The position numbers and the translations under genes are program-made. Of a stretch of 45,082 nucleotides of DNA, positions 1 through 45,082 are shown in pieces (positions within the stretch are counted from its first letter, which is position 1; each line of letters begins with the position of its first letter). Under the pieces are notes generated by a model, which saw only the letters and a list, made by a program, of their open reading frames with translations, did not search any database and was not told the DNA's origin. The DNA comes from Brachyspira murdochii (GTDB lineage Bacteria; Spirochaetota; JAAYUW01), in contig DYJT01000009.1 in assembly GCA_020722965.1 (NCBI GenBank), positions 28,755 through 73,836 on the forward strand, read 5' to 3'.

Positions 1-10
1 CAATATCTAA

Positions 11-1309
11 TTATTTTGTCAATATTTGATAAGGGATAACCTGTTTATCTGAATCATGAATAATAATTCCAAATGTACCACCAAGACATCCTGTAAAAGA
101 TCTTATTTTTATTGTATAACTAGTCGAATTCGCTGTAAATGAGGCAGCAGGTTCCCCAGTTAATAAAGTAATACCCCCAATCTCATCATTATAACTAATT
201 TCAGATGCATAGCAACTTTTTAAAATTTTTTCATCCTGGTCAAAAATTTGAAAAAAAAGATCCTTAAAGGTAAAATCTTTTTCATATAATTCCTTATTAT
301 AAGCATCACCTAGGTATATGTAGTATGTTTTATCGATTTGAGTGTTAAATTTAATTATTATTAATCCATCTTTAATCTCTAATGTGTCTAATTGAAGTAT
401 TTCTTCTTCAAAGCTGCTTGATATTTTCGATTCATATCCTATGGGTTTGGTCTCTTCAATATTCTTTGGTTTAATAATCTTCTGCTCATCCTCTAGCTTA
501 ATTCCAAAAGTACCTTCATATACAAGGCTTATTGGTTCAACAAGAATAGATATAGATTGTGTGTTAGCAACAAATTTTGCGGCATATTGTGAATTTAAAG
601 ATGTTATACCCCCATCTTCTGCGGTTGTAGAATAAGCATCAGAATAGAGATTTCCTTGATCATCGAAAATATGGAACCAGATACCATCTAATGTAAAGTA
701 GGTATCAAAAAGATTATTGTTAAAGGCATCGACTAAAGTTAGTTTATATGCTTTCCCTTTTTCGACATTGTAAGTTAATTTAATAGCGTTCCCATCTTTT
801 AATTTATATTCTTCTAGTTTATTTTTTTCCAAGGCTACTTTATGAAACTCGGAAAAAATTGATTTTGATAATTTATATGCAACCTTTTTATTTTTTGCAC
901 TTAGTAAAGCCAGTCCAAAAGTTCCTTGAGACTTCAAGGATGTGCCTCTAACCCTAATATAAACTATTGGTTCTAATGGTTTAAAAGTTGCAACCGGTTC
1001 TTTCTCTGAGGTTGTAATCCCTCCATCTTTATAAGAAGAAACAAATATTTTTGAATCATATGGGGTCTTCTTATCTTTTTTATAAATAGAAGTTATAGCA
1101 TAATCAAGAGTAAATTTGGCTCCAAACGCTTCACAGTTATAAGCATCTATAACAAAAAGGTTGTATTGCAAAGAGGTATCTACATTAAACTCTAAAAAAA
1201 TATCTGATTCTTTTTCTAGGCTAAAAGAATCAAATAGTGTCGATTGCATAGAAAAGATAAGAGTTAATAAGAAAATTAAAACAATAAGATAGATCAAACT
1301 TTTTTTCAT
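11..1309 (-). CDS. Exported protein of three tandem ~100-residue repeats
   Basis: No known family was recognised. The 432-residue product begins with a lysine pair and a long hydrophobic stretch (about residues 5-20), so it is probably exported or anchored by its N-terminus. The rest is three diverged copies of one module at about residues 38-138, 177-275 and 317-418. Each copy has, in order, a D-A-Y/F-N motif (55-58, 194-197, 335-338), a GGIT motif (96-99, 233-236, 378-381) and a closing GTFG motif (129-132, 266-269, 411-414). Regular beta-rich alternation suggests a beta-sandwich repeat acting outside the cytoplasm, but that is inference. The start is supported by AAGGGA a few bases upstream of the ATG. 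The gene stands alone; its 3' end lies 10 bases inside the window edge. Confidence 0.85.
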   Translation of the reverse strand: MKKSLIYLIVLIFLLTLIFSMQSTLFDSFSLEKESDIFLEFNVDTSLQYNLFVIDAYNCEAFGAKFTLDYAITSIYKKDKKTPYDSKIFVSSYKDGGITTSEKEPVATFKPLEPIVYIRVRGTSLKSQGTFGLALLSAKNKKVAYKLSKSIFSEFHKVALEKNKLEEYKLKDGNAIKLTYNVEKGKAYKLTLVDAFNNNLFDTYFTLDGIWFHIFDDQGNLYSDAYSTTAEDGGITSLNSQYAAKFVANTQSISILVEPISLVYEGTFGIKLEDEQKIIKPKNIEETKPIGYESKISSSFEEEILQLDTLEIKDGLIIIKFNTQIDKTYYIYLGDAYNKELYEKDFTFKDLFFQIFDQDEKILKSCYASEISYNDEIGGITLLTGEPAASFTANSTSYTIKIRSFTGCLGGTFGIIIHDSDKQVIPYQILTK

Positions 1310-1578
1310 GCTTTTTCCCTTTTTTCTTCTTTATTATATCATTAATTATATAAATCAATTTTAAAAATTTCAAGATAAATAATAACTGTAAAATATTTAA
1401 TTTTTACTAAAAGTCAGATCTCTCGATTACTAAATTATAATTTGTAGTAAAACCATGATAAGAGGAATAACATACTGAATTAGTGTACTTAAAGTTATCA
1501 TCTTTAAACTGAGTTTTTATATTTTGGTTTGTAGTTTTAAAATAGAAAGTCATCTTTTTTACAACGAAAAAAGACAAA

Positions 1579-3126
1579 CTATTTCCAAAAATTCAAGATA
1601 ATAGTAGTTCCATTATCTATCTTAGACAAAATCTCTAACTCAATTTCATATAAAATGCAGATCTCTTTTACAATTGAAAGCCCGATTCCATTAGACCATC
1701 TTTCTTCACTTTTTTTACCATTTCTTGCCTTGTAATTTTTATTAAATATCTCTGGCAATTCTTCTTTATTTACCCCAATTCCATTATCAACTATGGTGAG
1801 TGAGCATAAAAATTTTTTATCCTCCTTTCTAATATTGTTTAAAGAATAGTAAGAATAACCATTTAATATTAAGGTATTTTTTAAATTTGTAGTAAAGTCT
1901 AACCCCTTTTTATTTGAATAAAGAGTTAATTCAACTTTTTTTTCATCATTATTGTTGTGTTGAATAGAATTTTTAATAATATTTTCTGTTAAAGACCTAA
2001 AATGGTTTCTTCTAATAGGATAAAATATATTATCTTCAACATCTTTTTGAATAATTAGTTTTTCTTTATTGAATAGATATATTATTTTATCTATATAAAT
2101 CCCTATTTCCTCATTTAATGAAAGTAACGGTAATTTTTCATCTTTATTCTTATCTATTCTTGAAAATAGGTTAATCTGATCAACAAGCTCATTTATTCTT
2201 TCAATTTCTCCATCTATCTCTAATATAGTATTTATATCTGAATTAATTATGCCATCTTTAATGCCATACATATATGATTTTATTATATTAATTGGTGTAG
2301 ATATATCATGGGTAATTTGTGAAGTAACCTTTTTCCTGAATTCCTGATCCTTTTTTAATTCTGAAGATAGATAGTTGAAAGCATCTATAAGAATACCGAT
2401 CTCATCATTTCTCTTATTTTCAATATTTACATCATAATCCCCATTTGATAATTTAAAGGTACTTTTTACGAGATTTCTAATAGGTTTACTAAATTGTCTG
2501 GAAACTAAAAATATAATAGGAAACGAGATTATCAATAAAACAAAATAAAAAAGCAAGAACAATACACGTAATCTTTCTAAAAAATTTTTGACACCTTCAT
2601 GATAAAATATGATATTCATAAAAAAGATCCGCAAAGGACTTGTTCGAAAAACATATTGCTCCATATAGAATCCTGGCTTAAGTTCAGCAGGCTTAAATCT
2701 ATTAATTCCAAATCTACCTGTTTGCGTATTATTTTCATAAGTCCTTTGAGGATTTGGTGGTGGAGGTGGTGGAATATGAATAACTTCGAAATTACTTTTA
2801 TTATATGAAAAGATAAGATTTCTATTTAAAAAAATATTACATGCGATTATATATTTATTTTGATTTAAAAGATCTTGCATCTCTTTTAATAATAAAAATC
2901 TATCCTCATCCATTTCATCTATATTTTTTTGCTTATCTTCCAATATTGATTTAATTTCTTCAAGAAATTTATCTTTTTCCTTTTCAATATCTTCTGATAT
3001 AACTAAACTTATCTGTTTTTTTATTATGTTTTGTAAAAATAAGTAAGAGATAATAACTGAAATCAATATCAAAATGCTTACAGTAATAAATAATTCTAAC
3101 CAAAGATAGATTTTTTTCTTTTTCAT
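1579..3126 (-). CDS. Sensor histidine kinase with polyproline sensor region
   Basis: A membrane histidine kinase of 515 residues. Transmembrane segments lie at about 12-33 and 186-208, enclosing an extracytoplasmic domain of about 150 residues. A HAMP-like linker (about 209-262) leads to the H-box with phosphoacceptor His273 (THDISTP). The ATPase domain is complete: N-box Asn382/Asn386, G1 box DNGIG at 447-451 and G2 box NGIGLS at 479-484. The extracytoplasmic domain contains six consecutive prolines (119-124) followed by N-P, which is unusual for a sensor domain. The gene starts 5 bp after the stop of the response regulator gene, so the two form a two-component operon. The signal is unknown. 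Confidence 0.93.
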   Translation of the reverse strand: MKKKKIYLWLELFITVSILILISVIISYLFLQNIIKKQISLVISEDIEKEKDKFLEEIKSILEDKQKNIDEMDEDRFLLLKEMQDLLNQNKYIIACNIFLNRNLIFSYNKSNFEVIHIPPPPPPNPQRTYENNTQTGRFGINRFKPAELKPGFYMEQYVFRTSPLRIFFMNIIFYHEGVKNFLERLRVLFLLFYFVLLIISFPIIFLVSRQFSKPIRNLVKSTFKLSNGDYDVNIENKRNDEIGILIDAFNYLSSELKKDQEFRKKVTSQITHDISTPINIIKSYMYGIKDGIINSDINTILEIDGEIERINELVDQINLFSRIDKNKDEKLPLLSLNEEIGIYIDKIIYLFNKEKLIIQKDVEDNIFYPIRRNHFRSLTENIIKNSIQHNNNDEKKVELTLYSNKKGLDFTTNLKNTLILNGYSYYSLNNIRKEDKKFLCSLTIVDNGIGVNKEELPEIFNKNYKARNGKKSEERWSNGIGLSIVKEICILYEIELEILSKIDNGTTIILNFWK

Positions 3127-3131
3127 AAAAA

Positions 3132-3794
3132 TTATTCTGAATCGACCTTATAACCTAATCCGAAAACTGTTTTAATGTAATCTTTTTTTATTTTTTTCCT
3201 AATGTTTTTAATGTGGGTATCTATAGTTCTATCTGAAATCACCGTTCCATCTGGAGTAATTGCATCTATCAGCTGATCTCTTGTAAAAACAACCCTCGGA
3301 TTAAGTGCAAGTTTATATAGTATCTCAAATTCGGCTTTTGTAAGTTCGATTTTTTCTCCTGCCACTTTAGCTAAAAAATATTTTCTGTCTAATTCGAGGT
3401 CTTTGAATATAACTCTATCGATATCGTAATTACCGGCTCTTTTCAATATCGCTCTAACCCTTAAAACTACTTCATAAGGGGTAACAGGTTTTACAACATA
3501 ATCATCGCTTCCTAAAAGAAGTCCTTCAATTCTATCCTGATCGCTCCCTTTTGCGGTTAGCATAAGAACTGGAATATTCTTTTTCGCCTTAACTTCTTTT
3601 AATATTTCATCCCCGCTCATATCTGGCAACATTCTATCAAGTATAATGCAATCAATCTCTTCTTTAAGCGAAATTGAAATACCTTTTTGTGCATTTTCTG
3701 CCAGATAGACTTCATACCCTTCTTTCTCAAAATAAAGTTTCAAAATTTCTGCGAATTTTTGCTCATCTTCTACTATTAAAATTTTCATACTCAT
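3132..3794 (-). CDS. OmpR/PhoB-family response regulator
   Basis: A 220-residue two-domain regulator. The receiver domain (about 3-120) has the acidic pair Glu9/Asp10, phosphoacceptor Asp53, Thr80 and Lys102. The C-terminal half (about 125-218) is a winged-helix DNA-binding domain with the family-typical stretches KAEFEILYKL and VFTRDQLI and the ending VFGLGYK. It is co-transcribed with the kinase gene 5 bp downstream. A second ATG two codons in (M3) is an equally possible start; no strong ribosome binding site separates them. Regulators of this family bind direct repeats phased at about 10-11 bp, and such repeats lie in the divergent intergenic region at 3907-3946, suggesting control of tldE-tldD, of itself, or both. 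Confidence 0.95.
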   Translation of the reverse strand: MSMKILIVEDEQKFAEILKLYFEKEGYEVYLAENAQKGISISLKEEIDCIILDRMLPDMSGDEILKEVKAKKNIPVLMLTAKGSDQDRIEGLLLGSDDYVVKPVTPYEVVLRVRAILKRAGNYDIDRVIFKDLELDRKYFLAKVAGEKIELTKAEFEILYKLALNPRVVFTRDQLIDAITPDGTVISDRTIDTHIKNIRKKIKKDYIKTVFGLGYKVDSE

Positions 3795-3906
3795 ATTTTA
3801 CAATATTTCATCCTAAATTAAAAGAAGAATTTTAAAACAATAATCAAAAATTTAAAAATAAAATCTATTATCTAATTTCATAAAATCTTTGATATTTAAA
3901 TTCAAA

Positions 3907-3946
3907 TTTATGAATTATTTATGAAGATTATATGATTTTTTTATGA
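3907..3946 (+). promoter_or_regulatory. Four 11-bp-phased heptamer repeats, candidate response-regulator operator
   Basis: The heptamer TTTATGA occurs at 3907-3913, 3918-3924 and 3940-3946, with a one-base variant TATATGA at 3929-3935. The starts are spaced exactly 11 bp, one helical turn, with unrelated 4-bp spacers. This is the architecture of Pho-box-type sites bound by OmpR/PhoB regulators, and a gene for such a regulator is divergently transcribed 113 bp away. The array ends 11 bp before the -35 hexamer of the tldE promoter. Binding by the neighbour is inferred. Confidence 0.5.
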
Positions 3947-3957
3947 TTCTTAAATTA

Positions 3958-3985
3958 TTGACCTAAATTTCTAAAATGATATTTT
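3958..3985 (+). promoter_or_regulatory. Probable sigma70-type promoter for tldE-tldD
   Basis: TTGACC at 3958-3963 and TATTTT at 3980-3985 are separated by 16 bp, giving a leader of roughly 50 bases before the tldE start. The -35 matches five of six consensus bases; the -10 is weaker. Base composition makes chance matches common here, so the hexamers count mainly because they sit next to the phased repeats. Confidence 0.45.
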
Positions 3986-4045
3986 TATGGTGAATTTAAA
4001 TTAAAAATTTTGAACTTAATTATTTTTTAGTTAAAAGGAGTAATT

Positions 4046-5365
4046 ATGGTTGAAAAAATTGCTCAAAAAGTATTTAATTTTTCTAAGGCGAAGCAAACAG
4101 AAATAATTTTTTACCATTCGATAGATGCCCTTACAAGATTTGGTCAAAGCCAAATTACCCAACATGTTGAATTTAATAACCAAAATATGACAATCAGAAT
4201 GCTTGATAATAAGAAAACTGCTTCAATCTCTATTTCTAGTTTTTCAGATGATGTAATTAAAAAAGCAGTTGAGCAACTATATAATATTTTAAATCTTCAG
4301 GTTCCGGATGAAAGATTATCCGAACTTCCAGAAAACATAAAATATATTGGGAACAACAATCAGAGTGATGATTTCAAGAAATTGGACGAACATACTAGAG
4401 CACAATTTGTTAAAGAGGCGACAGATTATCTTACAAAAGAATCTGCAATCTCTGCCGGTATATGCTCTCAAACCAATACAGCAATTACCCATATCACAAA
4501 TAAAAATTACTTTCATACCTATTATGATTGGAAATTTTCTTTTTCTCTAAGTGCAAAAAACAACTATGGAATTACCAGAGAAGAATTTAATGGAACATCT
4601 TTAAATAACTTCGATCCTGAAGAACTTGCAAGAAAATGTATGATTTCATTATCTTTGCTTAAAGATAAAAAAAATATTAATCCCGGCAAATATGATGTCA
4701 TTTTAACCCCTGCCGCTTTTGCCGAATTATTATTATATCTTTTTTATTTTAGTTTTTCAGCAAAAGCCTATCATGAAAAAAGAACCTTTATGCATAATAA
4801 AAAAGGTCAACAGGTTTTTTCGCCTCTTTTGAATATTATTGATAATCCAAGGCAAACTGATGGCCCTTCTTTATATTATGACTTCGAGGGAAGCCCAACA
4901 ACTAACACTAAACTTGTTGAAAATGGGGTTTGTAATAATCTTGTATCAAACAAATATTACTCCAAAGTTTTAAATATCCCCAATACCGGCAATTGTATTT
5001 CACCTACAACATTAGATTGTTACCCCCTAAGACCAGAAGTGATGCCAGGTAATAGGCCATTAAGTAAGATTATTGAAAATTCCGACAATACCCTTTTAAT
5101 AAACAGACTTCATTATCTGAACATAATAGATCCACTTTCCTTGATTGTCACTGGTATGACCAGAGATGGGGTTTTTACAATAGAAAAAGGTAAAATAACC
5201 AAAAGTACCAACAATCTAAGATTCACTGAATCCATATTAACAGCTCTTTCAAATATTGAAGAACTCTCATCAGATCTTTTTGAAGCCGAATATTTTTTAG
5301 GTTTCATAAAGGTACCTGCTGTTAAAATCAAAGGGTTTAACTTTTCTTCAGTTACAGAATTCTAA
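4046..5365 (+). CDS. tldE: TldE/PmbA-family protein, non-catalytic partner of TldD
   Basis: A 439-residue member of the TldD/PmbA family. In characterised bacteria TldE and TldD form a heterodimeric cytoplasmic protease that trims unfolded or modified peptides; TldE has no metal site and TldD carries the zinc. Consistent with this, no HExxxH motif is found here, and the matching region (around residues 225-245) is hydrophobic. The partner tldD follows after 15 bp. The start is firm: AAAAGGAG precedes the ATG at the right distance. The paralogue assignment rests on the missing metal site, the gene order and the family-like C-terminal half (LIVTGMTRDGVFTIEKG). Confidence 0.88.
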   Translation: MVEKIAQKVFNFSKAKQTEIIFYHSIDALTRFGQSQITQHVEFNNQNMTIRMLDNKKTASISISSFSDDVIKKAVEQLYNILNLQVPDERLSELPENIKYIGNNNQSDDFKKLDEHTRAQFVKEATDYLTKESAISAGICSQTNTAITHITNKNYFHTYYDWKFSFSLSAKNNYGITREEFNGTSLNNFDPEELARKCMISLSLLKDKKNINPGKYDVILTPAAFAELLLYLFYFSFSAKAYHEKRTFMHNKKGQQVFSPLLNIIDNPRQTDGPSLYYDFEGSPTTNTKLVENGVCNNLVSNKYYSKVLNIPNTGNCISPTTLDCYPLRPEVMPGNRPLSKIIENSDNTLLINRLHYLNIIDPLSLIVTGMTRDGVFTIEKGKITKSTNNLRFTESILTALSNIEELSSDLFEAEYFLGFIKVPAVKIKGFNFSSVTEF

Positions 5366-5380
5366 TTTTAGGAGGGTAAA

Positions 5381-6829
5381 ATGTTTGATTTATGTAATAA
5401 AGTTTTAAATTATGCACAACTTTTGGGCGCTTCTTACGCCGATGTCAGATTGATTATTAGAGAAACGGAATATTTATATACAAAAAATGGGAAGCTCGAA
5501 AATTACAGTTTGAACAATGAAGAAGGTTATGGTGTTAGAGTAATTGTCGATAACGGTTGGGGCTTTGCATCCATATCTAATTTAAATAGCGACAGTATAG
5601 AGCAAACAGTTAAAAAGGCTATTTCCATTGCAAAAGCATCGAGTAAATTAAGAAAGGAACCCATAATCCTTACGAAAGAGCCGGCTTATCAAGATAGATG
5701 GTCTTCTGCTTATCTTATAGATCCTTTTACGGTTCCTTTCGAGAAAAAACTTCAAACCCTATTAGAGATAGATGAAATTCTTAGAAAAGAACCATCTGTT
5801 AAGCTTGCCGAATGCGAGATGAGATTTAGAAAAGAACATAAATATTTTGCAAATACCGAAGGTTCTAAAATACTTCAAACAACAATTGTTTCTGGCGCAG
5901 GGTATGAAGCTACTGCAATAGATGGGAATGATGTTCAAAAAAGAACATATCCTATGGCTTTTGGTGGTCAATTTATGCAAATGGGTTGGGAACTTATCGA
6001 GGGTTTAAAACTAAAGGAAAATGCTCCTAGAATTGCATCGGAAGCCGTAGCCCTTTTAAAAGCACCCGAGATTGAACCAGGGAAAAGGGACTTAATAATA
6101 GGCTCTGAACAATTGGCACTTCAAATACATGAATCATGTGGTCATCCCTCTGAACTCGATAGGGTTCTTGGTTATGAAGAAAACTACGCAGGAAGCTCTT
6201 TTATAACAGTCGATAAATACAAGAACATGCATTATGGCTCAAACATAGTAAACTTAGTCGCCGATTCAACACTACCAGGTGGTCTTGGAACCTTTGGATA
6301 CGATGATGATGGTGTAAGGGCACAGAGATACTTCATAGTAAAAAATGGATTATATCAAAATTATTTTACAAATAGAGAGTTCGCTACAATCATCGGCGAT
6401 GAAAGAAGTCATGGATGCAATAGAGCAGATCATTTTAGTTCTATACCAATAATTAGGATGATTAATCTTTCATTACTTCCTGGTGACTATGAATTAGATG
6501 ATATAATTGCCGCGACAGAAGATGGTTTATTTGTCGATGGAGTTAAAACCTGGAGTATTGATCAGATGAGGTTGAATTTCCAGTTCACCTGTGAGATTGG
6601 CTATAGAATCAAAAATGGTAAATTGGCTGAAATGGTAAAAAATCCAACATATCAGGGGATAACACCTACCTTCTGGCAGAGCTGTGATATGATAGCAAAT
6701 GAGAAATATTGGCTACCCTGTGGAGTCATTAACTGCGGTAAAGGACAGCCCGGTCAAACCATGATGATGACTCATGGTGCTGCTCCTGCAAGATTTAAAA
6801 ATGTTATGACTGGAATTGTAAGAAACTAG
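5381..6829 (+). CDS. tldD: Zinc metalloprotease TldD
   Basis: The catalytic partner of the TldE-type protein just upstream. Of 482 residues, the HExxxH zinc motif is HESCGH at 250-255 (ligands His250 and His255, catalytic Glu251). A conserved C-terminal cysteine in the INCGKGQPGQ stretch (Cys452) corresponds to the third zinc ligand known in E. coli TldD. Length agrees with the family. A strong ribosome binding site, AGGAGGG, precedes the ATG and lies in the short gap after tldE, so translation is probably coupled. Known family roles are maturation of ribosomally made peptides such as microcins and general degradation of unfolded peptides. No precursor peptide gene is obvious nearby. Confidence 0.95.
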   Translation: MFDLCNKVLNYAQLLGASYADVRLIIRETEYLYTKNGKLENYSLNNEEGYGVRVIVDNGWGFASISNLNSDSIEQTVKKAISIAKASSKLRKEPIILTKEPAYQDRWSSAYLIDPFTVPFEKKLQTLLEIDEILRKEPSVKLAECEMRFRKEHKYFANTEGSKILQTTIVSGAGYEATAIDGNDVQKRTYPMAFGGQFMQMGWELIEGLKLKENAPRIASEAVALLKAPEIEPGKRDLIIGSEQLALQIHESCGHPSELDRVLGYEENYAGSSFITVDKYKNMHYGSNIVNLVADSTLPGGLGTFGYDDDGVRAQRYFIVKNGLYQNYFTNREFATIIGDERSHGCNRADHFSSIPIIRMINLSLLPGDYELDDIIAATEDGLFVDGVKTWSIDQMRLNFQFTCEIGYRIKNGKLAEMVKNPTYQGITPTFWQSCDMIANEKYWLPCGVINCGKGQPGQTMMMTHGAAPARFKNVMTGIVRN

Positions 6830-6841
6830 ATAATAGATAAT

Positions 6842-7045
6842 AGATATTAAATATTAAACTAATAACTAATAGATACTAATTTTAAATTATAGGAAAAATT
6901 AAACTTATAGTTAATAGATACTAAATTTTAAGTTATAGTAAAAATTAAACTAATAGTTAATAGATACTAAATTTTAAGTTATATTAAATATTAGACTAAT
7001 AGCTAAGAGATATTAAATTTTAAGTTATAATTAACTATTAGATTA
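6842..7045. repeat. AT-rich tandem repeat, period about 46 bp
   Basis: The intergenic stretch after tldD is built of imperfect copies of a unit of about 46 bp. The marker word AGATA(C/T)TAA begins at 6871, 6916, 6962 and 7008, steps of 45, 46 and 46 bp, and each copy continues into TTTTAA(G/A)TTATA. A shortened copy starts at 6842 and the last copy fades by about 7045. There are roughly four and a half copies, all non-coding. No function is known. Confidence 0.8.
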
Positions 7046-7077
7046 TAAATATTGGAAATAAGTTATAAGTTGCAATT

Positions 7078-7914
7078 GTGACAGGATATTTAACACCTCC
7101 TTTATCCTTATTTTATCCTCATGAAAAGTTATTTGTTAAGGCTTCCTATTGTTCTATTTGCAGAATTCTGGCGAGTAGAAGACTATATTTAAATAGGGCT
7201 TTTTTAAACTATGATGCAATTTTCTTCTACCTATTATTTTCTGCTTCACTACAATCTTATAATTTTTCCATAGAATCATTTTTTTGTAAACATACCATGA
7301 CAAATAGGTTCTTAATCAAAGACAATGGTATATTGAATTATTTTGCGGATTATTCTACCCTTTTTTCTATCTTAAAATTTTATGATAATATTAATGATGA
7401 AAAATTTCCATCATCTTTTTTTTCATCTATTTTTTATAAAAAATTTTCAAATTCATTCAAATTCCTGAATAAATCCTCAATCTTGCAATCGATGGATAAA
7501 GATAAAAGTTTTGATAATGAAATTGTCGATTTAATAACTTTGATAGAAAGCATATTCCCTTTTGATTATTTAAATTATCAATATCGTAATCCAATATCTT
7601 CAATAATTTCAAATCTTATCAAACTCATTTATTACATTGATGCAGTAGATGACTTTAAAGATGATTTGAAAAAAAGTAAAAAAAACATTCTACTTTCTGG
7701 CGAAACAAAATCGATAAATTCAAATGATATCGAGTTTATTCAAAAAAAATTAAAAAATGAATGTATATTTTCAATAAACTATTGTCTTAACCAACTAGAA
7801 AAGCTTCCAAATAAACAATTTGTTCATATATTAAAATTGTATTTTAGTGATCTTATACCAGCTTTACTCAATAAAGCTTTAAAAAAAAATGGATGGATGG
7901 AAATTTTCCAATAA
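7078..7914 (+). CDS. DUF5685-like protein of unknown function
   Basis: A 278-residue protein, mostly helical by composition, resembling the DUF5685 family known mainly from Firmicutes. The resemblance rests on the N-terminal GYLTPP, the Y-C-S-I-C motif (Cys25, Cys28), N-Y-D-A (44-47), a further Cys70-Lys-His and the acidic motif DNINDE (103-108) preceded by an A-D-Y-S stretch. The cysteines and aspartates could bind metal, but the function is unknown. The start is a GTG without a clear ribosome binding site; it is preferred because it gives the family-like N-terminus. The gene stands alone between two repeat-rich spacers, with divergent or convergent neighbours. Confidence 0.7.
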   Translation: MTGYLTPPLSLFYPHEKLFVKASYCSICRILASRRLYLNRAFLNYDAIFFYLLFSASLQSYNFSIESFFCKHTMTNRFLIKDNGILNYFADYSTLFSILKFYDNINDEKFPSSFFSSIFYKKFSNSFKFLNKSSILQSMDKDKSFDNEIVDLITLIESIFPFDYLNYQYRNPISSIISNLIKLIYYIDAVDDFKDDLKKSKKNILLSGETKSINSNDIEFIQKKLKNECIFSINYCLNQLEKLPNKQFVHILKLYFSDLIPALLNKALKKNGWMEIFQ

Positions 7915-7930
7915 AATAAAACTTTTTTGT

Positions 7931-8010
7931 ATCTATGTTTGTATTTAATATTTATGTTTTTATCTATATTTGTATTTAGCATTTGCATCTATGTTTGTAT
8001 CTATATTTGA
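7931..8010. repeat. Imperfect T-rich direct repeats
   Basis: The word ATCTAT(G/A)TTTGTAT recurs at 7931, 7962, 7987 and (shortened) 7999 in the spacer between two convergent genes. The steps (31, 25, 12 bp) are irregular, so this looks like decayed slippage repeats rather than an operator. Confidence 0.5.
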
Positions 8011-8037
8011 AATAAATTTAATTAGCCTTTTATTGGT

Positions 8038-9765
8038 TTATTCATTAATCTTATAGTTAAATCTTATCTCAAATGACTCCTTATTTTCTTCGACATTTTT
8101 CAGATCATTTGAACAGATCAAATTTAAAGATGCCTTATTTGTCAATGTTTGGCAATATTCAAATATTTTATCCGAATAATCAAATCTTTTGGTAATTTTT
8201 GAATTTAAAAAATAACTTAATGTAATAAGAATGCTTTTTTCTTCTTTAATTAAAGTCAAAGATATCTTTGATGGCAAAGGTACAAGACTTCTAATATAAA
8301 ACAATATTAAGATAATAACCCTTCTAATAGACTGAAAATCGGCAATAACTTCAAGATCTTCGGCTTTATCAATATCTGGTAGATCTAATTCAATTTCCTT
8401 ATTTTTAAATATCCCCTTGAAATAATGATTTATAAGAGTCAATAACTTTTTTATACTAAATGAAACTTGAATTGGTTCATATAAAACCTTTCCAATTCTA
8501 GAAAGGAAAATTATATCATCGATAAAAGCCATCATTATCTGAGCAGATTCATTTATTATCCTGCTATCGTTAATTATTTCTTCAATATTATTTCCCTCTA
8601 CTCCATCTTCAATTATTTGAGAAAATCCAAGTATTGAATTCAATGGGGATCTTAATTCATGAGCGAAATCTGAAATAAATGAAACCAGTGATTTTTTATA
8701 AAATAGATCCTCTGGATTTTCCTCATCTTCCATTATAATATTTAAGGGAACTAAGATAATAATCTTTTTATCTGAAATTATCTTGCCGAACACTTTTTTG
8801 GAAAATGTTATATTTGGCTTTAAATCGAGCTCTACAATGCTTTTAGTATTTATTTTATTTAAACTTTCTTCTGTAATTATAGATTTTATATTTAATTTTT
8901 CGTTTAAAATTGATGGAAAATCTTCTACTTCTAAATTATTCTTGTTAATTTCTCTTTCTATTTGGGCATAACCAAAATTATTAGCATCTTCAAATAGATC
9001 TTTATTATTAAAAATAAGAATACCGGCTGGGATAAGATCGAGTACTTTTTTTTGAAATAGAACCAGCGAGTTATAAAATTCTCTTCTTTCTCTTAAAACT
9101 TTTATAAGATTATTTAAACCATATTTAATATTATCTATTTCAGATATAACTGAAGATGATTGATTTTCATCATATTTACCTTCAATCATGTATTTTATCA
9201 TAACATATTGTTTTAATAGGTCATTAACAGTTCTTTTTTCAACCTTCAAAAGCAAAAACCAGATGAATAAAATTAAAAATAAAAAGATTATAAAGCCTAT
9301 AATAAAGATCTTGATAATGTATAAGTTAAAATAGATTTTGGGGATAATTATAATGCATATTCGAGAAAGAAAACTTTCTGCGAAAAATACTTTATAAGCT
9401 TTATGGGTAAAAAATCCGCATTTTTTTTCTAAAAATAATTGATCGAACTGTTCCAAAGGGAAAGGAGAGGATCTTGTAAAGATAATTTCATATTTTGCTA
9501 TAGGATCCCTAAAAATAATTGAAGAGTTCTTATTTATAAACCTATTACTGGCAATTATTTCATGTAATTTTGAATTTTGGGTTGTATTTGCAAGTAGATT
9601 TGCTTCATTTATTAAAAATATATTCAACTTTTTACTTTCACTAATCCCCAAAAATGTACAAATGCTTAAAATTATGATAAAGATGATTAAAATAAGAGGA
9701 AGGCATAAATTAATAAAAAGATACTTTTTAAAGGATGATTTTTTTTGACTTTCAAATTTTAGCAT
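8038..9765 (-). CDS. Histidine kinase-like membrane protein with degenerate ATPase domain
   Basis: A 575-residue membrane protein with transmembrane helices at about 15-39 and 148-174 flanking a ~105-residue extracytoplasmic domain, a long linker, a PAS-like region (about 237-340) and a canonical HisKA H-box at 366-381 with His369 (FAHELRSPLN). The following ~150 residues occupy the place of the HATPase domain but lack its signatures: the N-box position reads RRVIILILFYIRS (481-493) with no Asn, and no DxGxG or GxGxG motif is present. It therefore probably cannot bind ATP normally and may act as a phosphatase, phosphotransfer dimer or regulator of another kinase. No response regulator gene adjoins it; the formate-tetrahydrofolate ligase gene is just upstream on the same strand with a 25 bp gap. 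Confidence 0.85.
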   Translation of the reverse strand: MLKFESQKKSSFKKYLFINLCLPLILIIFIIILSICTFLGISESKKLNIFLINEANLLANTTQNSKLHEIIASNRFINKNSSIIFRDPIAKYEIIFTRSSPFPLEQFDQLFLEKKCGFFTHKAYKVFFAESFLSRICIIIIPKIYFNLYIIKIFIIGFIIFLFLILFIWFLLLKVEKRTVNDLLKQYVMIKYMIEGKYDENQSSSVISEIDNIKYGLNNLIKVLRERREFYNSLVLFQKKVLDLIPAGILIFNNKDLFEDANNFGYAQIEREINKNNLEVEDFPSILNEKLNIKSIITEESLNKINTKSIVELDLKPNITFSKKVFGKIISDKKIIILVPLNIIMEDEENPEDLFYKKSLVSFISDFAHELRSPLNSILGFSQIIEDGVEGNNIEEIINDSRIINESAQIMMAFIDDIIFLSRIGKVLYEPIQVSFSIKKLLTLINHYFKGIFKNKEIELDLPDIDKAEDLEVIADFQSIRRVIILILFYIRSLVPLPSKISLTLIKEEKSILITLSYFLNSKITKRFDYSDKIFEYCQTLTNKASLNLICSNDLKNVEENKESFEIRFNYKINE

Positions 9766-9790
9766 TACAATCTTCCATAATTAAAATATA

Positions 9791-11464
9791 TTAAAATATT
9801 CCGGAAATATTACCATCTTCATCGATATCTATCTTTTTATAAGCAGCATCCTGTGGAAGTCCAGGCATTCTCATTATTTCTCCGGTTATAGGGACTAAGA
9901 ATCCCGCTCCTGATGCTATTTCTATCTGTCTAACAGTTACAAGAAAATCTTTTGGTCTTCCAAGTAATTCTGGATTATCAGAAAGAGATTTTTGGGTCTT
10001 TGCTATACAGACAGGCAATTTATCGAATCCATATTTTTTTATTTGTGCTAAGTCTCTTTTAGCAGTAGGGGTATAATCTACGGCTTCAGCTCCATACATT
10101 GTAGAAGCTACTTTAAATATCTTTTCTTCAGTAGATAGATCTAATGAATATAATGGCGATGGTTTCTCTTCCTTTTCATTTATAATATTTATAACTGCTT
10201 TAGCTAAGTCTGTCATTCCCTGCCCGCCTTTAGCCCAGCCTTCACAAATTGCATATGGCATCTGCTTTGATTCTAAGAGTTGAAATAACCTTTGCAGTTC
10301 TTCTTTTGTGTCTGTATTGAAAAGGTTTATAGCTACTACAGCAGGTGTTCCAAAAACTCTGATATTTTCTATATGTTTTTCCAAATTTGGAAAGCCTTTT
10401 TCAACAGCATCGGGATCTGGCTCATTAATCTGTTTTAATTTCTTGCCACCATGAAATTTCAATGCTCTTATTGTTGCGACTAAAACGACAGCTGACACAT
10501 CAAAACCAGCTTTTCTACTGACCAGATCGAAAAATTTTTCCGCACCAAGTTCAAATGCAAAACCAGCCTCAGTTATTGCGTAATCCCCAAGATTTAATGC
10601 TAACTTTGTCGCAATTATAGAATTTGCTCCTTGAGCAATATTGGCAAATGGACCACCATGGATAAAAACAGGGTTTCCTTCAATGGTTTGAACAAGATTT
10701 GGCTTTAATGCATCTTTTAATAATGCCGTAGCAGAACCATTAACATACAGTTCTCTTGCAAAAACAGGTTTACCCTCTATATCGAAACCAACAAGAACAT
10801 TACCTATCATCTGCTTCAATTCTTTGTAGTTTTCAGCAAGGCATAATATAGCCATTATCTCACTTGAGGCAGTGATATCAAATCCGGTTTCCCTCGGATA
10901 TCCATTTATGGCTCCACCAAGGCCTATAATTATATTTCTTAGACTTCTATCATTCATGTCCATGACTCTTCGCCATCTTATAGCTCTCAAATCAAGCTTG
11001 ATAGATCCTTTATTTATTTCATTATCAATTGCTGCTGCAATAAGGTTATGAGCCTTTTCTACCGCAGAAATATCTCCTGTAAAGTGTAAATTAATATCTT
11101 CCATTGGTATAACCTGTGAATATCCTCCACCCGTAGCTCCACCTTTTACCCCAAATACAGGACCTAAAGAAGGTTCCCTTAAGGCTAAAAAAGATTTATA
11201 ACCAAGTCTTCTTAATCCATCATGAAGTCCTATTGATGTAGTAGTTTTCCCCTCGCCTGCCGGTGTAGGTGTTATGGCAGAAACTAATATTAACTTCCCT
11301 TTCGGATTTTGTATTCTTGGTTGAAAAAAATCATATGAAATTTTTGCCTTATATTTCCCGTATAATTCCAATGCGTCTTCATCTATTCCATTTTCCTTTG
11401 CTATCTCTGTTATTGGAGATATTTTTGCATTCCTTGCTATCTCAATATCTTTATCTATACTCAT
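9791..11464 (-). CDS. fhs: Formate-tetrahydrofolate ligase
   Basis: Catalyses ATP-dependent formation of 10-formyltetrahydrofolate from formate and tetrahydrofolate, feeding purine synthesis and one-carbon metabolism. The 557-residue length is full for the family. The phosphate-binding loop TPTPAGEGKTTT lies at 65-76, and further family stretches are LREPSLGPVFGVKGGA, GGPFANIAQG and the C-terminal LVPITGEIMRMPGLP. It lies 32 bp downstream of the MaoC-type gene on the same strand and is probably co-transcribed with it. The ATG is preceded by AGGGGGAT, a good ribosome binding site. Presence of fhs suits an anaerobe using formate as a one-carbon source; the full Wood-Ljungdahl pathway cannot be inferred from this gene alone. 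Confidence 0.97.
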   Translation of the reverse strand: MSIDKDIEIARNAKISPITEIAKENGIDEDALELYGKYKAKISYDFFQPRIQNPKGKLILVSAITPTPAGEGKTTTSIGLHDGLRRLGYKSFLALREPSLGPVFGVKGGATGGGYSQVIPMEDINLHFTGDISAVEKAHNLIAAAIDNEINKGSIKLDLRAIRWRRVMDMNDRSLRNIIIGLGGAINGYPRETGFDITASSEIMAILCLAENYKELKQMIGNVLVGFDIEGKPVFARELYVNGSATALLKDALKPNLVQTIEGNPVFIHGGPFANIAQGANSIIATKLALNLGDYAITEAGFAFELGAEKFFDLVSRKAGFDVSAVVLVATIRALKFHGGKKLKQINEPDPDAVEKGFPNLEKHIENIRVFGTPAVVAINLFNTDTKEELQRLFQLLESKQMPYAICEGWAKGGQGMTDLAKAVINIINEKEEKPSPLYSLDLSTEEKIFKVASTMYGAEAVDYTPTAKRDLAQIKKYGFDKLPVCIAKTQKSLSDNPELLGRPKDFLVTVRQIEIASGAGFLVPITGEIMRMPGLPQDAAYKKIDIDEDGNISGIF

Positions 11465-11496
11465 ATATCCCCCTATAAAATTCTATCTCTATAATT

Positions 11497-11913
11497 TTAT
11501 TTTGGCGCAAGTACCAATGCTTCTCCTGTTAATACTAATTCTTCCCTTTGATTATAAACTTCGGTAGTTAGAATAACTCGATTTTTTTCTTTAATTATCT
11601 CTTTAACGGTAACTTTAGCTTCTATTGTATCTCCAATGTAAACTGGAGCTTTAAAATTTAAACTCTGTGAAACATAAATTGTACCAGGACCAGGCAATTT
11701 CGTTCCTAAAACTGTTGAAATAAATGAACTTACCAAAAGACCATGAACTATTCTTTTGCCAAATTTAGTTGAATTAGCATACACTTCATCTATATGAGCA
11801 GGATTCATATCTCCAGTTATTCCTGCAAAAGAATATACATCCGATTCAGAAATAGTTTTTCTAAAACTTTCAGTCTGATTTAAATTCAATTGCTCAATGG
11901 TTAAACCCTTCAT
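11497..11913 (-). CDS. MaoC-family (R)-specific enoyl-CoA hydratase
   Basis: A single hot-dog-fold hydratase of about 138 residues. The catalytic pair is in GDMNPAH (Asp35 and His40 from the chosen start), followed by the family stretch FGKRIVHGLL. Relatives (PhaJ, MaoC) hydrate trans-2-enoyl-CoA to (R)-3-hydroxyacyl-CoA; some are wrongly named as phosphate acetyltransferase fusions, which this is not. A longer frame reaches 11937, but the ATG at 11913 is preceded by AAGGAGG at ideal spacing, so it is chosen. The leader holds an alternating ATGCAA/TTGCAT array. It forms an operon with fhs downstream. The acyl substrate is unknown. Confidence 0.88.
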   Translation of the reverse strand: MKGLTIEQLNLNQTESFRKTISESDVYSFAGITGDMNPAHIDEVYANSTKFGKRIVHGLLVSSFISTVLGTKLPGPGTIYVSQSLNFKAPVYIGDTIEAKVTVKEIIKEKNRVILTTEVYNQREELVLTGEALVLAPK

Positions 11914-11931
11914 TAGATCCTCCTTAATTTT

Positions 11932-11965
11932 ATGCAATTAACTTTTTGCATTTAACTTTATGCAA
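11932..11965. promoter_or_regulatory. Alternating ATGCAA / TTGCAT array with 14-bp spacing
   Basis: ATGCAA (11932-11937), TTGCAT (11946-11951) and ATGCAA (11960-11965) alternate in orientation. They are separated by two identical 8-bp spacers, TTAACTTT. Adjacent elements form inverted repeats. The array lies just upstream of the maoC-fhs start and about 150 bp upstream of divergent ssb, so it may be an operator or alternative 5' leader hairpins. It could also be a slippage product. Confidence 0.4.
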
Positions 11966-12118
11966 TAATTTAAAAATTTTAACTTAATATCCCTTTTCAT
12001 TATTACTTAAATAATAATCAAAAATCCCTATTAGTAAAGAATTAAATAAATTAAACTTTTATGTAATCGATAAAAAATTTTTTACTATTTAATAATAAAA
12101 AGTAAAAGGAGAGTATTT

Positions 12119-12565
12119 ATGAAAGACATTAATCTCACAGTAATCAGCGGAAGGCTAACAGCAGATCCACTTTTCAGAGAGACCAAAAATGGCAAGGGGT
12201 TTTGTCTATTTGGACTTGCTTCGAACAATTTTTTTAAAAAAGATGAAAACTGGCAAAAAGAACCTACTTTTATCCTTGTAAAATGCTGGAATAACCTGGC
12301 AATACAAACTTTTGAAAATTTAAAAAAGGGCAGTCAGGTTTTAGTTTATGGTACATTAAAGTATTCGACTATCGAAACAGGTAATGAAACAAAAAGAAAC
12401 TTAAATTTCATTTTAGCTCAAAAGATAGACAAGATCCCTAAAATTTTAGTAAAAGAAAACCAGAATGATAATAGTACCGAAGTTGTCCAGCCCCTTCAAT
12501 CCAATAAGAAAAAGGCTAAACAGATGTTGGTAGATGAAGATAATCTTGTTAAAATCGAAAACTAA
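12119..12565 (+). CDS. ssb: Single-stranded DNA-binding protein
   Basis: A 148-residue SSB. The OB-fold region (about 1-105) shows the family opening L-T-V-I-S-G-R-L-T-A-D-P with F-R-E-T and F-x-L-A-S-N-N after it, then I-L-V-K-C-W and the G-S-Q-V-L-V-Y-G-T-L stretch. The C-terminus is short and does not end in the usual DDIPF-type acidic tip that recruits partner proteins; it ends V-K-I-E-N. It could therefore be a secondary SSB, or the tip may be diverged in this lineage. The ribosome binding site AAAAGGAG is clear. The gene is monocistronic, followed by a strong terminator at 12613. Confidence 0.9.
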   Translation: MKDINLTVISGRLTADPLFRETKNGKGFCLFGLASNNFFKKDENWQKEPTFILVKCWNNLAIQTFENLKKGSQVLVYGTLKYSTIETGNETKRNLNFILAQKIDKIPKILVKENQNDNSTEVVQPLQSNKKKAKQMLVDEDNLVKIEN

Positions 12566-12612
12566 AAAATTCTCATTTTATTATTATTTAATTTCATTAA
12601 TTGCTTTATATG

Positions 12613-12649
12613 GGGGTTGTCCAATAATTCAAGGGCAATCCCTTTTTTA
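12613..12649 (+). terminator. Rho-independent terminator of ssb
   Basis: A 10-bp stem, GGGGTTGTCC (12613-12622) with GGGCAATCCC (12633-12642) allowing two G-U pairs, closes a 10-base loop and is followed directly by six T. It lies 48 bp after the ssb stop. Confidence 0.85.
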
Positions 12650-12655
12650 TTAATT

Positions 12656-12683
12656 TTGACTTTTATTAAACTTTTATTATATT
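12656..12683 (+). promoter_or_regulatory. Probable promoter of the REC-GGDDY-REC gene
   Basis: TTGACT (12656-12661) and TATATT (12678-12683) are separated by 16 bp and lie just after the ssb terminator, 57 bp before the next start codon. The location between a terminator and a gene supports the call. Confidence 0.55.
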
Positions 12684-12740
12684 TTAATGAGTAAAAAGTG
12701 GATATAAAGTAGTGTCATATTTTTCCTAAAAGGTATTATA

Positions 12741-14114
12741 ATGAAACTATTGTATTTTGGTGAAAAAACTGAATTGGCTATAAATACAGGAAAATTTTTA
12801 GCTTCTGATGGTTTTCAATTTTTTATCACCGAAGGAAAAGTATCTTTAAAAGATATAGTAACAAAATTTATCCCGGATGTAATAGTCGTGGATTCTTCTT
12901 TAATAATAGTTTCCGCTTACACCATTATTAAACAAATAAAGCAAGATCCTTTATTAAAACATTGTCCTGTATTTTTACTTACGACTGAAAGTGAATTAAA
13001 TGATTTAGATTCGCATCTTGATCTTGGTATTGATGAAGTTGTTTTGAAACCATTTGATTTGAGATACCTATCAAATCGAATAAAACTTTTTTACAGGATG
13101 TTTATTGCAAAAGATAACAATCCTTTAACTGGTCTGCCTGGTAATAGAGCTATTTCTATTAAATTACAAAATCTTATCTTAAATCAAAATGAAACAAAAT
13201 TTGCCGTTATCTATTCAGATCTCGATAATTTTAAACCATACAACGATATTTATGGTTTTGCAAAAGGTGATGAAATCATTTTATATACCGCAAAATTACT
13301 GGAGGAAGCTTTAAAAACTTATTCTAAAAGCGAGCTAGATTTTTTAGGTCATATTGGAGGAGATGATTATATCCTGATAACAATACCTGAAAATATCGAA
13401 AATATCTGTAATTTTGTGACTCAAAAATTTGATAAAGATGCACCTTCTTTTTATAACGAAACAGATAGACAGGCTGGCTATATATTGACTAAAGATAGAG
13501 AAGGCAAACTTAAGCAATTTAAATTTTTATCAATATCCCTTGCAGTCGTAACAAATTTAAAAAGGAAATATGAATCGATTGCAGATCTTTCAAAAATAGC
13601 TGCTGAAGTTAAAAAAGTTGCTAAGGGAAAAGAATTTTCATCCTGGTATGTTGATAAAAGAAATCCAGATACTGAAAAAGAAAAAGAATTTTTAGAGAAA
13701 AATCATTTAACAGATAGAAGAGATTCGATTCATGCCCTTAAAAGCAAGGGTTCAATTCTTGTTGTGGATGATCAAAGAACTATTCTGGAATATTTAAGAA
13801 ATTTACTTGAATTCGATGGCTATGAAGTTGATGCTGAACTTTCTGCTACAAAGGCTCTATTTAAAACCAGTTATAAAAGATACGATCTTGTAGTTACAGA
13901 TATTTCAATGCCAGAGATGGATGGAATAGCTTTTATTAAAGAACTTAGAACGAGAAAATATGGAAATAATATACCTGTCGTAGTTGTATCTGCATATACT
14001 AAAAAAGAACTTATTCTTGAAACCTTGAAATTAGGAGTCAAGAAATTTTTCAGAAAACCTATTGATAGCCAGGAATTTTTAAATGCAATTCAAACAATAA
14101 TTTTATCAAAATAG
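12741..14114 (+). CDS. Response regulator with central GGDEF-like domain and second receiver
   Basis: A 457-residue protein with three domains. An N-terminal receiver (about 1-120) keeps Asp51 and Lys103 but lacks the usual acidic pair near its start, so it may be degenerate. A GGDEF-type domain (about 125-300) has L-T-G-L-P-G-N-R, SDLDNFKPYND (159-169) and the signature GGDDY at 206-210 instead of GGDEF; the inhibitory RxxD site is absent (S-E-L-D). A complete C-terminal receiver (about 336-455) has DD 343-344, Asp387, Ser417 and Lys439. GGDDF-type variants occur in many bacteria and may or may not make cyclic di-GMP. The PilZ gene near 39 kb could be a c-di-GMP target in this organism. No kinase gene adjoins. 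Confidence 0.88.
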   Translation: MKLLYFGEKTELAINTGKFLASDGFQFFITEGKVSLKDIVTKFIPDVIVVDSSLIIVSAYTIIKQIKQDPLLKHCPVFLLTTESELNDLDSHLDLGIDEVVLKPFDLRYLSNRIKLFYRMFIAKDNNPLTGLPGNRAISIKLQNLILNQNETKFAVIYSDLDNFKPYNDIYGFAKGDEIILYTAKLLEEALKTYSKSELDFLGHIGGDDYILITIPENIENICNFVTQKFDKDAPSFYNETDRQAGYILTKDREGKLKQFKFLSISLAVVTNLKRKYESIADLSKIAAEVKKVAKGKEFSSWYVDKRNPDTEKEKEFLEKNHLTDRRDSIHALKSKGSILVVDDQRTILEYLRNLLEFDGYEVDAELSATKALFKTSYKRYDLVVTDISMPEMDGIAFIKELRTRKYGNNIPVVVVSAYTKKELILETLKLGVKKFFRKPIDSQEFLNAIQTIILSK

Positions 14115-14142
14115 TTCTCTTCCATGTCAAAAGGAGGTTTTA

Positions 14143-14490
14143 ATGTCAGAAATTTTTAAAGATAAAGAGACTAAAATTGATGAACAAAATGCATTAAGAC
14201 CGGCTTTTACTTTTGATCTGCAAAAATATAAAAGTTCGAGTTCGATTAAAGACGCAATAATAATAATTGGAGCTCCTTTTATTAACCCCTTAAAAAATGA
14301 TAAGATAATAATTTCACCCACCATTTTCTCTGATAACAAGATATTTTATGAATTTGATATTAAAGATATTATAACATGGGAAGAAATAGATAAAATAGTC
14401 AATCCAAAGGGTTCAACAATAACACTTATCAAACTTTTTATAAAAAAGGGAACAATCGGCATTAGGTATGAACCTGTTTTATTTCAATAA
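14143..14490 (+). CDS. Small conserved-looking protein, function unknown
   Basis: A 115-residue protein that I do not recognise. It has no membrane segment or cysteine. It has a disordered charged N-terminus (about 1-20), then isoleucine- and lysine-rich sequence with an I-I-I-I-G-A-P-F stretch (about 39-46) and an ending E-P-V-L-F. An excellent ribosome binding site, AAAAGGAGG, sits before the ATG and supports it being real. It follows the three-domain regulator after 28 bp and is probably co-transcribed with it. Its 3' end overlaps the end of mnmA on the other strand by 7 bp. Confidence 0.7.
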   Translation: MSEIFKDKETKIDEQNALRPAFTFDLQKYKSSSSIKDAIIIIGAPFINPLKNDKIIISPTIFSDNKIFYEFDIKDIITWEEIDKIVNPKGSTITLIKLFIKKGTIGIRYEPVLFQ

Positions 14491-15539
14491 AGTACTATGT
14501 TTTCTATTATTCCTCCTGCGATAATAATATCATCCTTATATATCACTAAAGATTGCCCGGAAGCAGAAGCCTCTACTTCTTTCAGAAATTCTAACTTAAT
14601 CTTTTTCTTGTTATCCATATTTACAATTTCAAGTTTTGCTCTTTCCTCTTTTGACTTATATCTAATCTTTGCAGTATAGATATAATCATTTGAAAATTCG
14701 TCATTGTTAATAAAAAGGTTTAAATTCCCCGCAATAACTGATTTTGTACAGGGTTTTTCACCTAATTCTATCTTGTTTTGTTCAAAATCTATGTTTCTCA
14801 CATACATTCTTTTACCAAAAGCCAAATTTAACCCTTTTCTTTGCCCAATCGTATATTTAAAAATCCCTTGATATTCCCCCAATATATTTCCATTACTATC
14901 TACAAAAAATCCACTTTTTAAGTTCTGATTATTATCATATTTTTCTATATATTTTTTATAAGAGTCATTATTGGTAAAACATATATCAAAAGATTCTTCT
15001 TTGTTGGCAATCTCATTTAATCCTTTATCCCTCAATATCTCTTTGACTTCTGATTTTGAATAATTACCCAGCGGAAAAATTATATTTGGTAAAATATTTT
15101 TTGGGATTCCCCATAAAAAATAGGATTGGTCCTTTATCCTATCTTTTGCCTTCTGTATAAAAAATCTACCTTTTTCATCTTGATATATTTTTGCATAATG
15201 TCCTGTTGCAATTTTTTCTATATTGAATTTATTTTTAATAATTGTATAAAACAAGCCAAATTTTATATATCTATTACATCTAACACAAGGGTTTGGAGTT
15301 AGACCACTTAAATATGATTTATAGAAATCTTCCTTTATTACCTGTTCAAATACATTTCCTATATCAATGACATGAAGATTAATATTTAATTTTTTCGCTG
15401 TTTGCTCAACATTCTCCGAAAGATGTTTTCCAATAGGGAAATTGAAGGCAACAACATCATAACCTTTTTCTTTAAGAGCGATAGCTGCAAATGTAGAGTC
15501 TGCCCCACCACTAAATGCCAGAGCGACCTTCTTGTTCAT
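14484..15539 (-). CDS. mnmA: tRNA 2-thiouridine(34) synthase MnmA
   Basis: Thiolates uridine 34 of tRNAs for Lys, Glu and Gln using ATP and a persulfide or cluster-borne sulfur. The 351-residue product has the PP-loop SGGADS (10-15), the T-P-N-P-C-V-R-C-N-R-Y-I-K-F stretch (81-94) and the catalytic cysteine in F-D-I-C-F (Cys187). It has Cys85 and Cys88 where E. coli has Asp-x-x-Cys, so three cysteines are available, the arrangement proposed for the iron-sulfur type of MnmA. Y-T-I-G-Q-R-K-G-L and the C-terminal A-S-A-S-G-Q-S-L-V are also typical. The ribosome binding site GGAG is well placed. The gene is convergent with the small gene at 14143. Confidence 0.93.
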   Translation of the reverse strand: MNKKVALAFSGGADSTFAAIALKEKGYDVVAFNFPIGKHLSENVEQTAKKLNINLHVIDIGNVFEQVIKEDFYKSYLSGLTPNPCVRCNRYIKFGLFYTIIKNKFNIEKIATGHYAKIYQDEKGRFFIQKAKDRIKDQSYFLWGIPKNILPNIIFPLGNYSKSEVKEILRDKGLNEIANKEESFDICFTNNDSYKKYIEKYDNNQNLKSGFFVDSNGNILGEYQGIFKYTIGQRKGLNLAFGKRMYVRNIDFEQNKIELGEKPCTKSVIAGNLNLFINNDEFSNDYIYTAKIRYKSKEERAKLEIVNMDNKKKIKLEFLKEVEASASGQSLVIYKDDIIIAGGIIENIVLY

Positions 15540-15640
15540 CTAATCTCCAGATCTTTTTTAATTTACAGACAAATTTAATAGCATAGTTAAATTAAAAAAA
15601 AATAATTAAATTGAGAGAATAAATTTAAATGATATTTTTG

Positions 15641-15734
15641 ATTATATTTTTGTTTATATTTTTTTATTATATTGATTATGCTTATTAATTATACTTTTGG
15701 TTATATTTTTTTATTTTATTGATTTTGTTTTTGA
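15641..15734. repeat. Two tandem copies of a 47-bp AT-rich unit
   Basis: 15641-15687 and 15688-15734 are near-identical T-rich units; each has ATTATA(T/C)TTTTG, then TTATATTTTTTTATT, then ATTGATT. The spacer between divergent mnmA and the unknown gene at 15814 (274 bp) otherwise holds only AT-rich sequence, with a TATAAT at 15767-15772 that could be a -10 element. Confidence 0.65.
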
Positions 15735-15813
15735 TTGTAGACTATACTTTTTATCACATAATAGGTTATAATTATTGTAAATTAAAGATAAAGATTTTGA
15801 AAGGATTTTGAAA

Positions 15814-16476
15814 ATGGATTTAAAAGACTTTTTTTTTAATTATTTTAATAAAAATTTCGAAAAAAGATTTTTAAAAGCCTTAGCGTTTAATTTTAAGAAA
15901 GATAATCTTTCAGATTCTGAATTTATACTTGAAGAGATACAGCAAAAAACTCCCCTGATTTTTAAATCTTATATTGATTCTAGTTTAACAAAGGGAAAAG
16001 CAGAAATCTCACATATCAGAATCGCATCTTTTTTACTTTCGGTATTTAGTTCTATAAGAATTCATTATAAAGATACAGATTTAATAAAAAAAATTATAGA
16101 AGATATTTCATCCCATATCTTTTATAAAGAGATAAGGTTTCTATTATTACTTGCATTTATCTTCTCTAAAAATAGATTAATTGCATTCTGGAATTATTTT
16201 TTTCTTTTACAAGATAAATTCATAGCTTTTTTCTTCGATAAATCTATAGAAATAACTAAAGATTATAAAGAACAGAAGATCGTAATCAAGCTTAATCCAA
16301 TAACTTATAAATCCTTTTTTACTAAACATAGATTAGAAAGTTTAATCTTCCCATCTATATCCTATTTTAATGCTATTATTAAGGTTATAGAAAAAAACTA
16401 TCCCGAATTAGAAATTCATAAAGATGAAGATCCGATTAATTTCAATCAATCTTATTTAATATCTTATAAGAGTTAA
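15814..16476 (+). CDS. Unknown protein rich in Phe, Ile and Lys
   Basis: A 220-residue protein of no family I recognise. The sequence is strongly helical and aromatic, with a hydrophobic core around residues 110-150 (F-L-L-L-L-A-F-I-F and W-N-Y-F-F-L-L) that could be a membrane-associated helix or a buried bundle. A TTG at 15808 extends the frame by two codons, but the ATG at 15814 is better placed after AAAGGA. It is followed after 20 bp by the split-Nudix gene and probably shares its transcript. Base composition matches its neighbours. Confidence 0.7.
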   Translation: MDLKDFFFNYFNKNFEKRFLKALAFNFKKDNLSDSEFILEEIQQKTPLIFKSYIDSSLTKGKAEISHIRIASFLLSVFSSIRIHYKDTDLIKKIIEDISSHIFYKEIRFLLLLAFIFSKNRLIAFWNYFFLLQDKFIAFFFDKSIEITKDYKEQKIVIKLNPITYKSFFTKHRLESLIFPSISYFNAIIKVIEKNYPELEIHKDEDPINFNQSYLISYKS

Positions 16477-16496
16477 TACTATAAGGAAAACTTTTT

Positions 16497-17420
16497 ATGT
16501 TTGATAAAATGATTCTTGTAACAGAAAAACAAGACTTACAATTAAATTTTAAAAACACTTTTTTTTCTTACAAAAAAGATGAGATTGATTTAAAAAATCT
16601 ATTAGAAAGTGCGAACTTTTCCTTTATTTCAAGGTCAGTTACGGAAGAAGATGTTTCAAAAAAACAGATAATTCCATATATTTTAATAAAAGACAATAAT
16701 GATAGATTCTTTATTTATAAGAGAAAAGGGAACGAAAAAAGACTGCATGGCCTTTACTCAGTGGGAGTGGGAGGACATATTGACAAAGAAGATATTGAAA
16801 ATGAGATTGAATTAAGAGATTTATTGGATAAAAGAAATAATAATTTTTTTAAACTCGATCATAAAAAATTTTTTCAGATATTAAACATTGTCATTAAAAG
16901 AGAGATATATGAAGAAATCGGTATAATATTAGATGAAAAAAAAATTGAAAACCTTCAATTTCTTGGGATTATAAATGAAGATATCTCCTCGGTTGGCAAA
17001 GTTCATCTTGGGTTTGTTTTTATTTATAAATACGATAATAATATTGAAAAAATTAAGCCAATTGATGATGAAATAGATTATTTTGAATTTGCCTCAATTA
17101 ACGAAATTTATGATAAATGGGAATCTTTCGAAAAATGGTCTATTTTAGCGTTATCTTTAATAGATATTACAAAAACTTTAATCTATATAAGTTTCAATAA
17201 ATTAAATACTATAAAAAAGATCAATTTTTTTAAAGATCATCAGATTACAGAATTTATTGAATTCATAACAAAAGATGATGATAGCGATAAATTTAAGGTC
17301 TTCATCGAATTTTTTCTTTCATTAGAAAGGAAAAGAATCTATTTTTTTATTGAAAAAGATGATTACCCAAAAATCAAAGATCTATGCAATAAATTTAACC
17401 TAACACAACTTAAAGATTAG
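16497..17420 (+). CDS. Nudix-like hydrolase with split Nudix box (COG4112-like)
   Basis: A 307-residue protein. Residues from about 50 to 225 resemble the MutT/Nudix fold: L-I-K-D-N-N-D-R-F-F-I-Y-K-R-K-G, then V-G-V-G-G-H-I-D, then R-E-I-Y-E-E-I-G. The glycine-histidine element and the catalytic REIYEEIG element, contiguous in ordinary Nudix enzymes, are separated here by about 38 residues rich in D, N, K and F. This arrangement recalls the poorly characterised COG4112 group of predicted phosphoesterases. The metal-binding glutamates of the second element are intact, so hydrolysis of a nucleoside diphosphate-like substrate is likely, though the substrate is unknown. The C-terminal third (about 230-307) is a separate charged domain without known relatives. 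Confidence 0.75.
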   Translation: MFDKMILVTEKQDLQLNFKNTFFSYKKDEIDLKNLLESANFSFISRSVTEEDVSKKQIIPYILIKDNNDRFFIYKRKGNEKRLHGLYSVGVGGHIDKEDIENEIELRDLLDKRNNNFFKLDHKKFFQILNIVIKREIYEEIGIILDEKKIENLQFLGIINEDISSVGKVHLGFVFIYKYDNNIEKIKPIDDEIDYFEFASINEIYDKWESFEKWSILALSLIDITKTLIYISFNKLNTIKKINFFKDHQITEFIEFITKDDDSDKFKVFIEFFLSLERKRIYFFIEKDDYPKIKDLCNKFNLTQLKD

Positions 17421-17471
17421 TTCAACAAGATTAGATAGATAAGATAAAAAGATCTTAATTTAGGATAAAAT

Positions 17472-18368
17472 ATGCTTAAAGTACAGACAAGATTTGAATC
17501 AAAATATCTTATTATGACCTTATTTGCACCAATTTTATGGAGTCTTGGAGGTCTGGGGGTAAGAAGTGTTTCTGTAAGCAGTTTTACGATAATTTTTGCT
17601 CGTTCTATCTCTATGAGCCTCTCTGTCTCTATACTTTGCTTGATACTTTATAAAAAAGAATTTTTTAATCTATTTAAAAAACTCAGACTGCCTGGCTTAT
17701 TAATCTCATTTTTTCTTGGTGCAACTACTTTTTTTTACATATTGTCGCTATCTAAAACAACTGTTGCAAATGCATTACTGGTTCAGGGTACCGCTCCAAT
17801 ATGGGCTGCGATATTTGCTACAGTCTTACTTAAAGAAAGATTTAAATTACCTATCTGGATAACAATTTTTACCGCTTTTTTAGGAATGGTTATCCTTGTT
17901 ATAAATAAAGACTTCGCTTTTCATCTATTAGGTGATTTTTACGCATTAATTACCGCATTCGGACTCGCTTTCCAGATTTTACTGGTGAGGAAAAACCCTG
18001 ATATCAATCTAATCCCTGCAACAATAATAGGTGGAATTTTTGCAGCATTTTTCTCTTTGTTTTTTAAACCTTCACTTTCAATTTCATTGAAAGATGGAAT
18101 AATATTACTGCTTCTTGGTACCTTTCAGATTGGACTCGGATATATATTGTTCTATAGTGGAAGCAGATATCTACCAACGACTCTTACTGGTTTAATAACC
18201 TTGCTCGAAACAATACTTGGTCCTATATGGGTATTTTTGGCTTTTGGAGAAAAAATAAGCCACAACTCTTTGGTCGGTGGAATTATTATCTTATTAAGTT
18301 TGATTATAAATACAATTTTAACTGCTAAATATGAAAAGATGAAAAAAATTTCTTATGTTACAGGATAA
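17472..18368 (+). CDS. EamA/DMT-family membrane transporter
   Basis: A 298-residue integral membrane protein with about ten hydrophobic helices arranged as two EamA repeats, typical of drug/metabolite transporters that exchange or export amino acids or related small molecules. Family stretches are A-P-I-L-W-S-L-G-G near residue 17, A-L-L-V-Q-G-T-A-P-I-W-A near 100 and, in the second half, L-L-E-T-I-L-G-P-I-W-V-F-L-A-F-G-E. The substrate cannot be told from sequence. A ribosome binding site, AGGAT, precedes the ATG. The 3' end overlaps by 11 bp the end of the decayed GAPN gene on the other strand. Confidence 0.9.
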   Translation: MLKVQTRFESKYLIMTLFAPILWSLGGLGVRSVSVSSFTIIFARSISMSLSVSILCLILYKKEFFNLFKKLRLPGLLISFFLGATTFFYILSLSKTTVANALLVQGTAPIWAAIFATVLLKERFKLPIWITIFTAFLGMVILVINKDFAFHLLGDFYALITAFGLAFQILLVRKNPDINLIPATIIGGIFAAFFSLFFKPSLSISLKDGIILLLLGTFQIGLGYILFYSGSRYLPTTLTGLITLLETILGPIWVFLAFGEKISHNSLVGGIIILLSLIINTILTAKYEKMKKISYVTG

Positions 18369-19819
18369 AATCTGTATTTAAAAAATTAGAAAGCCTTTTA
18401 TCAAGGATCTTTTCGACTATTTGTTTATTTTCATCAGAACCCTTAAAAGCCACAAGAGATCTTATACTGAAAACTCTTAAAGCATCTGAAATCGAAAGAG
18501 TTCCTTCCGCGGAATCTTTTCTTCCTGTAAATGGGAATATATCTGGGCCTCTTTGACACTGACTATTTATATTGACTCTACTAACTTGATTCATAAGCGG
18601 ATCGATTATCTTTGCGATTTTTTCTGGATCATTACTGAATATACTTGCTTGCTGCCCATAATTAGAATTAATAATATAAGATAAGGGCTTTCCAATAGAT
18701 TCAAATGTTACAATCGGAACAATTGGTCCAAATTGTTCAATATGATAAATATCCATATTTTCGTTTACATTATAAAGTATTACTGGTTTAACAAGCTGTG
18801 TATAAGTCTTATCTTCATCCGAAGGTAATAGATTTTCTAGATCATTTAAACTAATTTCCCTACCATCTATAAATGCTTTAGCACCTTTAGTTATTGCATC
18901 AGATGTAAGATGATAGATTTGAGAGGGTTTATTCTTCTCTGCAACAGGAGTTATAAAACTATTATCCCACGGTAAGCCAATCTTAATTTCTTTGACTTTT
19001 GCCAAAAACTGATTAAGAAAATCATCTGAAATTGATCTTTCAACAAAGATAATTTTTAATGCAGTACATCTTTGTCCATTGAAGGATAGAGATCCAGAAA
19101 CTATTTCTGAGATAGTAAGGTTCAACTTTGCATCTTTTAATACAATTGCTGGATTTTTGGCATCAAGGCCTAAAATAGATCTCAATCTATGAGGATAAGG
19201 ATGCTGTTTTCTTATTATATCTGAAACCTTTGATGTTCCAATAAAGGCAAGGACATCGACCTTACCACTTGAAATAACCGGGGTTATTATCTGTTTGCCA
19301 TCCCCATAAAGGACCCATGCAAAGGACTACACCAAGTGGAGATCTTCTTATCTGCGCATAAACATTATCTGCTATTATCAATCGGGAAGAGATCCTATCA
19401 AGTTCCTTTAATGCGAAAATAGTATCTTCAATATATTCAACAGTCCTTATAAATTCCTTTTCTGCATCATTCTTTGATTTTGCAATTTCCAACATCAGCA
19501 GTGTGACTATTTCATTTTGCACTTTTTTCATTGAAACAAGAAACTTTTCAATAACATTGATCCTGTCTTCAACCTTCATCGTTGGCCATATTCCATTACC
19601 ATTATCAAAGGCTTTAACTGCCGCTTCAAGAGCTTCAAGAGCATTTTCTTCATTCATTTTAGGATGATAGCCAAGATAAATCGGTTTACCATCCTGATAA
19701 ATTGGAGAAAAAATATCGACTTTATCGGATGTAAATTCACTAATCTTGCCATCTATCAAACTAGTACTTTGCTTTATTGGAAGATCTATGCCTAGATTAT
19801 AAAATTGTTCATTACTCAT
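18358..19819 (-). pseudogene. gapN: Non-phosphorylating glyceraldehyde-3-phosphate dehydrogenase, broken by internal out-of-frame deletion
   Basis: The intact enzyme would be an NADP-dependent aldehyde dehydrogenase oxidising glyceraldehyde-3-phosphate straight to 3-phosphoglycerate. The N-terminal half (19819 down to about 19310) reads well up to [11 protein letters not shown], then shifts frame and stops at 19262. In another frame the family sequence resumes at once with [11 protein letters not shown] and continues to the end, including the catalytic F-N-G-Q-R-C-T-A-L-K and N-S-Q-C-Q-R-G-P-D. Compared with the plant-like bacterial form of about 540 residues, roughly 50 codons are missing at the junction near 19308, including the cofactor-binding P-A-L-I-x-G-N segment. 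The two halves are in different frames, so no working enzyme can be made. An assembly error is the main alternative. The ribosome binding site AAGGG is still present. Confidence 0.88.
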
Positions 19820-19894
19820 TTGTTTTTCCCTTTTTTATATTTATATAGACTAATATCGATAAGGTTTAAACTATAATAAACGGCAATAAAGAAA

Positions 19895-20402
19895 TTAAAA
19901 ACAAAAATCATGTATCGAAATAGTGCTGTATTGAATAGAATTTTGCAAAAAATTTAAGATAGATTCTATTGAATCTATCTCTTCTCTTATCTGTCTAAGA
20001 GCATTTTCAACCTCAGGTATCTCTCTAACATTTTGCACCTTTCAACCTCTTTTTTTGAATTCTATCTTGCATATATATCGATATATTGTTGTAATACATC
20101 TTCTATAATCTTATTTATATCTTTTTCGAATTTTTATATTGAATCGACCTTACCATTTATGTTTGCAGTATATATTAGATATCTACTATCACCATCTTGA
20201 AAATAGTTTAAAATTAAATCCTTATTAGATGGTTGATTAATATCATTAGAGGTTTGCATACTTTTACTAATTTCGATCGATTGTAACTTTGAATTATCGT
20301 AGTTAGATATATTTGCATCAGACTTTTTTTTACAAGATGTTAGACTTAGAATCAGTAAAAAAATAACTGTAAATATTAATTTTGCTATAATACTTTTTTC
20401 AT
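19895..20402 (-). pseudogene. Remnant of a small lipoprotein gene with frameshifts
   Basis: An ATG at 20402 behind GAGGA opens a frame that ends after five codons. Adding one A to the A6 run after the ATG would instead give a lipoprotein signal peptide: M-K-K-S-I-I-A-K-L-I, a hydrophobic core and the lipobox L-T-S-C followed by K-K-K. That frame runs on for about 65 codons to a TAA at 20134 and, after this stop, continues in frame for about 24 further plausible codons. Beyond another shift, a frame ending at 19895 encodes an E/I/N-rich, coiled-coil-like stretch (V-E-N-A-L-R-Q-I-R-E-E-I-D-S-I-E). I read this as one decayed exported gene. It fills most of the 600-bp stretch between gapN and the aminotransferase operon; nothing else is seen there. 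Confidence 0.6.
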
Positions 20403-20420
20403 GAATCCTCTTTTAAAAAT

Positions 20421-21584
20421 CTATCTTAGTGTCTGCTGACAATATTGATCAAATAAACTTAATGCTTCTTTCATGTTTTTTCTCCCAAAACCAATTCTAA
20501 AGTGTCTTTTATCATATTCAAACATCGAAGAAGGCATTAAAAGGACTCCTTTAAATTCAATCAATTCCCGCGATAATCTATCTGTATCTTTGTAAAACGA
20601 TGGGAAAGCGACAGAACCACCCTTTGGATAAATGAAATTAAAATGTTCCTTATACTTATCAAAGAACTTCACAAGATAGATTAAATTTTCAAATATTATC
20701 TTCTTCGTCATCTTTAATATTACATCAGAATTATCAAGGGCAATTGAGGCTAAAAATTCAGATGGCGCACTACTGCAAATCGTCGTATAATCCTTCATGA
20801 AAGATACTTTTTTCAAGATATCTTTATTTTTAGTCGCAATCCATCCTATTCTAAGCCCGGCAAGCCCAAATGATTTTGACATTACTCCAAGACTTATCGC
20901 ATTTTCATAAAGCTCACATGCAGAAGCATGGGTTTTTCTTTCTATAATATTAACTTCATTATCTTTGCCTATATTGATATCATATTCTAAAAATCTATAT
21001 ACCTCATCAGAAAAAAGATAAATCCCATTCTTATCACAAATAGATATGATTTCCTCGTACTCCTCGTTAGATGGGCAAAATCCTGTAGGATTATGAGGGA
21101 AATTGATTATTAGAAGCCTTGTATTCTTTTTTATCATTTTTTTAAGCTTATCTATATTTAAAAACCAGCCTTCTTTTTCTTCAAGTTTCCATAAATCAAT
21201 CTCTGCTCCTATGCTTTTAACGACTTCATACAGACTCTGATATGCGGGGAAAATAGATATAACATGATCACTTTTATCTACTATCGAATTTATTAAAAGA
21301 AAAATCCCTTCTGCCGCACCAGAAAAAGTTAAAACATCTTCTTCGCCAATTTTATTGGAATTGTAAATTTTACTGATTTTTTGCCTTAAAACAGGATCTC
21401 CTTTTGATTGTGTATAACCAAGCTTAAGTTTTAAAAAACTATTCAGTAACTCTTCTTTTTTGCCAGATAAACTTAAAAGATTTTCTATAGAAATTGTCTC
21501 ACAATCAGAACTGCACAAAAGATAAGGCGCAGTAAATTCATATTTTGCGAAATATCTTTCGAGTAAAAATGGTTTAATTTTCAT
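20421..21584 (-). CDS. PLP-dependent aminotransferase, class I/II
   Basis: A 387-residue fold-type I aminotransferase. The pyridoxal-phosphate lysine is Lys237 in M-S-K-S-F-G-L-A-G-L-R-I-G-W, with Asn165 (N-F-P-H-N-P-T-G), Asp193 (F-S-D-E-V-Y) and Arg245 as other cofactor contacts. A C-terminal arginine in H-F-R-I-G-F-G would bind the substrate carboxylate. The substrate is not evident. It is the last gene of the operon SDR, aldehyde dehydrogenase, hydrolase, aminotransferase, starting 41 bp after the hydrolase stop. Its place in a lipid-type operon is unexpected for an amino acid enzyme and hints at an amino-lipid or amino-alcohol substrate; that is speculation. Confidence 0.9.
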   Translation of the reverse strand: MKIKPFLLERYFAKYEFTAPYLLCSSDCETISIENLLSLSGKKEELLNSFLKLKLGYTQSKGDPVLRQKISKIYNSNKIGEEDVLTFSGAAEGIFLLINSIVDKSDHVISIFPAYQSLYEVVKSIGAEIDLWKLEEKEGWFLNIDKLKKMIKKNTRLLIINFPHNPTGFCPSNEEYEEIISICDKNGIYLFSDEVYRFLEYDINIGKDNEVNIIERKTHASACELYENAISLGVMSKSFGLAGLRIGWIATKNKDILKKVSFMKDYTTICSSAPSEFLASIALDNSDVILKMTKKIIFENLIYLVKFFDKYKEHFNFIYPKGGSVAFPSFYKDTDRLSRELIEFKGVLLMPSSMFEYDKRHFRIGFGRKNMKEALSLFDQYCQQTLR

Positions 21585-21625
21585 CTTTTTTATTTCTCAA
21601 AACTTTAAATCTTTCATTTATTAAT

Positions 21626-22549
21626 TTAAATATGTCTTAAAATCCAGCCTAAAATTTCTCTTGTGACCTCTTCTCTATTTATTTCATTTAATATTTCATG
21701 CCTTGCATCATTATAAAGTTTCATTTCTACATCATTTAATCCAAGTTTAAGGTAAATTTTATATAATCTTGGGACAGTTTTAGCACCTACTGGATCTTTT
21801 GAACCAGAAACAATAAAAATAGGTAATGATTTTGGAATAAGCGCAAGATTACATTTTTTATGCATCTGTAACATCCCTTTAGTAAGGAAATAGTACAATG
21901 AAGTGCTGCATACAAAACCACAAAGAGGATCCTCTATATATTTATCAACCTCTTTTTCATCTCGAGACAACCAATCAAAGTCTGTTCTGTTTGGTTTAAA
22001 TGCATTGTTATAGGTTCCAAAAGAAAGATTATTTAAAAATTTACTCTTTTTCTTAGGTCCATTTATTTTCATTGCCAATCTTGCAATTATCTTCCCGGGT
22101 ACTAATAAGCCTGGATTAGGACCGGCGGTTCCAGATAATATAACACCATTTAGCTCTTTACCATATTCTTCGATATATTTTTGTAATATGAAAGAACCCA
22201 TAGAATGACCAAGAATAAAGTATGGAAGGTTTGGATATTTCTCTTTCATTATTTTAGTGAGTTGATACTCATCCTCAACCATCTTTTGAAAACCATCATC
22301 TTCCCCTAAATAGCCAATTTCTTCTTCGTTTTTTGCAGTTTTACCATGTCCCCTATGGTCGTCAGCAACCACTATAAAATCATTTGAAGTCGCTTCTTTC
22401 GCGAATCTTTCATATCTTTTTGCATGTTCGGCTAAGCCATGAATAACTTGAATTATCCCCTTTTTTGTAACATTATCTTCTGGCTCCCAAAGATAGGTAA
22501 AAAGCGAATAATTTTCATTATCGGTAAACTCAAAATTGCTTGATTTCAT
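21626..22549 (-). CDS. Alpha/beta hydrolase, monoacylglycerol lipase-like
   Basis: A 307-residue serine hydrolase of the lysophospholipase/monoacylglycerol lipase group. The oxyanion region is V-I-H-G-L-A-E-H (35-42), the nucleophile elbow is G-H-S-M-G-S (Ser116), and the acid and base are Asp252 (G-S-K-D-P-V) and His284 (D-A-R-H-E-I). D-D-H-R-G-H-G-K (63-70) is also typical. No signal peptide, so it is probably cytoplasmic, acting on acylglycerols or lysophospholipids. It is third in the four-gene minus-strand operon, 31 bp after the aldehyde dehydrogenase. The ribosome binding site GGAGGAAAG region lies just before the ATG. Confidence 0.92.
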   Translation of the reverse strand: MKSSNFEFTDNENYSLFTYLWEPEDNVTKKGIIQVIHGLAEHAKRYERFAKEATSNDFIVVADDHRGHGKTAKNEEEIGYLGEDDGFQKMVEDEYQLTKIMKEKYPNLPYFILGHSMGSFILQKYIEEYGKELNGVILSGTAGPNPGLLVPGKIIARLAMKINGPKKKSKFLNNLSFGTYNNAFKPNRTDFDWLSRDEKEVDKYIEDPLCGFVCSTSLYYFLTKGMLQMHKKCNLALIPKSLPIFIVSGSKDPVGAKTVPRLYKIYLKLGLNDVEMKLYNDARHEILNEINREEVTREILGWILRHI

Positions 22550-22580
22550 CTTTCCTCCGAAAATTTTTTATTTTTTCTCC

Positions 22581-24251
22581 TTAATCCTCAAAAAATCTTT
22601 TTATAAGTTTAATTAAATTTTTTAAACCTGCAAATTTGCTTTTAATTGATTTAAAAAATAGAAATTTCATTGCTCCTGTCAGTCCTTCCCATATCTTTTT
22701 ATCGTAAGGATGCCACCAGAGCTGTTTTTTAGCGAAGGTCAGAGTATCTTTTATTATTACTTTTTTCGATACCATTTCATAAAAACCATCCTCACCATGA
22801 GTTCTTCCAAGTCCAGAATATTTGACTCCACCCCATGGAGTATGAGCAAGTCCATGAGACATAAGATGGTCATTAAGCATAATAACGCCAGCTTCAATCT
22901 TGTTGGCTATTTTCATTCCAACTTTTAAATTCTGTGTCCAGACAGATGCGGTCAAACCCATCTGTGAATTATTTGCAATTTCAATAGCTTCTTCTAGATC
23001 ATCAAAAGGAATTATACCTATAACAGGTCCGAATACCTCCTCGTTGAAAATAGGCATATCCTCTTTAATAGAGGTTAAAACCATCGCAGGTAAAAAACTT
23101 GTATTTGCATTTAATAGCTTATTTAGTATTTTTTTTGCTTCGGAAGATGAAGATCTTATGTTTATAAGATAATCTTTTCTTTGTTCTTCATTAAATAAAT
23201 CCTTTACGAGATCCTGCGGGAATGGTGAACAAGCATAAAGAATTGCACCCTTTTCCATGGAAGCTAAAACTTGTTTAATAACTGTTTCTTTCTGGCTCTT
23301 ACTTGTCATATAGCCAAGATCAGATTGATCAATATCTTCATTATAAGGCAGTTCAGGAGGTCTTAAATTATTCACCTTTTCCTTAATAATCTCACAAAAA
23401 TTATCATAAATATCTTTGTGTACTATGATTCTTTGGGCTCCACCGCATGATTGTCCGCTATTTACAAAACCTGCCCAAATAATACCCCAACTTGCCTTAT
23501 TTAAATCACAATCTTTAAGTATTATAGCAGGATCATTTCCACCTAATTCAAGAACTGTTGGAATAAGTTTTTTGGCGGCTTCCTGCTGAATCTTACTGCC
23601 TACCTCAACACTTCCTGTAAAAAATATCTTATCTACTTTACCTTCTATAAAACCATCGAGAGTATCTGGACCACTCGAATTGATGTATGCAAATAACCCA
23701 TCTGGAAGTTTTGCAGCCTCGAAAGTCTTAGCCAGAAGATGACCTACACTTTGAGTTTCTGTAGCCGTTTTTAATATTACACCATTACCAGCGAGAATCG
23801 CCATGATAACCTCTGAAAAAGGGATGGAAAATGGATAATTCCATGGCGATATTATCCCTATAACTCCATAAGGCTTATAGGTAATAAATGCCTTTTTGTT
23901 AAAAGTTAATATACTATTACCTTTTAACTTTTTGGGTCTAAGCCATTTTCTAGCAAATCTCGTGTAGTATGAAGTAGCCATAACAGCAGGTAAAACCTCT
24001 GTAACAAAGCTGTCGATTAGAAGTTTACCATTATCATCAGAAATTGTCCTGACAATATCATCATAATTTTTTAAAAGGTAGTTTTCAATATTTTTAACTG
24101 CCTTTATTCTTTCTTCTATCGGGGAATTAGCCCATAGTTTTGCCGCTGCTTTACATTTTTTTATGCTATTTATAATATCTTCTTTGCTATTTCTTGAATA
24201 TCTTCCTATCTCCTTTTGAGTTGCAGGATTTATCGATATAGTTTGATCCAT
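22581..24251 (-). CDS. Aldehyde dehydrogenase, possibly fatty-aldehyde type
   Basis: A 556-residue NAD(P)-dependent aldehyde dehydrogenase. All key residues are present: Asn138 (S-P-W-N-Y-P), Lys161 (L-K-T-A-T-E), the F-T-G-S loop (211-214), Glu235 (L-E-L-G-G-N-D) and the nucleophile Cys269 (S-G-Q-S-C). It is about 60 residues longer than usual, with an insertion around 325-365 and a basic, amphipathic C-terminal tail (about 520-556, K-F-L-F-F-K-S, L-I-K-L-I-K-R-F-F). The tail could bind membranes, as in fatty aldehyde dehydrogenases. It starts 14 bp after the SDR stop, so an alcohol-to-aldehyde-to-acid relay is plausible. Substrate chain length is inferred. Confidence 0.92.
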   Translation of the reverse strand: MDQTISINPATQKEIGRYSRNSKEDIINSIKKCKAAAKLWANSPIEERIKAVKNIENYLLKNYDDIVRTISDDNGKLLIDSFVTEVLPAVMATSYYTRFARKWLRPKKLKGNSILTFNKKAFITYKPYGVIGIISPWNYPFSIPFSEVIMAILAGNGVILKTATETQSVGHLLAKTFEAAKLPDGLFAYINSSGPDTLDGFIEGKVDKIFFTGSVEVGSKIQQEAAKKLIPTVLELGGNDPAIILKDCDLNKASWGIIWAGFVNSGQSCGGAQRIIVHKDIYDNFCEIIKEKVNNLRPPELPYNEDIDQSDLGYMTSKSQKETVIKQVLASMEKGAILYACSPFPQDLVKDLFNEEQRKDYLINIRSSSSEAKKILNKLLNANTSFLPAMVLTSIKEDMPIFNEEVFGPVIGIIPFDDLEEAIEIANNSQMGLTASVWTQNLKVGMKIANKIEAGVIMLNDHLMSHGLAHTPWGGVKYSGLGRTHGEDGFYEMVSKKVIIKDTLTFAKKQLWWHPYDKKIWEGLTGAMKFLFFKSIKSKFAGLKNLIKLIKRFFED

Positions 24252-24265
24252 TTTAATCTCCTAAC

Positions 24266-25078
24266 CTATTTATTTCTGCCAGTAAAGTTATCCATAGAAG
24301 AATGTATCCCTAAAAATTCGGCGGTAAAATCAAAAAACTTGGTTGGTAATAACCTTAATAGCCATGTAAAATATACTAAAAATGGAAAAATTATCCTTGT
24401 TTTTTTCTTTTTAATGCCATTATAAATTATTTTAACTGCATCTTGTGGCTCAAGTATAGGCAGTAAAAATGGAAACCTTGTTTTTACACCCTTAAACATC
24501 CCTGTATTAATATAATAAGGGCAGACAACAGTTGTTCTGATATTACTCTTACTTTTATAAAGTTCCATTCTAAGAGATTCATCTATTCCAAAAGCAGCAA
24601 ATTTACTAGCACAGTAATCAGAAAGTTTTGGTACACCTATAATCCCTGCCGCAGATGATATGGTTACAATATGTCCATGATCTTTTTCTTTCATTAAGGG
24701 AAGTATTTTTTTGATTGTCCAGAAATGTGAGATTGCATTCACTGTCATAGTTTTTTCAATTTCATCAAAAGAAGATTCCTCTAATGTCTTACCTGTAACT
24801 ATTCCTGCATTGTTAATTAAAATATCTATAAATTTGAATTTGTTTAATATAATATCCATAGTTGAAATAACACTTTCTCTATTTGAGAAATCAGCGACAT
24901 ATCCATCTACTCTTTCTTCACCATATTTATTTTGATAATTTAATATGACCTTATCAAGATTTGTCTTATCAATATCTACAAGGATACAGATGGCATTATC
25001 GTTTAAAAATTTTTCGGCAAGAAGTCTTCCAATAACACCTGCACCACCTGTAATTAAGACCTTAATATTGTTTTCCAT
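24266..25078 (-). CDS. Short-chain dehydrogenase/reductase, retinol-dehydrogenase-like (SDR16C-like)
   Basis: A 270-residue SDR. The cofactor loop is T-G-G-A-G-V-I-G (10-17), with N-N-A-G at 89-92, catalytic Ser142, Tyr155 and Lys159 (Y-C-A-S-K). The C-terminal part after the catalytic site (V-V-C-P-Y-Y-I-N-T-G-M-F-K-G, then a hydrophobic region about 228-255 with F-P-F-L-V-Y-F-T-W-L-L-R-L-L-P) resembles RDH10/HSD17B11-type enzymes acting on lipophilic alcohols at membranes. First gene of the operon, followed by the aldehyde dehydrogenase. The assignment to this subgroup is by pattern and remains tentative; the SDR call itself is secure. Confidence 0.9.
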   Translation of the reverse strand: MENNIKVLITGGAGVIGRLLAEKFLNDNAICILVDIDKTNLDKVILNYQNKYGEERVDGYVADFSNRESVISTMDIILNKFKFIDILINNAGIVTGKTLEESSFDEIEKTMTVNAISHFWTIKKILPLMKEKDHGHIVTISSAAGIIGVPKLSDYCASKFAAFGIDESLRMELYKSKSNIRTTVVCPYYINTGMFKGVKTRFPFLLPILEPQDAVKIIYNGIKKKKTRIIFPFLVYFTWLLRLLPTKFFDFTAEFLGIHSSMDNFTGRNK

Positions 25079-25525
25079 AACAATTCCTTTAACTAATTTT
25101 AATTAATTTTTCAAATTCCAATAAAAGTCTAACATATTTTTGATTTGATTCAAAATAATTTAATTCAAAAAAATTCTAAAGCTTAATCTTGCTATAAATA
25201 GATTAAAAAAAATACCATATTTCAAAATTATGAATAAAGAAAATTTAATAATTGATTCATCTATAGGTATACATGCTTTTGTAGCCTTTATGGGAAAAAA
25301 TTGAACACTGGGATCAGATAATCCGAGATTATAAAATTAAAAGATGCCTATAAACCCACATACAGTTTAACCATAAATGGAAATTGGTTAGTTAATAGTT
25401 TAATTAGAGCATAAATCAAATATCAGTAATAATAACGATTAGCAAAAGAATAAAACAATTTTTTGCACCAAAAATAGGGAAATTTACAATTATATCAAAA
25501 TAATTTAGTTAGACTTATCATGATA
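25079..25525. other. Long AT-rich intergenic stretch without recognisable gene
   Basis: This spacer lies between divergent operons. It contains stop codons in all frames at short intervals, no RNA gene or repeat that I can recognise, and a single short open stretch from an ATG at 25229 (24 codons) with no ribosome binding site. The nfnA promoter follows at its right edge. Confidence 0.6.
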
Positions 25526-25554
25526 TTGAAAAATAACCTGTTTATGATTATATT
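25526..25554 (+). promoter_or_regulatory. Promoter of nfnA-nfnB
   Basis: TTGAAA (25526-25531) and TATATT (25549-25554) are separated by 17 bp, with 17 bases from the -10 to the nfnA ATG. The leader would be about ten bases and just fit the GGAG ribosome binding site. Confidence 0.6.
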
Positions 25555-25571
25555 TTTATTGGAGCTAAAAG

Positions 25572-26405
25572 ATGGAAAGAAATGAAATTACCTTAAAAGA
25601 AAAAATAGCGGAAAATACTTATTCTTACTGGTTTTATAACCCGGAGATTTCAAATCATTTTTCTGCCGGACAATTCTTGATTTTAAGGGTCGCCACAAAT
25701 GGCGAAAGGATACCTCTTACAATTGCCGATGTTGACAAAGAAAAAAATCTTGTAAGAATTATCTTTCAAGTGGTAGGTTATACTACAAAACTACTATCTG
25801 AACTTAACGAAAAAGATAGAATTTTAGATGTTCTTGGGCCTCTTGGTCATGGTTTCGAAATCCCGGATGGGACCAAATCTGCTTTATTGGTTGGGGGTGG
25901 TTTAGGTATAGCTCCACTTTTCCCAAAGATAAAAGAAATCACAATTAATCATAAATTAAAAGCAGATGTTGTCCTTGGTGCCAGATCTAAAAACTTATTT
26001 ATCCTTGTTGATGAGATAACCAAAATAGCAAACAATGTCTATCTATTTACAGATGATGGTTCTTCGGGTCATAAGGGATTGGTAACAGATGGTATAAATC
26101 ATGCTATTTCTCTCAATAATAAATATGATTTTTGTATCGCAATTGGACCTATTCTTATGATGAAATCTGTCACAGAACTCAATAAAACTTTAAATATACC
26201 AACCTATGTCTCATTAAATCCAATAATGATTGATGGCACAGGAATGTGTGGTGGTTGCAGATTTTTATATGGAAATGAAACAAAATTTGCATGTGTTGAT
26301 GGCCCTGTATTTAATGCATTCAAGGTTAATTTCGATGATCTAATTCAGAGAAATAGACAATATCGAGAAGAAGAGTGCCAACTTTTCAAAGGAGAGAATA
26401 GATGA
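25572..26405 (+). CDS. nfnA: NfnA, ferredoxin:NAD(P) transhydrogenase small subunit
   Basis: A 277-residue FAD/NAD-binding protein of the dihydroorotate dehydrogenase electron-transfer type. The FAD domain has E-R-I-P-L-T-I-A-D (45-53) and the NAD domain V-G-G-G-L-G-I-A-P (107-115). The C-terminal cluster motif D-G-T-G-M-C-G-G-C...A-C-V-D-G-P gives Asp221, Cys226, Cys229 and Cys241 for a [2Fe-2S] cluster; an aspartate ligand is known in the Thermotoga NfnA structure. With NfnB it couples NADH, NADPH and ferredoxin by flavin-based electron bifurcation in anaerobes. Its stop overlaps the start of nfnB by 4 bp (ATGA), so translation is coupled. A bare annotation as PyrK would be the alternative, but the NfnB partner argues for Nfn. 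Confidence 0.92.
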   Translation: MERNEITLKEKIAENTYSYWFYNPEISNHFSAGQFLILRVATNGERIPLTIADVDKEKNLVRIIFQVVGYTTKLLSELNEKDRILDVLGPLGHGFEIPDGTKSALLVGGGLGIAPLFPKIKEITINHKLKADVVLGARSKNLFILVDEITKIANNVYLFTDDGSSGHKGLVTDGINHAISLNNKYDFCIAIGPILMMKSVTELNKTLNIPTYVSLNPIMIDGTGMCGGCRFLYGNETKFACVDGPVFNAFKVNFDDLIQRNRQYREEECQLFKGENR

Positions 26406-27742
26406 GAATAGAACCTAAAAATCAAGATCCACTGGTAAGAATAAATAATTTTGATGAGGTAAATCTTGGTTATACTGAAGAAGAGGCAATACTAGAAGCC
26501 GAAAGATGTCGTTTATGTGGGGCATGCATAAAAGGATGCCCTGTAAGTATAGATATCCCTGCCTTTGTAGATTCAATAGCTAAAAAGGAATTTCGTCAGG
26601 CAATTGATATTATTAGACAGTCTTCCGTTCTTCCTGCTGTCTGCGGAAGGGTATGCCCACAAGAAATACAGTGTGAAAAGGCATGTATATTATCACGAAA
26701 AGGAGAACCGATAAATATTGGCGCACTTGAAAGATTTGTAGCAGATAAATTTTCAGATAAAGAGAGCATTGAAATCCCAAAGATAGGTAAATCGGCAGGG
26801 ATAATCGGTTCTGGTCCTGCAGGACTTACCGCTGCATATGAACTTAGAAAAGCTGGCTTTGATGTGACAATTTATGAATCCTTGCATGCCCCAGGAGGTG
26901 TTTTAAGATACGGAATACCAAATTTCAGGTTACCTGATTCTATTATAGATAAAGAGGTAGATTATCTTCTAAGTCTGGGGGTTAAAATACAGCTAAATTT
27001 TCTTGTCGGTAGAACTGTATATATAAATGAGCTTCTAGAAATTCATGATGGTCTACTCATAGCGACTGGAGCCGGACTTCCCTCGAGATTAAATATCCCT
27101 GGTGAAAATGGTGTTGGTGTCTATCTTGCAAACGAGTTTTTAACAAGAATAAATTTGATGCATGCATATGAGTTTCCTATCTATCACACACCCATCAAAA
27201 AATTTACCAATGTTGTAGTAGTTGGTGGTGGTAATGTCGCCATGGATTCTGCAAGGGTTGCAAGAAGATTAGGTGCCGATGTCACCATCGTATACAGAAG
27301 AGAAGAAGAAGATATGCCTGCAAGAAAAGAAGAGAGAATTCATGCGAAGGAAGAAGGGATAAAATTTTATACTCTTTCTAATCCTGTCGAAATTATACTT
27401 GATGAATTCAAAAATGTTAAAGGTATTAAACTTGAAAAGATGAAGGTTGCTGGAAAAGGTTTAGATGGTAGGAACAAAATAGAAGGAACCCTTGAATATT
27501 TTACCTTAGAAGCAAATGCGGTCATATCTGCAATTGGACAGACACCAAATAAAGTAATTCAGGAAAATGTTAAAGGGCTCAATTTCGATAGTCATGGAAG
27601 GCTGATTGTCGATGAAAACTTTAAAACCTCTTTAAACAGGGTTTGGGCTGCTGGGGATATTGTTACGGGTGCTGCCACAGTTATCCTGGCTATGGGGGAA
27701 GCAAAAAAAGCGGCTTACAACATGATTAAAAGTTTACAATAA
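26402..27742 (+). CDS. nfnB: NfnB, ferredoxin:NADP transhydrogenase large subunit
   Basis: A 446-residue protein related to the glutamate synthase small subunit. The N-terminal cluster region has Cys36, Cys39, Cys42, Cys46 and Cys81, Cys85, Cys91, Cys95 for two [4Fe-4S] clusters. The FAD-binding motif is I-I-G-S-G-P-A-G-L-T-A (134-144) and the NADPH-binding motif V-V-V-G-G-G-N-V-A-M-D is around residue 275. A-A-G-D-I-V-T-G-A near the end is the FAD-contacting closing motif. No glutamate synthase large subunit is nearby, and it is translationally coupled to nfnA, so bifurcating transhydrogenase is preferred over glutamate synthase. This enzyme supplies NADPH in anaerobes. Confidence 0.93.
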   Translation: MRIEPKNQDPLVRINNFDEVNLGYTEEEAILEAERCRLCGACIKGCPVSIDIPAFVDSIAKKEFRQAIDIIRQSSVLPAVCGRVCPQEIQCEKACILSRKGEPINIGALERFVADKFSDKESIEIPKIGKSAGIIGSGPAGLTAAYELRKAGFDVTIYESLHAPGGVLRYGIPNFRLPDSIIDKEVDYLLSLGVKIQLNFLVGRTVYINELLEIHDGLLIATGAGLPSRLNIPGENGVGVYLANEFLTRINLMHAYEFPIYHTPIKKFTNVVVVGGGNVAMDSARVARRLGADVTIVYRREEEDMPARKEERIHAKEEGIKFYTLSNPVEIILDEFKNVKGIKLEKMKVAGKGLDGRNKIEGTLEYFTLEANAVISAIGQTPNKVIQENVKGLNFDSHGRLIVDENFKTSLNRVWAAGDIVTGAATVILAMGEAKKAAYNMIKSLQ

Positions 27743-27793
27743 GTTTACCAATAAGTTAAATTTATTAATAAGTTTATTATTTGAATTCATTAT

Positions 27794-27821
27794 TTGAATT
27801 CTTTTTAAATAATTCTATAAT
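27794..27821 (+). promoter_or_regulatory. Promoter of the BMP-family gene
   Basis: TTGAAT (27794-27799) and a perfect TATAAT (27816-27821) are separated by 16 bp, 42 bp before the start codon. The -35 lies within a 13-bp tandem direct repeat of ATTATTTGAATTC (about 27776-27802). Confidence 0.65.
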
Positions 27822-27863
27822 TTTTTAAAAGAATAATAAAATACTTTTACAAAAGGGAATTAT

Positions 27864-29195
27864 TTGTCTATAAAAACCAGAATTATTTTTCTTCTATTTA
27901 TTTTCGTAGTTTTTAACTTGATTTTACTGATTGGAAATAATTTATCTACCGTAAATATTACGCTTTCAGCTCAATCAAAGTTTTTTTTTGAACCTCAAAA
28001 TGCCTTTATTGCAATAATATCTGAACCAGATGGTTTTACCAAGACAAATATTAGTTCAGAAATATTAAAGGGTATACTCGCTATTAAAAAAGAATTTCCT
28101 ATCTCTGTTTTATTATTAACCCCTGAAAGTTATGAAAATACTAAAGAAGAAATACTTTATGCTATAAATTCAAAAGCAAACATAATAATAACAAGTGGGG
28201 AAGAAAATAGAGACACTATTTTATCTTTAGCGTTAGAAAACCCCGATACATTTTTTATCGGTGTGGATATGTTCTCAAACGATTTAGATATTAACCAATT
28301 TATTAAAAAACCAACTCCAAGAAATCTTAATTTTTTACTTTACAAAGAAGAAGAAGCTGGCTTTCTTGCTGGAATATTCGCTGGTTTAATCACAAAAGAT
28401 TATAGCTCAATAACCAACAAATTAAATGCAGAAAATATAGTTGGAATAATAATTGCTAATAAAAACGATAGTAAGGATAGATATGAATTTGGTTTCAGGC
28501 TTGGTGTTCTTGCTATAAATGACAAATGCTCTATATTATCCAATCAACTGGATGATGAAAATGATTTTTATCTTATTCGAAAATTTACCACTAATCTATA
28601 TCAAAATAGTGCAGATCTCGTTTTTCAATTATGCGGTCAAGGAAGTGCAGCTGCCATACAATCGGCTTATCTTAACGGAAATCTTATTATTGGATACGAA
28701 TTCGATCAAAATATCTATGCCCCTTCAAATGTTATAACTTCAGCGATAAAAAAGATTTCATCCTCTGTCTATTATTATATTAAAAAGAGCTTTTTAATAG
28801 GTTTTATATCGGGGGTTTTAAGACTTGGGATCAAAGATGGCGCTGTTGGTTTGGCTTCCTTTCATGAATTTGATCTATTAATACCTAATCAAATAAAGGA
28901 TGCAATTTATACTGCTTCTACCTCAATAGCAGAAGGGAAAATAACCATTCCTTTTGTAAGTATGACTTTAAAAGAGGAAGATATCTCATTTGAAAACAAA
29001 GAGAATCAACAATCTACCGAGCAATCTACCCAACAGTCTGACCAGCAGTTAGAACAAAATGATGACAATTCTGATGATCAAACATCAGATCAAACATCTG
29101 AGGAAAATGATGAATCCCAGCAGAATTCTGATCAACAACCTGGTGATAATCAGACAACAGATCAAAATAATGAATCACAGCAAGATAAGTTTTAA
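27864..29195 (+). CDS. BMP-family exported substrate-binding protein with Q/D/S-rich tail
   Basis: A 443-residue protein. An N-terminal hydrophobic segment (about 6-24) exports or anchors it; no lipobox cysteine is seen. Residues about 45-350 follow the BMP/PnrA fold of purine nucleoside-binding and related proteins, with I-I-I-T-S-G, P-D-T-F-F-I-G-V-D and E-E-A-G-F-L-A-G-I-F-A-G. The last ~65 residues are a low-complexity tail of Gln, Ser, Asp, Glu, Asn and Thr, encoded in part by short DNA repeats (for example GATCAAACATC(A/T) twice near 29077). The start is TTG behind AAGGGA. BMP proteins are well known in spirochaetes. No permease genes follow. The 3' end overlaps the convergent aminotransferase by 4 bp. 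Confidence 0.82.
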   Translation: MSIKTRIIFLLFIFVVFNLILLIGNNLSTVNITLSAQSKFFFEPQNAFIAIISEPDGFTKTNISSEILKGILAIKKEFPISVLLLTPESYENTKEEILYAINSKANIIITSGEENRDTILSLALENPDTFFIGVDMFSNDLDINQFIKKPTPRNLNFLLYKEEEAGFLAGIFAGLITKDYSSITNKLNAENIVGIIIANKNDSKDRYEFGFRLGVLAINDKCSILSNQLDDENDFYLIRKFTTNLYQNSADLVFQLCGQGSAAAIQSAYLNGNLIIGYEFDQNIYAPSNVITSAIKKISSSVYYYIKKSFLIGFISGVLRLGIKDGAVGLASFHEFDLLIPNQIKDAIYTASTSIAEGKITIPFVSMTLKEEDISFENKENQQSTEQSTQQSDQQLEQNDDNSDDQTSDQTSEENDESQQNSDQQPGDNQTTDQNNESQQDKF

Positions 29196-30421
29196 GTTAA
29201 TTTTTGTTTCAAAACCTGTCCTAACCTTTTTACGCCTTCTTCTATCTTATCTTCTGATGGGAAAGAAAAATTCATTCTGAAAGAATTATATTTTGGTTGA
29301 TCCCCATAAAAGGCAGATCCAATAACATATGCAACATTGTTTTTAATAACATCATAAAATAGCTCTTCTGTATTTATGTTTTCAGGCAAAGTTACCCATA
29401 AAAACAAACCACCTTCTGGTCTTGTCCATTTTATACCTTTACCCTGTGGGAAATATTTTTCAAATGCTTGAAGCATGAGATTTTTTCTTTTAGAATATAA
29501 TTCTATATTTTTTTCTATCCTCCCTTCAAGTAGACCTCTTTCCATATACTCAGCTGTTATTATCTGATTAAAAGGAGCCGTACATAAATCTACCGCTTGT
29601 TTTATTATTACAAGCTTGTCGATTATCTTTGGATGAGCTATTATCCAACCAAGTCGAAGACCAGGACAATATATTTTAGAAAATGTAAATAATGTGATTA
29701 CTCTGCCAGAAGGATCAAGTTCATAAAGATATGGTAAATCCTCGTTTTCATATCTTAATTCTTTATATGGAGCATCTTCTATAATCATAAAATCATATTT
29801 ATTTGCAATCTCTATTATTTTTTTTCTTTTGCTTAAAGAAGTGCAAACACCGGCTGGATTTTGAAAATCCGGAATAGTATAAAAGAATTTTACTTTTTTC
29901 CCTTCTTTATAGATTTTTTTTAGTTTCTCTTCGAATTGAGCGATATTGATCCCATCATCTTCTAAATCCACACCAATCATCTTTGCACCATAAGCCCTGA
30001 ATGCACTAAGACCTCCAAGATAAGATGGATTTTCTACTATTATAAAATCACCTCTATCAATAAATAATTTACCAACCATATCAAGAGCCTGCTGTGAAGC
30101 AGATACGATTAAAATATTTTTATCATCAAGATTTTTAACAGTTGTCTTATCCATAAAGCGTTTTAATAAAAGCCTTTTAAGCCTTGAATCTCCTTCGGTA
30201 GCTCCATATTGAAGCATGATATCACCATATTTTGAAAGGGAAGAAGAGACAATTTCTTTTAGTTCTTCAACAGGAAAAGTTTTAGGAGCAGGTAAACCAC
30301 CTGCAAAAGAAATGATTTCAGGTTTTTCTACCAGTTTTAAAAGTTCCCTGATAACAGATCTTTTCATTGAGCCACTAGCGATGGAAATCATAGACTCAAA
30401 CATCTCATCATTAAAACCCAT
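29192..30421 (-). CDS. PLP-dependent aminotransferase, 2-aminoadipate/MocR-like group
   Basis: A 409-residue fold-type I aminotransferase of the group containing LysN-type 2-aminoadipate transaminases. It opens with I-I-S-F-A-G-G-L-P (36-44), which in this group forms the swapped N-terminal helix and substrate loop. Cofactor residues are Asn188 (P-D-F-Q-N-P-A-G), Asp216 and Tyr219 (E-D-A-P-Y) and the Schiff-base Lys249 (F-S-K-I-Y-C-P-G-L-R-L-G-W) with Arg256. A C-terminal R-M-N-F-S-F follows. Substrates of relatives include 2-aminoadipate, leucine and aromatic amino acids. It follows the lytic transglycosylase gene after 26 bp. No DNA-binding domain is present, so it is not a MocR regulator. 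Confidence 0.92.
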   Translation of the reverse strand: MGFNDEMFESMISIASGSMKRSVIRELLKLVEKPEIISFAGGLPAPKTFPVEELKEIVSSSLSKYGDIMLQYGATEGDSRLKRLLLKRFMDKTTVKNLDDKNILIVSASQQALDMVGKLFIDRGDFIIVENPSYLGGLSAFRAYGAKMIGVDLEDDGINIAQFEEKLKKIYKEGKKVKFFYTIPDFQNPAGVCTSLSKRKKIIEIANKYDFMIIEDAPYKELRYENEDLPYLYELDPSGRVITLFTFSKIYCPGLRLGWIIAHPKIIDKLVIIKQAVDLCTAPFNQIITAEYMERGLLEGRIEKNIELYSKRKNLMLQAFEKYFPQGKGIKWTRPEGGLFLWVTLPENINTEELFYDVIKNNVAYVIGSAFYGDQPKYNSFRMNFSFPSEDKIEEGVKRLGQVLKQKLT

Positions 30422-30447
30422 AGGGCAACTCCTTTATTTTATTTCAA

Positions 30448-31518
30448 TCAGTGCACTAAAGAGATAGAAAAAGGCATATTTAATGTGGATATTGTTTTAG
30501 TCGTAAAATTATTCCGGTTAAACATATTATCTATAATCTTTACCTTTTCTATAGGGAAATCTATTTGAACTATAGAGGCAACAGTTTCAAAGCTTTTTTC
30601 GCTTTCATACGACATATTTTCGACTAAAAACTGAAGACTTTCCTCATCAAGTAGGATGTTTATATTATAATTAACCTGCTTTAAATTTAAAAGATGCTTA
30701 TTAAATTTCAATGCAAAAGGTTTATTTTTAATAAGCCTTTTCAATAATTGATATGATCGATCTGTTTGAATATCGATTTTTATAACATAATATGTGCTTC
30801 CAGTTTTGTCTAAAATCGAATTGATCAGTGTTTCATTTTTTTCAGCCCATTTAGAAATAGCGAGAAATTTGGGGACATATTTTGAGGTCTCTTTTGGAAA
30901 GGCTCCTATCTTTAGTAAATACCAGAAATCTTTCGTTTTATATTTTGAAATTATACTTTTTACCTTCCCATCACCGCAATTATATGCGGCAACAGCCAAT
31001 TCAAGAGTACCGAATTTTTTATACAGATATGAGAAATGTTTCATAAATCCTATGGTTGAAGCGTATATATCCTTTCTCTCGTCAATATCATTGACCTTAA
31101 GCCCGACTAATCTAGCTGTTTCCGTTATAAATTGCCATGGTCCAACGGCATTCATATGACTTTTAGCATCTATTTTAAATTGTGACTCGCACCATAATAA
31201 ATTAATGAATTGTGGATCAAAACCCTTGCTTTTTAGCAATTCTCTTATGACTGAATATGCTGGTGCAAAATCAGTTAATAGTTTAAGATAATCTCTTTTT
31301 GAATATAGTTCAAAACTTTGATAAAATGAATCGATGATCTCGTTATTTAGGGGATAATCTATATTTATAGATGTAATCTCGCTTTCTTCTTCAATCTTAC
31401 CTGTAAATAGACTATATATATCTATCCTTGTCATATGTGAAAACCATGATACAAACAATGTGGATAACAAGATAATTACTATTATTGCTGCTCCTCTTTT
31501 TGAATGAGAAAAAATCAA
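30448..31518 (-). CDS. Membrane-anchored lytic transglycosylase (SLT domain)
   Basis: Cleaves the glycan strands of peptidoglycan. The chosen start (TTG at 31518, behind GGGGGAT) gives 356 residues; a longer TTG-initiated frame reaches 31545 but has no ribosome binding site. A basic N-terminus and hydrophobic helix (about 7-28) anchor it. The SLT domain (about 95-225) has the catalytic glutamate in W-C-E-S-Q-F (Glu111), then V-G-P-W-Q-F-I, and A-V-A-A-Y-N-C-G-D-G-K-V, as in MltD-type enzymes. The C-terminal ~110 residues carry beta-rich sequence of unknown role and no LysM motif. It may work with the flagellar rod-binding protein near 38.6 kb, which lacks its own muramidase domain. Confidence 0.9.
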   Translation of the reverse strand: MIFSHSKRGAAIIVIILLSTLFVSWFSHMTRIDIYSLFTGKIEEESEITSINIDYPLNNEIIDSFYQSFELYSKRDYLKLLTDFAPAYSVIRELLKSKGFDPQFINLLWCESQFKIDAKSHMNAVGPWQFITETARLVGLKVNDIDERKDIYASTIGFMKHFSYLYKKFGTLELAVAAYNCGDGKVKSIISKYKTKDFWYLLKIGAFPKETSKYVPKFLAISKWAEKNETLINSILDKTGSTYYVIKIDIQTDRSYQLLKRLIKNKPFALKFNKHLLNLKQVNYNINILLDEESLQFLVENMSYESEKSFETVASIVQIDFPIEKVKIIDNMFNRNNFTTKTISTLNMPFSISLVH

Positions 31519-31618
31519 TAAAATCCCCCATTTATTTAAATTCAATTGAAGTTTACCAATATTTTTTTTCTTTACAACCTTATTTTAAATTAATTTACAC
31601 AAAATATTTTTATATATA

Positions 31619-31647
31619 TTGACAAATTTTTATATCTATACTAATCT
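31619..31647 (+). promoter_or_regulatory. Probable promoter of the Memo-family gene
   Basis: A perfect -35 TTGACA (31619-31624) is followed after 17 bp by TAATCT (31642-31647), 70 bp before the start codon, in the divergent spacer next to the transglycosylase gene. Confidence 0.5.
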
Positions 31648-31717
31648 TTATTTTAGAAAGTGTCTTATGTTTAATTTAGCTAAAGATAAATAATAAAGTA
31701 TTATCTGGAGATTAGCC

Positions 31718-32563
31718 ATGATAAGAAAAAGAACCTTACCTTCTGGTTGGTATCCAGAAGATAAAGAAAGATGTATTCAACAATTTAAGAAATTTGATGA
31801 ATATTTAAAAGATGTTAGTTTTCAAAAAACAGATTTTACAATCAACTCACTCGTAGTACCCCATGCTGGCTGGGAATTTTCGGGACATCTTGGTTATCTT
31901 GCTTTTAAAAAGGCCAGCCAGATTTGTGAAAAACAAAAAAGAAAAATCTCAACTATCATCTTTCTTGGTGGTCACATGAGGTATTCAGAAGAATCTATTG
32001 TACTAAATTATGATGAATGCGAAACCCCTTTTGGAAATATTAAGGTGGATAAAGAAATTATTGGTGATTATAAGAAATTATTCAATTCAATAGATGAATC
32101 TCCAAGCATTTCTGATAATACTGTAGAGATAAATCTTCCATTTATAAAGTATTTTTTCCCCGAAGCAAAAATATTTGCTTTATATCCGCCTCTTCAAGAA
32201 GCTGTTTCGATTGCTCAATTTTTTGCAAATAGGCAGGATGAATACTTAGTGGTTGCTTCTTCTGATCTTACCCATTATGGACCGAATTATGGTTTTACAC
32301 CGCATGGCACAGGTGATAAAGCGTATTTGTGGGCAAAAGATAATGATAAAATCCTTATAGATGCACTTGAAAGATTGGATTATGATTCCATCGAGTTAAT
32401 TATTGACAAACATCAAAATAGTTGTTCGCCAAATTCCCTTACTACTGCAATTGCTTATGCATCTATGAAGGGATCCAGACAAGGATATACGATATTATAC
32501 GGATCTTCATATGAAATCTTCCCGTCAGCCTCTTTTGTCGGTTATGTTGCTTTTATCGCTTAA
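31718..32563 (+). CDS. amrB: AmmeMemoRadiSam system protein B (Memo family)
   Basis: A 281-residue Memo-like protein. The metal and active-site residues of human MEMO1 have counterparts: His49 in V-V-P-H-A-G-W, His86 in F-L-G-G-H-M, His186 in S-S-D-L-T-H-Y-G and Cys236 in N-S-C-S-P. The fold is related to non-haem iron dioxygenases, and MEMO1 has been reported to bind iron or copper. In many bacteria and archaea it sits next to AMMECR1 and a radical SAM gene; neither is nearby here. A ribosome binding site, GGAG, precedes the ATG. The last 39 bp overlap the end of the small membrane-protein gene on the other strand. Confidence 0.9.
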   Translation: MIRKRTLPSGWYPEDKERCIQQFKKFDEYLKDVSFQKTDFTINSLVVPHAGWEFSGHLGYLAFKKASQICEKQKRKISTIIFLGGHMRYSEESIVLNYDECETPFGNIKVDKEIIGDYKKLFNSIDESPSISDNTVEINLPFIKYFFPEAKIFALYPPLQEAVSIAQFFANRQDEYLVVASSDLTHYGPNYGFTPHGTGDKAYLWAKDNDKILIDALERLDYDSIELIIDKHQNSCSPNSLTTAIAYASMKGSRQGYTILYGSSYEIFPSASFVGYVAFIA

Positions 32564-32863
32564 GTTTTCAAATTCTTCAAGTTTTTTTACTAGTTTTTCT
32601 ATGTCTTTTCTATAAGATGATTTTGGATAATTCTGGCAATATTCTTTTGCCAGAATCAACAATTTTTTTGCTTTTTCTTTTTTAATATTATCATCTTCTT
32701 CTTTTAATATCTTTTCATAATCAGCAAGAAGTAAAAAATACTTACTCATCGCATTGTTAAGGTTTATCGAGGTGTCTACTACATTTTTGCTTTTCGAGAT
32801 TAAAATCGAGTAAAACAGAATGACAATCAAAAATAATATTGCAGCAATTATATATGCAATCAT
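32525..32863 (-). CDS. Small membrane protein with coiled-coil tail, unknown function
   Basis: A 112-residue protein with one N-terminal transmembrane helix (about 3-23) followed by a charged, helical, probably coiled-coil cytoplasmic or periplasmic region (about 30-100, K/E/L-rich). No family was recognised. It starts 2 bp after the Nudix gene stop and has AAGG before its ATG, so it is the last gene of the arcC operon. Its last 39 bp overlap the Memo gene on the other strand. Confidence 0.75.
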   Translation of the reverse strand: MIAYIIAAILFLIVILFYSILISKSKNVVDTSINLNNAMSKYFLLLADYEKILKEEDDNIKKEKAKKLLILAKEYCQNYPKSSYRKDIEKLVKKLEEFENLSDKSNITDKRG

Positions 32864-32865
32864 CT

Positions 32866-33402
32866 TTATACCTTATTATTAAAAAATCTGCCTTCCATAT
32901 ATGAATAAACCCAACCATTGATGAAAATTCCAGATCCCTTTAATCCTTCCCAATTTTTTCTATCTACCCATAGTATCTCAATATCTTCTGAACTTTCAGG
33001 ATTTTCCCCAATGTATTCTTCTATTTCGACATTGACAAAATAAATTTCTTCTGTTGTTAAGCCAGCCGAGGTTAGAACCGCTGGTGAAGTTTCTATAATC
33101 TTACAGCTATAGCCTGTTTCTTCTAAAAATTCTCTTTTAGCACAATCTTCAATCCCCTCATCTTTTTCCATTAGTCCAGCTGGAAATTCAATTACATAAT
33201 TTAAAACTGGAATTCTATATTGCTTTATTAATAGTATTTTTTCATCTTTTTCACCGATAATGACTACTGCCTTTTGATTATAGTTCCTTTCAACAAATTC
33301 ATAGGCTTTTTTATTTCCATTCTTATCTAAAAATTCTCTTTTGAAAAAAGATAAAAATTTACCATTTGCTATTAAAATTAAATCCAGAGGTTTTAGCTTC
33401 AT
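32866..33402 (-). CDS. Nudix hydrolase, ADP-ribose pyrophosphatase-like
   Basis: Hydrolyses nucleoside diphosphate-linked compounds, most likely ADP-ribose, to AMP and ribose 5-phosphate. The complete Nudix box G-L-M-E-K-D-E...R-E-F-L-E-E-T-G-Y spans residues 77-98 of a 178-residue product, after the E-F-P-A-G sequence typical of the ADP-ribose group. The frame can be opened at a TTG at 33423 that overlaps the upstream stop, but the ATG at 33402 gives a good start behind AAAGAG. It lies between the YkgJ-family gene and the small membrane protein in the arcC operon. Confidence 0.9.
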   Translation of the reverse strand: MKLKPLDLILIANGKFLSFFKREFLDKNGNKKAYEFVERNYNQKAVVIIGEKDEKILLIKQYRIPVLNYVIEFPAGLMEKDEGIEDCAKREFLEETGYSCKIIETSPAVLTSAGLTTEEIYFVNVEIEEYIGENPESSEDIEILWVDRKNWEGLKGSGIFINGWVYSYMEGRFFNNKV

Positions 33403-33419
33403 TTTAATCTCTTTTAATC

Positions 33420-33941
33420 TCAATTAAATAAAACCGAAAGTATCTCTTGTGGTAAAAAACTCTTATAATGCTCGGCTCTTTTTACAAGATCTTGATAAAC
33501 ATATTTATAAACCTGTAGCTTAGTAAAATGTTTACCATCAGTAGCCATTATGCCTTTGCATCTTCTTTTTTGTTCAAGAAAGTTCTCTTCATTACTAAAA
33601 GTTGAAATCCAGAAAGGAAATTTTTGACATTGCAAGGGCCTTGCTTTATATATAGAACAACCACCTTTATTATCTCTATTCTTTTTATCCCAAAAGATGC
33701 AATCAAAATTTTCCTTTTCTTTTAATGAATAGATTTTGTTATTAAATTTAATCAAAAAATCTTTTACAAAGATATCATGGCTAACCTTGATTTTCTTCTC
33801 TATTTTCGAAATCTCACTATCCAATAGGAATACATAACCAGATTCATGTCTACAACAATTACCACAATCCTGACACTTAAACTTAAAATCATCCGGGATA
33901 AATAATCTTATGCTTTTAAAAAAATCTTCAAAGGTTATCAT
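33420..33941 (-). CDS. YkgJ-family cysteine cluster protein
   Basis: A 173-residue member of the YkgJ/UPF0153 family, which is thought to bind a metal or iron-sulfur cluster through conserved cysteines; its biochemical role is unknown. The motif C-Q-D-C-G-N-C-C-R lies at 23-31, followed by the later cysteines in D-C-I-F-W, G-G-C-S-I-Y and R-P-L-Q-C-Q-K-F-P-F-W, the last being the family signature. It starts 13 bp after arcC and leads directly into the Nudix gene, so the four genes form one minus-strand transcript. No strong ribosome binding site precedes the ATG, which may rely on coupling. Confidence 0.88.
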   Translation of the reverse strand: MITFEDFFKSIRLFIPDDFKFKCQDCGNCCRHESGYVFLLDSEISKIEKKIKVSHDIFVKDFLIKFNNKIYSLKEKENFDCIFWDKKNRDNKGGCSIYKARPLQCQKFPFWISTFSNEENFLEQKRRCKGIMATDGKHFTKLQVYKYVYQDLVKRAEHYKSFLPQEILSVLFN

Positions 33942-33954
33942 TTTTAAAATTAAA

Positions 33955-34899
33955 CTAAGGTAAAATATGAGTTCCAGTTTTTTTATTTACAGCATCGAAA
34001 ATTTTTTCTGGTGAGGTTATAATTACCTGCTTCCCACCATTTTCCAAAAATTTTACCGAAGCCTCTATTTTGGGTAACATACTACCCTTAGCAAAATGGC
34101 CTTCAGAAATATATTGTTTACATTCTTTTATTGTCATCTTATCTATTAATTTCATATCTGGTTTATTGAAGTTAAGGGCTACTTTTTCCACTCCTGTCGA
34201 GATTATAAAGATATCGGCTTTTATCTCAGTTGCTAAAAGTGAAGAAGCAAAATCTTTATCTATGACTGCTGCAACACCTTTTAATTTTGAATCTTCGTCT
34301 ATTACTGGAATTCCACCACCACCAACTGCAATAACTATTACATCATTTTTTATAAGATCTATAATAACATTTTTTTCAATTATATCTAAGGGTTTGGGGG
34401 ATGCAACAACTCTTCTATAACCTCTTCCAGCGTCTTCTTTGACTACCCATCCTTCTTTCTCAATCTTTTCAGCAAGTTCTTCTTTTGTCTTATAAAAAGG
34501 GCCAACTGGTTTTGTTGGATTCTGGAAAGCCTGGTCATTTTTATCAACAAGAACCTGTGTCACAACTGTAGCGACATCATACTCCAGTTTATGCTGCTCA
34601 AGATGATTTTTAATCACCTGGGAAATCATATAGCCCATTCCTCCCTGAGTAAAAGCACCGGCTATATCCATGGGTATTGTTGGTACCTGATTTTTACCTG
34701 CTTCAGATTGAATAAGTATATTTCCTACCTGCGGTCCATTACCATGGGTTATGACAACCCTATAACCACTTTTTATAAGCTCTATAACATTTTCTACGGT
34801 GTCTATAACGGCATCATATTGTTCTTCAAAAGTTCCCTTTTGACCAGTTTTAATTAAAGAATTTCCACCAATTGCAATTACAACAGTTTTTTTAGACAT
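33955..34899 (-). CDS. arcC: Carbamate kinase
   Basis: Makes ATP from carbamoyl phosphate and ADP, usually the last step of arginine deiminase or allantoin/agmatine fermentation. The 314-residue product begins K-K-T-V-V-I-A-I-G-G-N-S and has V-I-T-H-G-N-G-P-Q-V-G, V-A-S-P-K-P and A-V-G-G-G-G-I-P-V, all typical. A longer frame reaches 34959, but the ATG at 34899 has AAAGGAG at the right distance and gives the family start. No arginine deiminase or ornithine carbamoyltransferase gene is in the window, so the source of carbamoyl phosphate is not shown. First gene of a four-gene operon. Confidence 0.96.
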   Translation of the reverse strand: MSKKTVVIAIGGNSLIKTGQKGTFEEQYDAVIDTVENVIELIKSGYRVVITHGNGPQVGNILIQSEAGKNQVPTIPMDIAGAFTQGGMGYMISQVIKNHLEQHKLEYDVATVVTQVLVDKNDQAFQNPTKPVGPFYKTKEELAEKIEKEGWVVKEDAGRGYRRVVASPKPLDIIEKNVIIDLIKNDVIVIAVGGGGIPVIDEDSKLKGVAAVIDKDFASSLLATEIKADIFIISTGVEKVALNFNKPDMKLIDKMTIKECKQYISEGHFAKGSMLPKIEASVKFLENGGKQVIITSPEKIFDAVNKKTGTHILP

Positions 34900-35107
34900 T
34901 ATTTCTCCTTTGTTTTTAATAATGGGATTTAAAATTATAATAGTAAAACTTAATGTCAAGTTTACAGATTAAACCTTATTCTTACAATATATATTAACAA
35001 AAGTTGAAATATGTTATAAAAAAGAATGCATTTACATAAACGAAAATGAATGAGAATAAGCGAAAAGAAATGGGATTATCCAATAGCTTAAATAAGTATT
35101 TCATTTT

Positions 35108-35145
35108 TTAAAAAAGGGATTACCTCAGTTTTGAGACAATCCCTT
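35108..35145 (-). terminator. Rho-independent terminator of the PEGA gene
   Basis: On the minus strand AAGGGATT and AATCCCTT (35138-35145 and 35114-35121) form an outer stem. An inner stem CTCA/TGAG with a four-base loop continues it after a 2+2 mismatch, and six T follow. It lies 46 bp after the PEGA gene stop. Confidence 0.8.
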
Positions 35146-35190
35146 CTTGTTATAAATATTATAAAATAAGACTAATTAAACTATATTGTT

Positions 35191-36387
35191 TTATGATATT
35201 ATCAAATCTAATGAAATTGATATTGTAATAGTTTGATTCGATGTAATTGTAATAGTCTTTTCTACAACCAGACCATGGTATTCAATTCTAATAGTATAGG
35301 TACCGGGAGCCAGGGACACTTGATTATTAGCCTTAAATTGAACCATCTGATTATTTATAAATACCTTTGCATCATTTGGTATTTTAAATATTATTGTCCC
35401 ATTTGCCATGTTTAATACAAAATTAAAAACCTCATTTGGTTTAGTTACATTTATAGTCTGTGTAAGACTGTTATACCCAGGAACCATAGGATTAAGTGTT
35501 ATGGTGTATGTCCCAGGAGCTAAATTCACGGTAAGAGGGGTATTACCATAGACTTTATTATTTATCAAAACCTGAGACTGCACATTCGCATTTATAGTCA
35601 CAGAATAGTTAACCTGAGTTAATACAAAATTAAAAACCTCATTTGGTTTAGTTACATTTATAGTCTGTGTAAGACTGTTATACCCAGGAACCATAGGATT
35701 AAGTGTTATGGTGTATGTCCCAGGAGCTAAATTCACGGTAAGAGGGGTATTACCATAGACTTTATTATTTATCAAAACCTGAGACTGCACATTCGCATTT
35801 ATAGTCACAGAATAGCTTTGTGGTTGTTGATTTAAAAAGGTAAAATTCAGTTCTAATACCTGCCCTTTTTGTAAGTTTATCTTCTCACTTTTTGGTTGAT
35901 AATTCTTATCCTTTGGTACGGCTTTAATTTCATAGGCGCCAGGATACATATATATATCAAGAGGAGTCATTCCGATTTTAATATTATTTGAAAAAATATC
36001 GCATACTATATCGGCTTTGACAATCAGCCTCGCTTTACCAGATGAAGATGTCGTCGTAGTAGTTGTGGTTGTAGTGCTTGATGAAATAGGAGTTAGAGTA
36101 AAACTAAACTCTTTTGGCCCTGTTGGAGAAACGGTAATAACAGTTTCAAATGTTTTATAACCATCTGCAACCAATTTTAGTGGGTATTTACCAATATTTA
36201 AAGTTAAAGTAATAGGTGTATAACCTCTAAAGACATTGCTTAAGTATACTTTTGCTTTAACATTAGCCTTAATAGTTATGGTAGCGCTCGTTATCTGGCT
36301 TGATGCAGTTATCTGTAAAGTAAAAAGAAGTAAGACAAGGAATATAACCGCAGATAATATCATTAAATTTTTAAATTTTAAACTCAT
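35191..36387 (-). CDS. Exported protein with PEGA domains
   Basis: A 398-residue protein with an N-terminal signal or anchor (about 7-28) and five PEGA-type beta modules, each with the sequence V-x-I/L-x-x-x-x-G-x-T-P-L/I followed by a L/V-x-P-G-x-Y turn. Modules lie at about 34-100, 118-190, 193-258, 262-327 and 330-395. A run of nine threonines flanked by serines (about 104-118) links the first two. The third and fourth modules are identical over about 66 residues through a DNA duplication at 35412-35815. PEGA domains are found in envelope and surface proteins of many bacteria including spirochaetes; the ligand is unknown. A ribosome binding site, GGAGG, precedes the ATG. The gene diverges from the NHL/VWA gene and ends in a terminator. 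Confidence 0.88.
   Translation of the reverse strand: MSLKFKNLMILSAVIFLVLLLFTLQITASSQITSATITIKANVKAKVYLSNVFRGYTPITLTLNIGKYPLKLVADGYKTFETVITVSPTGPKEFSFTLTPISSSTTTTTTTTTSSSGKARLIVKADIVCDIFSNNIKIGMTPLDIYMYPGAYEIKAVPKDKNYQPKSEKINLQKGQVLELNFTFLNQQPQSYSVTINANVQSQVLINNKVYGNTPLTVNLAPGTYTITLNPMVPGYNSLTQTINVTKPNEVFNFVLTQVNYSVTINANVQSQVLINNKVYGNTPLTVNLAPGTYTITLNPMVPGYNSLTQTINVTKPNEVFNFVLNMANGTIIFKIPNDAKVFINNQMVQFKANNQVSLAPGTYTIRIEYHGLVVEKTITITSNQTITISISLDLIIS
35412..35815. repeat. Perfect 197-bp direct duplication with 207-bp period inside the PEGA gene
   Basis: 35412-35608 and 35619-35815 are identical over 197 bp, including all third codon positions. The intervening 10 bp complete a 207-bp (69-codon) unit, so the frame is kept. 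The lack of any silent change implies a very recent duplication or ongoing gene conversion. Confidence 0.95.
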
Positions 36388-36457
36388 TATTCCTCCAAAA
36401 TATTTTTACATCATTATAATATCACAATAATTTATTTTATCCACTTAAAATTTCATT

Positions 36458-36485
36458 TTGAACTTTATTATTATTGATATATACT
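36458..36485 (+). promoter_or_regulatory. Promoter of the NHL/VWA gene
   Basis: TTGAAC (36458-36463) and TATACT (36480-36485) are separated by 16 bp in the divergent spacer, 22 bp before the ATG at 36508. Confidence 0.55.
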
Positions 36486-36507
36486 AATTATGTAGGTGGA
36501 AGGTTTA

Positions 36508-38586
36508 ATGAAAAATAGGTTTAAATTCTATATTTTATCTTTTTTATCGATATTATTCTTATTTTTTCTTTTCGATCTATACATATTCAGCCAAGATAAT
36601 TTTAGCCAGGAAAATCCGAATAGGCAGGTTACCAGTATTGAAGATATTAATTCTTTACAGGCTTTTAAAACTGGTATGATTAATTACAATTATGCTTTAT
36701 ATCAAAAAGCTATCTTTTATTTCAAAAAAGCCCTTTCTTATAAATCTAAAAATCTTCTTGCAAGATATATGCTTGGTTTTAGCTATTATAAAAGTGGTTT
36801 TCTTCAAAATGCCTTGTTCGAATGGGAAACATTAAAATCATTCGGGTTTAACGATAATCTTTTTTTGAATATGCTTGAAAGCATCTATTTTCAAGAAGGC
36901 AATTTTCAAAGCAAGATTTTAGCCAAAAATTTTACTATTTACCAGCAGATGAATGGTTTAACCCTATCCAAAAACTTTTTTCTATGGCCTATGGGAATGG
37001 ATATAAATAATAAAAATCAGATATTTTTAACGGGCCATAGATCCAACAATGTTCTTCTGGTTAAAAATGGCAAAGTTGACAGACCCTTAACACCTTTTGG
37101 TGTATCACTGGGTTATCCCTTCGATATTACCTTTGACAAAAAAGAAGATTATCTTTTCGTTTCGGATTATAAAAACGATGTCATTTATAAATTATCTTTA
37201 AATGGGAAAATACTCGCGAAGATAGGTTCAAAATTCAAAGATGACCAAAAATTAAATGGACCGGCTGGATTGGCATCTGACCTTTTTGGTAATATTTATG
37301 TGGTAGACCAGGGAAATAACCGTATTGTCAAAATAAACAGCGATGGTGAATTTGTCTTCTCTTTCGGTAAAATAGGTAAAGAACCTTCAGAATTTTATAA
37401 ACCTGTCGATATAGTTTTTATCCCGGAAAAGAATCAACTTCTGGTTTCAAATAGCTATAACAATAGGGTGGATATCTTCGATCCTTGGGGTAATTTTATT
37501 GAATCAATAGAATCACCTGAATTGATAGAACCCAGAGGTCTTTTTTACGCTGGAAATGATTACCTTTACATAGTATGTAAAAATGAAATCCTTGCCTATG
37601 ATTTTAATAATCAATCTATTAACAAAATATCTTTAGGTTCATCTGAATTATTTGAACCTTATTTTTGCCTGCTCGATAAAAATAGTAACCTTATTGTAAC
37701 CGAACCTTTTAAACAAAGAATAAGTTTTTTTATCCCTCAAGATGAATTATATTTAAATCTTGATGTTAAACTCGAAAGGCTTGACATTAGAAATTATCCT
37801 TTGATAATAGCCTACATTTCTGTAAAAGATCAATTTGGTAGAACCGTTTATGGACTTTCTGACGAAAATTTCACCTTCAATGAAAATGAATCGACGATAA
37901 AAAGGTTAAATTCTGATTATTCTTATCTTATAAACGATTATCCTGTTTTAAATTTAGTAATCGATACAAAAAGTTCCATGTATAATTATAGAGATAAGGT
38001 AAATGAAATAATTGAAAAACTATTATCTATTGATAATTCAATTTCTTATTCATACTATCTTACATCTTCTTATGAACAGGTAAAACCATTGAAAAAAGAC
38101 CTGCTTGCATTAAAAGAATTATTATCATCCAATAATACATATAAAGAAAACACTTTATTCGATCAGGTATTCTACTCTGCTGTTTCGGCATTTACTCAGA
38201 AATTTGTTAAGGGTGGTATAGTTCTTTTTACCGACGGGGAATTTAACAACAATTCTTTTTCAATTCATTCGCAAAACGATATAATAAATTACGCTAAAAA
38301 CAATTATATCCCTGTCTATATCTTTTATTTTGGCAGTGGATCTGGTAAGACTTTTTTAAAAGAGCTGGCCATGAAAACCAATGGCTACTTTTTCGAAGAT
38401 AATGAGCTATTTTATCCCGATCTTGCAGCTAAGTTTTTTAAGAACTATCAATCGCCTCTTTATATAGTTTATTATAAAACACCTTATCCTTTTATACCGG
38501 ATTTCTACAGACAGGTATTTATAACAGTTCAATATAATGGTAGAGTCGGGAAAAATTGGCTTGGTTATTATATGCCAGAGGAATGA
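36508..38586 (+). CDS. Exported protein with TPR, NHL propeller and von Willebrand A-like domain
   Basis: A 692-residue protein from the ATG at 36508, which follows GGAAGG; a GTG at 36496 would add four residues. After an N-terminal membrane helix (about 6-28) come TPR-like helices (about 48-115), an NHL/beta-propeller region (about 155-410, with repeats such as G-P-A-G-L-A-S-D-L-F-G-N-I-Y-V-V-D and N-N-R-V-D-I-F-D) and a VWA-like domain (about 480-650). The VWA metal site is altered: the usual D-x-S-x-S reads D-T-K-S-S (Asp486), while F-T-D-G-E-F is retained. It may be a surface scaffold for protein binding. No function is known. The 3' end overlaps the flagellar gene on the other strand by 19 bp. 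Confidence 0.82.
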   Translation: MKNRFKFYILSFLSILFLFFLFDLYIFSQDNFSQENPNRQVTSIEDINSLQAFKTGMINYNYALYQKAIFYFKKALSYKSKNLLARYMLGFSYYKSGFLQNALFEWETLKSFGFNDNLFLNMLESIYFQEGNFQSKILAKNFTIYQQMNGLTLSKNFFLWPMGMDINNKNQIFLTGHRSNNVLLVKNGKVDRPLTPFGVSLGYPFDITFDKKEDYLFVSDYKNDVIYKLSLNGKILAKIGSKFKDDQKLNGPAGLASDLFGNIYVVDQGNNRIVKINSDGEFVFSFGKIGKEPSEFYKPVDIVFIPEKNQLLVSNSYNNRVDIFDPWGNFIESIESPELIEPRGLFYAGNDYLYIVCKNEILAYDFNNQSINKISLGSSELFEPYFCLLDKNSNLIVTEPFKQRISFFIPQDELYLNLDVKLERLDIRNYPLIIAYISVKDQFGRTVYGLSDENFTFNENESTIKRLNSDYSYLINDYPVLNLVIDTKSSMYNYRDKVNEIIEKLLSIDNSISYSYYLTSSYEQVKPLKKDLLALKELLSSNNTYKENTLFDQVFYSAVSAFTQKFVKGGIVLFTDGEFNNNSFSIHSQNDIINYAKNNYIPVYIFYFGSGSGKTFLKELAMKTNGYFFEDNELFYPDLAAKFFKNYQSPLYIVYYKTPYPFIPDFYRQVFITVQYNGRVGKNWLGYYMPEE

Positions 38587-38894
38587 GACGAAGAGTAGCT
38601 ATATATTAAATCTACAAGTGGTTTTAAACCTTCCTTGGTTATTGACTTGCTGTACTCTTCAAAAAGCATATCTTTAAAAACATCTTCTTTTAAACCCCCA
38701 TATAAAGGGTTACTCTCTTCATGAAGGCTCTTTCTTAATTCTTTTAAAACCATTTGCGTAAATAGACTTGCAAAATCCTGGGCAACTTCTCTTTTTTTAA
38801 AATCCTCATTTTTATATTTTTGCAATTCCTTGATCTTGTTTTCGTTTGACGTTAGATTTACTTTTAATTTTGAATAATTATTGCTAATATCCAT
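38568..38894 (-). CDS. flgJ: FlgJ-like flagellar rod-binding protein (N-terminal domain only)
   Basis: A 108-residue protein matching the N-terminal rod-binding domain of FlgJ: A-Q-D-F-A-S-L-F-T-Q-M-V-L-K-E-L-R (about 38-54), then G-G-L-K-E-D-V-F-K-D-M-L and a G-L-K-P-L-V-D-L-I ending. It has no muramidase domain, as is usual in spirochaetes and several other phyla, so an unlinked enzyme (perhaps the transglycosylase near 31 kb) would open the peptidoglycan for the rod. It is the only clear flagellar structural gene in the window. The last 19 bp overlap the NHL/VWA gene. The symbol is tentative given the short length. Confidence 0.75.
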   Translation of the reverse strand: MDISNNYSKLKVNLTSNENKIKELQKYKNEDFKKREVAQDFASLFTQMVLKELRKSLHEESNPLYGGLKEDVFKDMLFEEYSKSITKEGLKPLVDLIYSYSSSHSSGI

Positions 38895-38981
38895 AAAATT
38901 TCCTTATTTTTATTTTCGTAATTTCAAAAATTTTTTAACTTTATATTTGTAATTTTTTATTTATTTATTTATAATTAAGTT

Positions 38982-40037
38982 ATGGATTCAGCACTACAAT
39001 TTTTTAAAATACAGCCAAATACTACATCGACTATCTTGCTTACTATAGGTATGCTGGCTATATTATTTATCTTTTTTTTCATAATTCTTGGATATGCCAA
39101 AAAAATTCTTATATCAAGAAAAGAAGAAGAGTTGGCCTACATAGAACAGACATTAAAAGATAAAAGAATAGATGAAACATCCATTCATCATTTTATTTCA
39201 ATACTAAAAGAGAAAAAAGTTGAACACCCACAAGAACTTTTCTTATCTCCATTAAAATTAAAAGAATTTATAATGGAAGCAGTAATGGAACATCTTTACC
39301 AAAAAAATATAGAATCCCATAAAATTATATTAAATTCCCTTTTTAAGATATTGAATGCCGCATTTATTCCATATAAAGGCAAATCAATAATGCATAATAC
39401 CTATGGGTTAAAATCAGAACAAAATATTGTGGTTGAATATAAAAAAAATTATTTTAGATCAAAAATTTTAGATGTTACAGATAACTACATACTTATCAAA
39501 AAAGAAAATCTTGATGATAGATTTAATCAAATATTTACAAATGAAGAAATAAATATCTACTTTTTTGTTCCGGAAGATGCAGGATATATGTTTACCACAC
39601 AGATAAAAAGAGATATTGAAAATGCCAAAATGAAGGCTTTTATGGTTTCTCACGCCGAAAAAGTCTATAGGTTTCAAAAACGAAAATTTATGAGAAAAGA
39701 GTGTTCTATCCCAGTAACATTGCTTTTACTCTCATACGATGAAAAAACAAAAAAGTTTGCGAAAACAGATCAAAAAATCCAGGGTTCTATCTTAAACCTA
39801 TCTACGGGTGGTGCATTAATTGAAATTACGGATTTAAATAATGTTTTAAGCATATATCAGGGAGCCTTTTTTCTGTTAGAAGGGACAATTAATAATGAAA
39901 ATTTCAGAATTCTTTCTTCGGTTGTTTCTTTAGATATCGAAAAAGATTTTGTACATTCCCATTTCCATAAATTTCTTGATGATTCTTATATTATTATAAA
40001 TAGCTTTATACTCTTTAGCGATTATGTTAGTAGTTAA
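38982..40037 (+). CDS. Membrane-anchored PilZ-domain protein
   Basis: A 351-residue protein with one N-terminal transmembrane helix (about 17-40), a helical linker (about 45-125), a YcgR-like first beta domain (about 140-220) and a C-terminal PilZ domain (about 228-345). The cyclic-di-GMP-binding motifs are complete: R-K-F-M-R (Arg234, Arg238) and N-L-S-T-G-G (Asn272, Ser274, Gly277). It probably senses c-di-GMP at the membrane to tune motility or adhesion. It is divergent from the flagellar rod-binding gene, and the GGDDY-type regulator at 12.7 kb could contribute to the signal. The start is preceded by a weak AAG-type ribosome binding site. Confidence 0.9.
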   Translation: MDSALQFFKIQPNTTSTILLTIGMLAILFIFFFIILGYAKKILISRKEEELAYIEQTLKDKRIDETSIHHFISILKEKKVEHPQELFLSPLKLKEFIMEAVMEHLYQKNIESHKIILNSLFKILNAAFIPYKGKSIMHNTYGLKSEQNIVVEYKKNYFRSKILDVTDNYILIKKENLDDRFNQIFTNEEINIYFFVPEDAGYMFTTQIKRDIENAKMKAFMVSHAEKVYRFQKRKFMRKECSIPVTLLLLSYDEKTKKFAKTDQKIQGSILNLSTGGALIEITDLNNVLSIYQGAFFLLEGTINNENFRILSSVVSLDIEKDFVHSHFHKFLDDSYIIINSFILFSDYVSS

Positions 40038-40068
40038 TTAACTTAAAGATTATAGTACTATTTTTTTT

Positions 40069-41322
40069 ATGAATCGTAATAAATTAAAATTTAAGATAAA
40101 AAATTGTTTTACCAATATTTATTTTTCTGATTTTTCTTATCAAAATTCAATAGGTTCAAAAATATTCGAATTTTTAAATGATAATGTTAAGAAATCTTTT
40201 AATAGAACAATCATTTTTATAGATTTAAATCTTAAAAGTTTTTTAAATTTTAATATCGATGATTTAAATAAAGAAAAAAAAAATTACAATTTTTATTATC
40301 TTAAACTTTCTGAAGAAGATAAGAATCTTAAGACTATTACAAAATTGTACTCTATCTTACTTGAAGAAGAGATAGATAAAAAAGATTTGATTTTGTCCAT
40401 AGGTGGAGGGTTGTTCTCTGATTTAATAGGTTTTGCAGCTACTACTTTTAAAAGAGGTATTCCTTTTATTTTTATCCCGACGACTCTGCTATCTATGATT
40501 GACGCAAGCTTTGGTGGTAAAAATGGGGTTAATTTTAATGATATAAAAAATCTAATCGGGACAATTAATCAACCAAAGGCAATCTTAATATTCCCCGAAT
40601 TTTTAAATAACCTATCAAAACTAGATTTTTTATCGGGATTGGGTGAGCTTTTAAAATATCTTCTGATTGACTCAAAGTTTTACCACACCTTTTTATCTAG
40701 CTTCGATAGATATATTAAAAAAAATAATTTGGAAAATTGGGATAAAGATTTCAAATATAAATTAAAATATAATTTCAAAAACAATCTTGAAGATAATCTT
40801 GAAGATATAAAAAAAATTTTTTTAAATTACCCAGAATTTTTATTCAAAGCATTAATGATAAAGTATAGATACATCAAAAATGATATTTTTGATAATGATA
40901 AAAGAATGATTTTAAATCTTGGGCATACAATTAGCCATGGATTAGAATTACAATTTAATTTAAATCATGGTACTGCACTATTGGCTGGATTATTTTTAGA
41001 GTTAAAAATCGCATCCGAATTATTTCAAAATACAGATAAGATCTTTAAAAAAGCCAATCTTATATATAAAAAACTCAATCTGCCTTTTAGTTTAAATGAT
41101 ATAATTAAAATCGAAAAAAAGATGGAATTAAAAGATTTTCTGATAAATTTAAACATAAATCAGCAAACAATCATAGATAGAATAATATATACAATTCACA
41201 AAGATAAAAAAAACCAGCAGAATTATTACCTTTTGCCGGTTATTTTCAATAACAAAAAAATAGAGATAAAAAAGATTGATTTCGATAAATTTGATAATTT
41301 ATTGAAAAAATTTCTTATTTAA
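40069..41322 (+). CDS. aroB: 3-dehydroquinate synthase
   Basis: Second shikimate enzyme, converting DAHP to 3-dehydroquinate with NAD and zinc. Motifs include S-I-G-G-G-L-F-S-D-L-I-G-F-A-A, I-P-T-T-L-L-S-M-I-D-A-S-F-G-G-K-N-G-V-N, the zinc-binding Glu in G-L-G-E-L-L-K-Y and the histidines in L-N-L-G-H-T-I-S-H and N-L-N-H-G-T-A. The 417 residues exceed the usual ~350-370, mainly through a Lys/Asn/Asp-rich insertion (about 220-260) that includes a duplicated N-L-E-D unit. The ATG at 40069 has a poor ribosome binding site; the family-like N-terminus is diverged. It heads aroB-aroA-aroC, spaced 20 and 1 bp. Confidence 0.95.
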   Translation: MNRNKLKFKIKNCFTNIYFSDFSYQNSIGSKIFEFLNDNVKKSFNRTIIFIDLNLKSFLNFNIDDLNKEKKNYNFYYLKLSEEDKNLKTITKLYSILLEEEIDKKDLILSIGGGLFSDLIGFAATTFKRGIPFIFIPTTLLSMIDASFGGKNGVNFNDIKNLIGTINQPKAILIFPEFLNNLSKLDFLSGLGELLKYLLIDSKFYHTFLSSFDRYIKKNNLENWDKDFKYKLKYNFKNNLEDNLEDIKKIFLNYPEFLFKALMIKYRYIKNDIFDNDKRMILNLGHTISHGLELQFNLNHGTALLAGLFLELKIASELFQNTDKIFKKANLIYKKLNLPFSLNDIIKIEKKMELKDFLINLNINQQTIIDRIIYTIHKDKKNQQNYYLLPVIFNNKKIEIKKIDFDKFDNLLKKFLI

Positions 41323-41342
41323 TAAAATTTTTTGGGGATTTG

Positions 41343-42776
41343 ATGTTATTTAAAATTTCGCATTCCAGTTTAAGTGGGGAAATTTTTCTTCCCTCTTCAA
41401 AAAGTTTTGCAGCAAGACTTATTTTTTCTTCTATCTTTTCTCAAAAAGATACTTCTATCTCAGGATTTAATATATCTGACGATATTTATACTTATTATAA
41501 TGCAATAAAAAAAATAAAACCAAAAAGCAATATTGAATTTTTTCCAAACGGTAAATTTAGCATAAAAATAGATAAAGATATTGATACTAGATTTTATGAA
41601 AAATCCGAAAACTATCAAAATCTTCAAAAGCTTTATTCAAATTTTATTAATATTGATAAGAAAGATAATATTCCTTTATTTGATTGCAAGGATTCAGCAT
41701 TTGCTTTTCGTAGCCTCTCAATAATTCTTTCTTTTTTTGAAATACCATTTTTACTTACTGGTTCTAAACAACTTTTATCAAGACCGCATTCTATAATATT
41801 TAAAACATTAAATCAGGGGAAGGTAGATTATTTCAAGGGGAAAGATGGGATTATTGTTAAAGGAAAGATCAAAGCGGGTATATTTAATCTAACCAGTATA
41901 ATATCCACACAACATATTAGTGGTTTATTGATGACTCTTCCATATTTGGAAGATGACTCGCAAGTTTATGTTAAGGGTAATCATGATATTTCTTACATAG
42001 ATCTAACCCTAAATATTTTAAAAAAAGGCAATGTTAATATAGATAAAAAAATTATTGATAAGGATTTTTCAAAATATATAATTTATAAAAATTCTACCTT
42101 CAATTTACAGCAGGACAATATTGAAATTGAGGCGGATTGGTCTTCTGCTTCCTTTTTCCTTGTTGCAGCTGCACTTGGAGGTTCTATAAAATTTTTAAAT
42201 TTAAGTTTAAATACCTTTCAACCAGATTCGAAAATAATCCAGGTTTTAAAATTAGTAGGTGCTGATATAAATACTACGCAAGATATATTGGAGGTTAAAA
42301 GAAAAAATTTAAAAGCCTTTGAATTTAATATCGAGAATTGCCCCGATCTATTCCCTCCTATTTGCGTTCTTGCAATGTTTTGTAGTGGAGTAACTAAGAT
42401 TTATGGTATTAAAAAATTGAAGTATAAGGAATCGAATAGAATAAAATCTATATATGAAAATTTCAGAAAATTGGGGATTAAAATAAAAATATTTAAGGAC
42501 TTTATTGAGATATATGGAAATGAAGGCAATCTATTCAAAAACAATCTATTCAAAGGCAATCTATTCAAAAAGGGAAAGTCAAAGCAAGTAGATGAAAAAG
42601 TTGTTTTATCCTCTTTTAAAGATCATAGAATATTTATGAGCCTTGTTATTTTAGGCTCTTATTTTTATAAAGATATCATTATTGATGATAATCTTTCATT
42701 TAAAAAATCATATTCAAATTTTTTGACAGATTTTAAAAACTTGAATGGGATGTATAAAATATTGAAAGGAAATTAA
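41343..42776 (+). CDS. aroA: 3-phosphoshikimate 1-carboxyvinyltransferase (EPSP synthase)
   Basis: Transfers the enolpyruvyl group of PEP to shikimate 3-phosphate. Recognised by P-S-S-K-S-F-A-A-R near the N-terminus, L-L-S-R-P-H, S-T-Q-H-I-S-G-L-L-M-T-L-P, A-D-W-S-S-A-S-F-F-L, K-Y-K-E-S-N-R-I and F-K-D-H-R-I. The product has 477 residues against a usual ~430. Part of the excess is a late insertion in which a 15-bp unit (42527-42571) is repeated three times, giving N-L-F-K repeats. The ATG at 41343 follows GGGGAT; a TTG one codon earlier is less likely. It lies 20 bp after aroB and 1 bp before aroC. Confidence 0.95.
   Translation: MLFKISHSSLSGEIFLPSSKSFAARLIFSSIFSQKDTSISGFNISDDIYTYYNAIKKIKPKSNIEFFPNGKFSIKIDKDIDTRFYEKSENYQNLQKLYSNFINIDKKDNIPLFDCKDSAFAFRSLSIILSFFEIPFLLTGSKQLLSRPHSIIFKTLNQGKVDYFKGKDGIIVKGKIKAGIFNLTSIISTQHISGLLMTLPYLEDDSQVYVKGNHDISYIDLTLNILKKGNVNIDKKIIDKDFSKYIIYKNSTFNLQQDNIEIEADWSSASFFLVAAALGGSIKFLNLSLNTFQPDSKIIQVLKLVGADINTTQDILEVKRKNLKAFEFNIENCPDLFPPICVLAMFCSGVTKIYGIKKLKYKESNRIKSIYENFRKLGIKIKIFKDFIEIYGNEGNLFKNNLFKGNLFKKGKSKQVDEKVVLSSFKDHRIFMSLVILGSYFYKDIIIDDNLSFKKSYSNFLTDFKNLNGMYKILKGN
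42527..42571. repeat. aroA: Three tandem 15-bp units inside aroA
   Basis: CAATCTATTCAAA followed by two variable bases occurs three times in exact 15-bp steps (42527, 42542, 42557). It encodes repeated N-L-F-K pentapeptides in a K/N-rich insertion and keeps the reading frame. Confidence 0.9.
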
Positions 42777-42777
42777 G

Positions 42778-43770
42778 ATGAATTCATTTGGAAAGATTTT
42801 CAGGGTAACAATTTTCGGTGAATCCCATGGATACTGCGTTGGAGTCGTAATCGATGGTGTTACTCCAGGAATCGATATTTGCGAAGAAGATTTTGAAAAA
42901 GACTTAAAAAGAAGACTACCAGAAACTCGATATATAACCCAAAGAAAAGAGAAAGATAAGGTTAATATAATTTCGGGATATTTTAATGGTAAAACCACAG
43001 GTGCTCCACTTACTTTAATTTTAAAAAATAAGGATGTAGATTCAAGAACTTATGAGAATATCTTAAATATTCCTCGCCCTTCTCATGCCGATTTCACCTC
43101 TAAGATAAAATATAAGGGATTTAACGATTTTAGAGGTGGAGGTATTTTCTCTGGCAGATTAACAGCTTCTATTGTGTTAGCAGGGGTCGTTGCTAAAAAA
43201 ATGTTGAATAAAGTTGAATTTGAATCAAAAGTAATTTCTATTGGGGGCGAAAAGTATCCTGGTAAAAAGGCAGAAGCTCTTCTTGCTAAAACAGCAATAG
43301 AAAAGGATACTCTTGGCGCAATAATTCAAACTAAGATTAAAAATATCCCAATAGGACTTGGGGAACCCTTTTTCGATGGATTAGAATCTTATCTTTCACA
43401 TATCCTATTCTCAATCCCTGGACTAAAGGCTATAGAATTTGGGGAAGGGATAAATTCTGCTTCTATTAAAGGAAGTCAATATATAGACAAATTCATAGAT
43501 AAAAATGGGAAAACTCTTACAAATAATAGCGGTGGAATAAATGGCGGAATTTCGAATGGAAATGAGATTATTTTTAACTGCTATTTTCATCCCCCAGTCA
43601 CAATGAATAAAGAACTTGAATATTATGATTTTAGCGATGAAAAGGTAAAAAAGTTAGCATTAAACTTTCGATATGATATTTGCTACGGGCTTAGAACACC
43701 AGTAATTGTTGAGGCATCCGCATCTATTGCACTTATCGATTTATATCTATTATTTAAAAGTCAAAACTAA
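42778..43770 (+). CDS. aroC: Chorismate synthase
   Basis: Last common step to aromatic amino acids, converting EPSP to chorismate with reduced FMN. The 330-residue product opens with F-R-V-T-I-F-G-E-S-H-G and has R-P-S-H-A-D-F-T-S-K, F-R-G-G-G-I-F-S-G-R-L-T-A, N-N-S-G-G-I-N-G-G-I-S-N-G and the C-terminal R-Y-D-I-C-Y-G-L-R-T-P-V. It is some 30 residues shorter than many homologues, without missing the flavin- or substrate-binding motifs. It starts 1 bp after the aroA stop. A 17-bp palindrome (AAGATAAT A ATTATCTT, 43771-43787) begins right after the stop but has no T-run after it. Confidence 0.97.
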   Translation: MNSFGKIFRVTIFGESHGYCVGVVIDGVTPGIDICEEDFEKDLKRRLPETRYITQRKEKDKVNIISGYFNGKTTGAPLTLILKNKDVDSRTYENILNIPRPSHADFTSKIKYKGFNDFRGGGIFSGRLTASIVLAGVVAKKMLNKVEFESKVISIGGEKYPGKKAEALLAKTAIEKDTLGAIIQTKIKNIPIGLGEPFFDGLESYLSHILFSIPGLKAIEFGEGINSASIKGSQYIDKFIDKNGKTLTNNSGGINGGISNGNEIIFNCYFHPPVTMNKELEYYDFSDEKVKKLALNFRYDICYGLRTPVIVEASASIALIDLYLLFKSQN

Positions 43771-43842
43771 AAGATAATAATTATCTTCCGTAAATTTTTA
43801 TCCTCAGCAATTATCTTTATTGCTTCAAAGGGATATTTTAAT

Positions 43843-44049
43843 TTGAAAATTTCCGAATATGGATTTAATTTTACAAAAATAGTTAAAGAAGTAGATTTAA
43901 GTGAAGATGAAAAGGAACTTGTAAATAATCTTTTCCCTCAAGATTCATTTGCTTTAATCAAGACAGTTGAGAGTTTTGAATCTGGTTTCATTCTTCTGTT
44001 GGTTATTTTTAAGTTATTCTCTGATCAATACCCGCAATCATTCTTATAA
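43843..44049 (+). CDS. Small hypothetical protein (68 residues)
   Basis: A TTG-started frame of 68 codons between aroC and ppa. The product is acidic in its N-terminal half (V-D-L-S-E-D-E-K-E-L) and has a hydrophobic stretch near the end (F-I-L-L-L-V-I-F). AAAGGGA lies about 12 bases upstream, slightly far. No family was recognised. It is convergent with ppa and ends 2 bp before the end of the out-of-frame tail behind ppa. It may be real, or chance in an AT-rich sequence. Confidence 0.4.
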   Translation: MKISEYGFNFTKIVKEVDLSEDEKELVNNLFPQDSFALIKTVESFESGFILLLVIFKLFSDQYPQSFL

Positions 44050-44051
44050 TT

Positions 44052-44136
44052 TTAACTTTCATCTAGCTCGGGCGCATCTTCTTCATCTTCATATGAATCT
44101 TCTGGTGGAGGAAGTGGTTGTGATGGTGGTTGGTAA
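44052..44136 (-). other. Out-of-frame proline-rich/acidic coding stretch behind ppa
   Basis: Directly after the ppa stop, the frame reached by losing one base of the A8 run (44141-44148, written as T on the plus strand) encodes a tail with Y-Q-P-P-S-Q-P-L-P-P-P, then E-D-S-Y-E-D-E-E-D-A-P-E-L-D-E-S, ending at TAA 44052-44054. The strong P then D/E bias looks coding rather than random. It may be a C-terminal tail of pyrophosphatase expressed through polymerase or ribosome slippage, or cut off by a recent or sequencing indel. Confidence 0.55.
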
Positions 44137-44712
44137 CTAATTTTTTTTATCTTCTATAATTTCATTTTCTTCTGGCTTTTTTTTACCAAACTTATCTTTA
44201 TATTTCTCTAGTGAAATTTTAATGGCTTTTATAGCGTCTTCTCTTCCTTTTATCTCTTTTACCGATGTCTTAGAATGCTCAAGTTCTTTATATACTTCAA
44301 AAAAATGAGATATTTCTGAAAGAATATGTTGTGGGATTGTAGATATATCTCTGAAACCATTATAAGTTGGGTCCTTAAAAGGAATCGCTATGATTTTTTC
44401 ATCATATTCATCATTATCAATCATTTGAACAACGCCTATAGGGTAGCATTCTACACTGACAAAAGGATCTATTATTTCGGAACATAGGACAAGAACATCA
44501 AGTGGGTCTCCATCGTCTGCCAATGTTTTGGGGATAAAACCATAATTCATTGGATATACTGTTGAAGTATACAAAATTCTATCGATTCTCATAATTCCTG
44601 TTTCTTTGTCATATTCATACTTTTTTTTACTACCTTTTGGTATCTCAATTATAGCGTAAAACCTATCAGTAGTAATTCTTTCCTCTGGATAATCATGCCA
44701 TATATTTCTCAT
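44137..44712 (-). CDS. ppa: Soluble inorganic pyrophosphatase, family I
   Basis: Hydrolyses pyrophosphate, pulling biosynthetic reactions forward. The 191-residue product has E-I-P-K-G-S-K-K-K-Y-E-Y near the N-terminus, Y-P-M-N-Y-G-F-I-P and the metal-binding D-D-G-D-P-L-D-V-L-V (66-75), with a further acidic site in M-I-D-N-D-E-Y-D-E-K. The C-terminal ~30 residues are charged and go beyond the conserved fold (K-P-E-E-N-E-I-I-E-D-K-K-N). The frame ends within a run of eight A; one base less would extend it by about 28 residues (see the stretch at 44052). The ATG has only a weak AGGAAA upstream. Confidence 0.95.
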   Translation of the reverse strand: MRNIWHDYPEERITTDRFYAIIEIPKGSKKKYEYDKETGIMRIDRILYTSTVYPMNYGFIPKTLADDGDPLDVLVLCSEIIDPFVSVECYPIGVVQMIDNDEYDEKIIAIPFKDPTYNGFRDISTIPQHILSEISHFFEVYKELEHSKTSVKEIKGREDAIKAIKISLEKYKDKFGKKKPEENEIIEDKKN

Positions 44713-45035
44713 TATATTTTTCCTAAATCTTTTTTCTTTTTCTTTTAGTTAAATTAAAACATTTTTGATATTTTTGTATATAAAATTTTATTTAATACAA
44801 GCAATACAAGAAAAGATAATAATTAGATAAATACAGTTAAATTTAGTAAGTATAAATTAACTAAAATTGGAAAAATATTTTAAATTATTCTAACTAAAAG
44901 ATATAAATAAGTCTGAAATTTATAAAATTAAAGACAAAATATAAAGGGAATTGAAAAAGATTAGTAGAAAAATACTAATTGAAAAGTAAAAATTAAGAAA
45001 AAATAGCTTAAAAACTGAAATTTAAGGATAAAAAA
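44713..45035. other. AT-rich spacer between the rRNA operon and ppa
   Basis: About 320 bp with no open reading frame of note, no RNA gene and no clear hairpin. It lies downstream of the minus-strand 5S rRNA gene and presumably holds the end of the rRNA transcript (a run of eight T follows the 5S end on the minus strand at 45030-45037) and the promoter of ppa. Confidence 0.5.
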
Positions 45036-45037
45036 AA

Positions 45038-45082
45038 GCCTGGCAACGACCGACTTTCCCACAAGGTTCCCCTTGAAGTATC
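45038..45082 (-). rRNA. rrf: 5S ribosomal RNA, 3' end (partial)
   Basis: On the minus strand the last 45 bases read G-A-T-A-C-T-T-C, an A-A-C-C-T-T-G-T-G-G-G-A hairpin arm and the near-universal 5S ending GGTCGTTGCCAGGC. The rest of the gene, and presumably 23S and 16S, lie beyond the right edge. The U-run straight after the gene suggests termination close to the 5S 3' end. Confidence 0.88.

Follow-up and report, generated by a model that had tools for sequence, protein, structure and literature searches.

A conserved array of predicted PhoB/OmpR-type half-sites as the probable site of autoregulation for a BaeSR-like two-component system of the Exilispira lineage (Spirochaetota)

In a genome of the Exilispira lineage (Spirochaetota), the 251-bp intergenic region between a response regulator gene and a divergently transcribed tldE-like gene carries four nearly identical heptamers at a step of exactly 11 bp. 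This arrangement raises the questions of whether the words constitute a genuine regulatory site, and which of the two flanking genes such a site might serve. The array lies in a stretch of 45,082 nucleotides (hereafter the window) from a genome of 2.07 Mb (G000), of which 2.01 Mb, with 71% A+T, were read. We compared it with three further genomes of the same order, of which G001 and G002 are congeners and G003 belongs to another family. Sequence comparison argues that the array is a real, conserved and meaningful site, which most probably serves as the operator by which a BaeSR-like envelope/efflux two-component system controls its own genes.

The phased array and its direction

The words are exactly as the initial annotation had described them: on the plus strand TTTATGA occupies positions 3907-3913, 3918-3924 and 3940-3946, and TATATGA positions 3929-3935, with the spacers ATTA, AGAT and TTTT. 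The 11-bp phase was likewise confirmed, as was the 11-bp gap between the end of the array and the TTGACC (3958-3963) of the predicted tldE promoter; on the other side 112 bp separate the array from the regulator ATG (at 3794). In the minus-strand direction the four heptamers are TCATAAA (3946-3940), TCATATA (3935-3929), TCATAAA (3924-3918) and TCATAAA (3913-3907), i.e. TCATAAA-N4 units that point at the regulator gene and away from tldE. A short core repeated directly every 11 bp is the geometry of OmpR/PhoB-type operators, and we predict that the units of the array are half-sites of this type.

The genome scan proposed by the initial annotation recovered a single exact occurrence of TTTATGA-N4-TTTATGA in the 2.07-Mb genome, namely the array itself. 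With two mismatches the matches to this pattern were not above those of the reversed control, making it of no use for regulon finding. A three-unit pattern (TCAHWW-N5) matched five times across the four genomes, four of these being the array and its orthologue, and zero times in the reversed-pattern control; with one mismatch its matches were largely background. One exact three-unit match (G001:C74:39887) sits between convergent genes and was rejected as chance. The proposed comparison with shuffled sequence also favored the array, as four TCA at 11 bp never arose when the intergenic region was shuffled 3000 times with its dinucleotides preserved. In this A+T-rich genome, however, four phased, near-identical T-rich heptamers occur at a few loci at most periods; therefore the strength of the case lies in conservation and rank, phasing alone being weaker evidence.

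Table 1. Features of the window and predicted sites in the related genomes (window positions unless a contig or locus is named)
Feature	Position	Strand	Remark
Membrane sensor histidine kinase (HAMP, HisKA below cut-off, HATPase_c)	1579..3126	-	In the regulator's operon
OmpR/PhoB-family response regulator (Response_reg + Trans_reg_C)	3132..3794	-	Predicted array binder and main target
Expected regulator -10 region, TTTAAATATC	3884..3897	-	10-14 nt past last TCA; predicted location
Half-site array, four units, 11-bp step	3907..3946	-	From sequence comparison
Predicted tldE promoter core: TTGACC, 16-bp spacer, TATTTT, TGA before -10	3958..3985	+	Core conserved in G001 and G002
tldE-like gene (PmbA/TldD C-terminal domain)	4046..5365	+	Divergent neighbour
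tldD-like gene	5381..6829	+
Phased half-sites before TolC-HlyD-ABC-MacB type efflux operon	L219 8952-8995 (G000:C34); L307 1257-1278 (G002:C89)
Half-sites before small exported DUF2680-like genes	G001:C35:34109-34132; G002:C184:16461-16484; L327 1974-2017 (G003)

Conservation of the array and its association with the regulator

Both the Response_reg and Trans_reg_C domains of the regulator exceed their Pfam cut-offs, and this winged-helix protein, encoded near the array, is its presumed cognate regulator. Its score against the PhoB family is 182.8 bits (cut-off 296.2), almost equalled by that against BaeR (177.9 of 380 bits), while BaeS is the best NCBIfam match of the kinase despite a score of only 110.8 of 500 bits. 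Both proteins stay below the BaeSR and PhoB cut-offs, and our claim is therefore that the system works like these and not that it is one of them. There is hardly any gap between the kinase and regulator genes in the window or in G003, and they lie about 350 bp apart in G001 (L040/L052, G001:C89 46377-46728). Elsewhere in the window, two adjacent minus-strand ORFs (18358-19185 and 19262-19819) are possibly one broken gene of the aldehyde-dehydrogenase type, judging by eye from their translations, and an exported protein (35191-36387) has PEGA-like repeats; two of them, starting YSVTINANVQSQVLINNKVYGNTPLTVNLAPG, seem to be the same, which hints at a recent internal duplication.

The divergent order of the regulator and tldE is retained in all three congeners. 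The array of G001, the closest relative, aligns with that of the window without gaps: its four minus-strand units (TTTCATAAAAA, ATTCATTTTAA, CTTCACAATTT and TTTCAAAATTT) are spaced at exactly 11 bp and correspond to AATCATAAAAA, AATCATATAAT, CTTCATAAATA and ATTCATAAATT in the window. The two agree at every one of the 12 TCA bases and at 20 of the remaining 32 positions (probability of such a split 0.011). At the corresponding position G002 has the units TTTCAAAACTT, CTTCATAATTT and CTTTATAAGTT. The initial annotation had proposed loss of the phasing in relatives keeping both genes as evidence against the site; the array survives in G001 and in a degenerate form in G002. In G003 the regulator-kinase pair (contig C16) and tldE (contig C23) are unlinked, and the units ATTTATAAAAA, ATTCATAAATT and TTTCAATTCTA are found ahead of the regulator. 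The regulator arrays of G002 and G003 are weaker, with two TCA and a TTA each; these three-unit arrangements were reached by 0 and 1 of 1000 shuffles respectively, and solely in the regulator-ward orientation. When a matrix was built from the units of G001, G002 and G003, to the exclusion of all window data, the array of the window ranked first in 2.01 Mb with a score of 28.9, versus 22.6 for the runner-up.

Thus, each of the four genomes, including the one with the unlinked regulator, has an array ahead of the regulator gene, degenerate in G002 and G003, as an autoregulatory operator would, and by this comparison it follows the regulator when the gene neighbourhood changes. The recognition helix of the regulator is nearly invariant among the four genomes, as expected because a shared site would require it. 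The orientation of the half-sites, the array at the unlinked regulator of G003 and the further arrays described below together lead us to assign the site to the gene lying downstream in the direction of TCA, here the regulator. The window offers only a weak match to a regulator -10 (TTAAAT or TAAATA); about one turn past the last half-site the hexamer is also weak in G002 and G003, whereas G001 has TATAAT 10 nt past the last TCA.

The predicted tldE promoter is itself conserved, with the core TTGACY-N16-TATNNT and a TGN before the -10 present in all three congeners. Its distance from the array is variable, with the -35 lying 11 bp away in G000, 16 bp in G001 and 55 bp in G002. The change from 11 to 16 bp amounts to half a helical turn, and an activator fixed to one face of the DNA would not easily tolerate such changes. 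In G003 the regulator has the better array, and the region upstream of tldE offers no more than a background-rank match, so that the array does not follow tldE. That match (L068 3748-3780, minus strand; GTTCATTTAAT, TTTGAAAAATT and TTTCAAAATTA) is weak, is phased and points at tldE, whose start is 236 bp away; it ranks with the background in a 208-kb sample, yet when the region was shuffled 1000 times only 6 of the shuffles reached it. Outside the genus, none of the other 78 of 80 TldE loci links TldE to this regulator.

A predicted regulon and its parallels in known systems

We searched the four genomes with a pattern comprising a half-site pair and its downstream extension (CTTCAYAAWTWNTTCAYAAWTTTG, up to three mismatches), which gave 17 matches versus 11 for the reversed control; single matches are hence near background. 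The informative ones lie at the regulators of G000 (0 mismatches), G002 (2) and G001 (3), and at G002 tolC (1), G001 C35 (2) and G002 C184 (3). In G000 a matrix from G001 alone places the second-best four-unit site 65 bp upstream of a TolC-like gene, the first of an operon with genes for an HlyD-family protein, an ABC ATPase and a MacB/FtsX protein; the remaining matrix matches of this genome are inside genes, of low complexity or in contig-end repeats. The G002 orthologue of this TolC (43% identical) has CTTCATAAATT and TTCCACAAATT upstream; no orthologue was found in G001 (89% complete) or G003. The C35 and C184 sites are followed, after 34 and 33 bp, by genes for small exported proteins with a weak match to DUF2680, below the Pfam cut-off. 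These proteins are orthologues (50% identical), which was recognised only after the sites, and only then was the orthologue in G003 examined. It has TTTCAAAAAAT, ATTTTTAATTT, ATTCACATTTT and CTTCAAAACTT 59 bp upstream of a slightly trimmed start. This array scores 27.3, and in a 211-kb sample of the G003 genome the runner-up reaches 17.8; no orthologue of the exported protein was found in G000. On the basis of these sites the small exported proteins are probable members of the regulon, and we would guess that they are feedback proteins akin to Spy/CpxP. Twenty-four selected units give the consensus NTTCATAAWTT, in which position 5 is always A and position 4 is C in 22 of them; since they were picked with TCA in mind, the consensus describes the site rather than tests it.

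The recurrence of the array, seen in the sequence together with its phase, orientation and conservation, is consistent with a mechanism in which positive autoregulation of the regulator-kinase operon is the most likely mode. Phosphorylated dimers of the array-adjoining regulator would bind head-to-tail on the four 11-bp half-sites, as read on the minus strand, and RNA polymerase would be recruited to a -10 lying roughly one turn of the helix past the last of them. This would raise the synthesis of regulator and kinase and, through the same half-sites, that of a small regulon, namely the TolC-HlyD-MacAB-type efflux operon and the exported DUF2680-like protein, in a BaeSR-like envelope/efflux response, the signal being likewise presumed.

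The closest parallel in site architecture is the phoB promoter of E. coli (TTTTCATAAATCTGTCATAAATCTGACGCATAAT), which PhoB autoactivates via half-sites built on TGTCA (PMC6194859). Like the array, its Pho box has TCATAAA words with an 11-bp step directed at the regulator gene; its -10 hexamer (CATAAT) lies 11 nt past the last TCA, comparable to the TATAAT of G001. The array differs in having four half-sites versus the usual two, and in TTTCA, where a T replaces the G before TCA; moreover, the regulator is not a PhoB by its family score. BaeSR, the core E. coli regulon of which comprises spy, mdtA and acrD (PMC3160322), offers a functional parallel in that here too the predicted targets comprise an efflux operon together with a small exported protein, the kinase matches BaeS best and the BaeR score of the regulator is near its PhoB score. 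Unlike BaeSR, the proteins score far under the family cut-offs, the pump is of the MacAB type and not RND, the exported protein is DUF2680-like and not Spy, and the site resembles a Pho box. KdpE, of the same regulator family, binds AT-rich direct repeats with the same 11-bp step (TTTATA-N5-TTTACA; PMC3264566), and the plus-strand TTTATGA resembles TTTATA; however, the conserved bases of the array are those of the minus-strand TCA. A KdpE-like plus-strand reading was rejected, as the relatives keep TCA and not TTTA, and units such as TTCACAA and TTCAAAA do not fit TTTA(T/C)A.

Alternative readings and implications

The initial annotation had proposed that an envelope-sensing two-component system controls the TldDE protease through the array. 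Its view of the array as an OmpR/PhoB-type direct repeat tied to the divergent envelope-type regulator has been strengthened by the conservation and recurrence of the units. Control of tldE-tldD by the array, whether as their activator site alone or as a divergent operator shared with the regulator, is possible, given that the array is immediately upstream of a well-formed and conserved promoter and that all three congeners share the divergent order, but we consider it unlikely. The half-sites point away from tldE, the -35 distance shifts, and where the genes are unlinked the array is with the regulator; together with the other arrays these observations leave the attractive claim of TldDE control unsupported, and we correct it here. 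Among the listed titles and abstract openings of papers that name both TldDE and two-component systems, nothing deals with such control. A bidirectional array, via which the system would activate both itself and TldDE from the same four half-sites and so add TldDE to an envelope/efflux stress regulon of this spirochaete lineage with the MacAB-TolC-type pump and the exported protein, appears quite unlikely.

It is also distinctly unlikely that the array is a site of autorepression or the target of another OmpR-family regulator of the genome. The sequence by itself does not give the sign of control, and E. coli phoB also has a repressing pair of half-sites near its -10 (PMC6194859), but the -10-like hexamers seen one turn past the last half-site (TATAAT at the G001 regulator, TATCAT at G000 tolC and TATTAT at G002 tolC) suit activation. 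G000 does encode two more OmpR-type regulators, each about 40% identical to the array-adjoining one; their loci are without a comparable array, and under the changed neighbourhood of G003 the array stays with the array-adjoining regulator. AT-rich repeats near the helical repeat, immediately upstream of a -35, might instead be phased A/T tracts serving as a curved segment or UP element of the tldE promoter with no specific protein. This seems very improbable, as it is the TCA that is kept while the A/T positions drift, the spacing to the -35 varies, and the units recur before other genes with their orientation retained. Low-complexity phased heptamers elsewhere in the genome might suggest a chance repeat in AT-rich intergenic DNA, a negligible prospect that the conservation at 11 bp in G001 has already refuted, in line with the uniqueness of the array in the genome, its first rank with the relatives-only matrix and the outcome of the shuffles.

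The autoregulatory operator that we favor is ordinary in kind, as it belongs to an autoregulated two-component system, and new as an instance. With it, what was an anonymous repeat becomes a binding motif open to testing (NTTCATAAWTT, one unit every 11 bp), and a two-component system so far uncharacterised, from a branch of the spirochaetes that has received little study, gains a predicted regulon of three targets whose outputs would be an efflux pump and an exported protein. The presence of a Pho-box-like word in so distant a phylum suggests that the site grammar of the OmpR/PhoB regulator family changes little.
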